Part shown: positions 1 to 64,000 of the stretch, piece after piece
Layout of the letters: each line of letters opens with the position of its first letter
How positions within the stretch are numbered: position 1 is the stretch's first letter
Assembly: GCA_027604705.1 (NCBI GenBank)
Contig: JADHYV010000034.1
Location: 1-64,000 of the forward strand
Direction: 5' to 3'
Length of the DNA stretch: 64,000 nt
Source of the DNA: Allomyces arbusculus
Taxonomy: Eukaryota > Blastocladiomycota > Blastocladiomycetes > Blastocladiales > Blastocladiaceae
The notes under the pieces: generated by a model
Seen by the model: the letters and a program-made list of their open reading frames with translations, nothing else
What the model was told of the DNA's origin: nothing
Database searches by the model: none
Program-made: the position numbers and the translations under genes

Positions 1-316
1 TAAAAACCTAAAAAAACCTAAACCTAAAAACCTAAAACCTAACCTAAACCTAACCTAAAACCTAAAACCTAAACCTAAACCTAAACCTAACCTAAAAACC
101 TAAAACCTAACCTAAAAACCTAAAAAAACCTAAAACCTAAAAAACCTAACCTAAAAACCTAAAAACCTAAAACCTAAAAACCTAAAAAACCTAAAAAACC
201 TAACCTAAACCTAACCTAAAAACCTAACCTAAAACCTAAAAACCTAACTAACCTAAAACCTAAAACCTAAAACCTAAAACTAAAACCTAACATAAACCTA
301 AAAACCTAAAACCTAA
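1..316. repeat. Telomere repeat array, CCT(A)2-7 on the + strand
   Basis: The stretch is almost entirely units of CCT followed by two to seven A, which on the G-rich strand reads (T)2-7AGG running toward the chromosome end. The A-run length changes from unit to unit with no fixed period. The last 70 bases or so contain imperfect units (an isolated CTAACTA, a unit lacking one C, a CATAAA unit), as expected at the old inner edge of an array. The C-rich strand at the left edge fits a left-hand chromosome end. Only two G per unit and a variable T run differ from the usual fungal TTAGGG. Confidence 0.93.
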
Positions 317-1190
317 CCTGGGCCACACCTGATTCCACTTCCATAAGTGCTCTGATGCAGAAAGCCTTGACTGAGACCCTTGATCTGGTCCCTGTTTGTG
401 GCATAATGATCGACTTGCCTCGATGCAAGTGAAAATATATACAGGCAGTGTTAATCTGTTTTTCTCTTGCTGCTGTGCCTGATTGCGTTTTGCCCATTGC
501 CCAAGTGGTCTTGCCTATGTCCTGACAGTCCTGCTGACAAGGAATGATGTGTGTTGTCTGAGTCCAAGTCATTACTAGTGGGGGTGGCAATATGTACCTT
601 TGTTTGCCGCCAAACACCAACACAGATGGCCAATTATTGCATCAATACTCATGGCCTGGCAGTGTGTTCAAAGCTCTGACTCGCAGCCTAGTCTCCTTCC
701 TTCCTTGAGCTTGAGGCAGAAGGAGACAGACGGATGGCGCTGGACGCGGTGTTGATTTGACCGCACTGACGACGGCTGCTGGCGACAGGCCGGCAACAGG
801 CGAGTCTGCAAGTTGGGAGTGTTTCGATTCTGAAGGCTGTGGGAGACGCGAACTGCGGCGAGACGCGTCACGCTCGACAGTGCGAGACGCGCCATGATCA
901 TTTACTTAATTTCGAGGCGCACAGACTTGCGAAAGGGAGCACAGTGCGAAAGGCCAGCACCAGCACGGCCGACGTTTGTGATCCGAGCCGAGCAACAGCG
1001 CACGAGTAGGTATAAAAAGCGCGCGGTGCCTCGGCCACCGGTCCCACTCCCCGCACTCCTCCCCTCTCTTGTCGCGCTCTCGGCGCAACCTCCCTCCCTT
1101 ACTTCCGCGCTCCGCTCCACTGCGCGTTCTGCACGCTCGTCCCCTCGCCCGCCCCGACTCGGACCGCGCACCACCAGCATCACCACCGCC
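317..1190. other. Subtelomeric non-coding strip
   Basis: No convincing gene. Bases 317-660 are clearly less GC-rich than the rest of the window and have no long open frame with the codon bias of neighbouring genes. From about 700 on the composition becomes the usual GC-rich one, and the stretch ends as the promoter and 5' leader of the first gene, with a TATA box near 1011. Confidence 0.6.
1011..1017 (+). promoter_or_regulatory. TATA box of the subtelomeric surface-protein gene
   Basis: TATAAAA lies 174 bases upstream of the chosen ATG at 1191, with a pyrimidine-rich leader between. The spacing suits a core promoter. Confidence 0.6.
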
Positions 1191-1825
1191 ATGACCAACC
1201 TCGCCACTCTCTTCGCAACCGCGGCCCTCGCCCTGCTCGCAGTGACCACCACGTCGGCGACCGCGCAAACGTCTTGTGGCAACGGCGCCGACGCCGTCTT
1301 CCAAGGATGTCTCGACGTGACGGCCGCGCGGCAGCGGCAGCTGTGCGACCCGCTCCAGGCCGCGCAGGGGTTCCCCTACTTTTCATGCATGTGCCAGTTG
1401 GCGGGCGAGGTGGTCGGGTGCTACGCGTCATGCCCAGGCCTTGTACGTTAACCTGCATCGAAGTCACGCCGTCGATGCGCTCCGTGACGAACCGACTCTG
1501 CCTCCTTATCTAGGACGGCCAGCGCCAGATCGCTGTCGCCTCGCAAACCTCATACTGCAACGCAGCCGCTGGGCTCAAGCCCGTGACGACGGCATCGACG
1601 GCAGGCGTGTCGTCGACGACGCCGATCACGGGCGTGCCGACTGGTGCGGGGAGTACGACGAGTGCCGGGTCGGCGGGGTCCAAGTCGACGGGCGGGACGG
1701 CCGCGACGGCGCCAACGCCGACGGCCACGGCTGACGCCAGGAACGACGCAGCGCATCTCGGGGAAAAAGTGGCGGTGGCCGCAGCCGCGGTCGCAGCGGC
1801 GGGACTCGGCGCGCTCGCGCTGTGA
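1191..1825 (+). CDS. Cysteine-rich GPI-anchored surface protein
   Basis: Predicted exons 1191-1442 and 1514-1825 (intron GTACGT...CTAG, phase 0), 187 residues. It starts with a signal peptide (about residues 1-26, ending ATAQ), followed by a compact domain with eight cysteines including a CMC pair and a CYASCP motif, a Ser/Thr/Gly/Ala-rich stalk, and a hydrophobic C-terminus ending GLGALAL, typical of a GPI-attachment signal. The Cys order resembles small GPI-anchored serine-rich proteins of fungi (C...C...C...CxC...CYxxCP...YC). Its likely place is the outer membrane or cell wall; the function is unknown. The ATG sits in a good context (ACCGCCATGA). It is the first gene from the telomere, a position often used by variable surface genes, but only one copy is visible here. 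Confidence 0.75.
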
Positions 1826-2249
1826 GCGATGATTGGGTGGGACTGGGGATGTGGGATGAGGGATAAGGGGAGACTTGGTAGATTGAGATCGAGAGGAAAT
1901 GATCGGTGGAGAAGACGGGTCGGGTTGAGCTGGATTGAAACGGATCGGAATGGAGATACCCTTTGATTGATGTCTGTGTTGAGCTCACGTGGAACGTTAG
2001 GGCGATGATGACCAGTGAACAGCATCGGCCGACGAGAAGACGCGTGGAATACGTCGGATCGCTCGCAACCATGGGCTCACTGATCAGAGAACCGGGCGGT
2101 TCGTGTAGTACTAAATTGATGTCTTCTCGAGTTCCACCCATCTGCTCAAGAATCGTCGAGCTGGAACAATTGCTCAATTAAACGAGAGGGCTAAATCCAT
2201 CCCCTTAGCGCCGACACCAGCGCCATTATCCTCCCGGTCACGTCCACAA
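1826..2249. other. Intergenic, convergent gene ends
   Basis: Holds the 3' flanks of the surface-protein gene (plus) and the RING protein gene (minus). I see no gene or RNA in it. Confidence 0.5.
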
Positions 2250-3697
2250 TCAAAACAGTGCCGCCTTCAAGTACCTCCCCGCGTAGCCCCTCGCGATCCC
2301 GGTCGCCATCGGGTGCGCGACCACGTCCGCGACGACCCACGCGGTCCATAAGAACGTCGCCAGTAGCGCGGCCCTAGCGCCACGTCCAGCAAACCCACCC
2401 ACCATCTTTTCCGGCGCGCGCACGAGCGCCATGACACCGCGCAACCCAATTTCCACAGCCGCACACCCTGCAACAACCGGCAACACTAACACACGAAGCC
2501 CAGTGCCCGCGTAGTGCACTACCACTTGCCCGACCCCCGCCATCAAATCCATGGCGACCGCGACCGACTCGACGGCAGAGACGCGCACAATCCTCGTCAA
2601 TCCGCACCAAGTTGCGACCGCCACGGCCTCCATTGCGCGCGGGCCGTGGGTCACGACAATGTGCAGCGCGCGCACGAGCAGGAGCGGCATCCCGAGAACG
2701 AGCCATTCAATGACGCGCGCCAGCGCATTAAGTTCCTGTGCGAGTTGCGCGATGACCGCGATCGTGAGGCACGTGGTGATGAGGACGGGGGTGGCGAGAA
2801 GGCGCCGGAGAGGCGTGCGCTTGGACCTCGTCGTCTGGCGCGACGATTCGGGCTTCGTGGTGGGAGTTACGGCGGCCGGCAGCGGTGCGAGCGGAATTAC
2901 GGCGTGCGGGCCGGTGAGCGGGGCGTAGCATGCCGGGCACGCGTTCGGTGTCCGATCCGCGGCGGGAGCGCCGGCAGCGGTGGGGTCATTCGAGGCAGTG
3001 CTAGTCGCGGCGGGTGGGGCAAGGCACGAGTCGCTACGGGCGGGAGATCAGGGTAGGACGGATGAGCGGCGAGGCCGTCAAGAGTCGCGTGGAGACGGCC
3101 AGAACCAGTCGAAGGGGAGGAGGAAAGTGGCGAGGAGATCCCCCAAGGACTCAAAGGCTCGAAGCGAGGGAAGGGATCGCGGAGGAGACCAGCAGGCCAG
3201 CAATCGTAGGCGGGAATCAAGGGAGAAACACGCCAGGACACCCGAACGGACCAGAAGAGGTGGCCGCAGTGCGTGACGACGGCTGCACGCGCGCCTTGCG
3301 GGTCAGCGAGCGACGCGGCGCAGGCGCTGCACTGCCAGGCAACTTTGGGCACGATACTGGGCGAGATGGTGCCCTGCTTGGAATCGGTCGCGCCGTGGAG
3401 CGCGTTCTTACTTTCGGTGCCGGGCGAGGCCGCGGTCAAATTGCGCGTCACGTCGTCGACGCGCGCCGTTTTCTGAACCGTAGCAGCAATGGCTGATGTC
3501 GCGCTCGCGTCCCGTTTCGCAGTGGTCACGGCGAGCGCGGTGCTCCTGGGCGACGGTATGGCGGGTGCGGTCGTGGCCGTCATTGTCGCTGGCACTTCCG
3601 AGGCACGGCGCGTCGTGGACGCGTCTGGTGCAGCCGATGAGGTCGTGCCGGGCGGTGGTGGCGGCGTCGACCAGGTCTTGCGGCGTGGTGTCGGCAT
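2250..3697 (-). CDS. RING-finger protein with C-terminal membrane segments
   Basis: Predicted exons (minus) 3697-3252 and 3033-2250, 409 residues. Joining the exons in phase 2 creates the motif CGHLFCDSCL, giving a complete RING: Cys123, Cys126, Cys144, His146, Cys149, Cys152, Cys181 and Cys184, with the last pair in ACPAC. The N-terminal 115 residues are Ser/Thr/Ala-rich and probably disordered. After the RING come a short basic stretch and several hydrophobic segments (beginning near RRLLATPVLITT and ending near FLWTAWVVADVV), so the protein is probably membrane-embedded with a cytosolic RING. By family rules it would act as a ubiquitin ligase on an organelle membrane; the substrate is unknown. 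The donor GTCCGT is unusual, and the start (MPTPRR) could lie farther upstream. The reconstructed zinc ligands are the main support for the splice choice. Confidence 0.62.
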
Positions 3698-4701
3698 GGC
3701 GGTTGCAGAGGTGCTGGAGCGCAGGCGTTGCGGATGGAGCGTGCAGCAAGATGGAGCAAGACCGAGGAGCGGCCGCGGTGCGGTGCACACGTGAAGCCAA
3801 GCCCGCCCGAGAGACGCGCAGCAGATGTGTCGTGGGTGGACTGCGTGTCGCGGAGCGGGAAGCGCGAGCGTCGTGGGGGAGCGAGGGCCCCGGAGGGAGC
3901 GCGACGAGCCGACCACTGCCTCGCTGCAGTGCGCGCACAGTGCAGCACGCGCACAGTGCAGAGCACGGCGAGCACGGCGAGAAGTGGCGAGAAAGCGGGT
4001 CCAAAGTGCGGTGAGGTGCAGGCCGGGGGGACGATGGTTCTCGACCTGTGTTTAAGCGGGTGGAAAATGTCGCTTTCTTTGGGCCGCGGAAAACAAAGGT
4101 CAGGAAGATCGGCGGTCGGCACGTCGCTTTGTCGCGCCGCGCTCTCACCAACTTCGCCACTCGCGAGCGTGCTGCCACTCGGCTGCGCGCGCGTGCCCGG
4201 CGTGAGTGTGGGAAACGAACGCACACTGTGCTCCCGCGCGCTGTGGCTCCGACACGCCCCGCACGCGCGCGCTCCAGCTGCAGATCGGCATGATAGTTTA
4301 CTGCGGGTGACCGGCGAACACGGCTGCAACGGGCGTGGTTCAGAGACGCGGCCGGGCGAGGCCATTGACAGCCACCGTCAGCACAGTGGACGACGAGCAA
4401 CAACACGCAAAGCACGCGTCGTCCCTCAAGGTCTCGCGCACCAGCAAAACCAGGGGCAGCAAGATGGAAAAGGAGCCATTGAAGAGAAGATAATAGCATT
4501 CGTTGTTGATAAATGTATTTCAGCCAGACAAAGACGGCGAGCACACCCACGCGGCGCCCCCTTCGCTGTTGCGGCCAAATCACGGCCACCATCACCCCCT
4601 CCATCCGCCTCGGCGCCTCATGGTGCGCAGTGCGCATCAGCTTCCCCACACTCGTGCACAAGCAACTTCCCCCCTCCCCCCCTCCCTCTCCCCTTCTCCT
4701 C
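3698..4701. other. Intergenic kilobase with short direct repeats
   Basis: Lies between the start of the RING gene and the end of the NTF2 gene, both on minus. Long open frames here exist on both strands only because stops are rare in such GC-rich DNA. It contains a doubled GCGCACAGTGCA (3933-3944, 3949-3960) followed by a doubled GAGCACGGC. No gene is supported. Confidence 0.5.
3933..3979. repeat. Short tandem repeats GCGCACAGTGCA and GAGCACGGC
   Basis: Two copies of a 12-base unit spaced by four bases, then two directly abutting copies of a 9-base unit. Too short to assign a role. Confidence 0.7.
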
Positions 4702-5556
4702 CTACAGTTTCTGCCCCTTGCGCGGCGCCGCCAACAGATCCAGCACGCGCGTCCAAGCGAGCAAACCCCAGACGGCAGTGACCACCCACGCGATCGCGCG
4801 GCGCACCGCGTGCTCGACCTTGGGTACAAACAGCGTCGGCACAACCGGCGCGTGGTAATAGTCAACGTGCTTGGACACCTGCCACACGATCGTCGACGAC
4901 GACGAGGATGACCCGGTGTATGCGGTATGCTCAGACGTGCCATTTGTGCCGGGCTTGGTGATGATCCCCGCGGGCGCCGGCGACGGCGGTAGGGCCGTGC
5001 GCGTGGCCGTGGCCGTCGGTGTTGTCGCGCTGGCGTCGTGCGCGGCGTCGTCCCGCGTGTCGAGCGCAGCAAGAGCCGCCTTGGCCTCCGGGTCGAGCAA
5101 GTCGCGGCGGACACCGCGCAGCGTGAGTTGCGTGAGCCCGTGCAGCTGCACTTTCCCAACGACCATCACGTTCGCATCCTGAACAACCTCAAGCGTGACG
5201 ACGCGCTCCATCGTTTCCGCACCCGTCGCGGCCGGCACGTCCTCCTCGTGCCGCTGCACGACCTGGGCCGGATCGACGTGCGCGCGGCGCCAAGCGACGG
5301 CGTCGAGCGCGGCGGGGGCGGCACGGTCGTGGTACCAGATAATGTGTGTCTTGTGCTGCGACTGGCGGTAAAGCGATCGCCACGCGCGGAACGCGCCGGT
5401 GATTTCGGCACGGCCCTTGGCGACGATCAGCGGGTGGATGAAGTCGGCGTCTGGCGTGTAGTAGGCGGAAATGGCGTGCCGGAAGTCGGCGTCAGTGCGC
5501 GATTCGAGCAGCCGCGTGACGACGCGCTCGACAGTGGCCTGGTGCGTGCTGTCCAT
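4702..5556 (-). CDS. SigF-like NTF2-domain protein with C-terminal membrane segment
   Basis: Single exon, 284 residues. The N-terminal half has the layout of the fungal SigF-like NTF2/SnoaL-type fold: a helical start, then YYTPDADFIHP, a GRAEITGAFRAWRSLY helix, and beta-rich strands (ERVVTLEVV, MVVGKVQLHG). A Ser/Thr/Pro-rich linker (about residues 170-225) leads to an aromatic stretch and one strong hydrophobic segment (AIAWVVTAVWGLLAW) near the C-terminus, followed by basic residues. This suggests a cytosolic NTF2 cup tethered to a membrane. The name comes from a similarity class and does not imply sigma-factor function; ligand and role are unknown. No intron is needed. Confidence 0.72.
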   Translation of the reverse strand: MDSTHQATVERVVTRLLESRTDADFRHAISAYYTPDADFIHPLIVAKGRAEITGAFRAWRSLYRQSQHKTHIIWYHDRAAPAALDAVAWRRAHVDPAQVVQRHEEDVPAATGAETMERVVTLEVVQDANVMVVGKVQLHGLTQLTLRGVRRDLLDPEAKAALAALDTRDDAAHDASATTPTATATRTALPPSPAPAGIITKPGTNGTSEHTAYTGSSSSSSTIVWQVSKHVDYYHAPVVPTLFVPKVEHAVRRAIAWVVTAVWGLLAWTRVLDLLAAPRKGQKL

Positions 5557-6009
5557 GGTGGTGGTCGCGGGGGCGAGAGCGGTAGTCGTGCCGGGCTGGA
5601 CAACGTCGTTCGTGGTCGTGGGCGCGAGCGTCGGGAGCGCGCTGTTGCGGGTGCGCGCTTGAGCCTGGAGGAGAGCGCGTGCTGTCGCGGGAGAGTGCGC
5701 TGGTGAGTGGCCACCGCAGCGCTGTGGGAAGCGGGGGGAGGAGGAAAGAACGCAGCGACCGCGGGCAGGACAAAGCAGAAATCAACTTCAACTGCAACGG
5801 CCGCACGGAAGCGGACTCAAAGCGCGGACACATGGACGAGAAAAGATCAGGAAGCAAGTACGAGCCACAAGGGATTTGCTCTGGTGCGCTTGTGGACGTG
5901 CTCGCAATTTCAGAGCGATCAGACCATGACCAGAAATCCGAGGCTACAGAAATGGGTTGAGCAAATCAAAAATTCAGAACGCAGCTGCCCAAACACTGGT
6001 GTTTATATT
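5557..6009. other. Intergenic between two minus-strand genes
   Basis: Contains the upstream region of the NTF2 gene and the 3' flank of the PPR-like gene. Bases 5900-6010 are locally AT-richer, consistent with a terminator or polyadenylation region. No gene seen. Confidence 0.5.
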
Positions 6010-9000
6010 TCATTTCGTGCTGGGCTTGGCCGTGGCCGCACCTGCTGCCACCGCGGTCGCGGCCGAGTCTGCTGATGCGGCCGCCATGGCCGCGACGCGC
6101 GCGTGCAGCCACTCGACGACCGGCACACCGTCGCCACCCTCGTCGCCCACCTCCCCCTCCACCGCCGCGGCAGCCGCCCCCGCGAGCCCACGTCCACGTG
6201 CTAGTCGCTCCACTTGCGCGATCCACACCGGCCACCTTGTGTGCGCCGCATACTGCCAGTGCGCTTCCCGTACGATCCGCGCAATTGCCGCACGCGCGTC
6301 GCCCTCATCCATCCCGACACGCACGTGCAACTTACCGACGAGCCGCACGAGTTCCAGATAATGCGTGAGATCAAATGCAAGTCGTGCTTGACCCGGCCGC
6401 AGCGCACCGGCGGGTCCGCGCATTACCTTGATCATCGCCGCAAGCGTGCGCGTGACGAGCACCGGGTCCGGCGGGTGGTCCACGAGCAAGACGTGCGTGG
6501 CCGCCGGTATCACGTCGACGACCGCGCCATGCAGCTTGCGCGGCACAATCCGGTCCGGCGGGTCCGGGAACAGGGACGGCAAAGACGACGGCGACGGCTC
6601 GCCACTTGACTCGATCGTCGCGGGCACCACTTGCGACGCACTTCGCCCAGCTCCGCGGACTTTGATGGGCAATGGTGGCGGCGGTGCCGGTTCGAGCGTC
6701 CATCCCGGCTTCCACCGTAGCAGCGCGCACCAGACGCGCCAGACGTCGACAAACGCGCGCTCGCGCCGCTCCACTTGCTGTGCGCGTGGGGACGCGGCGC
6801 CGCTAACGGTGCGCCGTACGTTGGTCACGTAGGCCGCCATGATGAGCACGAGGGAGTGAGGCGTGGTCTTGTCGTGCTCGGCCATGATCTGGACCCACCG
6901 CTCGGCTTTAGTGACTTGCCCGCCGCGCGCATAGGCCTGCAGGAGCAAATTGCACGCGACGGCGGGGACCGTCTCGGGCGCGTCATGGAGCAACGCATCG
7001 AGCAGGCCCTGTGCGGCCGTCCACGCGCCGTCACCAGCGTACCCGGAATCACCGCGCAAGATGGCGGCCACGACCCAGTACGCGAGCATCGGGTCTGGGA
7101 GCACGTGCCCCGTCCATTTTGCGGCCGTTTCAAGCACGCGCGGGACATCGCGCGTGCCGCGCAAACTGCGGAACAGGACATTGAGCGTGTGCCGGTTCGG
7201 TTCGCGCACGGCCGTGCGCAACACGTGCCACGCCTTGTCCGGCTGGTTCGACTGCAGGTAACCCTCCATGACTGCATTCAGGAACCGCGTGGGCAGCCGG
7301 GACGCATCGTGATTGACGGCGGCCACGGCGGACGCCACAACCGCGTCGGCCAGCGGCCAGTCGTCGCTGGTGCGTTCGCTTGTGACGAGCTGTTCCATGA
7401 CGTGCGTGAGCGCCGTCACGTCGCACGGTTTCGTCGCGGCCGGGACCGCCGCACCGCGCAGTTTCAACGCGGCCGTGATAAATACCAGGTCCCGCACCCA
7501 CGGCTTATCGCTGGCGAGGAGCACGCGCGCGACATCCGCCGGGTCGGCAATGCACGCCTGCGCGATCTCGGCAAACGTGCCGTCATCAAACCACCGCACA
7601 GGCACCGTGCACAGCACGTGCGTGACAAACGCCGGGTCACTCGGCCTGTCGGTAGGTCCCGCGTTACGTGCACGGCGCAAGAGCACGTTGAGAGCGGCCG
7701 CGGGCACCTGGGCGCCGGCACGCGCCGCACCTGTGATGTACCATTGCGCGCAATCGCGCGCGAGATGCCACGGCCAGGGGGTGTCGGCGAGCAGGAGCAG
7801 GCAGAGCGCGGAGAGATGTGGTGTGCGATTCGCCATGCCCTGCGGCCGCGCGTGGTCGGTCAAGTATCGGCTTGCGAGAACACGCCGTAACGCGCTCGTG
7901 GTCCGTGACGCCCGCACGGCGCCGGGGGAGCGTGAGGATGGGGTCGGCGGTGCTGGATTGTCGGGAACGGGGCTCGGGGGCGCGCACTTGCGGGAATCGC
8001 CTACTGCAGCTCGTGCCGTGTCGTCGGTTCGCTGTACGGCGGCATGTAACGTGCCGAGCACGCGCAGGGCCAGACCGTCAAACGTGCTGGGGTCGGTGTC
8101 GCGGCCATCGTGTCGCTGCGAGAGGTAGGTGAGCACGTCCATGGTACGCGCGAGCCAGGGGAGTCGGGAGGTCGTGCTGAGAGCGTGCGCGAGCTGCGCC
8201 AAAATCTTCGGGTCCATAGAGGTACTGCGGCGTCGCGCAACGCGAAAGACAACATAGGCCGCGCGCAGCTGCGCTAGTGGTGGGTCGTTGTCGGCGAGGA
8301 GCGTGGCGAGGACCACGTTCGGATCGGTACCGTGGCGGCGCACGTCGATGCCCATGTCGGCGAGGTGCGCAAGCGCCATGCGGCCCCGGCGCACGTGCGC
8401 AGTGGTGACGCCAATTGCAGGTAGGGAGGATGGCGGCCATCGTGGCGGTGGTGGTAGGGTCGTGTCGGCATGCACAAGGTCGGCCGTGCATTCGACGACC
8501 TGAGTTGGCGCATTCGACGTGGGCAGCGCCGGGAGAGAATCGGGAGCGGATGACGGTCGTGCTCGTGGTGGGTCGTCGAGCGGTAAGAGCAGGCCGTCGT
8601 CGAGCGGAGAGAGGGGATCGTTGTTGGGAGGTTGTAAAAGGTCGTCGAGAGGTATGAGCGGATCGTCGAGGGGCAAAATGTCGTCGCTGCATGACTGCGT
8701 GCGAGATTCCGAGGTTGCGGACGCAAGGACGGCCGTAGATTGCACCGGCGCCATGAATGATGCAGGATCGGGTCCGAGTCGCGTTCGCCCAGGCCAATGC
8801 GAGTCGGCGGCATGCTCGACAGCTAAAGCCAGCAACCGCGGCCTCGGTCGCGCGTCTCCTGGACTCCTGCTGCGTTCGGTGCACAGGACAACTGTTGCGG
8901 TCGAGGACTGCGTTCGGCGGGTGCCCCTGGCGATCCTGGGTTCGAGGGCGGGCCGGATCGGCGATGGCAGACTCGGTCGCGACGCGGCAGCGCCAACCAT

Positions 9001-9048
9001 GCGCGAGCGCACGACCGTGGCGGCAGACACGCCGCGGTAGGCCCACAT
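6010..9048 (-). CDS. Large PPR-like, probably mitochondrial protein
   Basis: Single exon of 1012 residues. The N-terminus is rich in Arg/Ser/Ala with no acidic residues for the first 40 positions, a likely mitochondrial presequence. A low-complexity acidic zone follows, with DDPL/LDD repeats (about residues 120-165). The rest is helical, with paired helices like pentatricopeptide repeats, clearest around YLQSNQPDKAWHVL, HTLNVLFRSLRG and ACNLLLQAYARGGQVTKAE. PPR proteins bind organellar RNA for processing, stability or translation. The repeats are degenerate, so the exact number is uncertain. The first Met may not be the real start; a second Met at residue 17 would still leave a good presequence. 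Confidence 0.65.
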   Translation of the reverse strand: MWAYRGVSAATVVRSRMVGAAASRPSLPSPIRPALEPRIARGTRRTQSSTATVVLCTERSRSPGDARPRPRLLALAVEHAADSHWPGRTRLGPDPASFMAPVQSTAVLASATSESRTQSCSDDILPLDDPLIPLDDLLQPPNNDPLSPLDDGLLLPLDDPPRARPSSAPDSLPALPTSNAPTQVVECTADLVHADTTLPPPPRWPPSSLPAIGVTTAHVRRGRMALAHLADMGIDVRRHGTDPNVVLATLLADNDPPLAQLRAAYVVFRVARRRSTSMDPKILAQLAHALSTTSRLPWLARTMDVLTYLSQRHDGRDTDPSTFDGLALRVLGTLHAAVQRTDDTARAAVGDSRKCAPPSPVPDNPAPPTPSSRSPGAVRASRTTSALRRVLASRYLTDHARPQGMANRTPHLSALCLLLLADTPWPWHLARDCAQWYITGAARAGAQVPAAALNVLLRRARNAGPTDRPSDPAFVTHVLCTVPVRWFDDGTFAEIAQACIADPADVARVLLASDKPWVRDLVFITAALKLRGAAVPAATKPCDVTALTHVMEQLVTSERTSDDWPLADAVVASAVAAVNHDASRLPTRFLNAVMEGYLQSNQPDKAWHVLRTAVREPNRHTLNVLFRSLRGTRDVPRVLETAAKWTGHVLPDPMLAYWVVAAILRGDSGYAGDGAWTAAQGLLDALLHDAPETVPAVACNLLLQAYARGGQVTKAERWVQIMAEHDKTTPHSLVLIMAAYVTNVRRTVSGAASPRAQQVERRERAFVDVWRVWCALLRWKPGWTLEPAPPPPLPIKVRGAGRSASQVVPATIESSGEPSPSSLPSLFPDPPDRIVPRKLHGAVVDVIPAATHVLLVDHPPDPVLVTRTLAAMIKVMRGPAGALRPGQARLAFDLTHYLELVRLVGKLHVRVGMDEGDARAAIARIVREAHWQYAAHTRWPVWIAQVERLARGRGLAGAAAAAVEGEVGDEGGDGVPVVEWLHARVAAMAAASADSAATAVAAGAATAKPSTK

Positions 9049-10571
9049 TCACGCGCGGCCGGTGCGACGCGCCGTGCTGGTTGAAGTCGTGGATCAGGCG
9101 GCGGGGCAACAGTACGGGGTCGTAGCAGTCGGCAGCGGGCAGGACGGCAATCACCATGCCGGTCGCGGCAGCGGAGAGCGGGTGCAGACGGGCGCCAGAT
9201 TCGCGGGCTCCAAGGGATGATCAGTTCGCGTCGGCAGGGACCTTTCTCAGTGCCGCCGCCGGTGTAGAATCGGGATCGCGGCGTGGTACTTGGTAATATA
9301 ATCTCGCACACCGTTGGCTTCTTGTCCACTTAAATTCGATCCGCTTGTTGTCACGAAATCAACCGTGCACTGGCTCGAATTGCAGCCACTCGCCCGCGCA
9401 AGCTCGATCTCGGGTCAATACAGCAGATCAGGCGCGTTCCTCGAGGGGTATTGGATCCACGCGCTGTTCTCTGCGGGGAGGCCGCGTGCTGCAGCAAGTT
9501 GTCGTGGTCGTGGTCGTGGTCGTGGTGGCCGTGGCCGTGATCGGCCGTTGCGAGTGATCGCGACGACGGCGGTGGCAGTCTGTTGCGGCGGGTCGCGTGC
9601 GGCCACATGACCCATCGACCTGTGGACGAATGTGGCTGCAAATGACCTTGATTTCCCTGATTTGCCCCATTCGGCGTGCAAATCACTTGATCTGCCCCTT
9701 GGATCGCTGGGACTTGGGAGACGAGCAAGAGAGACGTGTGCGTTCTGTGCTTTCCGTGACTTGCTCGCACTTGTGAGCCGCCGTTAGCGGCAGACCAATT
9801 CATTCCGATAGGCGGTAATTTCCCGCCAACCTGCTGCAGCGCTTTCTCCTCGTGCTGCATGATTCGACCCGACACGGCAAGACGCGCGCACTGACGACCA
9901 CCAGGGATTAACGACATCCAGCAGCGAGCCAAAACAATCAGCAAAGACTAACAAGGACCACGGCGACCAGACCGTGTCCACGGCGCACAATACTCTCCTG
10001 ACGCGACCGGCATTGTGGTGCCTAGCGCGCACAGCTTTTGTGTGCCTCGAGCTGGCTCGGGCGCACCATGAAACCAACCAAACCTATGGACGATGTGCGC
10101 GGCTTCTCGAGGCACGTTTTGGCTTGGTCCAACACGCTGCATCTCTTCAAGAGATCGAGGAGAGCGTACTCTCCCGTCTCTCCACCGTGTTCTACGCCGA
10201 AGAGTGCGCATATTCGACGAGAACTGGCCGAGCTGACGCCTAAACGGTCGTGGAATTTTCGCACCCAGTAGAAGTCCGCGCTCGCGGAAACCCATCCACC
10301 CCGAATGGCGAAGTCGGGAGACCTCGTCGGAATCCCTCGTGGTTAATGACCAGCCGGCCTCGGTCGACTCGGCGAGCGGCCACCTCTGGCAGAACACGAG
10401 TACTGTTGCACCGAGTCTAGGCACCTCAGAGAACTGCAGCGGCTCGACCATGGCGGGCGCGCCGTTTCGGTGTGATTCGCCGCCGCCGCTATCTGTCGGT
10501 CCGTCCTGCGCTTGCACTGGGGGGGCGGGGGAGCACCTAGTGCCCTGACGTGACTAACGAACGATGTTGCG
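9049..10571. other. Divergent intergenic region
   Basis: Separates the PPR-like gene (minus) from the MFSD1-like gene (plus), so it should hold two promoters. It contains a GTCGTG-type simple repeat at 9501-9540. A 90-codon open frame at 9974-10243 reads as amphipathic helices but lacks an ATG and the strong G/C third-position bias of real genes here. No gene is supported. Confidence 0.5.
9501..9540. repeat. GTGGTC/GTGGCC simple repeat
   Basis: About six imperfect hexamers of the form GTGGTC turning into GTGGCC. Confidence 0.7.
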
Positions 10572-13168
10572 ATGGATTCAGGCTGTGGTGGTGGCGTGAA
10601 CGACGGGTACAGCTTTGACCCGGGACCACTCAACCGATTGCCCCCACTGGATCTCGACGATAGCTGCGAGTCGGTGCTCGTCGTGAATCCAGAGTCCAAC
10701 TTACGCTGGTTCGCCCTGCTGCTCTGCTGTTTTCTGCTCTTTGGAAACTATTACGGTACTACTTTGCTCCTCCCCGGATTGACCGTTCGACCTGCCTCTC
10801 ACGGAATTCTCTTTCCCGCGAATAGCCTACGACAACCCCGCTGGTGTGCTTTCTCACTCTACATTCTATCACCTGGCTGATCCCAACCGCCGCCAAGGTA
10901 ATGCTAACTTTTCCTCCCTTGTGCCGAGTAGCGCTGTCGGTCCAATTGCACGAATACCTGGACATCCCCTACGAGACATTTGCCTACTATCTCAACCTGT
11001 TCTACGCCGTGTACAGCTTGCCCAACGTATTTTTGACCCTCGTGAGCGGCATGCTCATGGACAAGTTTGGCGTGCACCGCGTCTTGTTGCTGCTGTCAGC
11101 CTGTGTCTGTTTTGGCCAGCTCGTGTTTACGCTCGGCGTCGAGGCCAAGAGTTTGCCCGTCATGCTTGTCGGACGCATCTTTTTCGGGATTGGCGGCGAG
11201 TCGGTTGGTGTCGCGCAGGCCAGTATCACGACCGCGTGGTTTCGGTAAGTCATGTTGTTGTCGTTTCGAACCGTCCTCGACGTCCCCTTGCTGACGTGTC
11301 CTCATACCTTTGGCAGAAACAAGGAGCTCGCGTTTGCGCTCGGCATTAACCTGTGCGTCGCGCGGCTCGGGTCGGTCGTGAACGCGTTTTTGACGCCGCG
11401 GCTCGCCGTCGAGTTTGGCGTCCCCATGTCGGTCTGGTCCGGGTTCCTGTTCTGCATGATGTCGTTTATTGCCGGCACCCTGCTCGTTTTTGTGATTGGC
11501 ACGGCGAGCCAGGACGTGGCCGTGCCCGCCGAGTGCGCGAGCATCGCCGCGTGCCGGTCGGGCGCTGACATGGACGCCGCTGACAACTGCCCCGAGTGCC
11601 AATTGGAAGCGGTGACCTCGTTGGCAGGCGATTCGTGCGAGCGTGCGGCACTCATGTGCCCGCACGGTAAGCCCACAAGCATCCTGCCTGCAGCAACGGC
11701 GGCAACGGTCACGCTTGTTGACGAGATCACATCCCCGTCGTGGCGCGACCTGCCGGCCTCGTTTTACGTGCTGTGTCTCGTGTGCATTCTGCTGTACGGC
11801 ACCGTCGTCCCCTTCAACGCTGTGGCTTCGGAATTCCTGCAAGCCAAGTGGTTCCCCGGGGACCCGACAACTGCGGGCATGGTCATGTCGACGCCCGACT
11901 CGGTCTCGGCGGTCCTCGTGCCCATCATGGGGTTCCTGATCGACCGGTACGGCCGGCGGTGCTCGTCGATGATGGTCTGTGCGATCCTGATTGCGCTCGC
12001 GCACGCAGCGCTCGCGTTTATTCCCGCCACCGACATGCACCCACTCGCCGCGCTCCTCCCACTGGGCGTCGCCTACTCGCTGTACGGCACGGCCATGTGG
12101 CCGTCGATTGCGTGCCTAGTCCACGACGCGAATCTGGTCGGGACGGCGTACGGGATCGCGACCGCCGCGCTGAACGCGAGCTTGACGCTCGTGCCCGTGG
12201 CCGTGGCCGCGATTCTCGTGTCGTCGTCGTCGTCTTCCGCCGCGCCCGCTGATGGAGAAGTATCGCCACCGCCGCTCGCGCGTTACGTGGCTGTCGAGAC
12301 CTTTTTCGCGTCGCTCGCGGTCGCTGGTTTCGTTGCCGCCTTGGCGCTTTACGTCATGGACGCGCGCTGCGGCGGGTTCTTGGAAACCGGCGGCACCGTC
12401 GTGCCCCCGCTGCCACCCGTCATTCCCTCCGACGAGGAAAACGCCATTGCCGCGATGATCCGGCTCCCCATCAGCGCGCGCGCCTCGATCCGGTCGCGTC
12501 ACGCAACTGCGACCACGACCGCCACGACCATCGGGCGGTCCGGGACATGGACCCCGCTCCTGTTCCACCCGATGCTGCGTTCCGCGAGCCAGGGGACACT
12601 CGTGGCGGCGCTCGCGGCACAGGGGGCTGCGGGCCCGGTTACCCCTACGGTGGCGGCGACGCACGCGCGAGTTGCGAGCCTGCGCTTGCGGCATGCGAGT
12701 TCGGTCATGTCGTTGCCGACTGGTCAGGCGCGGCGTTCCGGGGGACGAGGCCTGGCGCGGACATTGTCAGCGATGCCCGGGTCGTCGTCATCGCGCGCGT
12801 GGGGGTCGTCGCGCGGTGTGTCGCGAGCAGCGACGGCCGTCGGGCCGGCGTCGGCGTCGGGGGCGGTGACACCCGTGGTGGGAAGGACAAGCGAGCGTGA
12901 TTCACATCGCGTGGGAGGGCGGCGCGCACCGACGGCACCAGCTGGGGACACAGTGAGTGGGGGTGGGATTCCAGTGCGCGACGTGTTTGCGGCAGCGTAT
13001 TGGGCGGGACGGGCGGGGGAACAGGGTGGAGAAGACCAGAAAGCGGGGCGTGGTGCGAACGCCGGGGAGGACGCGCCGCGGTGGTGGCTCGCGGATCAGG
13101 GCGGGCCGAGTGGCAGTAGTCCAGACGAGCACGGCGGGAACGGTGGTGGGACTGCAGATCGCGAGTGA
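10572..13168 (+). CDS. MFSD1-like major facilitator transporter
   Basis: Predicted exons 10572-10755, 10826-10843, 10932-11244 and 11317-13168; 788 residues. The second exon is only 18 bases, and with it the reading is GNYYAYDNPAALSVQL, matching the MFSD1 family where the first membrane helix runs into the first loop. Later signatures are LFYAVYSLPN, GMLMDKFGVHR, GRIFFGIGGES.GVAQ and the WFRNKELAFALG segment after helix 4. MFSD1 proteins are lysosomal/vacuolar dipeptide exporters; I infer the same location. About twelve membrane segments end near residue 420. The remaining C-terminal tail is long, Ser/Ala/Gly/Arg-rich, probably disordered and unusual for the family. The intron at 11245 has a classic GTAAGT donor. 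Confidence 0.8.
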
Positions 13169-14078
13169 CGTGAAGCGTGTCATGAGCGCTGCGGACACGC
13201 GCAGCAGGAGGCAAGATATCAGTGCATACCGACCCGAGCGTGTGGTGTGAAGCATGGCGTGAGCAGCAGCTGAGCGCAGCGTAAGAACATGGTCGTGCTG
13301 AGAGTGGACATAAGCACCGTCAGGTAGCGTCACATCGCATCAGGGCGCGTCACCACGCATCAGGGAGGGGGTGCCGACGGGCGGAGGAGGCCAACGCCCA
13401 TGTGCGCGGAGTTGCGCGGAGTTGCTGCAAGATGAAATGAATTGCGGCCCGCTGGGAGACGCGTGCGCGAGACAGCGTGATCTGCGCGCATCAACGGACG
13501 CCGCCAACGCGCCGCCAGTGCTCGCGCCGCTGCCCTGGCAGAAGCGCAGAGGCGTGTGCCAAGCTGGTTCGGGCGTGCTGGACAGCAGCAGCACCACCAC
13601 CAGCGGGCCGCAACGGCGGGCGTGGTGACCAGCTGGGAGGGCGGGACGGCGACGACAGCGACGACGGCCTCCGGTCGGACTGCCAGGGATGTGCACCGAC
13701 GCCGTCGGCCCGTCCCCGCCAACGGGCAAGGTTGTGATCTTCTCTAGCGGCCATCAACCAACCTTCACCTTCTCTTGCCACCTGGTTCGGCTCGCCCACA
13801 TTTCCTGGCCGCCTCGGCACTGCTCGGCCCCCATCCGTCCCCCATCCTCCCACTCTCGACTATCAGTACAAAGCACGCGCAGAACGTCCGCGACGCTCGT
13901 TCTCCCCAATCTGCCCACTCTCCCCCACTCGCCGCCACCAACTCCGCGCACGACCTGCGCTGCCCGCCACTCCTGTCACCGGTCGTCTCGCGAGCTGTCG
14001 TCGCCGTTCATATTCGTCGGCTTGCCACCGGCAATCTTTCGCTCTGCACCCGCCGACAACCCCTCGCCATCAGCGACC
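13169..14078. other. Intergenic and desaturase 5' leader
   Basis: Bases 13750-14078 are pyrimidine-rich and open upstream of the desaturase ATG, which looks like a transcribed leader. No gene seen in 13169-13750; long frames on both strands are GC-driven. Confidence 0.5.
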
Positions 14079-15455
14079 ATGGCGCCGCCCGCCGCCGTCA
14101 TGATCACGGACACTGAGGTGCCCGAGCTGCTCGCAGCCCTGCGCCGCCGCACGCGCACCGCCAGCAACTTTGGCAAGGGCCAAGTCGACTCGGGCGTCGA
14201 CAGTGAAGTCATCGTCGACCTCAAGCCGAGCTCAAGCGCGCCCGCCGCGCTCTCGCTCGCCGAGGAGCAGGCACGCGCCGAGGCGCAAGAGGACGCAGCA
14301 TTGCTGGCCGACCCGAACGCCGAAGTAGCGCCCGACACGCCCGCTGCCAAGCACCCCGAGTCGCTGCCCGTGCCCGTTGGGCCGCAACTCGCCTGGCTCG
14401 ACCCGTATCTGATCCCGCTGCTCGTCGACCCGCGCGACACGGTCTTTGTCAAGACGTCCATGTGGCTCTCGATTGGCGTGCTCTCGGCGCTCTACCTCGT
14501 GCTTGTCCAGTTCACGTGGCTGCATTTTGCGCTGCACGCGGCGTGGGTCGCCAAGTACGCGACGACGTTTGTGCTGATGCTGCACTGCGTGTGCCATCGC
14601 CCTCTCTACCGCCGCACGGCGCCCGCACCGCTGCACTGGTGGGTGCCGTACTTCCTTGCGCCGTTCTACGGGCATACGTGGGAGACGTTCTACTGGCACC
14701 ACATCAAGCACCACCACATCGAGGACAATGGGCCGAACGATTTGTCGTGCACGCTGCACTACCAGCGCGACAACTTCTTCCACTTTCTCCACTACTTTTT
14801 CCGGTTCCTGTTCTTCACGCCGATTGAGTTGACGCTCTACTTTGCGCGCAAGGGGTGGTATTCGTCGGCGATCCGGCTCGCGTGCATGGAGACCGGCTCG
14901 TGGGTCCATTACGCGACGCTGACTTACCTTGGCATGACCTACGGGTACAACACGTCGGTCCTGCCTGGTCTGTTGACGCTCGTGCTGCCCGTGGTGCTGA
15001 TGCGGTTCGGCATGATGTCCGGCAACTGGGCCCAGCACTCGTTTGTGGACCCGACGCGCGCCGACTGCGACTACGTGCAGTCGCTGACGTGCATCGACAA
15101 CCACTACAATGCGATTGCGTTCAACGACGGGTACCACACGTCGCACCACTTGCACCCGCGCCGCCACTGGGCTGACCACCCGGCCAACCTCGTGACGCAC
15201 GCACACGAGTACGGCAAGCAAGGCACGATCGTCTTCCGCGGCATCGACTTCCACGAGACGTGGTGGCTGCTCATGACCAAGAACTATGACCGGTTGGCCA
15301 AGTGCTACGTGCACATGGACCTCGACTCGCCGCGGCCCGCGCAGCACGAGATTGTGGCCTTGCTCAAGGACCGCACGCGCCGCATGTCGGACCAAGAGAT
15401 TGCAAAGTACTACTCGCCCGAGGCGCGCGCCGCACGGCTCGCTAAGACCAACTAG
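14079..15455 (+). CDS. Membrane fatty acid desaturase family protein
   Basis: Single exon, 458 residues from the ATG in GCGACCATGG. The FA-desaturase domain covers about residues 105-420. Three histidine boxes bind the di-iron centre: HCVCH (169-173), HHIKHHH (207-213) and HTSHHLHPRRH (353-363), with the accessory NWAQH (316-320). Hydrophobic helices flank them. HHIKHHHIEDNGPNDLSC puts it with an uncharacterised desaturase group found in algae, protists and some fungi rather than the classical delta-9 or delta-12 enzymes; there is no fused cytochrome b5. Substrate and regiospecificity cannot be read from sequence. The first 100 residues are polar and Ala/Glu-rich, probably a cytosolic extension. 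Codon use is strongly G/C-ending, as in the neighbours. Confidence 0.85.
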   Translation: MAPPAAVMITDTEVPELLAALRRRTRTASNFGKGQVDSGVDSEVIVDLKPSSSAPAALSLAEEQARAEAQEDAALLADPNAEVAPDTPAAKHPESLPVPVGPQLAWLDPYLIPLLVDPRDTVFVKTSMWLSIGVLSALYLVLVQFTWLHFALHAAWVAKYATTFVLMLHCVCHRPLYRRTAPAPLHWWVPYFLAPFYGHTWETFYWHHIKHHHIEDNGPNDLSCTLHYQRDNFFHFLHYFFRFLFFTPIELTLYFARKGWYSSAIRLACMETGSWVHYATLTYLGMTYGYNTSVLPGLLTLVLPVVLMRFGMMSGNWAQHSFVDPTRADCDYVQSLTCIDNHYNAIAFNDGYHTSHHLHPRRHWADHPANLVTHAHEYGKQGTIVFRGIDFHETWWLLMTKNYDRLAKCYVHMDLDSPRPAQHEIVALLKDRTRRMSDQEIAKYYSPEARAARLAKTN

Positions 15456-15867
15456 ACATTTGTCGGTTTGTTCGAGTTTCGTTTTTTGTTTTTTCGCTTG
15501 CGTGCGCTCGCTCATGTTCGGTTGATTGGATTTCGAAATTTGGTTTGCTGGAGATGTTGCGCGTCTCTTGCTCTTGCTTCTGCATCACTTTTCTCCTCCT
15601 GTGCATTGCCCCCCCTTCGACCGTCGTGGCCGTTCCCGGTATATATTGTCCATCGCCTTCTCGTAATGTTGATTGCTAGCGAACGGAGATCGACGAGACA
15701 AGGTCAAAGGTAGAGAAACAAAGAAGTCGGCAGTCAGTGCAGATTTGGCCGGAGCTTGTCGCGACCGATCACATCAGTTGTATGCAGTCACTGACTTGGC
15801 TTCACCTCTTCGGCACCGTTGGCTAGACCACCACCACCACGTTCACGCTCCTGCAACCTCACCAAGC
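15456..15867. other. Intergenic, promoter of the VPS9 gene
   Basis: T-rich 3' flank of the desaturase up to about 15550, then a TATATATT box at 15640-15647 upstream of the VPS9-type gene. Nothing else seen. Confidence 0.5.
15640..15647 (+). promoter_or_regulatory. TATA-like box upstream of the VPS9 gene
   Basis: TATATATT, 221 bases before the proposed ATG at 15868. Placement is plausible, but the start site is not known. Confidence 0.4.
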
Positions 15868-18663
15868 ATGCCCGACTTACCGCAGCGGTCCGCATCCGCT
15901 GCGAGCGGCCGCGCGCCATCGACGCCCGTGCAGCCGCTGATCCAGCTCGACTCGAGCGCACCCAGCTGTCCAGCCGCCGCCGCCGCTCAGCTTCCCAACC
16001 CGTCCAGCCCCGGTGATGACGACGCGCGGACGGCGACCGTTGACGACGAGACGATTGCTCGGTAATGAATGACGCTTTTCTTGCGGATCGACCCTGCGGT
16101 CTTCGTTCCAAGCGCGGATTGGCGCTGACTTATGTAGACTTGGCACCGACGATTAATAGTCTTCTGCAGCAAGAATACGACGAAGAGGCACGCCAACTCG
16201 CTGAACATGAGCGGCACGCGCAAATGGCAGCGCGCGCGGCTGCACGGCGACCCATGGAGCTTGAGACGGCGGGGAGTCCTGGCGACGCGTACCCTGGCAA
16301 CGTGCCGCTGTACGTGTGAGCTCTGCCGTGTTGGAGCGTGGTTTTGCGGTTCCTGAACGTTGTCTGTGCCAAAGTAGCGAGCCGGCACGACACCGGTCCG
16401 GATCTACCGCAAGTGCGACGGGCGGTGGTGGGTTCTCAATGGTTGAGGCGCGCGACGTGGTTAAGACCAAGATCACCGACCTGATTACGCTCATCAAGTC
16501 CGAAGCGCAGCGCGCGGGCCAGCCGCTCTCGGCACTGCAGACACCGACGAGTCCATCGGCCAGTACGCCAAGTCTCATTTCCTCGCGAAACCTCCTTGTA
16601 CGAAACTTGGTGTCTGACGTGTGTTGATACTCCCCACCCCCACCCCCCCCCCCCCCCCACCCCATCCCCCCACGCGATGACAGCCAACGTGGCCATCGAC
16701 CGTGCAACCGACCTGCCGCTCGTGAGCCCGAACCCGGCCGCCGCGACCGCGACAGCATCTGCGTCGTTTCCTGCACCCAGCACCTCCTCCTCTTCTTCTT
16801 CTCCTGCACCCGTCCCCTTCGATTTCGGCCATTTCCTCGAACAGATGCGCGATCGGCGCGCGTTGCCGTTGACCAAGTATTTTCGCAGTTTCCTTCGCGA
16901 GTTCACCAAGCGCGGATGGACCGTCACCGAGCAGGTCAAAATCGTGCACGACTTTCTCGAGTTCATGACGGTACAGACGAGCAAGAACGAGTTGTTTGCA
17001 AACGCGTCGGACCAGGAACTCGAAAATGCGCGCGAAGGGATGGAGAAATTGCTGATGAATAAGCTCTACTCGCAGTACGTACTCTTACTGTGTGGTTGGT
17101 CATGGGGAGCGCGACGCTGACGATTGGGTGTTGTTCTTGCAGCACGTTTTCGCCGCCGACGGCCGACGATGCGGTCAAGGACGAGGTGCTCTACAAGAGG
17201 ATCTCGATCTTGCAGTGGATCGAGTTGCGGCATCTGGACGTGAACGTGGACATGAATGTCGCGGGCCCGTTCTTGCGTGTTGCGCAAAAGGGTACGGCTG
17301 TGCTTGCCGACCACATCGATGGTATGACAATCATCGCTCATTGATGGTTGCGCACGCGCGTAGAGCTGCTCAAGATCAACGACTACAAGGCACCGCGCGA
17401 CAAGCTCATCTGCATTCTCAACTCGTGCAAAGTGATTTTCGGTACGCGTCGAGCTGCTTGCACGAACGTGCACGGCGAGCTGACTTTGACCCTCGTCGAC
17501 GTGCTTTCCAGGTCTGATCAAGCAAACGTCGCAGGCCGAGACGGCCGACAGTTTCCTGCCGCTGCTCATTTTTGTCACGATGCAGGCCAACCCGCCCAAG
17601 CTCATTTCCAATGTCCAGTGCGTGTCCGCGTTTGTGTCCTCGGATCGCTAGCGCGGCGTCGTCACCTCCATCCCTCCCTCTCTCGCTGACTCTCCTTCTA
17701 CACCCGCTCCGTAGGTACATCACCCGCTTCCGCAACCCGACCAAGCTCCAATCCGAGGCCGGGTACTACCTGACGCACCTGCAGGGTGCAATTCACTTTA
17801 TCGAGTCTCTCGATCACACGTCACTCTCCATCGACAAAGCCGAGTTCGACGCGGCAATTGAAGCGCGAATGGCCGCCATTGACGAAGAGGAGGCCGAGGC
17901 ACGCGCGCGAGCCGTGCTCGCGACGCTCGACTCGTCATCGTCGTCGGGCCTCGCGCCATCCACGTCCGCAAGCGCAGCGTCGGCCGCATCGGCGCCACTG
18001 ATCAGCAATCCGCGGCTCGAGCAGATTGCGGCGACGGCCAAGAAACCGATCGAGTTACTGTCACGCTGGTGGCAAGACGCAGTCGCGTCGCCGTCCCCGC
18101 CTCCGCCGGCGGCAGCGCCAACGGACCACGCGGCGTCGTTTGCGCGGCACGCGCAGAACTCGGCTGCGGCGCGTGCGCCAACGACCGCCACGGGCCCCGT
18201 GCGTGCACACCACGAGCTCGTCGCGGTGCCCTCGCCGACAGGAGGCACCCGGATCGTGGACGCAGCGGCCGCTGACGAGGAGGAGGATTATGAGCTGCAG
18301 CTGGCCATGGCCATGAGCGCGTCGCTTGAAGACGACCGGCGCAAGTGGGAAGCGGTCCCAGATGAGTTGCTGGCGGTGGAGTGCGGCACGGCGGCGGGCG
18401 GGTCTGCAGCGTCAGCGTCACCCGCGGGGGCGGCGCGGTCGAGTTCGGCGCCGCAGGAGGATGACCTGGCCGGGTTTTCGCTGCAGGCGTCGGCGGCGGC
18501 AGCAGCGGCGGCGATTGTAGTGCTTCCCAGTGGTGCAGACGCGTCGGCACAGGCGGGTGACGATCCGGGGATGGCGAATGCGGGTGCAGCTGGCGAAGGG
18601 TCGGCTCCGGTGGAGGGAGCCGACGCGGCGACGGCGGGTGCAGGGTACCAGTTGCTAATTTGA
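15868..18663 (+). CDS. VPS9-domain Rab5 exchange factor (Rabex-5/Vps9 type) with UIM
   Basis: Eight predicted exons: 15868-16061, 16160-16309, 16378-16562, 16684-17074, 17143-17291, 17364-17441, 17512-17617, 17715-18663; 733 residues. The helical-bundle segment starts at FDFGHFLEQMRDRRALPL (about residue 224) and runs through KYFRSFLREFTKRGW, EQVKIVHDFLEFM and NAREGMEKLLMNKLY. The VPS9 domain follows, with the catalytic-core strings DEVLYKRISILQWI, DYKAPRDKLICILNSCKVIF and ADSFLPLLIFVTMQANPP. These proteins load GTP on Rab5-type GTPases on early endosomes. A ubiquitin-interacting motif (EEDYELQLAMAMSASLEDD, about 605-627) suggests recruitment to ubiquitinated cargo. The N-terminal 175 residues are low complexity with a short coiled coil. 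Exons 1-3 are less certain than exons 4-8, where protein continuity fixes every junction. Confidence 0.82.
16631..16672. repeat. C-rich tract before a 3' splice site
   Basis: An almost pure C run inside the third intron of the VPS9 gene, ending shortly before the acceptor ACAG at 16683. It takes the place of the usual T-rich polypyrimidine tract. Confidence 0.75.
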
Positions 18664-19155
18664 ATATGGAGGCGTGTGTCGGCTCACCGTACTTTGAACG
18701 CGTCGCGGCTGGCCCGAGGCGTGTAAGGGCTCGAGTGTGGGCAGGCCGGGTCTCCGGTTTGCCGATCCGCCATGCCACTTGACGGCACGCGTGCATCTTG
18801 GTTTCAATATACCTCTCCACCCGTTTGGTGTGCCCTGTGCTCCCTGCGAGCGAGGACTAGGGAGAGCAGAGTCTAAAATTGTCTTCCGCATGAGGGCGAC
18901 TGCTGCGACGCGTGGTCAGCGGCTCGGTGCCGTGGCACGTGACGTGATCAACAACAGTGCAACCACTTCTGATCACGGCTGTCGCGCGTGTTGTGGTCGC
19001 CCGTGCTGTGCCCCACGTTGCCCTGGATTTGTTGCAAGTGCCCGGCCCTTCCTCCCCAGCTGGACCAACCATCCCCGACGCACCTCGACACCTCGACGTG
19101 CTCGACAAAATCCACGCTCAGCAAGCAGCAGCAGCATCAACAATCCAACCACCAA
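18664..19155. other. Intergenic, leader of the repeat-bearing PPR gene
   Basis: 3' flank of the VPS9 gene and 5' region of the next gene. Nothing gene-like apart from GC-driven open frames. Confidence 0.5.
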
Positions 19156-19411
19156 ATGCTGTCCCGCTTCGCCCCCTCGGCGCTCCTGCGCACCAACACG
19201 GCCACGCCCGCCGTCGCCGCCGTCGCTGCCCGTGCCAGTGCCGCGCTGCGCTTCTTCGGGTATATTACCCCTGCTCAACCTGACCCGGCCACGACTGAAC
19301 GTGCAGGGTCGCAGCCCTCGTGCTGAGCCTTGGCCAAAAGTACTCTGCCTTGCCGTTCCGTTCTGATCCATTGTGCTCTCTTGGTTTCCTAGCGACGATG
19401 CCAACGACAGT

Positions 19412-19446
<35 letters not shown>

Positions 19447-20986
19447 CGAGTTCCGCCCGCGGCGCCAGTTCAACGACGGCGAGCAGCGCGAGTTCCGTCC
19501 CCGTCGCCAGTTCAACAACCAGGACGGTGAGCAGCGCGAGTTCCGCCCGCGTCGTCAATTCAACAACCAGAATGGCGAGCAGCACGAATACCGTCCGCGG
19601 CGCCAGTTCAACGACGGCGAGCAGCGTGAGTTCCGCCCCCGTCGCCAATTCAACAACAACCAGGACGGTGAGGAGGGTCCGCGCATGATGGGCCAGCCGG
19701 CGCCGGCCGACCCTGTCGAGCGTCTGCGGTTCCAGATTGAGAACCGGCAGTCGATGAACGCGTACCGCACCTACGAGCGTCTGACGCCCGACCAGATGCA
19801 CGAGCTCCGGTTTAGCGACCACGTGCGTTTGATGGCCATGTTCCGCCAGGGCAACACGCGCATCGAGTTTACCAAGCTCGAAACGATTTTCAAGAACATG
19901 GAGGCGCGCGGGTTCGATATTCCGGCGCCCGTCTACGAGACCATGGTGAACCGCGCCTGGCGCCAATCGCTCGCCACGTGCCAGACCTACTTTGACAAGA
20001 TGGTCGCCGCGCACGGGCAGGCGTCGGGGCTGGCCTACGCGTCGCTCATGAACGCGGTGCGGCACGAGGGCGAGCCAGCCAAGGCGCTCGAGCTTGTCAA
20101 GGAGGCGCAAGCGCTCGGCATCGACATGCACCCATTCAAGCCGATTCTCATGGACGTTTACGTTGCGCTCGGTGACCGCGCCGCGGCCGAGAATTTATTC
20201 CAAGAGTACGTGGCGCACGAGACGCAGAACCTGAACGTGGCCAAGGCGTTCACGTGGAAGGCCAACCTGCTGCGCAAGGAGGGCAAGTACGACGAGGCCA
20301 TTCAGCTGCTTGACGAGCTGCCGAAGCGCGGTGTGCGGCTCGGGTCCGGTGCTTTCGCTGTGCTCGGCCGGATCGCGCTCGCCAAGGGTAACGCCGACGA
20401 GGCGACCTCGTTCCTGTTCCGTGCCATGGAGCTAACGACCAGGGACACCAACTCGGTTCTGGTCGTGGACATTCTCAAGTACCATATGGACCGCAAGGAC
20501 TACAAGGCCGTCGACGACGTGCTCGCCAAGTACGGCGCCCTGTTTGGCAAGGTCCGCGACCTGCGTTTTTACCCGTACTTTGTCGTGATGACGCACTTTG
20601 CCGTGCAAGGCCAAGTCGCCGAGGCGCGTCGCATCTTTGACAACATTCCGTTCCAGCCCAAGTGGATGTCGCCCGCAGCCGTCGGCGCGCTCTTGGAGAT
20701 TTACTTGGTGAATGGCGACAAGGAGGGCGCGACCAAGGCGTTGAACCTCGCGCGCCGCATGCGGTTCGCGTCAAACCACCCGAAGATTAACGAGCAGTTT
20801 ATTGCCGAGGGCGGGTCGGAGCGCGTGCAGGAACTGACCAAGAGCGTGGCCGCGAGTCGCGCCGCGTCCGCTGCTGCTCCCGCCGCGGCCGAGACGGCGG
20901 CGGAGACGGAGGAAGCCCCGGCGGCCCCGGCGGCGGAGCCCACTGCGACTGAGGCTGCTGCCCCGGCGCCGGCAACGTCGGCCTAG
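19156..20986 (+). CDS. Mitochondrial PPR-like protein with polyQ and REFRPRRQFN repeats
   Basis: Exons 19156-19259 and 19393-20986 (donor GTATAT, acceptor CCTAG, phase 2), 565 residues. The N-terminus (MLSRFAPSALLRTNTATPA...ALRFFG) is a typical mitochondrial presequence. After the intron come eleven Gln, then five tandem copies of a 14-17-residue unit built on REFRPRRQFN followed by N/Q/D/G and E. The rest (about residues 125-510) is a run of helix pairs of pentatricopeptide type, for example YASLMNAVRHEGEPAKALELVKEA and KANLLRKEGKYDEAIQLLDEL. The C-terminus is Ala/Glu/Pro-rich. I infer an RNA-binding factor in the mitochondrial matrix; the basic repeats could add RNA affinity. The function is otherwise unknown. 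Confidence 0.75.
19412..19444 (+). repeat. (CAG)11 encoding polyglutamine
   Basis: Eleven uninterrupted CAG codons at the start of the second exon of the PPR-like gene, directly before the peptide repeats. Prone to length change. Confidence 0.9.
19442..19672 (+). repeat. Coding minisatellite, five units of 42-51 bases
   Basis: Units of 42, 48, 48, 42 and 51 bases, each starting CAGCG or CAGCA and encoding QREFRPRRQFN plus a short N/Q/D/G linker. Differences between units are mostly third-position changes and whole-codon gains, which points to selection on the peptide. Confidence 0.88.
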
Positions 20987-21451
20987 ATTGCTCGTGGGAT
21001 GACATGAAGGGAGTGAGGAGTGGATTGGCTGGCGTCAGCCCGTGTGGTCTTTTTTGTTGTCGTTTGAACGTCTTGCAGTTGATCTAGTCGTTATTTAATT
21101 GAATATGTGCCCTTTTGGCTTCGTTTGAGCGTAGGATGATTGTGACATCTCCGTTCTCGGTTCTCCACCGTCGTGCCCGTCGCCGAGCATGGAGAGTTGA
21201 GCATGCCAGGGCAAGCGTGGTGCAGCGCGTCCTCGGCTCTCGACAACGAGCCCAAGGGTGATGACCCGTGATGTAAGGAGAAGAGGCACATCGTTGCGAC
21301 TCACCTGCTCGCACCTGACCGTGTCAACAACCACCGGTTCCGCCTCGTTCCTTCCACCACCGTGATCGCTTCAGCAAGCTTGACAACGGGCGACCAGCAC
21401 CACAGAAAATCATCAGAACCGCCCGTTGCCGCGCACTGCCCAGCACCCACC
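20987..21451. other. Intergenic between PPR-like gene and HGH1
   Basis: Bases 21030-21150 are T-rich and fit a transcript end. No gene recognised. Confidence 0.5.
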
Positions 21452-23328
21452 ATGACGACCGATCTCGCCAAGCAGCTTGACGAACTCATCGAGTTTCTCG
21501 GCCACGAGCAGGCACAGCTGCGCCAAGTTGCTGCCGAGTACATTCTCGGTCTGTCGGCCGGTGACGCCGGGGACCTGCTCAAGGATGCGGAATCAGGCCG
21601 TCTGCCGCGCCTGCTGGCGTCGCTCGACAAGGCTCTCGTCGACGAGCCCGAAATTGCGCACCTCTCTATCAAGACGTTTATCACGCTCTCCAAGGACCAC
21701 GCTGTGCTCGTGCACTTGAACAACCCCGAGTTTTTGCTCAAGATCCTGACGCTGATCTTGGTACCGTGCCGCCCACGGCGTTCTCCACCCACGCCAACCA
21801 CTCGTAGCGGACCTGGACCTCACCGCGCCCCGCCATGAACACCAGACGCCGAGCTCGGTTCTGGCCTCGCTTGCATGCATGCTCTTGTCGAACCTGACGC
21901 ACAATGCTGAGATTGCGCGCACGCTCGTGCGGCTTGCGCCCGTCACGTCGATCAAGGCCCCGCCTGCCGTCGTCATGCCCGAACACCAGATCTCGCCGGC
22001 CGATCGCCCTCGCGTGCGGTTTCTTCGCACGTCCGTGGAGATGGTGCTGGCGCAGCCGACGGCCATGGACCAGCTGGTCGAGGTGTTTGTGCGTGGGGTC
22101 GGCGCGACGACCGACAAGAACGCGAAGCCGCAGCGGTGGTACAACAAAGACGCCGATTTCCATTTCTTGGCGTCGGTGTTTGCGAATGTGTCGCAGGTGC
22201 GTCGATTCTTGCAGCTGGTGTGTGAGTGACGGCATGATGCCGAAGTGCTGACTGGAGGCGACGGTTTGGTGTAGCATTCCGAGGGCCGCGCCTTCTTCTT
22301 GACCCCCATCGTGCAGCGGTACCCGGAGGAGCCCGCCAAGAAGCCGACAAATCCTGAGCCGTACGTTTCGCTCCCTTTGTTCGATCTGTTGGTGATTGCG
22401 GGACCTCACCCCACGACCGCGAATGAACAGCAAGAAGGCCAAGACCGAGCCCAAGCCCAAGGGCGGCAAGCCCAACAACAAGAAGAACAAGAACAAGAAC
22501 AGTAAACCGTCCACGTCCACGCCCACCCCTCCCACACCGACGGCGCTCGAGGGGACCTCCACATCGACGACGACCGCCGTCCTGTCCGAAGCCGACCCAA
22601 CGACGGCGCTCTCCAAGATCCTGTGCTTCACCGACTACCCGGACCTGATCCGGCGCGGTGGTGTGACGAGTACTGTGAAGAACGTGACGTTCGACTTGCG
22701 CGCGCACCCGGATTTCTTGGACGCCAAGCACCCCAACTACCTGTTGCACTCGCTGCTCGTGCCGCTCGCACCCGCGGAAATTGCCGACGCCCTGCTCGAG
22801 TCCGACCAGATCGTTGACCTCGATACGATCCCGGATTGGCTCCTCTCCCTCCCGACCGACCACTACGTGGAACGCGATTTTGGGCTCAAGTCGGCCTTGC
22901 TTGAGGGCGTATTGGTTCTCGCATCGACGCGTGCCGGCCGTACGGCGTTGCGTGCGGCCGGGGCGTACCTCGTGATTCGCGAGTACCACAAGGAAGAAGA
23001 GCACGTGCCGTGTCGACTGGTCGCGGAACGGATTGTCGACATGCTGATGCGCGACGAAGGGGAGACTGAGGACCTGCAGCACTTGCTCGAGTCGGTTGGG
23101 CTCAACATGCCCGACAAGGAACTCGAGGCCGTGGTCACGGGCAAGCTCGGGGATATGGATATCGAGGTAGAGTACACGGGCGACAAGAAGGCAGAGCGCA
23201 AGGCGGCGGCTCCAGCGACGTCGGCCGCTGCTCCTGCACTGGCAGCACCAGCACCGGCACCGGCTGCCATGGACGAGGATGAGGGGGAGGAGGACGACGA
23301 CGACATGGCGATTGAGGAGATTTGCTGA
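21452..23328 (+). CDS. HGH1: HGH1-like protein, eEF2-folding cochaperone
   Basis: Exons 21452-21760, 21846-22196, 22275-22360 and 22431-23328; 547 residues. The protein is armadillo-like. It begins with LDELIEFLGHEQAQLRQVAAEYILGLS; exon 2 gives SSVLASLACMLLSNLTHN; and exon 4 carries the family signature FTDYPDLIRRGGVTSTVKN followed by HPNYLLHSLLVPLA, LEGVLVLASTRAGRTALR and AYLVIREYHKEEE. HGH1 helps the chaperonin CCT/TRiC fold translation elongation factor 2 in the cytosol. Two additions look lineage-specific: a Lys/Asn-rich low-complexity insert (about residues 250-285) just after the exon 3-4 junction, and an Ala/Pro then Asp/Glu-rich C-terminal tail ending EEIC. A stray copy of that tail lies at 26863-26925. 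Confidence 0.88.
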
Positions 23329-24397
23329 AGCTCGGCGCGTTTGCGAAGCAGAGTTGGCGTATCGATGAGGTCGCAGGGTCGCATGCAGGTCATTCATCCA
23401 CGTTTTTGGCACCATCATAAATGGTTCGTTGTCGGGTCTTGCGTGCGCCGGAGAGAGTCGCGTCGGCGTTTCAGCGGAGGGGGCCCTTCACGCTTGGCGC
23501 GTGCCAAGATCGGCTGGTGGTGTGCCCTCATTCCCTCGCGATCAGCCGTCTATTGATCTTCGGCGCGGCCACACGTACTAACGGCGCGCTCCAAACCGGC
23601 AACATCAAGGGCCAACGGTCCATTGTCCGCGAATCACGGTAGAGCATGGTGGCGCGCGCAATCATTTCCGACAACGAAGCGAGCCTGGCAGAAGAACCCT
23701 GCATTTTGGAGGCTGTGAGTCGGCAGGTGATTGAACCACCGGATGGATGAGGCAATTTTCATTGTGCAACGCATCTCTGAAACGCGCCCTCTTTGCAATT
23801 GCACGCGGACACGACCCATCAGACTGCCATCAACCTCACGTAACAAACCTGACCACGCAGCAGCTGCCAGCAGTTGCCAGCAATTGCCACCGGTCACCCC
23901 CCACCTCCCTCCCCCCGCACAACGGACAAAAGAGAAGACGTGACGAAATTAATGCTTCAACCCGACTTTGGAACGCAACGACCAGCCAGGCCGATGACTC
24001 TTGGCATTCAGCCGCTGCTACTGCACACCGACCGCACCATCCCTGCGCCCACCCCCTTGTGCCCGTGCGCGAGATAAGTGCGCGAGATGTGTGCCCACGC
24101 CTGCACGCCAACAACTTGACGACCTGGTGGAGGGTTCCTGGCCACCCCGGGCCCTGGTCACAACCCCACCATGACGACGCGCGCTGCTATGGCCGCGGTG
24201 TGCGGTGTTCGCTCTCTTCTTCACCCTCTCGCCTCTCGACTCGTCTCACCTGCTGGCGGTCCGAGTATAGAAGCCGACCGTCGCGCGCCTGCGATCTAAA
24301 CCGTACAGCGCCCATCAACAACAGCTTGCCCCGTTCGCCCATACTCCAGGGCTCCAGCAACCCCCAACGCTGAAGTCCCCCACATCCATATGGGATC
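23329..24397. other. Intergenic kilobase, upstream copy of the duplicated promoter block
   Basis: Together with the HGH1 tail this block is matched, with many small differences, by 26926-27910 downstream. Shared landmarks include TTCATCCACGTTTTT..CA, CATAAATGGTT, GCGGCCACACGTAC and the core promoter. No gene seen. Confidence 0.6.
24266..24272 (+). promoter_or_regulatory. TATA-like box of the first MCT-type transporter
   Basis: TATAGAA, 132 bases before the ATG. The preceding TGCTGGCGGT and following GCCG are kept at the equivalent place in the second copy (27805). Confidence 0.5.
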
Positions 24398-26022
24398 ATG
24401 ACCGACCGGTCCGCGACGCTCCAAGACGTCCGCGACCCTGGCTCGTCCGCGCTACCCTTGCTCGGTCGGGACAGCACTGTCGACCCGCTCATCCCGCGAC
24501 CTAGCGCAAGCGGCAGTTCCAGCGATGATCAGCTCGTCGACGTCGAACGCAATCTCGGTGCCGTCGTCGACGGCAAGCCCGACCAACCCGAACGCTCTGC
24601 GCTCAAGGTGCTCGACGACGAGGACAACGTCGGCGCCACCGATAGCAGCGCACCTGCAAGCCGATACGACCGCATTGACGGCGGCCTCTTTGCATGGATG
24701 GCCGTGGCCGCGTCGTTTCTCGTCACGTTTGTCGTCTTTGGCGTACAATTCTCGTTTGGTGTGTTCCAGCGCTACTACCTCGCCGTCGATTACCCAAACG
24801 CGTCACCATCCCAAGTCTCGCTCGTCGGCACGATTGGGCCCGCCGTCCTATACTTCATGGGGCCCGTCGTGGGCCGTGTCGCGGAACGCACTTCCTACCA
24901 GCTCGTTGTCGGCACGGGTGCCGGTTTCGTCGGTGCCGGGCTCCTTCTCGCGTCGTTTTCGAGGCAATTGTGGCAACTGGCATTGACGCAAGGCGTGCTG
25001 TTTGGTTTGGGCACGTCCATGGCGTTCTTCCCGGGCATCAGTGTACCAGCACAGTAAGTTTCATAACCCTCGCGTTGATGCTTGCATTCGACGAAACTAA
25101 CTTGGCATTTCATTCGTGCAATAGATGGTGGGTAAAGCACCGTGCTCATGTCGTTGGCATCTCTTTTTCCGGGTCGGGCGTCGGCGGCATCGTCTACGTG
25201 CAGCTGCTCAGCTCGCTCCTGCCGAAAATTGGGTCTGCGTGGACGTTGCGCGTGTGCGGCTTCTTGTCGCTGTTCTTGCTCGCGCTTGCTGCCGCCATGA
25301 TTCGCACACGCATCCCGTCGTCGCGCCCACCCGTGGATCCCAACACGGGCCGCACGCTGCCGTGGCACCATGGTCTCGTCGAATTCAGGATCCTGCGCAA
25401 CCCCAAGTTCCTCGCACAACTTTGGAATTTCGCACTCTTTCCGTTCACGTTCAACAATCCTTATTTTTACTTGCCGAGCTACGTGTCATCGGTGCTTGGC
25501 GGGTCGCCATCGTGGGCAGCAACACTCCTGACCGTCTCCAATGTGGCGTCGATTGCCGGACGGATCCTGTCGGGCTACTTTGCCGACGCGATCGGGAACG
25601 TGAACATGTACCTGCTCACGATTCTCGTCACGGCCGTCTCCTTCTTTGCGTTCTGGTTGCCCGCGGGCGACTCGGCTGTGCTGCTCTACCTGTTTGCCAT
25701 CGCCTACGGGTTTTGCTCGGGCGGGTTTTTCTCGCTCAACACGACCGTGACCGCGCAACTGCACGGCGTTGCCAAGCTGCCGTCGATCCTGGGCATTCTC
25801 TATTCGTCCATGGTCATTGGCAATCTCGCGGGCACGCCGATCGCAGGCGCGTTGGTCACGGCCGCGCGGAATGCTTTTAAGGAGACGGGCAGTTACCCGA
25901 CAGCGGCGCACGAGTACTTTGGAGCGATTTTGTTTTCGGGGTTGATTGTGCTGCTGGGCACCGTGAGTTTGGTGTATTTGCGTTATGGGCTGTTGGACCG
26001 CCGGTTCACGGCGCGAATTTGA
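24398..26022 (+). CDS. Monocarboxylate-type MFS transporter, copy 1
   Basis: Exons 24398-25053 and 25125-26022 (GTAAGT...ATAG, phase 2), 517 residues. The N-terminal 85 residues are polar. The family signature DGGLFAWMAVAASFLVTFVVFG starts the first of about twelve membrane segments; GVFQRYYL, GPVVGRVAERT, GLGTSMAFFPG and PAQWWVKHRAHVVGISFSGSGVGG follow, all typical of fungal SLC16/monocarboxylate-porter-like permeases. The second half keeps AGRILSGYFADAIGN between helices 8 and 9. Substrates in this family include monocarboxylates and related small acids; the real substrate is unknown. It is the upstream partner of a tandem pair with the gene at 27911: same intron position and phase, equal second-exon length (898 bases). 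Confidence 0.85.
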
Positions 26023-26862
26023 TTTGTGCATGAAGAAACAGAACAAGGATAAACAATAGAGATCATGATAAAATCACTCTCATGTGCGTCTTCTGGCGCG
26101 ACCGCTGTCGCAGTACCGCCCGGAGACGGCGGCCCCAACGGTTCCCGCCGCACTCACTCGGATTCGGCCAAGCGGCAGCCTACGCGACCACGCTCGCGCT
26201 GACGCGCGCCGACGGCGCCTGATCGTTGGCTCACGGCGATGGAACCGAGGGCGCCGGTTCGAATCTGGCCACGCTGGCGTTGACGGGTTGGCTGACGCAA
26301 CCTGCTCATTTTGACACTTTTCTCTACACGACGCTCATCGCACGCCTTAATCTGTTTGATCATTTCTCATTCCTGAACCGCCGCGTGAATATCGACCACG
26401 GCCTTTCCGCGTCTCGACACCTGACGGTGCGCGATGCCGCGCATGCGTGTCCCCCTCTTCCACAACCACACGTTCCGCCATTCCGCCCCGAATGACCGCG
26501 ACAGCACTAGCCGACCCCGCCTTTCGAGCGACTCGATCGCGGCCGCCGACGCCGTTGCGCGCCCCATCCTGCTCCTCGCCTGGTCCAGCACGGCGGGCCG
26601 TTGCTCGCCCGCGTGAAGTTGGCTGCAATGACACCGTCCGGCCCTCGCCTCGACCGTGCCGATTACGGCTGCCAGTTCCGACCTGCAACCAGCGCTGCCG
26701 CTTCTCTCCCTTCGCTTCTCGCTTGGAAGGCATGGCGGGTCGACCCCAATCCATGCCCAGCATTGTCGCACGCGGTTTATCCTTTGAAATTTTCTTGTGT
26801 TCCCTGGGCGATGGCGAGCACGTCGCGGTGCGAGTTCAAAGGACCGGTGTCCAGTACCAGCA

Positions 26863-26925
26863 CTGGCTGCCATGGACGAGGATGAGGACGACGACGACGA
26901 CATGATGACTGAGGAGATTTGCTGA
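26863..26925 (+). pseudogene. HGH1 C-terminal tail fragment
   Basis: Reads ...LAAMDEDEDDDDDDMMTEEIC and a stop, closely matching the last codons of HGH1 (...AAMDEDEGEEDDDDMAIEEIC, stop at 23328). Nothing of the rest of HGH1 lies upstream, so this is a left-over edge of the block that was copied with the transporter. It has no start of its own beyond an internal Met and is unlikely to be expressed as protein. Confidence 0.8.
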
Positions 26926-27804
26926 AGCGCGGCACGGTTGCGAAGCAGGGTTAGCGCATTATCGATGGGGTCGCATGCGCAGGCGATTCATCCACGTTTT
27001 TGACATCGTCATAAATGGTTGGTAGTCGGTTCTAGCGCTCTGCAGGTAGAGACGCGTCGGCGTTTCTGAGGACGCTCACGCCAAAGAGCGGGTTGGTGGT
27101 GTCCAGTCGTCATTTCCTTGCGCAGTTGTCCATTCGATCTGGGGTGCGGCCACACGTACCGCGCTCCAAACCAGCGCACGTCTAGGGCGCGTACGCCCCT
27201 TGTTGACCGTGTGGGTCCGTAGGATCATGGTGCTTTGCAGCGCGCGCCATCATTCGCCATCATTCCTGACCAGCCTGACCGAAACGGTCAGAGCGAACTC
27301 GGCGAACCCTGCATTCGTGCATTCGTATTTGGGCGACTGGTCGAACCCTGCGCAGGTGTGGCTGTGAGTCGACGGGCGAACATCCGGATGAGGCTATTGT
27401 CATTGTGGTGCAACGCATTTACGTAACTCGCTCCTTGCGTTCGTTCCTCGCCATCCAACCCACCATCAATCGATCTGACCAAGCAAAAGTTGCCACCGTT
27501 CCTCCCCCGCACGGCGGACAAAGACGCTCCATACGTACCATCAGCAGTTCCAACCCAACAAAGGAAAGCAAGGCCGGGCAGATGACTCGGCATTCAGCCG
27601 CTGCTGCTGCGCACGACCAGACGTTCATCCCAGCTGTGCCCAGATGTGCCCACGCGTGCACGGCCCGCGCCCACGCTGACCAGCCTGATGCTCGTCCAGG
27701 GTTCGGTCGACCTCGGGCCCCGGTCGTCCCCCACCAGGGCGCTCGGGCCGCTGTGCTTTCTCCTCTCCAACCTCTCGCCTCGTCGGTCGCACTGCTGGCG
27801 GTGC

Positions 27805-27810
27805 TATAAG
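27805..27810 (+). promoter_or_regulatory. TATA box of the second MCT-type transporter
   Basis: TATAAG, 106 bases before the ATG, preceded by CTGCTGGCGGTGC as in the first copy. Confidence 0.5.
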
Positions 27811-27910
27811 AGCCGGCGCACTCCCTTGTCTTCAACAACCACACCTTGCGCCATTCTCTCGTCATCCAACGCTCCAGCAACCCACCAACGCCCAAACTCC
27901 CACATCAATC

Positions 27911-29544
27911 ATGACCGACCGCTCCGCGACGCCATTCCAAGACGTCCGCGACCCTGGCTCGTCGGCACTACCCTTGCCTGCTCGGGACAGTACCGTCGAC
28001 CCGTTGGTCCCGCGCCCTGCAAGCACAAGCGGCAGTTCCAGTAATATTCACCTCGTCGACCTCGAACACAACCTCGCGGGTGCCGTTGTCGACGGCAAGC
28101 CACTCGACCAGCTCGAACGCTCAGCGCTCAAGGCAATCGACGACGAAGACAATGCCGACGCTATCGACGGCACCGTACCAAGCCGCTACGACCGCGTCGA
28201 CGGCGGACTCTACGCATGGATGGCCGTCGCCGCATCGTTTCTCGTCACGTTTGTCGTATTTGGCGTACTACTCTCGTTTGGCGTGTTCCAGCGCTACTAC
28301 CTCGCCGTCGATTACCCAAACGCGTCGCCATCTCAAGTCTCGCTCGTCGGCACGATTGGGCCCGCCGTCATGTTCTTCATGGGGCTCGTTGTGGGCCGTG
28401 TCGCGGAGCGCACGTCCTTCCAGCTCGTTGTCGCCACAGGCGCCGGATTTGTTGGTGCCGGGTTCATTCTCGCGTCGTTTGCGACGCAATTGTGGCAATT
28501 GGCATTGACGCAGGGCGTCTTGTTTGGTTTGGGCACGTCCATGGCCTTCTACCCCGGCATCAGTGTACCAGCACAGTACGTGGATTGCGTTTGTCGTGAA
28601 AATGCTCTTCTTCGACGAGCTAACCCGATTTTCCCTCGTGCAATAGATGGTGGGTCAAGCGTCGCGCCCTTGCCGTTGGCATCTCCATTTCTGGGTCTGG
28701 CGTTGGCGGTATCGCCTACGTGCAAATGCTCAGCGCGCTCTTGCCGAAAATCGGGTCGGCGTGGACGCTTCGCGTGTGCGGTTTCCTGTCACTGTTCCTG
28801 CTCGGCCTCGCTGCCGCCATGATTCGCACGCGCGTCCCGTCGTCGCGCGCACCCGTTGACCCCAACACGGGCCGCACGCTCCCGTGGTACCACGGTCTCG
28901 TCGAATTCAGCATTCTGCGCAACCCCAAGTTCCTCGCGCAATTGTGGTGTGTGGCGCTCTTCCCGTTCGCCTTCAACAACCCCTACTTCTATTTGCCAAG
29001 TTACGTCTCGTCGGTGCTCGGCGAATCGCCGTCGTGGGCGGCAACGCTCCTGACCGTGTCGAACGTGGCCTCGATTGCCGGCCGGATCCTGTCGGGCTAC
29101 TTTGCCGACGCCATGGGCAACGTGAACATGTACCTGCTCACAATTCTCATTTCGGCCATCTCCTTTTTTGCCTTTTGGCTGCCCGCGGGCGACTCGGCCG
29201 TGCTGCTCTACCTGTTTGCCATCGTCTATGGGTTCTTTTCGGGTGGCTTCTTCTCACTCAACACGACCGTGACCGCGCAACTGTACGGGGTTGCCAAGCT
29301 GCCGTCGATTCTCGGCATGCTCTATTCGTCCATGGTCATTGGCAATCTGGCCGGCACGCCGATCGCGGGCGCGTTGGTCACGGCCGCGCGGAATGCGTTC
29401 AAGGAGACGGGCAGTTACCCGACAGCGGCGCACGAGTACTTTGGCGCGATTTTGTTTTCGGGGTTAATTATTCTGGTTGGGGCGATGAGTTTGCTGTATT
29501 TGCGATACGGGCTGCTCGACCGCCGATTCACGGCGCGCATTTAA
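27911..29544 (+). CDS. Monocarboxylate-type MFS transporter, copy 2
   Basis: Exons 27911-28575 and 28647-29544 (GTACGT...ATAG, phase 2), 520 residues. It is a close paralogue of the gene at 24398 over its whole length: the same polar N-terminus (MTDRSAT..QDVRDPGSSALPL), the MCT signature DGGLYAWMAVAASFLVTF, PAQWWVKRRALAVGISISGSGVGG across the splice junction, and a nearly identical C-terminus (GSYPTAAHEYFGAILFSG, LDRRFTARI). Changes cluster in the polar N-terminus, the intron and the middle. The donor is GTACGT where copy 1 has GTAAGT. The copy appears intact with its own promoter, so both genes are probably expressed; a split in substrate or timing is possible but not visible. Confidence 0.85.
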
Positions 29545-29762
29545 TTTGTGCGAGAGGAAAAGCAATAGATGAAGCTGAAATCACTCATTTGTTTCTTGCG
29601 CGATTTGCAGGGAGAAGCAAATGGTTTGGAGCAAGACAAAAGTGCAGGGGACGTCGAAACTGTCTTAGCGCGAGTTGGACAGCTTGCGGCTGTGTCGAGA
29701 GACCAGATGGTTTCGCGCGGCGTACGCTTATCGACACCGATCAGAGCAACTTGACGGTCAAT

Positions 29763-30443
29763 TTACTCGGCATTCTCGATCTTGTCGTCTCGTGGCACGA
29801 GCGACGGATCCGGGCGGCCCATATGCGCCAGATCCGCTTGGTACTCGGGCAACTTGACCATGAGCTCCTGCCACAACTCGCGCGACGCGAGCGCAAACTC
29901 GGCAAACTGGAATGCGGGCGCGACCGTGCACCCAATCAGCGCATACGGCACGTTCTCCAAGTCATCGCGGTCAAAAGTCGGATCGGGCGGCACGTAGGCG
30001 CCAAACCACTTCCCCGCGCGAAACACATGCTGCACCTTCTCGCCCGCTGCAGCGTCGGCACCGAGTACCGTGCGCGTCGCCTCGTGCGCGACCTCGTCGT
30101 ACTCGAACAGGACGGCGGCCGCGGTCGACGGGTACAGATGGAAGACTTCGTCGGCGACGAGCAGCTTGTGAAGGGCCGATGCGTGGCCTGCCGGGAGCAG
30201 GTACAGAATCGCCGTCGAGTGCGCGGAGCGGAACGTTTCAGCGTAGTAGCCGCCCTCGGGGTGAGGCGCCATGCCGTGCAGCGAAATCAGTTGCGCTGCC
30301 GTTGGCAGCGGTAGAGACGGGGACGTGGTGCCGGGCGAGCGCGTGGGCGAGGGCGAGGGCAATGCCATTCTCGGTGCTGGATGTTGCTGGCCAGCGTGAT
30401 CGTTTCGTGATCGAGGAAAGAGGAGCTGAGAGTGAAGAAGCAA
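29763..30443 (-). CDS. Cupin_5 (DUF985) protein
   Basis: Single exon. The conserved domain begins at AAQLISLHGMAPHPEGGYYAETFRS, the hallmark of the DUF985 cupin family, followed by AILYLLPAGHASALHKLLVADEVFHLYP, where His and Glu would bind a metal or ligand, and GKWFGAYVPPDP later in the barrel. It ends with a charged tail. Family members are small beta-barrel proteins, mostly of unknown function; some are linked to sugar-epimerase-like folds. The first Met gives 226 residues. The Met at base 30368 (MALPSPSPT) would give 201 and is an equally good start, since the preceding 25 residues are not conserved-looking. Confidence 0.82.
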   Translation of the reverse strand: MLLHSQLLFPRSRNDHAGQQHPAPRMALPSPSPTRSPGTTSPSLPLPTAAQLISLHGMAPHPEGGYYAETFRSAHSTAILYLLPAGHASALHKLLVADEVFHLYPSTAAAVLFEYDEVAHEATRTVLGADAAAGEKVQHVFRAGKWFGAYVPPDPTFDRDDLENVPYALIGCTVAPAFQFAEFALASRELWQELMVKLPEYQADLAHMGRPDPSLVPRDDKIENAE

Positions 30444-30776
30444 TGTCAGAGCTGGCAGCTTGCGCCGTCTTCAGGAAAGAGCATGAGCCCGCTTGAGCCA
30501 ACATCCGGTGTGCTGTGATGGACACCATGTGTGCTTTCTGCTTCTGGTGTGCTTTGCCTTTGCTCGCGCATTGCCTTTGCCCGTGCTTTGCCTGGTCGCA
30601 AAAGTTATCGGCTCTCACATCACGATAAATTACATCTTTTCAAGGGGCGGACTAAGTCCGACACGGCAAAGCAGCACCCATTTCCAGCTTCAATCAAAAT
30701 TTCGGATCCAAGAGAAAAGAAATAAATACCTGACGACCTGCCAGCACGGCAACACGTCGTGTTTGGTGGAGCGCAT
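30444..30776. other. Intergenic
   Basis: Locally AT-richer around 30600-30740. No gene seen. Confidence 0.45.
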
Positions 30777-31888
30777 TTAGATAATGCGCCCAGGACTCCT
30801 TCCCACTGCATGGACGCTGTTCTTCACTTCACAGACGGCGCGCCAGTCCAAGTCTCCACTCGGGAGAAAGCGGGCCGTCATCTCCACCATAAGCTCCGTG
30901 AGCTGTGTCGCGTTCTTGAAGACGGCAATCGTTGAAAGTAAGGGACACGAGCGACCGGAACCACACCTCGATCAGCGGATCAAGCGCGGACCCCACCGTC
31001 GACGCCGCGGGGCCCCGATGGACCACAACCGAGAGCTCCTGGAGCTGGTTCTGAGTCTGCAATAACAGGGCCAGATATGCCGTCTCGCGTGTGGTCAGGC
31101 TGTGTACGTTCAGCGCCAAGTGTCGCAATGTACTCGAGGGTACTGCCGCGGAAAAGGCGGCCCAGTCGTGCCGCTTGGCGGTCGCGTCAGCAGTCAGGGA
31201 TATGTGCAGCGACTGGAGACATTGCATGCGGGACATTGCAGGCGGGCGAGCAGCGTTGGTGGTGGCGGGACCGTGCCAGCGGCAACAAACCGAGGGCCGA
31301 GCGCGTCAGGAGAGAGCGGGATCTAAAAGGGACGCGGCACAACGAAGCGCGTCGGGTCGTTGGGTAGGGCCTGTGGTGCCTGGGTAGCGACATAAATGCA
31401 CGGCATCCATTTCGGACCGGCAAAGCTTGAGTGCGGCACGACTGCGATGGGCGCAAATGAAGCATGAATTGCGGCCTTGGAGCCGCTTGCGTCCGCTGGT
31501 TCGAGGTGGAAAGAATGCGCAAGAACAGCGCGCGCGTCCTTGCTGCCCTTGTTGTCTTCAAAGCGAATCAAAACCGCAAACTGGCGCACATGTCTAATGC
31601 AGGGGTCATGGCGGCAGCGGCCAGGTGCGGCGAGGCCAGGGCCAGCGGGACGAGCGCCGTGCCCGGCAACCGCGCGACAATCATGGACTGCAGCTCACAA
31701 GGTAGATGCTCGAGCGGCGCCAATGGAATGCGAGTCGGTGAGGCCCGGACTCGGGATGCTTTCAGGTGATTGGTTCCATCATCGCGGCGCCGGCGCTTGT
31801 GTGAGGGGAGCAACAGCGGCGTCGTTTGCGTTAGGTCGGCCATGACGAGAAGCAGGTCAGGGCCGCGTAAATCGTTGGAGCTGCGCAA
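30777..31888 (-). pseudogene. Decayed F-box / leucine-rich-repeat-like gene
   Basis: Reading leftward, a segment starting near 31888 ends in an F-box-like string (PLEHLPCELQSMIVARLPGTALVPLALASPHLAAA). It is followed by coding-like stretches in other frames: 31589-31323 (VLIRFEDNKGS..), 31236-30900 (LQSLHISLTADA, LRHLALNVHSLTTRETAYLALLL, resembling leucine-rich repeats) and finally TQLTELMVEMTARFLPSGDLDWRAV in yet another frame, ending at 30777. No GT-AG introns join these frames cleanly. The simplest reading is an F-box/LRR protein gene with several frameshifts. Unusual introns or sequence errors are alternatives. Confidence 0.45.
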
Positions 31889-32126
31889 GCTTTATCGACG
31901 GCGAAAACGGGCGGAGTGTTGGAAGTTGAGGACGGGCAGTTGAGGACTTCGCCGATGTTTCGGTCGTCCTTGGCAAGAGATGAAGCCTTGGCCAGGGAAA
32001 TTCCATCACAGTGCCCAGAGCACGTGTGAATTGAATCGAGTCGGAAATTACGTGTACCTGTGCACTTCATCGACCTTGTTTCGGCTTGCTCAAGAGCTCC
32101 CCCTCCCGGGAACGGATATCGTCGCC

Positions 32127-33847
32127 ATGGTACATTGATGCCCCTGCTCAACAGCTCCACGCACGACCAAGACGACGGGCACGACCAGCACGCTGCAATG
32201 TCGGCACGACGAGCGCCATGGAGCGCACCGACGACCTCGGCGGCATCGCCATCAAAACATCCGCTGTGGCCATTGTGACCGAAACGGATGCATGGCCGTG
32301 ACCACCCCCGGCCACTCGCTCTGCGCTCCACGACCCCGTCTTGCATCCGCACCGAAACCATGCCAACTCGTGCTGTTGAGCCGAGGCTGCGCTACTGTGC
32401 CGATTTCGGGCCATGATGCTGAACTCGTGTAATTTTACCGAAGTCGGTGCTTTTTGCCGAGCTCGGGCTGTCTTGCCCAAATCGTGCCAGCGTGCTGAGC
32501 TCGTGCATCGCGCCGCAAGACTGTCGTCGTTGAAGTCGGTGCTTTCGTGTCCGAAATCGTGCTCCCGTGCTGAAATCGTGCTGCATGTTGAAGGCGTGCT
32601 GTCGTGCCCGAAATTGGCTGTCGAAACCTCGTTTTTTTCCTGAACAATTGCACTAACCGTGTCTTTGTGCCCGCTTTGCTTGCTAGTCCCACCGCAAGTT
32701 TGAGCACCCCCGCCACGGCTCGCTCGGTTTCCTGCCGCGCAAGCGCTGCGTGCGCTCGCGTGGTAAGGTCAAGTCGTTCCCCAAGGACGACGCCAAGAAG
32801 CCCGTGCACCTCACGGCCTTCCTCGGCTACAAGGCCGGCATGACGCACATTGTCCGCGACCTGGACCGCCCGGCGTCGAAGATGCACAAGAAGGAGATTG
32901 TCGAGGCCGTCACGATCATCGAGACGCCGCCCATGGTCATTGTTGGTGTTGTCGGCTACGTCGAGACGCCGCGTGGCCTGCGCACGCTCACGACCGTCTG
33001 GGCGGAGCATCTCTCGGAGGAGGTCAAGCGCCGCTTCTACAAGAACTGGTACAAGTCGAAGAAGAAGGCCTTCACGCGCTATGCGCAGAAGTACGCCGAC
33101 GGCGCCAAGGACATCACGCGCGAGCTTGAGCGCATCAAGAAGTACTGCCAGGTCGTGCGCGTGCTCGCCCACACGCAGATCCGCAAGGTCAAGATTGGCC
33201 AGAAGAAGGCGCACCTCATGGAGATCCAGCTCAACGGTGGCTCGATCGCGCAGAAGGTCGAGTGGGCCAAGGAGCACTTCGAGAAGGAGGTCGACATCAA
33301 GTCGGTCTTCGAGCAGGACGAGAACATCGACATCATTGGTGTCACTAAGGGTCACGGTTACGAGGGTGTCACGCACCGCTGGGGCACCAAGAAGCTGCCG
33401 CGCAAGACGCACCGCGGTCTGCGCAAGATCGCTTGTATCGGTGCCTGGCATCCGTCGCGCGTCATGTACTCGGTGCCGCGCGCTGGTCAGAACGGTTTCC
33501 ACCACCGTACCGAGCTCAACAAGAAGATCTACCGCGTCTCGCACGGCGCCGAGGCCGGCTCGGGCTCGACCGACTTCGACATCACGGCCAAGACGATCAA
33601 CCCCATGGGCGGCTTCCCGCACTACGGTATGGTCAACGAGGACTTCCTCATGATCAAGGGCTGCTGCGTCGGCACGCGCAAGCGCGTCGTCACGCTCCGC
33701 AAGTCGATGCTCGTGCACACGTCGCGCGCCTCGCTCGAGAAGATCTCGCTCAAGTTCATCGACACGTCGTCGAAGTTCGGCCACGGCCGCTTCCAGACGT
33801 CCGACGAGAAGAAGGCCTTCCTTGGCACGCTCAAGAAGGACCTGTAA
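32127..33847 (+). CDS. RPL3: 60S ribosomal protein L3 (uL3)
   Basis: The main exon 32687-33847 starts with [20 protein letters not shown] and runs to the stop: 386 codons, which with an initiator Met is 387, the same as yeast L3. Family strings include [53 protein letters not shown] and [21 protein letters not shown]3 sits near the peptidyl-transferase centre. The first codon must come from an upstream exon. The only ATG directly followed by a GT-type donor in the preceding 600 bases is 32127-32129 in GTCGCCATG|GTACAT, giving an ATG-only first exon and a 557-base intron with a CACTAAC branch site. ATG-only exons are common in fungal ribosomal genes. The main exon is certain; the first exon is inferred. 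Confidence 0.9.
32387..32625. repeat. Degenerate tandem repeat in the RPL3 intron, unit 17-20 bases
   Basis: About twelve units of the form CGTGCCGAAATCGTGCT, with variants such as GCTGAACTCGTG, CCGAAGTCGGTGCT and CCGAGCTCGGGCTG. Unit length drifts between 17 and 20 bases. It fills the second half of the predicted first intron of RPL3. Confidence 0.7.
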
Positions 33848-35013
33848 GTGGGCCCTGTGTTGTGCTTGGCTCGGTGCCGGTTGGGTGCTTTGTCAAATAC
33901 ATGGCTCGGTTGATGAGGATCTTTCTCTTTCTCTGACTGCCTTCTGTTGTCAGACCATTTCATTCCCGCTTTGGTCCTTCAGCACCATTTGGCCAAGTGC
34001 CCGCCCATACAGCAGGATGCAGTTTCCGGACTTTGGCACCTCCAGCAAAAAGAACTGGCCATGCGCCACAAGCCGTTGAGAGAACAGCTCAAGCATCACA
34101 TTTCCTGTCCGTGGAGTGCGATGCATCACAACGCTAACGCTGTAGCACACTTGCTGCTCAACGCCGTCGTCCATCACGCCAGACAAGGATTGAACTCGAC
34201 CTAAATTCCGGGAGACCGCAGGCACTCCCCAGCGATTAGCGCTTGGCCATCACCCCAGTAAGCGCGTAATCCGTTGCATGTCTCCTCCTCTTGTTGCTTG
34301 CCAACAACCGAACCGGAGCAACAGCAGTCAATCACGCTTGCAGAGCTGATTTGAACGCGTGCTTGAGTGCGTTTCACTCCCTCAAATCTCACTTTTTTCA
34401 AACCCAACAAATGACAATCTGATCACGCCCAGTCGACTTCATGTCGACTTCATGTGTCTCTCTCGTTCACGCGTTCGCGATGCCGACGACGGTCGGGACG
34501 AGCCGCAACGGATAATTGATTCATGCGACTCCAAACCGCGCTTTCGGTGGTTGAATGGAATGTGTGTGGAAGTGGTTCGCCACGCGAAAATTGAACTGGC
34601 GAGTTGCTGGTCCATGGCGATGGTGGGCAGTGCCAAAGAACCGACATCGCCAGTCCCCAGTAAAGCATAACGAGCAACATCGCGCGCGGAATATGACGAG
34701 GGCAAGGCGTCAAGTTCAATCAATCTGGCGTGAAATGGGTGGACAACACCGCGCCGTTGAACCTAACACCAATACCAATACTATAGACAACCGAAGATGT
34801 AGGGGATGTCGCAAAGGGGCAGGATCGTATGCAAGGTGCACGAACATGGGCACGCCAGAGGAAAAAAAAAATGAAGGGAGAGAGGGAGAGAGACACGACA
34901 CCAGGATCTAACACCACAGGGGTGCGAGAGATGGAGACCAAAACTGAATCTGCGGGACGGGACGGACGGGCAACTCGGTTCTATTGCCCCTGCCCGCTCT
35001 AGGCCGTGGCACT
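33848..35013. other. Intergenic between convergent genes
   Basis: Holds the ends of RPL3 (plus) and the type I membrane protein gene (minus). Includes a doubled GTCGACTTCAT near 34433 and an A-run followed by GAGAG repeats near 34862. A tRNA-like pair of boxes on the minus strand near 34195-34265 does not fold properly. No gene supported. Confidence 0.5.
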
Positions 35014-37258
35014 CTACGACGGCGGCGGCGACTGCTTCTGCGACTGCGTCGATGGCGTGCGCGTCGGCGCTTGCGGGACGGGGCTCGCGGGCGGCGGTCC
35101 TTGCTGCTGTTGCTGCGATGGCGTGCGGGCGAGCGGGGAACCTTGCTGTTGCTGCTGTGACGGCGCACGCGCGAGCGGCGCGCCCACACTCGACCCGACC
35201 ACCGACCCCGCGGGGGCACCGACCACCGACCCGGTCCCCGCATTCGGCGCCATCTGCTGCTGCTGTTGCGGCGCGTAATACTGCGGCGCCATCGCGGGCG
35301 ACGCCGCCATGTAATACATGCTTTGGTGCCCGCCAGCGGTCGCAGCCGGGTATGCCATGGGCGTCAACGCAATTGCCTGCCCCGTGACCGGATCCAGCGT
35401 CACGGGCACAGGCGCGCCAGTAACCGGGTCGTACGCCATATACTGCTGCCCCTGCGGCGCGCCGTACATACTGTGCACCGTCGCGGACCCGGACGACATG
35501 CCCGTCGCCTGCATCTGGATCGGTTGCGGCCCGGCGGTCTTGACCGGGTCCATGTAGAGCTGGCCGGTCGTAGTCGCGATGTTGCCGCCGCCCATGGCCG
35601 CAGGCGCCGCGGGCTTCATCGCGTCAATCGGGTTTGCACCCATCGGGTGCAACCCGGGGTCCCGCATCCCGCCGGACCCGCGACGACCAATCGTGCGCGA
35701 CAAGCTGCGGCCGAGCGACTTGAGTGCCGAAGGCGACGCGCCCGACTTGGACCGGGACCGGTTCATGGCGACAAACGCAACTACGACAATCCCTGCGGCG
35801 GCCACACCCATGATAATGCCCGCGACGGGTACGGGCGACGAATCCGACGACGAACTGGACGTGCCCGAAATCGCGTTGGGCAGGTACTGCTTTTTCCAGT
35901 TGGTGATGATCGTTGGGCACTGCGACTTGACGACCGGGTCCAAGTCGGTGCACGAGTCGGCGCGAACGCACGCCGAGAATTGCGACCAGTACCCGCACTT
36001 GCCCATGCCGCCTTCAATTGTGTCGCCGGACAGGCACGTGTCGGCGTTCGACGACCGCATGACCGAGGTCTTGAGCATGGTCACGTACTGCGCGCCCTTG
36101 GCCTTGTACTCGGCGGGCATGTTGCAGAGCGTCGTGTTGTCGAGGTTTGACTGCACGAGCGCGGCACGCGCGTCCATGGTGGTCGCGCAGATCGGGAAGA
36201 CCGAGTCGACCGAGCACGGGTCCTGCTTGTTCTTGAAGTAGGTGACGATGTCGACGAGGAACGCGGAAATGTAGTAGCGCTAATGAACGAGAATGGATGG
36301 GGTTAGCACGGATACCAAAGGACGCGTCGCGTCGCGTTAGTGCCAAATCGAAGCGTACCTGATCCGGCAACTTGCACCCGGCCATGCGCTCATTGTAAAA
36401 ATCGACTTCGTTCGAGACCAGCGACCATTTCCCGGAACCCCACAGGTTCATGAACATGGAAATGTCGGTGAAGTTGGATGGGAAGACGGCCGGGTCGTAC
36501 TTTTCTGCAAAGCGTTCCTGGAAGTAGGGACGCACGTCGACGGGCAGGTAGGCGTTGGTCAAGGCTGGTCGGCGCGAAAGAACACGAGGTCATGAGTTAA
36601 ATGATGGTGAATGGTGATCCGCCAAGCCAGCTCCCGAAAATGGGCCATGACACGCCAAGCAGTCGCGCCACCAATGACTGCCCTTCGACCCAAATAAAAA
36701 TAAGAATGAGAACGTACTGCTCAACGTCCAAATCTTGCTCAACACCAAGCACTCGACCTTCTTGCCCTTGGGCACGCACCGGCCTTCCTTGCACGGGTCG
36801 TTTTCCGGGTCCTCGTCATCGGTCGACGTCGGAGACGGCGTCGCCTTGTTATTGCTCGTCGGCGACGCGTCGGCCTTGTTGTCCTTTGTCGGTGACGGCG
36901 ACGGCGACGGGGACGCCTTGTTGTTGGGCGACGGCGATGCCGCAGCGGGGGAGGGCGATGCATTGCTCTTGTCATTGCTCGTTGGGGACGGCGACGCGTC
37001 GGCCTTGGCCGCGGGCGAGGGCGAGGCGGCCGGGGACCCACCGCCAGACTTGTCGCCGCCCGAGTCGGCGGCCACGACCACATCCTTGTTGCCCGTGGCG
37101 AGCGCGGCGCCGGCTTGCGGAGCTGCCAAGGCGGTGCGCGGTGCGGCACTCAGCGCAACGACGAGTAACAGTGCGAGGACCGTGGCCAGGACCGCGGCGG
37201 GCCACCGGCGGCGGTGCCGGCGGCGCGCAGACGGCGCGGCAGCGGTACGGGCGGGCAT
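35014..37258 (-). CDS. Type I membrane protein, Cys-containing ectodomain, PQ-rich tail
   Basis: Exons (minus) 37258-36718, 36564-36359 and 36279-35014; 670 residues. A basic N-terminus is followed by a hydrophobic signal or signal-anchor (AVLATVLALLLVVALSAAP), then a Ser/Pro/Lys/Asn/Asp-rich stalk with many SPSP and PSP motifs. A folded ectodomain follows with about a dozen cysteines (NDPCKEGRC..., CLSGDTIEGGMGKCGYW, SACVRADSCTDLD, SQCP) and several N-glycosylation sequons. One membrane helix comes next (VAGIIMGVAAAGIVVVAFVAM) with a basic stop-transfer, and a long Pro/Gln/Met/Ala-rich cytosolic tail. The architecture resembles a cell-wall or surface sensor: a stalk, a Cys domain, one helix and a disordered tail. 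I recognise no named family. Both donors are GTACG-type. Confidence 0.7.
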
Positions 37259-37845
37259 GGTCGGTCGCGAATTCGTGAGATAGGGCGGGCAGCAGCGGGC
37301 AGGCGGCCGTGAACGTCCAGCGTGGTCGGGCACGCGCGCTTGCTTGCCGGTCGATTGGAGGTCCGAGAATTGGTCGGTCGGTCGGTCGGGAGCGCGGGGT
37401 TGTGGCGGCCGGCCGGTCTATGGGGGGTCGCGGTCGCGCGGGCGGCGAATGCGGCAGGTTCTTGGCGCGGCCGCGGTCTATGGGGGGAGAGGCGAGGGCT
37501 GGTCGGCGACGATATCGTCGTCGCTGCCGTCGTCGTCGTCAGTCGTCGCGTGCGCGAAAAGAATGAGAGGACCACGTTCGAGTGCTGATGGCTGCGGCTG
37601 GGCGGTTGTCGTTTTTTGTGAGCGAAAGATCGTTTCTGGGCGCAACGAGTGGCGAAAGTCGTCCCTGCCCAGCCCGGCCTGCCACACGCGTCATTGGCGT
37701 CCGCGCGGCTGGCCGATGCGTAAATCGATGCGTAACATGTTTTCGGCGCAATGCGGCAAAACGAGCGTCCCGCCTGGGCGTTCCTCAGTCGCACGTGCGC
37801 GCGGGAGACACTGTTGACCTCGGCCCCGTCTTGTGGATCGAGACC

Positions 37846-37888
<43 letters not shown>

Positions 37889-37988
37889 AGACAGGGGCGC
37901 GCTTCGCATCGCCAGCAATCATGACCAGCATCTACCTAAATATTGCTACATTTAAACAATCACGGCCCGGCACGCGTCCACCCCACCG
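37259..37988. other. Intergenic with a CGA microsatellite
   Basis: 5' flank of the type I membrane protein gene and 3' flank of the ABHD11-like gene, both minus. Contains (CGA)14. Runs of GGTCGGTCGGTCGG occur near 37370. No gene seen. Confidence 0.5.
37847..37888. repeat. (CGA)14 microsatellite
   Basis: Fourteen perfect CGA units in non-coding DNA, about 100 bases past the stop of the ABHD11-like gene. Confidence 0.9.
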
Positions 37989-38951
37989 CTAGCTGCTCCC
38001 CATCTCGCCGTCGGTCCGGCTGATCCACTCGCCCACCACTTTCGCAAACTCGGTCGGCCGCTCCGCATGCGGCCAGTGGCCCGCATTCATATCTACCACC
38101 TCGCTCCGCGGGAACCACGCCTTGATCTTGTCCAAGTGCGCGTCCTGAATGTACCCGCTCCTGGTGCCACGCACAAACAGCGTCGGGCGGTCATACACGG
38201 CTGCGTGTGCCGGCGCCGGCGTCCCATCTTGCTGCGGCAACGTAAACTTCCACATGGTCGGCATAAACTGCGCGATCGTCGGCAGATTGACCCGGAACTT
38301 CATGACCCCGGCCTCGTTCGGGTCCGGGACCAGGTTCGTCAACAAAAAGTGCCGTAGATTGATATCGGGCACGGCCGCCTCCATGAGCCGGTGCGCGTCG
38401 CGCCGTGAATGCACGCGCGCCGCGTCGATCTCCTGCATGATTTCGAGGTACCGGACAAACGCCGTTGACGGCGGCATCGCGCACGGTGCGACATCGACAA
38501 CGACCAGACGACGAAACAGGTCCGGGTGCGTGATGGCGGCCACCATGGCGACACGCCCACCGAGCGAGTGGCCCATGAGCGTAGCGTGTTGTGTAGGGAG
38601 GGATGTGGCAAGCTGCGTCACGTCGGCGGCCATACTGGCATAGTCCATGTGCGGCGTGTGTGGCGACGTGCCGTGGTTGCGCAGGTCGACCGGGATCACG
38701 TTGCGAGGCGTCGGCAGGTGGGCGGGCAGCTGGGTTTGCGCCATGGTGCGCCAGTTGGCCTTGGATCCGAACAGGCCGTGCAGGATCAGAACCGGGTCGC
38801 CTGTTGGTTGCTCGCCGGTCGGTGGAGCGTGCACGGTATGGCTGAGCGGGACGGTGACCATGGACCTTACTGCTGCTGTTGAGATGGTCGCGGGCGCGGG
38901 CAGGGCGGCACGGACGGGCCCCGCGGCCCACCTGGCGGCCGAGCGGATCAT
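37989..38951 (-). CDS. ABHD11-like mitochondrial alpha/beta hydrolase
   Basis: Single exon, 320 residues from the Met at 38951, chosen because MIRSAARWAAGPVRAALPA is a good mitochondrial presequence; an open frame continues upstream but looks non-coding. The alpha/beta-hydrolase signatures are in order: oxyanion HGLFGSKANW (59-68), DLRNHGTSPHT, the nucleophile elbow GHSLGG with Ser129, and the late His in NAGHWPHAERP. RNHG and FGSKANW are typical of the ABHD11 family (yeast Imo32), mitochondrial serine hydrolases; the animal enzyme protects 2-oxoglutarate dehydrogenase. The acid residue is probably the Asp near VVVDVAPC, but this is not certain. It is divergent from the paraoxonase-like gene, sharing a 539-base promoter region. 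Confidence 0.83.
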   Translation of the reverse strand: MIRSAARWAAGPVRAALPAPATISTAAVRSMVTVPLSHTVHAPPTGEQPTGDPVLILHGLFGSKANWRTMAQTQLPAHLPTPRNVIPVDLRNHGTSPHTPHMDYASMAADVTQLATSLPTQHATLMGHSLGGRVAMVAAITHPDLFRRLVVVDVAPCAMPPSTAFVRYLEIMQEIDAARVHSRRDAHRLMEAAVPDINLRHFLLTNLVPDPNEAGVMKFRVNLPTIAQFMPTMWKFTLPQQDGTPAPAHAAVYDRPTLFVRGTRSGYIQDAHLDKIKAWFPRSEVVDMNAGHWPHAERPTEFAKVVGEWISRTDGEMGSS

Positions 38952-39490
38952 GCTGGGGCGAGTGCGGGCAGTGCCGAGCTGCTGCCAGCTATGGTACAAG
39001 ATGGAGGGCTGTCGACGTCGACCACGACGACGCTGGCGAGGGGCGACAGATGATAAACGGTTCAGCGGACTCAGCGGCGGACGTGTTGCGGTGGGCAAAT
39101 GCGCGTGAGCGGGCGTGACCGTGTCGTCGCGCGGCGGGCCCGAGCGCTTTCGTTTTTGGAGCCAACCGGAACGATTCAGCCTGTCCTGAAGGACTTCCAT
39201 CACATCCGACAACCCGGCGCCACTGTTTCACGACGTTGACGCCCTTCGCCACCGTCGCCTGCCGTCGCCACGCTGCAGCACCCGCCGCCGCAGCACCTTT
39301 CGCACCGACCAGCGAGCAACCGACGCCGCACGCGACGTCTACCGCGCCTGCACCCGCGCCCAGCTCACGCTCCCCAGCTGTGATCATCGTCTTGACTACA
39401 CGCTGCGATCTGCTGCAACGCACACCGAGAAACAAAAAATCGGGAACGAGAAGAAATCGCGAAGAAACGGGAATATCAACACCAACCAAC
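38952..39490. other. Shared divergent promoter region
   Basis: Lies between the ABHD11-like gene (minus) and the paraoxonase-like gene (plus). Bases 39230-39490 are C/A-rich leader-like sequence. No clear TATA box. Confidence 0.5.
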
Positions 39491-41064
39491 ATGGCCGGCA
39501 CCGTGCTCAAGTCGTGCGCGCTGTTCACGGCCCTTTTCATCGCTGCGCTCGCCGTAGTCGCTGCCCTCTATTGGCCCGCGATTAAGCGCACGCACGAACT
39601 GTGGTTCCCGACGCGCGTCGCCAAGAACCTCGACCAGTGCACCTACCTCGACAAGAACCTGTTTGGCTGCGAGGATATCGTCGTGCACGGCAAGTACGCC
39701 TATCTCGGTATGTTAATCCTGATCTGTCGACGAGGGACCCAGGTTGGCGTTCAAACCCGCTTTCTGACGCATCATTCCTATGAACGTAGCCTGCGCCGAC
39801 CAACAGGCGCGCACGGGCTTCTGGCCACCGCTCGGGTTTCTCAACAAGTCGACTGACACGACCATGAAGGACCAAGTGCTCGTCTACGATTTCGAGGAGC
39901 AGACGCTCACGCCGCTCGTCGTGCGCGGGTACAATGGTGATTTCTCGCTGCACGGCCTGTCGGTCATCGACCACCACGTCAAGAAGAACAAGGTGACGCT
40001 GCACCTCGTCAACCACAAGCGGTCGGGCAGCTGCATCGATATCTTTGACCACCGCGTGTACGTGCTCCTCCCCTGCCTCTGGTCGAAAGCGCTCATATCG
40101 ACCGTGTATGTGCAACTGACCTGCTCCACCCATCATAGCGGCACCAACGAGCTCCTCTACGGTGAGACCGTATGCGACCCGTTGATCCGGTCGCCCGACG
40201 CCATTATTCCGTTGACGCGCAACTCGTTCTACGTCACCAACTACCTGTCGATTGGGCCCAACGTTACCAAGATGGACATTGTCCTCGACATGGCGCTCGC
40301 GCGGCCCACGTCCGATCTGGTCTTCCGCACTGAGGACGGCCAAATCAAGATGGTGCGGAACGGCATCAAGGGGGCCAACGGGCTTGCGCTCACGGCCAAC
40401 AAGAACCAACTGTGGATGACCGAGTCGCTCTCGTACGCTGCTTCTTTTTTTTAGTGACGCTTGTGGGGATGGAACAGTAAAACTGACAGAGGGTGTGGTC
40501 TATAGGGGCGAGCTGTGGATCTTCGACATCCAGGCCGACGGCTCCCTGCGCGAATCAGAAAAGCGCATCACGCTCTCCTTCTTCCCGGACAACGTGCACA
40601 TGGTTCCGGAAACCGGCGCCATGGTCGTCTCTGGCCCGGGCGGCATGCTTAACGCCGCGCGCGCCGACGGGTACCAGTTCCGGTACCAGCCTGACGCGAA
40701 CCCGCCTTCGTCCAAGACCGCGTCCAAGGGCTCTTCCCCTAAGCCTGCTCCCGCGGCCAGCAAGAAAAAGGACGCGCTGCCCGTTGGCCCCGGTGTCCCG
40801 TCAGTCGTCGCGATCGTGACAAATGCGACCTCGCACCACGACCAGTTCTACGGGCAAAAGTACGTGCCGCGCGAAGTGTTTGTGGACCCGAAGGGCAATT
40901 TCTTGTTTGCCGCGTCGGTTGCCGCTGTGCATTGGCCGTCGCAGACGGTATTGCTCGGTGGGCCTATGATGAAGGGGGTTGTCAAGTGCCCGTGGCCCGC
41001 GGGCGCAGAGAAGGCGCCGGTCGCTGGTGGGAAGAAGGCGGCTGCGGAGAAGAACGAGCTGTAA
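39491..41064 (+). CDS. Paraoxonase/arylesterase-like protein
   Basis: Exons 39491-39707, 39790-40057, 40139-40432 and 40506-41064; 445 residues. An N-terminal hydrophobic helix (LFTALFIAALAVVAALYWP) would anchor the protein in a membrane, as in animal paraoxonases. The six-bladed propeller signatures follow: NLFGCEDIVVHGKYAYLG, GDFSLHGLSVIDHH, VTLHLVNHKRSG.CIDIF, SPDAIIPLTRNSFYVTNYLSIG, KMVRNGIKGANGLALTANKNQLW and FFPDNVHMVPETGAMVVSGPG. The Asn/Asp residues in GANG, PDNVH and NDI-like positions are those that bind the catalytic calcium. Paraoxonases hydrolyse lactones and esters; the substrate here is unknown. A Lys/Ser/Pro-rich insert (about residues 320-352) interrupts the last blade region and is atypical. 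All four exons join with unbroken protein similarity. Confidence 0.8.
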
Positions 41065-42289
41065 GGACGCGATCGAGAGCGCGTGGGAAACTGGAAATGG
41101 CCGATTGGTTGACGGCGGCGGGGCGAATACCCGCGAGCGCGCGGGATGCGCGTATGGATATCATTGTGATGCGGTTTTGATCCGAATAAAGACAATGCAA
41201 CGGCGCCCACGACTGCGGCTGCCTGGAAAACAGCCATGTTTGCGGACCAGGACGCGTCGTCCTCGGACCCGACCTACCATCCTCTCGACCTTCGCGCCTG
41301 GGCAGAGACGGGCTGTGAGTCTTGAAAGGACAGAGGACGACTTGCACGAACCGCACACGGGCCCGTGGTGCACGCTTCTCGCACGAGAGCCGACGGGGCG
41401 CGCGAGGGCCACGACCACAGAGGATCATGGGGAGGATCATGGGGCCACGGTGCACGAGCAACAGGGACGTGCAGTTTGCGGCGGCCGCGCCTCGCTTCAA
41501 CAAGCCGGGCGGGAAGCCTCCGTTCGCGCTTCATGCGCCGCAACACCGCGGCCCACGCGTGCCGAAGTTGCTTCCCCTCTCCTCTCCTTGGCTCTCGACC
41601 CTCCACCCCGTCGACGTGCTCCTGCACGCCGTCCGCTGCACGACTCACGACCACGTCGCCGTCTTGCTGCACGAGCGACGCCCGCCACCAGCTACCGCAC
41701 ACCAACGCCGAACGACTTTGCACGACAAGGTTCCCTCCCCGACAACCGCGGCCAACCAACGACCAACGCCAAAACCATCAGCACATCAAGTCGCGCGGCG
41801 CACCACCGGCCATCGGTGCCCCGTCAACACTGCTGCGAGGGCTCGCCGCGTACCTGCATCGCGTTTGGGCCGTCAAGAGCCTCGTTTGCGGCTGATCAGC
41901 AGTCGCTCCAACCGCGCCCGGCACACCTGCCCGCTGCGAGCACGCTGCGCCGAACCGCCGTGCGCGCGCTGCCAAATCGAACCTGCTGCAAACGTTGCAT
42001 CCGCCAACGCGCGACACAGGCCCCCGTTTCTTTGCTGTTAAGACGAGCGACGTGCGATCAAGGTGTGTTCTGGACGTGTCGGTCGTCGTCGCGCTTTCTG
42101 GTGTGCTGCAAGCCGGGGTACGGTCGTTCTGTCGCCGATACTGACGCTTTGCCTCTCGACTTGTTTGCCCGGGTAGCTCATCCGTCGTCCAGAAGCGCAA
42201 CGCTACGCTGAAGCAACGCCAAAGCATCGCTGCACCTTCCCTGCAGCGCGGCCGGCACACCTTGCCGTCCTGCGCAACCCAACGCAGCC
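41065..42289. other. Intergenic, leader of the BTB gene
   Basis: Contains a polyadenylation-type AATAAA at 41185-41190 for the upstream gene. From about 41560 the DNA is C/A-rich and leader-like. A 410-codon open frame on plus spans most of it but has an Arg/Pro-rich, biased composition with no recognisable domain; I treat it as a GC artefact. Confidence 0.5.
41185..41190 (+). terminator. AATAAA polyadenylation signal
   Basis: AATAAA about 120 bases after the paraoxonase-like stop codon. Confidence 0.45.
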
Positions 42290-45200
42290 ATGGTTCGCCC
42301 CAGCACCGACTCGGGACTGACCGCCATGTCCGCACCACGAAAACCGTCGCTGGCCCCGTCCGCGGCCACCACCGCCGCCACTAACGGCGCCCAATCGACC
42401 GCCGCCGCCTCCACAAGCATGAACGACCCCATGTCCCGAAACGGCACGCCCTTTGCGTCAGTCGGCGACCTGCTCTGGCAGCACGGGTACTATTCGGACG
42501 TGACGCTCGACTTCAACGACCAAGCCGCCATGTGTGCCACGCTTGGGCTCGAACCGCGACTGCACCTGCACGCTGCCGTTCTCGCGCAATGCGCTTTCTT
42601 TGCGTCCCAACTCCGGTCGCTCGTCACCGCCGCGCGTGCCCCGGCGCGCGGGAAACCCGTGCCCGCGGCACGGAACGTTGTCATCAAGATGCCCGGTCGG
42701 TCGTCGGCGCTCGACTTGCAGGCGTTTTATACGGCGTTGCGACTGCTGTATACGAAACGGTTCGATGACGAACTGGCGGCCGCGAACGAAGATGCGCCAG
42801 ATTTGGCCGTCGCGGTTCTTGGCGTCTGTGTCGAGCTCGAGTGGGACGAGGGCGTGCACGAGTGCTGGCAATGGCTCGCAAAGTATTGTCGCCCAGTGGT
42901 TCCTCGAAGTCGGCCGCGTGTCGGGACGGCGAGTTCGCTTGCGACGGCAGCAACGACCGTGCGGACCGAAGACCTGGCCAGCGAGGAGGAGATGGAGGAG
43001 GAGGTCGACGTGCATGACGGTAACAGCGGTGGTGGCAATTTCTCGCTTCTCGAAAAGCTTGCTACGGCGTACCCGACGCTGCGCGACCTGTATGATACGG
43101 AGGTTGCTGCGGCCGAGGAGGCGGCGGGCCGCGCGAGCACCGAACACCATCCGCCGGGCACGCCGCAGTCGGCGCACTTGACGCTGCAACCAGACGGTGG
43201 AGAAGGCATGGAATCGGTGCCCGATGGCGGTAGCGGGAGTAACGGCACGTCGTCGCGTCGCCCTTCGGCCGATGCCGGGTCGGATGGTGCCAATGTCGAC
43301 GTCCCGGTCCCCGTTGTCCCGTCTGCCGAGGAACTGCGCGGGTCGCTCATTCTGGACCTGGGCGAAAAGGACGAAAACGACCCGGACCGGACCGAGGCCG
43401 ACCTGGCCGACGAGAGCGACGACGAGGAGGAGGACCGACTCCAAGCGCGATATGGCGACGACGGTGTCCCCGAAAGCGCGCGTGTCGGAAGTTACCTGAA
43501 CCTAACGACGCTCGCGCAACTGCTCTTGAACGCTGCGCAGGCCTACTCGGTCATTTCCACGAGCGACGCGAACCCGACCGCTGCCGGTAGCACGTTGCCG
43601 CATGATGCGACCGACGACCCGGACCTGGCCGAGTACCTTGCGCTCGACCGCATGGTGAAACTCGAGCTCGAGCACAATGCGCACGACCTCGACACGACCA
43701 ACCACTTGGCCGTCTCGGGCGAGGCCCTGCTGGGCGCCATGGACCAGGTCCTGACCGACGTCGCGCAATTGTCGATCCAGTACCTGCGCGCTGCCGACCC
43801 GCGCGCACCACCGCCCACGGCCGGGACCTCCGGCGAAGTCCCGCTACGCCTCCTCGCTCTCGGTCGCATGGCCACGTACCTGCTCAAGCGCGCGACCGAG
43901 CACGCGATTCTGAACGGCCATCGGATGCTACTTGTCCTGCAATACGTGGCCAAATTCGAGTACCTGATCTCGACAATTGCGCGTGACAGTATCGTCGCCG
44001 CAGTCCCTGCATCCATGCGCCCTCCCGGCACCGACACGACGACGCACCGACAACAAGTCGCGCACGACCTGCTGCACAACTTACTCCCAACCGTCTTTGT
44101 CGAGACCTATGCGTTCATTCTCGAACTGCAAGTGCCCTCCAACACGGCCGACCGGTACCTGACCTCGGCCCAAGCCACGGCCATGGCGATCCGCGTCCTG
44201 CAACTCGTCTCGCACCCGCGGTGGCGCGCAACCCTGCGCGCCTACCTGTGCACGGCTGATACGCCTTGGGACGCCTACCTCGCCCTGCTCATGGACGAGA
44301 TTCTCGACCGCCGCGACCGCAAGGAACTGATCACGGCGTTGATCCTCACGCAGCGGCTCGGCGCTGAAGTCGCGAGGCATCACTACCCGGACCTGCACGT
44401 CGCACGGCGCGACCGCGCGGGCTGGATTCCGCGCCGGTTGCGCCGCAACACGTCGCAGAACTCGTTACGGTCGACGTCGGCGGCGTCCACTACGTATGCG
44501 GTGAGCGGCGCGCTGTCGAGTGCTGTCGTCGCGCAGCATCGCGGGAGTGCACCACCAAAGGGGGCCAGTGGCCGCGTGCACCGTCGCCAGTCGACGTACC
44601 GGAAAGTGTTGCTGCGCCGGCATTCGGTGCTGACGCCGGATATGCAAAGACAGCTCGAGGAGATGTTGGAGTTGGATGCGGCGGCGACGGCGGGACGCCG
44701 GTCGGCCGAGTTTGGATTGTCGGTGCCGAGCACACCGGCGAGCGCCGTGGGTTCGTCGCCCCTTGGTGAGGCCGACAAGGGCTGCGACGCGCAAGTAGAT
44801 TCGGGTGCTGCTGCCGCTGCTGCTCCCGCTTCTGCGAGCGCCAGCGCCGATCAGGACGACAAGGTCCTCGGCAAGGCCAAGCACCTGCAGTCTTCGTTCT
44901 CGAGCGACGAAAACTACGTGACAACCGAATCCTCGTCGGACGGCGACGAGCTTGACGACCACGTGCATCAACGCGCGCCCGCCGTCGTCGAAGACCTGGC
45001 CAAGACTGCCGCGACCGTCGCCGACTCGCCCGAGTACGCACGCATCCTCGCCGAATCGCACCTCACACTACCGGACCTGCCGACGGCCGTCGCGCCGAAA
45101 GCCACTGGGGCGGCAACAGCGCCCGAACACGCGCCTCTGCACGAGATTATGGCTGGCCGCGCGACGTTGCAGCGGATGGCGCAGGAACGGTACCTGGTCG

Positions 45201-45391
45201 CGCTTGCCGCGGGCGCGACAGCAGCGGTAGTCCCGCGACCGTCGGCGGCGTCGGCGGTCGAGTCGGACGGCGCGGTGCCCAGTGCTACTGCGGCCGCGGC
45301 AGCACCGTCGCCGGCATCGTCGACGATCGGGCGGTGGCGGAGGTTGCGCAACCCGCTGCGCAAGTCCAAGTCGCGCGAGACCGACGCGTGA
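42290..45391 (+). CDS. BTB/POZ-domain protein with long C-terminal region
   Basis: Single exon, 1033 residues; a second Met 12 codons in (MSAPRKPS) is an alternative start. Residues 60-200 form a BTB/POZ-like domain: DLLWQHGYYSDVTLDF, LHLHAAVLAQCAFFASQLRSLV, VVIKMPGRSSALDLQAFYTALRLLYTKRF and DLAVAVLGVCVELEWDEGVHECWQWL. Acidic, Gly/Ser-rich linkers follow. Next is an alpha-helical middle (about 400-720) with many Leu/Ala heptads (LAEYLALDRMVKLELEHNAHDL, LALGRMATYLLKRATEHAIL, LLHNLLPTVFVETYAFILELQV). A Ser/Ala-rich tail ends in a basic cluster. BTB domains dimerise and often recruit cullin-3 or repressors. The middle region is not one I can name, so the role is open. Confidence 0.72.
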   Translation: MVRPSTDSGLTAMSAPRKPSLAPSAATTAATNGAQSTAAASTSMNDPMSRNGTPFASVGDLLWQHGYYSDVTLDFNDQAAMCATLGLEPRLHLHAAVLAQCAFFASQLRSLVTAARAPARGKPVPAARNVVIKMPGRSSALDLQAFYTALRLLYTKRFDDELAAANEDAPDLAVAVLGVCVELEWDEGVHECWQWLAKYCRPVVPRSRPRVGTASSLATAATTVRTEDLASEEEMEEEVDVHDGNSGGGNFSLLEKLATAYPTLRDLYDTEVAAAEEAAGRASTEHHPPGTPQSAHLTLQPDGGEGMESVPDGGSGSNGTSSRRPSADAGSDGANVDVPVPVVPSAEELRGSLILDLGEKDENDPDRTEADLADESDDEEEDRLQARYGDDGVPESARVGSYLNLTTLAQLLLNAAQAYSVISTSDANPTAAGSTLPHDATDDPDLAEYLALDRMVKLELEHNAHDLDTTNHLAVSGEALLGAMDQVLTDVAQLSIQYLRAADPRAPPPTAGTSGEVPLRLLALGRMATYLLKRATEHAILNGHRMLLVLQYVAKFEYLISTIARDSIVAAVPASMRPPGTDTTTHRQQVAHDLLHNLLPTVFVETYAFILELQVPSNTADRYLTSAQATAMAIRVLQLVSHPRWRATLRAYLCTADTPWDAYLALLMDEILDRRDRKELITALILTQRLGAEVARHHYPDLHVARRDRAGWIPRRLRRNTSQNSLRSTSAASTTYAVSGALSSAVVAQHRGSAPPKGASGRVHRRQSTYRKVLLRRHSVLTPDMQRQLEEMLELDAAATAGRRSAEFGLSVPSTPASAVGSSPLGEADKGCDAQVDSGAAAAAAPASASASADQDDKVLGKAKHLQSSFSSDENYVTTESSSDGDELDDHVHQRAPAVVEDLAKTAATVADSPEYARILAESHLTLPDLPTAVAPKATGAATAPEHAPLHEIMAGRATLQRMAQERYLVALAAGATAAVVPRPSAASAVESDGAVPSATAAAAAPSPASSTIGRWRRLRNPLRKSKSRETDA

Positions 45392-46332
45392 CTGCGAATG
45401 GTTCCTTCGCTTTTGTCTTGTTTTGTCGCGCGGCCGTGATGGCCGTGCATTTGGGGACCGCGTCGCTTGCGCTGTCCCGACTCCCCCTGTCGACACTCCA
45501 TACCTTTTCCCATTCTGTTCCCATGTTGCGCCTGTATTATTTTCCTCACCGCACCTGTGCTCTTCCGCCCGCATCCTTCGCCAACTGGAACCATTTGTAA
45601 CGCTCGCTCATTGTTCCTCACGTCCCGCACGCACTCTCTTCCTCGTCCCATGCTAAAAACGCAAGGAATACCCCGCGCATCCGCGACCTGCTCGCCTCTT
45701 TTGCTCTTTTATTGCAACGTCGAAGCTCTCACCAAGAATATCAATAGCATGTCGTCCACAGTAGCCCAATCCATTTTTGCCTTCAATGAATGTTCCAAAC
45801 AGTCACATTCTCTCGATCTCGATGGGGGAGGGCGCCGGGGGAGACTCTTCCTCACCTTCACGCCATTCGTGCGGCGGGGAGGCCAGCTAGCGCGCGGCTT
45901 GTCGAATGGCTGCGGGAACCGAAGCACGAGGGCGATCGCGACCAGGCTGCGCCGATACTCGTCGGTCACAGCATCGTAATCCGCGGCTGCGGTTGCCCTC
46001 GAGCTGATAGGTGCATCTCCTGCCACTGCCGGCCTGGTGCGTGCGGGGCGCGTGGCGGCCATGGCGAATCGTGCCGTGGGCGTCGGTACTCGTATTTGAC
46101 AAAGTGGGTGAACAGCGACGCGAGGGGATGACAAAAAGGCGGGCAGGATGTGCGGACCTGACTACCACTTGCACGCCAATCACAGACGTGACGTCGACGC
46201 TGTCATTCTGCATTTGAGCGCGCTAGTGCATGCCTTATTGGTCCTATCCCCCCGTCGGAAACTGATTCAGTGCCGCCCCTCCGTACGCTCTTCTCGTTCC
46301 GTTCCTAACAGTCTCAGTCGGGCCCTCCGGTC
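45392..46332. other. Intergenic, convergent gene ends
   Basis: The ends of the BTB gene (plus) and the acidic protein gene (minus) meet here. One weak minus-strand ORF (45709-46062) is listed separately. Otherwise nothing recognisable. Confidence 0.45.
45709..46062 (-). CDS. Hypothetical small protein (doubtful)
   Basis: An open frame of 117 residues starting MAATRPARTRPAVAG. Its middle, ADYDAVTDEYRRSLVAIALVLRFPQPF, reads like a short amphipathic/hydrophobic helix; the rest is basic and Pro-rich. The frame extends 24 codons farther upstream. No domain is recognised, and the opposite strand is also open. The case for a gene is only that the composition is not extreme. Confidence 0.22.
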   Translation of the reverse strand: MAATRPARTRPAVAGDAPISSRATAAADYDAVTDEYRRSLVAIALVLRFPQPFDKPRASWPPRRTNGVKVRKSLPRRPPPSRSRECDCLEHSLKAKMDWATVDDMLLIFLVRASTLQ

Positions 46333-48123
46333 TCATACCATGGCCGCCGGCGCCGCGCCATTACGCCGTCCGAAACTCGTGCTGCTCGCCGCGCTCGACC
46401 GACCGAGCGACAGCGCACGCCGCAACGTCGCCGTTGTCGTCGACCACAGCGTGCCGAGCAGCGAGTCGCGGCGCACAGGGTCGTCCTTGACCACAGGCCG
46501 TACCGCGGTCGTGATGGGTGTACGCAACGACGCCCACGAGTGCGTGCGGACCGTCACGGCGTGCACGGGCGCCGCGGCGAGAAGCGCGTCAAAAGTCGTC
46601 ACGTGGCATGCCGGCGCGTCGTCAGTCGAGGTGGTGGCGAGGATGGGAGTGGTAGAAGTTGTTGTGGGGGTATCGGGCGTGAGCGCGGTCTCGGACGTGA
46701 GCGCAGGCTCGGTCGTGATGCTGGACGGGGTCGGGTCGACGGTTAGAGAAATACTCACAGCAGTTGGCGCGTCAACAGTCGGCGGCGCGTCGTTGACGCT
46801 CGGCTCGGTTGCCGCAGTTGGTGCGTCGGCAGTTGGCGGCGCGTTGTCCTCCGTCGCCCACGCCGCGAGATCGCCCGACTCAAACGACCGCCGCAAATGA
46901 TGCGCGTCGCGCTCGAGCAGCTCCGTGGGGCTGGTGACCGTCGCATCGCCTTCCGGAGCAGGAACAGACACGACGTCCAGGCCCGCATCCCCATTTACAA
47001 CGTTCTCCTCCTCAGCATCTTCGTCCTCCTCCTCGCTGTACGCGACATCCTCGTCATCCATCTCATCCTCATCTTCCTCCTCGTCGTCATACAACTCGCC
47101 CGTATCGGTGACCGACACTACGCGACTGATCGTGCGATGCGACGCGATCCGCGCGCGCCACGAGACTCCCTTCCCCACGGCATGCATCAAGCAGGGCGCC
47201 GCGTCCAAGACGCCAGGCCACGTCGCGTTGATGGTCGAGAGCGTGCGTGGCACAAACAGACACGCCGAGCTGTTCTTGAGCGTGTTTTCGGCCAACTGCG
47301 CAAAGGAGGCGCGCGCTTGCGCTGGCTGCGGGTCGTCATCGTCAACGTCGTCCATATCGTCGTAGAGGTCCGAGTCGCTGATGGGTGGGAACCGCGGCGG
47401 GAGCGAGAGGGTAATGGGCGACCGCACGTGGCATAGGGAGCGTGGGCGCGTCGCCGTCGAGCCGTTGGTGCAATCTGCGGATAATACGTGGTTTTCGTGC
47501 TCCTCCCTTTCTTGCTCCTCTTCCTCCTCGTCGTCCTCGGAAATCACCATGGGACGGTTCTGCAGCGTCGTGGGAACGTGCAATTAGCAACCGATCCGGC
47601 GCCCCCAACTCCGGAAACCAGCAGACGTCGCACCCACCTTCGAACCCAGCTGGAACCGCCCACCCACGCCGACCGCGGGCATCGGATCGTCACGCTTCGC
47701 TGCTTCGTGCTTGACCGCGACTACCGGCCCGCGCTCCTCATCGGCCGGCACGTCCTCCTCCTCTGCCGCGACCGCATTTGCCACATCCTGCTCCCTCTGT
47801 TCCTCCTCTTTCGGCGCCTCATCAGCCGCTCCGGCTCCCATGACCATGGCCTCGATCTGCTCGGGCGACGGACACCGCAACAGCAGGTGCGCGGCACTCG
47901 TATTATTGGCGGCTGTCGGCCATGGCTCGAGCGGGAACGCCGGGATCGGCGTGCGCGTCGAGCGCGAAGGCGCGTTGCGGCGGCCGGCGTAGTACGCGCG
48001 GTAACTCGCGCGCGATTGAGCAAGCAGAGGGGGCAGCGGTGGGTCCGCGCCGGGCGCGGTCGTGAGCGTGTCGGGCCATTCGTCGTCGAGGGCCGTGTCG
48101 GACGCGAGGGCCGTGTCGGACAT
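46333..48123 (-). CDS. Acidic, largely disordered protein of unknown function
   Basis: Exons (minus) 48123-47638 and 47559-46333 (donor GTGGGT, acceptor CTGCAG, phase 0), 570 residues. Exon 1 begins MSDTALASD and contains a possibly folded part (LLAQSRASYRAYYAGRRN ... IPAFPLEPWPTAANNTSAAHLLL) followed by Glu-rich sequence. Exon 2 starts with an Asp/Glu run, then a moderately conserved-looking stretch (SLPPRFPPISDSDLYDDMDD; NTLKNSSACLFVPRTLSTINATWPGVLD; GVSWRARIASHRTISRVVSV), a second Asp/Glu run, and a long Thr/Ala/Pro-rich region ending in a basic, Ser/Arg-rich C-terminus. No family is recognised. The intron is supported by phase and by the two halves being one continuous open frame once it is removed. 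Confidence 0.6.
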
Positions 48124-48709
48124 GTTTTGAGGTCGGCAACCGGTCGATCAGTTGGCGGGCAACGTCGCGATCGTGCGGGCCGGTGTGCGCGAATGGGGGG
48201 GAATTGGGGGTGAGAGATGGGGGTGGACGGGTGTTCGAGACTCGTGGGCGCGTGGTGCGGCAAGTTGCAGCGTCACCGGCGTCGGCGAAGAGATGCGGAG
48301 GAAGAAGACCGCCGCGGCGGACGACGACATCGTCGACGGTTCGACGATGAGTTACCTCGACATATATCAATCATGTGAATCTCACATGGTCGCCTTGTCT
48401 CACGTTGGGACGCGTCGCTCCCAGGCTATCCTATGGGGATATTAGTCTTCTTCGAATGACGCAGTTCACGATGCACAGGTTGTTTTGCAGGATGAGAGCT
48501 CGATAATCTGTGGTCGTCAAGGCACAAGCTAAACATCGCCTGCTGCGCTTTCACCAACATTCGTCACATCTCACTGTGAATGGGTAGACCACTGCCATAA
48601 CTTGGTCCCCCATTGCTGCAACAGCTCCTGCACATGCTTGTCCTAGACCACCTAATCAGTCTCTGAAGCTGATTCCTCGAGCTCAGGAAGAGGCAAAACG
48701 GTCAAGCAC
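48124..48709. other. Intergenic leading into an AT-richer island
   Basis: From about 48430 the base composition drops well below that of the rest of the window and stays low to about 49030. A 114-codon plus-strand open frame (48588-48932) without an early ATG lies inside it. Confidence 0.5.
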
Positions 48710-49281
48710 CTACTGGGAGGAGATATTTTGTCCAGACCATGTAGTCGAGGAAAAATGCTGTGCCAGATATGACAGAAGAAGAAAAATGTTGCTTGCAAAA
48801 GATGGGCACAAAATGGCCAAGAACAGGTTCCTTTTGAGCCTCAAGTCCTCCCACAACACTTCATTCTGGAATAGAAAAGTCATGGACACATGGCCAGTGA
48901 TCTGTGTGGCAAAACAGGGTGGAGCGGAGTGAATATTTACCAGGAGCAGAGCCTCCTTCCAGTAGACGGCGTTGATGAAAAGCACGATGTTGGGAACGAC
49001 TGTGAAGGGAGGCAAGGGTGTCAGATCAACAACAATCACAATGACAACTCACAGAAATGATAATCGCAAAAACGACGGAGTGGCGAGACGGACGCACCAT
49101 TTTTGAAAGAGGGTCGATGGAAATTCAGATTGATGATGATGTTGCGAGGTTCACGCACATAGGAGTGGAAGTGGAAGGGGTGGTGGGCAGCATGCAAGGG
49201 CACCAGGGTGGCACGAGTGTAGGGCGGAGCGAGGCTCGAGCAAGTCGAGCCGCGAAGCGACAGGGCGGCCCGTGATAGCAT
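48710..49281 (-). CDS. Hypothetical small mitochondrial-type protein (doubtful)
   Basis: Predicted exons (minus) 49281-49053 and 48999-48941, joined in phase 1 with a GTGAGT donor and a CACAG acceptor. A third exon is less sure; it probably begins after TTCCAG near 48870 and ends at 48710. The N-terminus MLSRAALSLRGSTCSSLAPPYTRA looks like a mitochondrial presequence. The body reads YVREPRNIIINLNFHRPSFKNG, then FVPNIVLFINAVYWKEALLL, then possibly NEVLWEDLRLKRNLFLAILC with a hydrophobic end. Its codon use is much less G/C-ending than in neighbouring genes, and the third exon overlaps an open frame on the other strand. No family recognised. Confidence 0.33.
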
Positions 49282-49662
49282 GGTCGGTCGGTGGAGCTGA
49301 CGGGAGGTTGGAAGACACCGGTTGAGACTTGAGATTGAGTGGGAAATGAGATGGATGGTGAAGTGAATTGAGTGCGGCCAGCAACATGTCAGGTGATCAC
49401 GGCAACATGCAGGGTCGGGCGGTTTGCGTTCGAGTCGGAGTCGGCGTTGGCCACGGCTGATCACCACCAGCAACAACCGAGTACGGCGACGCGCAACGAC
49501 GCGCGACCCACGAAGGCCGACGCGACCAGCACCCGCTGCAAACGAAAGAGCGCGTTCACCCCGAGCGCTTCGGCTCCTCCTTCCCCGAAATCGCTTCTTC
49601 GCGGCCGTGGATCACGCTCGACCGACCCGGCTGCGCCGACGCGCCCCCCGTCCCCCGCGACC
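49282..49662. other. Divergent upstream region of GCN1
   Basis: Lies between the doubtful small gene (minus) and GCN1 (plus). Leader-like C/A/G-rich sequence precedes the GCN1 ATG. No TATA box seen. Confidence 0.45.
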
Positions 49663-52600
49663 ATGGACCCCGTCGCCAAGCTGCTCGCCCTCTTCGGAGA
49701 GTGCGGCGGCGCCATCCTAGATGATTGGATCGAGAACCAGATTTTACCGCTGGTCGACGAGCAAGGTTCGCATCGCAGCTGCTGCCGTTGCACTGTTATC
49801 TGTTACCTGCCATGATCAACCTGTTGTTGCTCGCGCACGACCACGGCGGCTCACCAACCGGATCGACTCCTCAGATGCCCGCGTCCTGAGCCCAGAGGTC
49901 GTTAAGACCATGGTCTACCTGACGATCCACCGCTACGCGACGCTGCCCAAGCGTACGCGCCGCGCGCCCCTCGCCCTCTACCGCGCCATGCTCGATGCGT
50001 CCTCGTCCGACGCCAAGCTGCGCGGCTCCCTGATCGAGGCCGCCGTTAAGGTCGTTGACGCGGCCGTTATCCGCCCCACCGGCGCGAGCGGCAAGTCTGT
50101 GCACGTCGTCCCGCTCCCGTCCATTACCTTCGCGCTGCAGTGGGTCGACGAGGCGATTCGCGCACTCGGCAAGGCCCTGCCGCCACGGCTATTTGCGATT
50201 CACTGCACGCTCGTTGCCCTGACCTTGATCCACCCGAACTCGACGTCGACGACGCCCGTGCGCGCGTTTGGCGACAAGTTCTTTTGGCACGATTACCCGC
50301 AACGCAAGGAGCTTGCTCCGATTATCGTCGAGTGGATCGTGACCGAGAAGCTTGGTGCTGACGCGATGGTCGTGCTTGGGTCGCTTGGCGTACTCGCGCA
50401 TTTGGTTGCTGGCCAGACGGTTGCGTGGAACCACGCGTGGATGCCGCTGCTGTCCAAGCACCTCATGACGTGCAAAGTGCCCGTGCCGAACCGCGTGCTG
50501 GTACGCTTTGACGTGCTCCCCACCGTCGCCACCCGCGTTCTTCCCCCCCGTCCAACCGTAAACTGTCCGTTTATAGCGCGCAGTCAAGCCCCTGCTCCGC
50601 CACATGCCCATGGACGAGGTCCTGCAAACGTCGGAAAAGATCTTCCTGCGCTCGCCCGAGGTCATCTTGCCGTTCCTCGCCGTGCTCGTGACTTGTTCAG
50701 CCGAGACCTCGGTCGCCGTCAAGGACGCCGTCGCCACGGCCATTGCCTCGCAACTCAGCTCGACCAACGACGCTAATGCCGCCCTCGCTCAGACGGTCTT
50801 TGTCGGTCTGTGGAAGCTCGGCAATGACGCGGCGCGCACGGCCCTCGTCGGTAAGGCCCTGCTGGCCATTGCCAAGTGCGGCACCTGGCAGCAAAAGACG
50901 CACGTTTACGCGTCGCTCAAGCAGGCGACGTTGTCCACCGCCGACCTCGACACGCTCGTCAAGAACTCGAAGGCCGAGTCGAACGACCAGGTTGCCGTCG
51001 CCATTTTCGAGCTGCTCGCGCAGTACCCCGATGCGGTCGACAAATTCCTCGCAGCGTGGTCGCGCGTCAACGAAAAGATCCGCAAGCTCGTCTTCCAGGT
51101 CCTCTACGACGCGAAGATTGACCTGCCCGTCGACAAGCTCGCGATCGCGACCGACCATGTCGCTCTTGCGCTCATTCTGCGGCAAAGCGCGTTTGACGCC
51201 AAGCGCGACGCAAAAAAGCTCGCAGTTTTCCTGGCCATCAAGGGCAGCGCCGTCGATGCCTATTACGTGCACGCGCTCAACGGGCTCATGGCCGACAGCA
51301 CCGTCCTGTCCGCCGACCAGCTGCACGCATCGCTCCTGCTCGTGCTGGCCTCGCCGCACGCAACTCTCCTTCAGCACACGACGCACCCTGCGGTTCTCGC
51401 CGCACTTCGCGCCCACACCGACGCGCATTTGCGCACGGCGCACGTGGCCCCGATTGCGCGCAAACGTTTCCTGCACTTGCTGCACCACCTCAAGGCCGAG
51501 GCGACACTCGTCGACTTTGTCTTGGTCGCGCACCACCCGTGCTTGCCGGAGGACATGTGGTCGTCCCTCGCGTTCCACTGCCAGGTGCATCTCGACCAGT
51601 GGTTGCCGGCGCACGCCAAGGAGGTGGTCGCGATTGTCAAGGCCGCGCTCACGGCCGAGCAGCCCTGGGCGCAGCAGGCGGCATTGCGTGCGACGTCGAC
51701 ATTGCTCTGGATCGAAGCGGATTTGATGCCCGAGTTTGCCGCGACCGCGCAGACGCTGATCGAGGAGACGCGCAAGGGTAAGGCGGCCAAGGCCAAGGCT
51801 GCCGAGACTGCGGCCAACGCCCACGCGCCTGGTCGTTCGCCGGTCGCTGAGCGCAAGGGTGCGGCAGCAGGTCGGCCCGCGTCGGCGGGGAAGCCGTCCG
51901 TCGGTAAGGCTGGCGCCAAGAAGGGTGGTGCCGCCGTGCCCGTGGCCGCCGCGGCCCCTGCCGAGCTGGCGGTGCCGGACGTGGACTACACGCAACTGGT
52001 TGTCGATCTGATCTGCGCCATGACCAAGCACGGATCGTCGCTCGATGCCGTGATCACGGTGCTCGTCGACTTGTTGCAGGAAATCCGGCACACGTCGTCG
52101 ATTGACGTGACCGAGGCGTGGCGTAACGTGTGTGGCTCACTCGACCCGGCGCTTGACAATGTGCGCGTGCTCATGGCCGCGCTCCTCGTCGGCTTGCCCG
52201 CCAAGGGCCAGGGTGTGCCGACGGCGTCGCAGGACGAGATGGTCTCGTCGTTGCTGTTCCAGGTCGCAGTCAAAACCACGTCCGAGCCCATGACCCCCGT
52301 GGCGTTCCTGGTCCTGCACCAGATCATGACGCGCGTATTTGACGCGTCGGTTGCGCGCACGCGCACCAATGACAAGGTCGTGCTGAACCGCGTGCTCGAC
52401 CACGTCACGTTCTTTGTGGATGTCGCCGCGCAGCACGCAACGCTCGCGATCTCACCCGTCATGCCCATGACCACGCTCATGCACCAGCTGATTGACGCGC
52501 TGACCATTTGGAAAAAGCAAGCGGCCAAGGCTCACGAGGCGCTCGTGACGTTGTGCCACGCGTGCCCGGAGCCGCGCGCCGAGCATCTCGAAATCTTGAA

Positions 52601-55600
52601 GAACGGGTGCATGTCGGGGAAGGACAGTGTCACGGCCGCGTGCCTCGAAGCGACCCTTTACGTGCACGCCGAGTTCTCGACCGAGTTCCGCGTCCTGATC
52701 TTGGCGCTCGCGTGCCACCCGGAGTACGCCGACCTCGCGCAGCAGGTGATTGAACGGCACGAACTCGCTCTAAACCTCGATGACGCGCCCGTGCTCTTCG
52801 CGCTCTCCGAACGCGCGCCGGTCGCGTCGTGCGCGGCGGCATGCGTCAAGGCCCTGCTGGCCCGTGACGAAAAGGCGACGCAGAAGGTGATTGGCAACTT
52901 GCACGTGCAGCAGTTCCAGCGGTACAAGGCGATCATGCATGTGCCCGTCGAGTACGACCAGTTTGGGATGAAGATTGAAAAGGAGGTGGATACGGTCACG
53001 CCGCGCGTCGGGCTTGTCGAATGCTTGGCCGGTGTCCTCGCGCATTTGCCGACCAAGGACGTGACGCCCGCGCTCAAGCAGTGGATTCCGCTGTTGGACG
53101 ACGAGGCGCACGACGTGCATATTGCCCTCGTGCATGCACTGCGCGCCCTGATTCAGGCGCACAAGGAGTCGGCGCGCGAGTGTATTGCCGTGTTGCAGGC
53201 ACACGCCAAGCACAAGTCGGACGATGTACGCGAGGCCATGGTCGTGCTCACTGCGCAGTGCGCGCAGCACTTGTCGCCCAAGGACCCGCAGCTCAAGGAG
53301 ATTGTCGCGATCATGGTTGCCGCTCTGCGCACGCCGTCCGAGTCGGTGCAGGTCGCGGTCGCGCAGGGGCTCGGCGGCTTGCCCGTCGACCCGCGCACCG
53401 TCTACCCGCAGCTCATGGAGACGCTCTTTGCCGACTCCAAGTACGCTGTGCAGCGCGGGTCGGCCTACGGTTTGGCCGGTCTGATCAAGGCGCACAAATC
53501 GTTGATCAAGGAATACGAGCTCGTCAAGACAATTAAGGACCGGCTGCAGCAGAAGGAGTTGGCGTCGCGGCAGGGCGCGCTGTTGTTGCTCGAGACGTGC
53601 ACGCTGCTGCTCGGGCGCATGTTTGAGCCGTGGCTCATCCAGTGCATGCCAGCGCTGCTCGCGCTGTTTTCAGACACGAATGCGGCCGTGCGGCAGGCGA
53701 CGGGCGATACGGCGCGCGTCATGATGCAGAATATCTCGTCGCATGCGGTCAAGCTGCTCATGCCGACCATGATGGAAGGGCTCAAGTCGGACCAGTGGCG
53801 GACCAAGAAGGCAAGTATCGAGCTGCTCTCGTCCATGGCCTATTGCGCGCCTGCGCACTTGTCAAGCGCGCTGCCAATCTTGATCCCGGCGCTGCTCGAG
53901 TCGCTGGCCGACTCGCACTTGCAGGTCTCCAAGGCCTCACGCGAGGCGCTGAACACGTTTGGCAGTGTGATTCACAACCCGGAGATCCAGGTCATGGTGC
54001 CGCTGCTCATGGAGGCGCTCGTCAACGAGGCCAAGGTTGTGCCGGCGCTGCACACGCTGGCCGCGACCACGTTCGAGCACTACCTCGACCCGCCGTCGCT
54101 GGCCCTGATTGCACCGATCGTGAACCAGGGTCTCTCGGCGCGTCTTGCTGAGTCCAAGTGTGCTGCCGCGCAGATTCTCGGCAATTTGACGTCGCTGGCG
54201 CCCGCCAAGGAATTGCTGCACTACGTGCGCAACCTGACGCCGCCGCTGTTGCGCGTGCTCGCTGATGCCGTGCCCAAGACGCGGTCGATGGCTGCGCGCA
54301 CGCTCGGTGTTCTTGTCCGGTCGCTCGGCCAGACCACGTTCCCAACGCTCGTCGGCGACTTGTTCCGCGTGCTCGAAACGTCCACGTCGGCTGTCGACAA
54401 GTCCGGTGCCGCGCAGGGTCTCAGTGAAGTGCTGGCGGCGCTCGGCAGCGAGGTGGTGACGCAGTGGATGCCGACCATCTTGGCGGGGCTCAACTCGAAC
54501 AAGCGCGACGGGTACCTGGTCCTGCTTGTCTACCTGCCCATGACGTACGGACCCGACTACACGCAGTACATTCCGCAAGTCTTGCCGTCGGTTCTGGCCG
54601 GCTTGTCGGACGAGTCGGAAATGGTGCGCGACTCGGCGCTCAAGGCCGCGCAGATCGTCATCGACATGTTCAATGCTACGGCCATCGACTTGCTGCTGCC
54701 GGAGCTTATTCGTGGTGTGTTTGACCCGAACTGGCGCATCCGTCAGTCGTCGGTGCACTTGCTCGGCGATATGTTGGGCCGCATCATGGGCCAGAAGGTC
54801 AAGGCGCCCAAGAAGGACGGCAACGATGTGGTCGGCGAGGACGGCGAGGGTGCTGAGGGCGAGGACGAGGAGGAGCAGCCGCGCGTCACGCACACGCACA
54901 CGCAGCAGATCAAGATGCTCGTCGAGGCGCTTGGCGTCGAGATGTACCAGAAGACGCTGGCCTCGCTCTACATTCTCCGGTGCGATGCGTCGGGTATGGT
55001 GCGGCAAACGGCGATTGGCGTTTGGCGCATGCTTGTCTCGAACACGCCGCGGCAGCTCAAGGACATTTTGCCCGTGTTGCTGCAAATCGTGCTCGAGCAT
55101 TTGGCCAAGGAGCGTGCGGCCGAGGTGGTCGACGAGGACGCGTCGGACGGCGAGGGCGGGTACGTCGACGATATGGACGATATTGTCGACACGGCCGCGC
55201 AGACGCTGGGCGATATCGTGCGTAAGCTCGGCGACGGCATTCTCGACCAGATGATGCCCGTGCTCAACGCGCAGTTTGACGCGTCGCCGCGCGGTGTGTG
55301 CCGCGCGCTCGTACACGTTATGCGCGCTGCCGGTCGGCACAACACGCAGGGTCATCTCGAGCTAGTCGTGGGTTGTGTGTCGCGCGCGCTGTCGCACCCG
55401 AACGACGATGTACGCGAGGCCGGTGCGGCCACATTCGATGCGCTCTACAACCAGGTCGGCCCGACGTGCATCGACCTGGTCCTGTCGCCGATGATCAAGG
55501 ACCTGCCCGACTCGCTGCGCGGGTTGCAGCATGTCATGTCTGTCCGTGGCCACGTGGTTCTGCCGGTCCTGCTCCCCTCGCTGCTCGAAAAGGTCGACGA

Positions 55601-57182
55601 GGCGTCCTGCCAGGCGCTCGCGTCGCTGCTCTCGGTTGGGTCACTCGGCAAGAAGACGGCCGGTGTTTTGGACACGCTGCTCGACCAGTACAACCCGCAC
55701 GTGCTCCCGGCGCTGCAGGCGCTGCTCTCGCACGATGTCGACGAGGACGAGCTCGATTCGCTCAATCATATTCTCGAGCTGCACCGCGGCGACCACTTTA
55801 TCGGGACCGCGCAGGCTATGGCCGCGCTCGCGCCGCACGCGACGCCTGCGTTCAAGCAGCAGTGGCTCGGGTGGTTGTTTGCTGAGCTCGACACGACTGA
55901 TGCGGACTCGGTGCCCGTCGTCTTTACCGCCATTGACGCGATCGTCAAGAGCATTGCCAAGGAGGATCTCGACGGCTATGTCAGCACTGTGGCCACGTCG
56001 CTCGCCAAGCACGAGGGCGACGAGCCGCTGGCCGTTTTCGCGCAGCACCCGCGCGGCCCAGCGCCCGTCTTAACTATTGTTCTTCACGCGCTCATGTACG
56101 GTGCGCACAAGGAGCAGGCGGTGCGCGCGTTGATCATGGTCATCCACCGCACGCCCGCGGCCAACCTCAAGGCGCACGTCACGGCCATGACTGGTCCCCT
56201 GATTCGTATCATGGGCGACCGCATCTCACCCGTCGTCAAGGCGCTCATTCTTGAGGCCGTTGCCGCGCTCCTACAGCGTGTCGGCATCCTGCTCAAGCCT
56301 TTCATCCCGCAACTGTCGCGCACGCTGCTCAAGCAGCTCACGGCCGGCGACGACGCGCGTGTTGTTGCCCGTGCTCGCGACGCTATGGTCGCGCTCGTCG
56401 CTCTGCACCCGCGCCCGGATGCGCTTATCACGGAGTTGCTCGACCTGCTCAACAACGCGACCGACGCCCGCGCACAGGCCGCGATTGCCCACGTCCTCGC
56501 CGCAGCCGTACCGTGTGCCAAGGACCCCGCGCCCGTGCGTATCGCCGTTCTCGCCATGGCCGACGCCGACGCGCCGCACGCTGCCGCGCTTGCCGCCGCG
56601 TACCTCGGTAAAGTGCCCGCTGATGCGGGTGAGGTGCTCAAGCGACTGAGCAAGGGCACCGCCGCGCGCGTTGCGTACCTGCAGGGCGGGTCTGCCGTGC
56701 GCGGTGCGATCGTGGACGGCCTGGCCGCACCCGGGGACACGGTCGCTGCGGGCCATGCGGCGCTCGCCGCGGCCAAGGTGCTGGCCGAGGACCCTTCCGA
56801 CGACGAGGTCGCTGACGCGCTCGTGCGTGTGGTCGCGTCGCCCGCGGCCACGACCCCCGTCAAGCAGTGTGCGCTCGTCGCCATGTCCCGTGCCGCGCCG
56901 GCGTTTATTGCGGAGCCGCGACGCACGGCCGCGGTGAGTGCTGTGCTTAAGCTCGTGCGTGACCGGTCGGTCGCGGTCAAGTTGGCGGCCGAGCAGGCGT
57001 TGGTTGCGGTCCTGCAGCTGCGCACCGGTACGAGTGGGTTGGACGATGTGGTGGAGAAGTTGGATGCGGCGCAGGGCAAGCTGTTGGTGGATTACCACCG
57101 CCGGGTGCTCGAAAACTTGCAGCCGCGCAGCGTCGACGAGCAGGAGTTGGTCGCGCTGGTCTGGCCCGAGAATGCCGAGTGA
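49663..57182 (+). CDS. GCN1: GCN1, translational activator of GCN2
   Basis: Exons 49663-49765, 49875-50500 and 50589-57182; 2440 residues, slightly shorter than the roughly 2670 of yeast Gcn1. Nearly the whole protein is HEAT repeats. The central eEF3-like region is easily seen: VQRGSAYGLAGLIKAHK, LIPALLESLADSHLQVSKASREALNTFGSVIHNPEIQVMVPLLMEAL, LARLAESKCAAAQILGNL and TRSMAARTLGVLVRSLG. An acidic insert (about GEDGEGAEGEDEEEQP) precedes the segment expected to hold the RWD-binding region for Gcn2. Gcn1 rides on stalled or collided ribosomes and, with Gcn20, activates the kinase Gcn2 during amino-acid starvation. The second intron is the weak point: phase demands acceptor TCAAG at 50588 rather than the nearby CAG at 50583. 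Confidence 0.92.
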
Positions 57183-57850
57183 TGGGATGTTGTGTTTCGG
57201 TTCTTGTTTCTCATGTTTGTTGTCATTTTTTCGCTTTCGCAATGCGTGGGCATGTCGCGTGTCCCCTATTTTGCACGGGTGACGGGAAATGTAGTCTGGT
57301 TTCAAACGGGACGTGTTTCAGCGTCTGGAGCGGGGTGGAGCGGGGTTGCATGACTTCTGACGAGAGTGTTCCAACGATTGGAACGTCAATTGGCCTTTGC
57401 ATTCCAAATGAAGTTGCGCAACGCACACTCAAGCTAGCTCGCGGATAAGTTGTGATCATTTGCGCAAGAGAAGGCGAAAACCGTCGTCGCAGGACACGGT
57501 GCGACGCCGTCAAATTCGTTCGAGACCACGAACTTCGCTGATACTCATGTTCTCCGCGGTGTGATTGCAACATCGGCCCTACAGGACCGGTGTTGGCACA
57601 TGCCCTACCTCCTCTCCCTGCGCCCAAGAAATTATCAGCATCCTTCTGTTCATGCCGTCGATACTCTGCTGACGGATTGCGCGTACTTGGCTGCAAAAAC
57701 ACATTGCATTTCCACACAGTGCATCTAGTCATCGCTTGATGTTGGCCTGGAATCGGGAATTCAAGAATACGCACACAAAGCATTCTTTACGGAACAATGC
57801 CACGGTTCACGCCCTCGAAGCATCGGCCAAACTGGACCACTTCCGTAATG
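57183..57850. other. Intergenic, convergent gene ends
   Basis: T-rich just after the GCN1 stop (57190-57240), then mixed sequence with nothing recognisable up to the chagasin gene stop. Confidence 0.5.
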
Positions 57851-58498
57851 TTACTCGACGATTTCGACGCGCGGAGCAATATCAAACTGGACGAGGTACC
57901 GGCCCGCGTACGTTTTATCCCACGGTGTCTTCTTGAGCACAAACAAGTACGCGCCTAGCCCAGGCGCGACGGCCTTCATCTTGAACACCATCGATCCGCC
58001 CGACCCGGCAATCCCTGGCGCAACCTCGCGCGCTGGGCGGTACCCGGACTTGACGACCGTCACATGACTGTTATCGCCAGCATACTCCCACTCATGCACG
58101 GCCCCAATGTGCGCCGGGATTTTGACCTTGAACGTGTCCCCAACTGTGGCGGCAACCACCTTCTGAACCTTGGGCGGCGTGGAGATATCGCAGGGCAGCA
58201 CGGTCAAGTGCACTTCGAGGAACTGTGCGGGCTCCTTGGTGCAAAGCTGCCGGTAGACGAACAGGATCGTCCCGGTCCCGGGCTCCGTGGGCTTGCCCTT
58301 GAACACGGTCTTGCCGCCGGAACCGAGGAGTGGCGTGTCGGTGGGCGTCGCACGGTACTCTGGCGTGCTCATCTTGACGTGCGGGCAGTGCGTCGTGACG
58401 AATTCCCACTCATATCCGGTCGTTTTGTTCGACTCGAGCTCGATCTTGATGTGGTGGCCGACACGTGCGACGATTTCCTTGGTGATGGTGACGACCAT
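57851..58498 (-). CDS. Double chagasin-type (I42) cysteine-protease inhibitor
   Basis: Single exon, 215 residues from MVVTITKEIV; the ATG has a good context and the upstream sequence lacks a start with a signal peptide, so the protein is probably cytosolic. Two similar domains of about 105 residues follow each other. Domain 1 has the chagasin first loop as NKTTGYEWE (24-32, consensus NPTTGY) and the second loop GSGG (59-62) leading into KTVFKGKPTEPGTGTILFVYRQ, but no RPW loop. Domain 2 has HIGAVHEWEY (130-139) where the first loop should be, an intact GSGG (165-168) with SMVFKMKAVAPGLGAYLFVLKK, and a PW loop (KTPWD, 190-194). Chagasins block papain-like cysteine proteases by inserting the three loops in the active site. 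Here each domain keeps a different subset of loops. Confidence 0.82.
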   Translation of the reverse strand: MVVTITKEIVARVGHHIKIELESNKTTGYEWEFVTTHCPHVKMSTPEYRATPTDTPLLGSGGKTVFKGKPTEPGTGTILFVYRQLCTKEPAQFLEVHLTVLPCDISTPPKVQKVVAATVGDTFKVKIPAHIGAVHEWEYAGDNSHVTVVKSGYRPAREVAPGIAGSGGSMVFKMKAVAPGLGAYLFVLKKTPWDKTYAGRYLVQFDIAPRVEIVE

Positions 58499-59876
58499 GG
58501 TGGTGGGTGGGTGGTAAAGGTGGGGTGACCGGGCGGCGGATATCGAGCGTGTTGACACACTTGGTTGCAAGGGGGGCGCAGAAGCGAGAATGCTTGCGAG
58601 AACGAGCAGAAATGTGCGCTGCTGGTCGCATTGGGTGATGGGAGTACGGCTTTTTGTAGTCGGCCTTGATGGGTGGCCTGCTGAGGAAGACGGGAAGTTG
58701 AAGGGTGGAGGGCGATGGCAGAGGCGCACAGAACGAACACAAACATAACTGCCCTATTGGAGCGCTTCCACGGCTGCAATCCTGACCACGGCCCATGATA
58801 GAGAACGGCCCGACTGGCCGGCGAAGTCGTGGCGAAGCAATCAAAGAAAAAACGGCCCAAGGGCCCCTTTCCACGAATAGCGTGCCGGGCGCAGCGAGTA
58901 GCAGCGAGCGGTCAAATGATGCCAGCAGGTGCGAATGGATTAATATTCCAAGGAAAGGCATTGTGGATGATTGTTTCGTCAGAGCCCTGTTGTTGTTGCT
59001 CCCAGGCGCTGCTGGCGTTTTTCTTTGGTGCTGCTTCGAACCGAACCGCACCAATATCAGCGAGGTTGACAAATAAAAACATATTGGAAAGCACGAGGGC
59101 GAGCGCAAGAAAACGTGGCCAAGGATTTGCAGTTGTTGAGCTAGAGGGTGGCCCTAATCCTCAGCAAGACTTGTAAGCATCAATCGATTGAAATTGAAAA
59201 TGAGAAGAATGTGATTTTGAGATTTTGCATGGTGGCACTCTTGTCTGAGCTCTGTTGACTGCGGTCTGTGAACGACAGCGGCAATTACAGATTAACGGGC
59301 GCCTTGATGTGTACGTCTGATGGCACACATCAGTATGGGGCGACGGCCATGCCGCTGATACTTTCCAGCCACCCCCACATTCAGTTCGGCGGTCGCGATT
59401 CATTCCGTAGCTTCAAGAAACCTTCTCCACCCGGTGCGCGCGACAGGAGTGTTGCCCGGCCGCCTTTGCTGAAATGATTGCAAGCGTGTGTGGATCCATT
59501 TGGCGACCGCTCGCCCATTTGAACATGTTTCGAGCCTTCTGGTAACGAACAATTGTTGTACAAAGAACGAGAAGACCTTTCTTCGTTCATATTTGTCCAC
59601 AAGAGTGTTTTCTCCTTCTGCCAGCTACTGTGTACGCCAACCGTCTCTATTTGTTCAAATGGAAGCGTTCATCTAGCGCGGTGGGTCTACACTCAAAGCC
59701 GACATCTCGATAAAAACGACGGTTGATCGCGCGTATTGTTAAATATATTCGAGCACTGAAATTGGAACGCAAGTTTACATGGCAGACGGGTTGCTTTCCG
59801 CCGACGCGGGCCAGTCGTGGAGGACGCGTAGATAAAACATAGACTTTTCGGCGCGGCGCAGTTCCTCGGTCTACCA
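58499..59876. other. Gene-poor 1.4 kb stretch
   Basis: Separates the chagasin and Rrg7-like genes, both minus. Lower GC from about 58920 to 59870 than in coding parts. Only short frames on both strands, none with recognisable protein. A non-coding RNA cannot be excluded by eye. Confidence 0.5.
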
Positions 59877-60923
59877 TCATTTCGCTGTGGATGAGTGCAG
59901 CGTAACCGGGTGGTGAAAAATGCAATCGACGCATCGTACCGTGAGCCACGGCCACCGCGTGCGCGCAGCCGGATTGATGTAACAAAATTCGACGCCGGAA
60001 TGGTGGTCCTGGTCAGCAACGGCGTTGGGCGCCTGCATGAGCACGAGCGGGTGCGGCGTACGTGCGGACCACTCGAGCGTGCCCTTGGAATAGCCCTTTT
60101 CCGTCATAAAGACACCGAGGAACGTGGCGTCGTTGGTCGGGTCGTGCGCAGTACTCGACGACCCGTGGTGCGTGCGGTTGTGGTCGTCGAGCACGGCAAT
60201 AAATGAGTGCAGGCTCGCGGGCGACATTTTGATTTTCAATGCCTTGCACTGGCCGAGGACGGGGACCGCGCCGGGTGGAGACAGGTGCAATCGTGCGACG
60301 GTTGCCGCGTCGTGGTCGGCAGAGGTGACGACGAGCCGGTCGGGCAGGAGGTGGCCCTTGAAATCGAGTCCGCCGTCGCCGGCCTTGCCCATGTGCACAA
60401 CGTCAAAACCATGGCGGTCGTTGAGCAGGTTCACGACGCGCAGTTCAAAGGACAGGCCGACGGCCACGTTGCTCGGGCGTGGCAGCTCGGTGCGCGGCGG
60501 ATCGGCGGCAACGGCAGTTGTCTCGGGTGCCGATTCCTTGTCTGCGAGCGCTGACTGCGCTTCGGCAATGGCGGCAGACAGGATCGCGGCGCGCTTGCTC
60601 GCAGTCGACTCGCCAGCACGCAGGACGGCGGCCTTGCGGCGCATGTCCTGCATCCTCCAGCGCTCCTGGAGGTCTTTGAGCGCCTTGTCAAACGCAGCAG
60701 CGTGCTCCTCGCGTGCGGCCGTCGGGTCGTGCGCGGTCGCTCGCGCGATGCAGGCCGGGTCGAGCAGTTCAGAAGCGCGGCGCGGCGTCGATTCCGGTGC
60801 CTGTTGGAGTAGCACAGGCCATGTTTGGGGCAGCGCAGACGAGAGGAGACGGCGTGGCCGGGCGAGGAGCCGGCTCGCAACCAGGCGGCAGCATGCAGCA
60901 GTCGAGATTGTTGGGCATATCAT
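59877..60923 (-). CDS. Rrg7-like mitochondrial protein with Mrr/PD-(D/E)XK fold
   Basis: Single exon, 348 residues from MICPTISTAACC; the first 30 residues (RLVASRLLARPRRLLSSAL) form a mitochondrial presequence. A helical, charged segment follows (about 70-130). The domain starts at NVAVGLSFELRVVNLLNDRHGFDVVHMGKAGDGGLDFKGHL, giving a nuclease-type core with Glu160, Asp187 and the QCK of VLGQCKALK (225-227). This order (E, D, QxK) is that of Mrr-like restriction-endonuclease folds and of fungal Rrg7, required for respiratory growth in yeast, whose biochemical role is unresolved. The core residues look intact, so DNA binding or cleavage in mitochondria is possible. A longer open frame upstream of this Met looks non-coding. 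Confidence 0.75.
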   Translation of the reverse strand: MICPTISTAACCRLVASRLLARPRRLLSSALPQTWPVLLQQAPESTPRRASELLDPACIARATAHDPTAAREEHAAAFDKALKDLQERWRMQDMRRKAAVLRAGESTASKRAAILSAAIAEAQSALADKESAPETTAVAADPPRTELPRPSNVAVGLSFELRVVNLLNDRHGFDVVHMGKAGDGGLDFKGHLLPDRLVVTSADHDAATVARLHLSPPGAVPVLGQCKALKIKMSPASLHSFIAVLDDHNRTHHGSSSTAHDPTNDATFLGVFMTEKGYSKGTLEWSARTPHPLVLMQAPNAVADQDHHSGVEFCYINPAARTRWPWLTVRCVDCIFHHPVTLHSSTAK

Positions 60924-61282
60924 TGTGAATAGCCGCAGTGTGCCGGCAAAAGTCAAATGCAGCGACCAACAGTGTGCCGCGGTGAGGGTGACTCGCAGAA
61001 GTAGCGGCGTCGACCGCCGTGTTGTCGTCGGCTGCAAGCCTCAATGTGCATGCGAGACGGGATCGAAATGTGCCGCGGGACCTTGCGCGTGCAGAACGTG
61101 ATAAGCGCGTGGCGTCGCGTGGCGCGCCGTGCCCACCCTGTCTGACCCCCGCAAGGCCGTTCCTCCGGTCGTGGCCGTGACAACGACGACGACAACGACA
61201 ACGACGACGACAACGACGACGACAACGACGACGACAGCGACGACGACGACGAAGCCGGCTGCCCGCACCCGGCGCCGCGACC
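60924..61282. other. Divergent promoter region with ACG/ACA microsatellite
   Basis: Lies between the Rrg7-like gene (minus) and the RS-domain gene (plus). Contains a 72-base CAACGACGA-type repeat just before the ATG. No TATA box seen. Confidence 0.5.
61181..61252. repeat. (CAACGACGACGA)n microsatellite in the 5' leader
   Basis: ACG and ACA triplets in mixed order over 72 bases, ending 30 bases before the start codon of the RS-domain gene. Confidence 0.88.
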
Positions 61283-63017
61283 ATGTACAACCCGGCCGCC
61301 CCTGCCGCCGCCGGTGCCCGCGCGCCGCAACCCGGCGCCAGCACCGCTACCACTGCGGCGCCCGCACCCACGTCCAACGCGCCGCGCGAGTTCCGCATTC
61401 GCTTCGAGCTGCGCGCGCCCGTGCCCACCACCGGCCAAGCCTACTTTGAGCTCGACGGGCCCGTGGTCATCGTCGACAACAACACGGAGATCCCGCTCGC
61501 CACGGCCACGCATGACCCGACGCTCGCGTCGACGGCGCCGGCCCTCATGCTCTTGCAGCACCTCGCAAAGTTGCCCGAGTCGCTCGCCACGCTCGTCGCG
61601 CACTCGGGCGGCGAGCTGCGCGCCATGCCCGCCGAACAGAAATGGCGCGCGCAGACGCCCGCCGCGGTCGCGCAACCCCCGCAGGCGGCCGCTGCAGCGG
61701 GAGCCAACACTCAGCTGCTCGGTCAGCTGCTCTCGGCGTTTTCCACAGGCCCGCAGCAGCAGATGATGCAACAGTACCAGCAGCAACTCCAGCAACAGCA
61801 CCAGCTCCAGCAACTTGCGGCCTACGCCGGATCCCTCGCAGCCTACACGAACCAGGCCGTCGCGCCTGCTGCTGCTGCCCACCCGCAACCGCACCACGAC
61901 TACCACGCTGCCGCCGCTGCGGGCATGCGCGACCCGCGCGCAGCACGCGGCCGGTCCCGTTCGCGGTCACCCTACGGCCGCGGTCGATCGCGGTCACGAT
62001 CGCCGCGTGAACGCGGTCGTGATCGTGGCGACCGGTATCGTTCTCCACCGCGCCGGCACCGGTCCCCGATCGGGTCCCTGGTGGAGCGTGCATCGGGCGG
62101 TGGTCAGGCGGGCGCGCGCAATGCCAACCTGGTCGAGCTCGAAGTGACCAACCTCTCGACGACGCCCGACAAATCGGAACTGCAGGCGCGATTGTTCCGC
62201 GTGTTCACGCTTGTGCGCACCGATGTGGATCCGCGGTGCGCCGTGTTCCCGGACCGGCGCGAGGTCGCGCCGCATGGCGCGCTCGTGACGCGTGGCACGG
62301 TCGCGATTGGGCGCCGGGACGTGGAGGCGGCGTTGGCATTGGATGGAGCAGTTGTGTGGGGGCGACCGATTCGGGTACGGCGCCTTGTTACTTGAGACGT
62401 TTGGGGGTCACTTAACCATGTTAGGAGTGAAACTGACGAATTGCTTGCGTCTAGGTCTCGCTCCCGAACCCGGACGCGTACGGGATCAATCTCAACCCGG
62501 ACCGCCGCACGTCGGCGCCCGTCTACTTGGTGCTCAACCTGCCGCCGTCGACGCCGTCATCGTTTTTCGCGATGCGCGACCTGTTGCGGCGCATCAACGA
62601 CGTGCCTTACATTGACGTGCAGAAATCGGATTTTGTTCCGGGCAAGCGCATCCAGTTGCGTACTCTCTGCTGCGCTTGGTTCGTTCACAACTTTGGCACA
62701 CACTGACCTGGAGGACGACTTGGTGTTGTAGATTCGGGTACGTGTCGCTGATCGGTCCGCCGTCGATGAGGTCGATCGACGCGATTCAGGGCCAGCGCGT
62801 GCATGGGTACCGCGTATGGGTACGTTCTCTCAGGTTGCTTCGTTTCACGGCAGCCATGGTTGCGAATACTTGCGCCAAACTGACCGCAAATCACGGTTGG
62901 TTCCCTTGTGACTCGTCCCAGTTCCACAAAGCCGACGACGTGGACGCGCTCGCCAACGACCCACAGCTCATGGTGCAAATCGCCGACGACTACGAACGGC
63001 GCGGGTGCTTCAACTGA
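61283..63017 (+). CDS. RS-domain RNA-binding protein with RRM-like parts
   Basis: Exons 61283-62374, 62455-62654, 62732-62819 and 62922-63017; 491 residues. An Ala/Pro-rich N-terminus leads to a short folded part (EFRIRFELRAP, AYFELDGPVVIVDNN, LMLLQHLAKLPESLATLVAH), then Gln-rich sequence (QQQMMQQYQQQLQQQ), and an RS domain (GRSRSRSPYGRGRSRSRSP, RYRSPPRRHRSP). After it come two degenerate RRM-like segments: LVELEVTNLSTTPDKSELQARLF...GRPIRV, and APVYLVLNLPPSTPSSFFAMRDLLRRI...RIQFGYVSLIGPP across the exon 2-3 junction, ending DDYERRGCFN. The plan suggests a nuclear SR-like splicing factor. The second junction uses donor GTTGCG, chosen because it keeps the frame; GTACTC three bases later gives an early stop. 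Confidence 0.66.
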
Positions 63018-63513
63018 GTGCGTGAAGGTGCCAAAGGAGAAGGGAAACGACCCCCCTCGACCACGACGACGTGGAGCGCGCCGGCAAAGGCCACACGACA
63101 AGGCGAGCACAGCGCACACGCGGCACATGTTTCTCTGCATACACCGACGCGCACCGCGTCTTGCCCACCGCTTTTCTGCACGAGCGCACTCGAGAGGCCA
63201 AAGCACACACACGAGTCGTGCGTCACACCCCCTTCAGTCTCCCACAGGCCTGCTCAACCGCGCGTTGCGCTGCGTCACGTCGCGGCCTCGCATACCTCGT
63301 CACCATTTCTCATTCTCTCCTGCTCTGATGCCGACACGGACGCGGCACTGTCGTCGTCGTCCTCGTCCTGGCCTGGCCTCGCTCGCTCGCGCGCACCCCG
63401 TCCACTCTGATGTGGGGCGGCCCACTGTGCCGGCAAAATACAACACCTGTGAGCCTTTCCTCAACTACTCGTTGGTTTCGTGCTTGTCCGCGCGTATCTC
63501 CCGCCCCTCGTGC

Positions 63514-63906
63514 ATGCAGGAAAGTGAGCCGCAGCCATGGACCGGAGGGGTCATGTTCGCACTATCGCACGCGATCCTGACGGATTCCCATCGGGCGCAG
63601 GCGCGCGTCGCGCAGCACAAGTGCAATGCCTGTCATCTATTCAAGGCGATCCGTGGTTCTGTGTTGAATGGTGGGCCCTTCTTCTTCACCGAGATCTTGT
63701 CCGCCATCCCTTCCCAGCCGCCCGGATTGGCGTACCGTCTCACGTCGCGTCGCGACCAACAAACAGATGGCCACGCCGCGGCATCGATCGCTCGGCCTAT
63801 GACTGCGGCATCGATCGCTCGGCCGATGACCGCGGCCACGGCGGCACGAGGCCTCGTTCAGTTTCTTCGTGAGTGCGCCGGGCACAGGTGGACACAGGAA
63901 AAGTGA
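63514..63906 (+). CDS. Hypothetical ORF with a CxxCH motif (doubtful)
   Basis: 130 codons from MQESEPQPW. Contains HKCNACHLFKAIRG, a CxxCH pattern as in haem-c sites, followed by GGPFF. The second half is Ala/Arg-rich and includes a doubled SIARPMTAA encoded by a 27-base repeat. There is no signal peptide and no full cytochrome c fold. It may be chance in GC-rich DNA or an exon of a gene I cannot assemble. Confidence 0.22.
   Translation: MQESEPQPWTGGVMFALSHAILTDSHRAQARVAQHKCNACHLFKAIRGSVLNGGPFFFTEILSAIPSQPPGLAYRLTSRRDQQTDGHAAASIARPMTAASIARPMTAATAARGLVQFLRECAGHRWTQEK
63780..63833 (+). repeat. 27-base direct repeat, two copies
   Basis: Two abutting copies beginning GGCATCGATCGCTCGGCC, differing at two or three bases. 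Confidence 0.8.
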
Positions 63907-64000
63907 GGGAGTGAGCGACCGGCGCGGAAGGGACGACGGTACGTGTCAGTCAGTCCACGTGCTTGCCGTTCATCCAACACCATGTCGACCGCGAGTGGCC

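Follow-up and report, generated by a model that had tools for sequence, protein, structure and literature searches.

The window, that is, the whole stretch of 64,000 nucleotides analyzed here, lies at the left end of contig C34 (245,555 bp) of the assembly (25.9 Mb in 197 contigs) of Allomyces arbusculus, an aquatic fungus belonging to the Blastocladiomycota, and the contig starts at base 1 of the window. It opens with a telomeric (T)nAGG array at positions 1 to 319, assigned to the minus strand. On the plus strand this stretch consists of CCTA(n) units and closes with ...CCTAACCTGGGCC, and the minus strand is the G-rich (T)nAGG strand, running 5' to 3' outward to the contig end. The array is followed by subtelomeric sequence (320 to 1190, no strand assigned), after which comes the first gene-like stretch internal to the telomere (1191 to 1825, plus strand). 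Read by eye, the latter is probably an intron-containing gene for a small secreted protein. Further into the window lie a fatty acid desaturase-family protein (13689 to 15452, plus strand; 47.8 bits), two neighboring transporter-like frames recognized by eye (24694 to 26022 and 27911 to 29544, both on the plus strand), which probably represent a tandem duplication and have nearly identical C-terminal halves, a ribosomal protein L3 frame (32750 to 33844; 100% identity over the whole query to L3 of A. arbusculus and 99% identity to that of A. macrogynus and A. javanicus), and a peptidase inhibitor I42 (chagasin-family) protein with two matched stretches (57854 to 58729, minus strand; 97.1 bits).

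Forty units of the window array are bounded by CC on both sides, with T runs of 2 (nine units), 3 (six), 4 (eleven), 5 (nine), 6 (three), and 7 (two). The autocorrelations at lags 1 to 7 were all inside the range of shuffles, indicating no fixed order of units, and the preliminary description of a T run that changes from 2 to 7 without a fixed order was thereby confirmed for this array. Its statement that the unit always ends in AGG was nearly right, the exceptions being three odd units, of which one reads TTTATG and the other two have only one G each.

Arrays of the (T)nAGG type cap 21 contig ends of the assembly. The loose pattern CCTAAN{0,5}CCTAAN{0,5}CCTAA gave 848 matches in the genome, compared to 14 for the reversed pattern, and in a separate count 846 starts of the pattern were located within 700 bp of the 21 ends, a difference of 2 from the genome matches. 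That the remaining contig ends carry no array follows from these pattern counts alone. For CCTAAAACCTAAAACCTAA, all 49 copies lay near contig ends (19 ends), with the C strand on the plus strand at contig starts and on the minus strand at contig ends, i.e., the G strand pointed outward for every one of the 49 matches. An interstitial or chance array was ruled out by the location at contig ends, the outward G strand, and the comparison with the reversed control. A mixture of T lengths, which had been proposed as a check, was present in all 21 ends. Together with a telomerase reverse transcriptase (TERT) gene in the genome, the capping of 21 ends with an outward G strand upheld the initial reading of the array as a telomere; the fungal source assumed there was likewise right.

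The TERT gene was located on contig C8 by Pfam profile matches and motif-like stretches. Pieces matching Telomerase_RBD at C8:21372-21893 scored 37.1, 35.4, and 31.7 bits against the Pfam cut-off of 25, and the one stop inside each piece was taken as an intron; 14 control genomes gave no hit. In a second profile search of the C8 frames, two were over the cut-off and a third had no match, while a fourth C8 frame had an RVT_1 match of 22.1 bits, below the cut-off of 29.6. Among the stretches presumably corresponding to TERT motifs, we read VDIESAFDSI as motif A, GIPQGG as motif B', and FVDD as motif C. For POT1, which binds the single-stranded G tail, one candidate frame was found on C26; at 28.2 bits (27.5 bits in the second search) it fell just short of the cut-off, which is 29 bits.

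The 21 arrays, with 7,046 bases in total, yielded 995 G-terminated pieces. Nine subtelomeric pieces at the C164 and C67 ends were excluded, leaving 986 units, and the two regular-looking units innermost to the C164 and C67 fragments were kept among the regular ones. All 21 ends were used for the unit totals and the test of the T3 dip described below, and 19 ends for the strings of eight units and for the comparison of array thirds. Regular (T)nAGG units made up 944 of the 986, with T runs of 1 (1 unit), 2 (210), 3 (141), 4 (211), 5 (229), 6 (99), 7 (45), 8 (6), and 9 (2). The distribution thus has a floor at T2, with 22% of units at T2 and a sole T1 unit, located where the C58 array joins unique sequence; a peak at T4 to T5 (440 of 944 units); and a ceiling, given the steep drop past T7. 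Between floor and peak, T3 showed a dip compared to the best one-peaked distribution (P = 0.0004 in 10,000 simulations on 21 ends; P = 0.003 on 19 ends). By end, T2 units outnumbered T3 units at 15 of the 21 ends, were fewer at 3, and equal at 3, and T4 units outnumbered T3 units at 15 ends and were fewer at 5. Since TTAGG accounts for 210 of the 944 regular units, a telomere of the fixed TTAGG type was ruled out. Ends of a fixed TTAGGG type, which the preliminary description had set against a variable unit, did not appear either: three tandem TTAGGG units had no match in the whole 25.9-Mb assembly, and this, with GGG in 2 of the 986 units, ruled out a TTAGGG-type telomere.

The remaining 42 of the 986 units were odd: 22 had a single G, 2 had GGG, 9 had four to six Ts followed directly by G, 7 had a T run interrupted by A or AA, one was TTTTTTTGG, and one was TTTATG. 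With so few single-G and GGG units, the number of Gs is nearly constant and it is the T run that varies, in agreement with the original claim that the slippage affects T. In the nine units of the forms TTTTTG, TTTTG, and TTTTTTG, we also noted that the next T run was short (2, 2, 2, 3, 4, 2, 2, 3, and 3).

Neighboring units were nearly, but not fully, independent of each other (P = 0.013, 21 ends), and T lengths differed slightly between ends (P = 0.03, 19 ends). No 8-unit string of lengths was repeated among 19 ends, compared to a mean of 0.38 in shuffles, and a fixed higher-order arrangement of units was ruled out on this basis and by the lack of autocorrelation in the window. Along the arrays, after removal of eight leading units at the C164 end and three at the C67 end, the regular T lengths were alike in the inner, middle, and outer thirds (P = 0.16, 19 ends), which favors an origin at synthesis. 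The odd units were unevenly distributed, with 18 among 306 units in the inner third, 5 among 299 in the middle third, and 11 among 292 in the outer third (P = 0.025, 19 ends).

From the T floor of 2 and ceiling of 7, the template was expected to read 5'-AACCUAAAAAAA, and template-like strings were then searched for. Plain strings with A3 to A7 were counted genome-wide and set against their numbers at the 21 ends, where 12-mers and 15-mers were tallied on the C strand of the first 700 bp of each end. All copies of AACCTA3CCT (133 of 133), AACCTA4CCT (203 of 203), AACCTA5CCT (225 of 225), and CCTA5CCT (227 of 227) were telomeric, a statement that for A3, A4, and A5 rests on equal totals in the genome and in the 21 ends. 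For the longer runs, 95 of 96 copies of AACCTA6CCT and 96 of 97 copies of CCTA6CCT were telomeric, with the same outside copy at C60:71782-71795, and 53 of 54 copies of AACCTA7, with the outside copy at C23:178368-178379 on the minus strand. This C23 copy is part of a longer match, the 15-mer AACCTAAAAAAACCT (C23:178365-178379, minus strand). Among the A3 to A7 strings counted, AACCTAAAAAAACCT on C23 and AACCTAAAAAACCT on C60 were the only two places outside telomeric ends. The reversed controls gave 31 (A3), 7 (A4), 2 (A5), 7 (CCTA5CCT), 0 (A6), 4 (CCTA6CCT), and 7 (A7) matches. Seven genome matches for the reversed A7 12-mer mean that a lone internal 12-mer match says little, whereas the lack of copies of the A3 to A5 strings elsewhere makes chance copies of longer strings unlikely. 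The template CCUAAAAAACCU suggested earlier was thus found once outside telomeric ends, on C60, although as a candidate telomerase RNA only.

The C23 and C60 sites may each be a telomerase RNA template or a telomeric remnant. The best-fitting template candidate is AACCTAAAAAAACCT on C23, with C60 second; for the C23 site to be a telomerase RNA is a tentative proposal, and for the C60 candidate it is unlikely. The C23 15-mer has unrelated flanks, and an ATG follows on its own strand, 303 bases from the start of the 15-mer; a YjeF_N fragment, below the cut-off, lies on the other side of the 15-mer on the opposite strand. At C60:71782-71795 (plus strand), AACCTAAAAAACCT lies within the degenerate units A6CCTA6CCTA5CACCTAA, 3' of which are approximately 1,000 bases of low G+C (0.43 to 0.53 per 100), and the first 900 bases after these units contain only two frames of at least 100 codons, both unassigned and on the other strand. 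The C60 site has the appearance of a remnant or of a non-coding RNA. Rfam searches of both sites gave nothing near the cut-offs (best E value 2.2), and the folding of ten stretches from the two sites was no better than that of shuffles (z from -0.04 to +2.62). Sm-like motifs were present 3' of the C60 site at +204, +693, and +723, with a splice-site-like stretch at the second, and none was found in the 1,500 bases after the C23 site. These motifs, the splice-site-like stretch, and a hairpin seen by eye 5' of the C23 site were not relied on, since neither shuffles nor Rfam supported them.

Taken together, we consider it likely that A. arbusculus has a telomerase-made telomere with the unit T2-7(AGG), in which the T number varies by variable re-annealing on an A run in the template, and the data suggest an Allomyces telomerase without a fixed step length along its template. 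The RNA template would carry 5'-AACCU followed by a run of up to seven As. The enzyme would copy to ...AGGTT, after which the TT, sometimes together with the GG, would re-anneal at varying positions of the A run; each new unit would then consist of two Ts plus zero to five more, followed by AGG, and the CC would be copied almost without slipping. More specifically, there could be one RNA with the template 5'-AACCUAAAAAAACCU-3' at C23, on which ...GGTT re-anneals anywhere along the seven-A track and adds 2 plus 0 to 5 Ts per cycle, with each end acquiring a nearly unique barcode in which its own turnover is recorded, but this version is doubtful. A fully paired A7 template should favor T7, against which stands a T7 share of 45 of 944 units (5%); hence either the register is not set by pairing or a different template is used. 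The nine units with four to six Ts followed by G are not accounted for by the C23 template and might come from reading past the A run of C60.

The preliminary description had proposed that telomerase stutters while copying an A run in its RNA. An A-run template did hold up as a natural source of the T variation; what did not fit was the single peak that one mode of stutter predicts, as the floor at T2, the dip at T3, and the peak at T4 to T5 are better explained by variable re-annealing or by more than one register. Stuttering on a fixed run of four or five As, with no special floor, would be in keeping with the T4 and T5 units together making up 440 of 944, and slippage of an rA:dT hybrid is plausible on general grounds; we nevertheless regard it as unlikely, because T2 matches T4 in number (210 versus 211) across a significant T3 dip (P = 0.0004) and T1 is missing but for one junction unit. 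The A4 and A5 strings also have no non-telomeric copy, a result that would also be obtained if the template contained only one CCU or if the assembly lacked the gene. Were there instead two registers or two telomerase RNAs, one making T2AGG and the other T4-5AGG with slippage, a two-peaked T distribution would be expected, as was seen, and the template-like places on C23 and C60 do differ in their A run. Neither place, however, offers a T2-type template, and the T2 units occur interspersed with units of other lengths, the dependence between neighbors being only weak (P = 0.013); we hold this explanation to be improbable to a similar degree.

Variable re-annealing on the template, the reading we prefer, places the variation at synthesis by telomerase, and two further explanations would place it elsewhere. 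If telomerase made a fixed unit whose T runs were later altered by replication slippage, the slippage-prone nature of T4 to T7 runs, which is generally known, and the uneven distribution of the odd units between thirds (P = 0.025) would be accounted for; the constancy of the regular T lengths along the array (P = 0.16) and a floor at T2 holding 22% of units, which slippage would not yield, make this quite improbable. An assembly or homopolymer error that makes a fixed unit look variable is, judging from the assembly, very unlikely. Contig ends are often poorly covered, as is generally known, but the spread from 2 to 7 goes far beyond a miscount of plus or minus 1, and the GG pair is stable (22 single-G and 2 triple-G units in 986). 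Moreover, within seven of the window's open frames, which total 19,116 bases, there are 112 homopolymers of at least 4, a lenient control given that the frames were picked for being open and most are unverified as genes.

Units with two Gs would be expected to form at most two-layer quadruplexes, and irregular telomeres are known among fungi from Schizosaccharomyces. Like the canonical TTAGGG telomere of fungi and vertebrates, that of Allomyces is a terminal tandem array with an outward G strand, a T-A-G order, and a TERT, but it has two Gs instead of three, 2 to 7 Ts instead of 2, and no triple TTAGGG. With the arthropod-type TTAGG it shares the two-G unit, TTAGG being one of the Allomyces unit forms, whereas its T number is not fixed and its host is a fungus. 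As in Saccharomyces and Schizosaccharomyces, the units vary without order in a way ascribed to the use of the template by telomerase, but the G or TG part varies in these yeasts and G is near-constant in Allomyces, where T varies. TTAGGG and its variants predominate among the fungi studied, and Saccharomyces, whose unit is T(G)2-3(TG)1-6, is irregular in its G/TG part (PMC10100673). Variation in the T number between units is described in the same source for green algae, in which T deletion is the commonest variation, and for Theileria annulata, in which TTTAGGG and TTTTAGGG are both possible (PMC10100673); the T range there is narrow, and Theileria has three Gs, in contrast to the 2-to-7 mixture of Allomyces. 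A long T run before AG is shared with Cestrum elegans, whose unit is given as TTTTTTAGGG (T6AGGG) in the part available of PMC10767889, although this is a plant with a fixed T6 and three Gs.

Excerpts of further sources name telomerase stalling, stuttering, misincorporation, and paralogues of telomerase RNA as origins of heterogeneity (PMC8211666), and ascribe motif changes in Malassezia to template substitutions and alignment slippage (PMC12506658). Another paper appears to describe species with variable telomeres as helpful for finding telomerase RNAs (PMC12133305, excerpt), and the tidk paper, in the portion available, counts a Blastocladiella genome among its uses (PMC11814493). Likewise in part of its text, the TelFinder paper cites a supplementary table for eight fungi that failed for "variable telomeric repeat sequence" (PMC10100673). 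The literature searched contained no description of telomere units of Allomyces or Blastocladiomycota, and the TelFinder table, outside this search, may list a similar case. Within the literature searched, a T-varying telomere appears to be an undescribed type for this early-diverging fungal phylum; the hard floor at T2, the steep fall past T7, and the significant dip at T3 are new here. These three features of the T run would serve as a readout of how telomerase re-anneals on its template, which uniform repeats conceal. Since each unit carries about 2.5 bits, the ends differ from one another and could be tracked individually through telomere loss, re-extension, and recombination. The telomere-end protein of Allomyces must cope with GG pairs lying 3 to 8 bases apart.

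Finally, the sequence next to the arrays was compared between ends. A blastn comparison (E ≤ 1e-5) of the first 5 kb of the window's end with the 5 kb beside the 20 other telomeric arrays gave no match, and the window's end has none of the shared stretches found elsewhere. Such stretches are shared among the telomeric ends of C12, C29 (both), C33, C58, C68, C89, C106, C114, C117, C127, and C164. The shared stretches at these 12 ends measure 38 to 1,457 bp, with 66 to 98% identity, and lie within 5 kb of the telomere, some of them beginning right at the array. Contig C29 (284,793 bp) carries a (T)nAGG array at both ends and may thus be a complete small chromosome.
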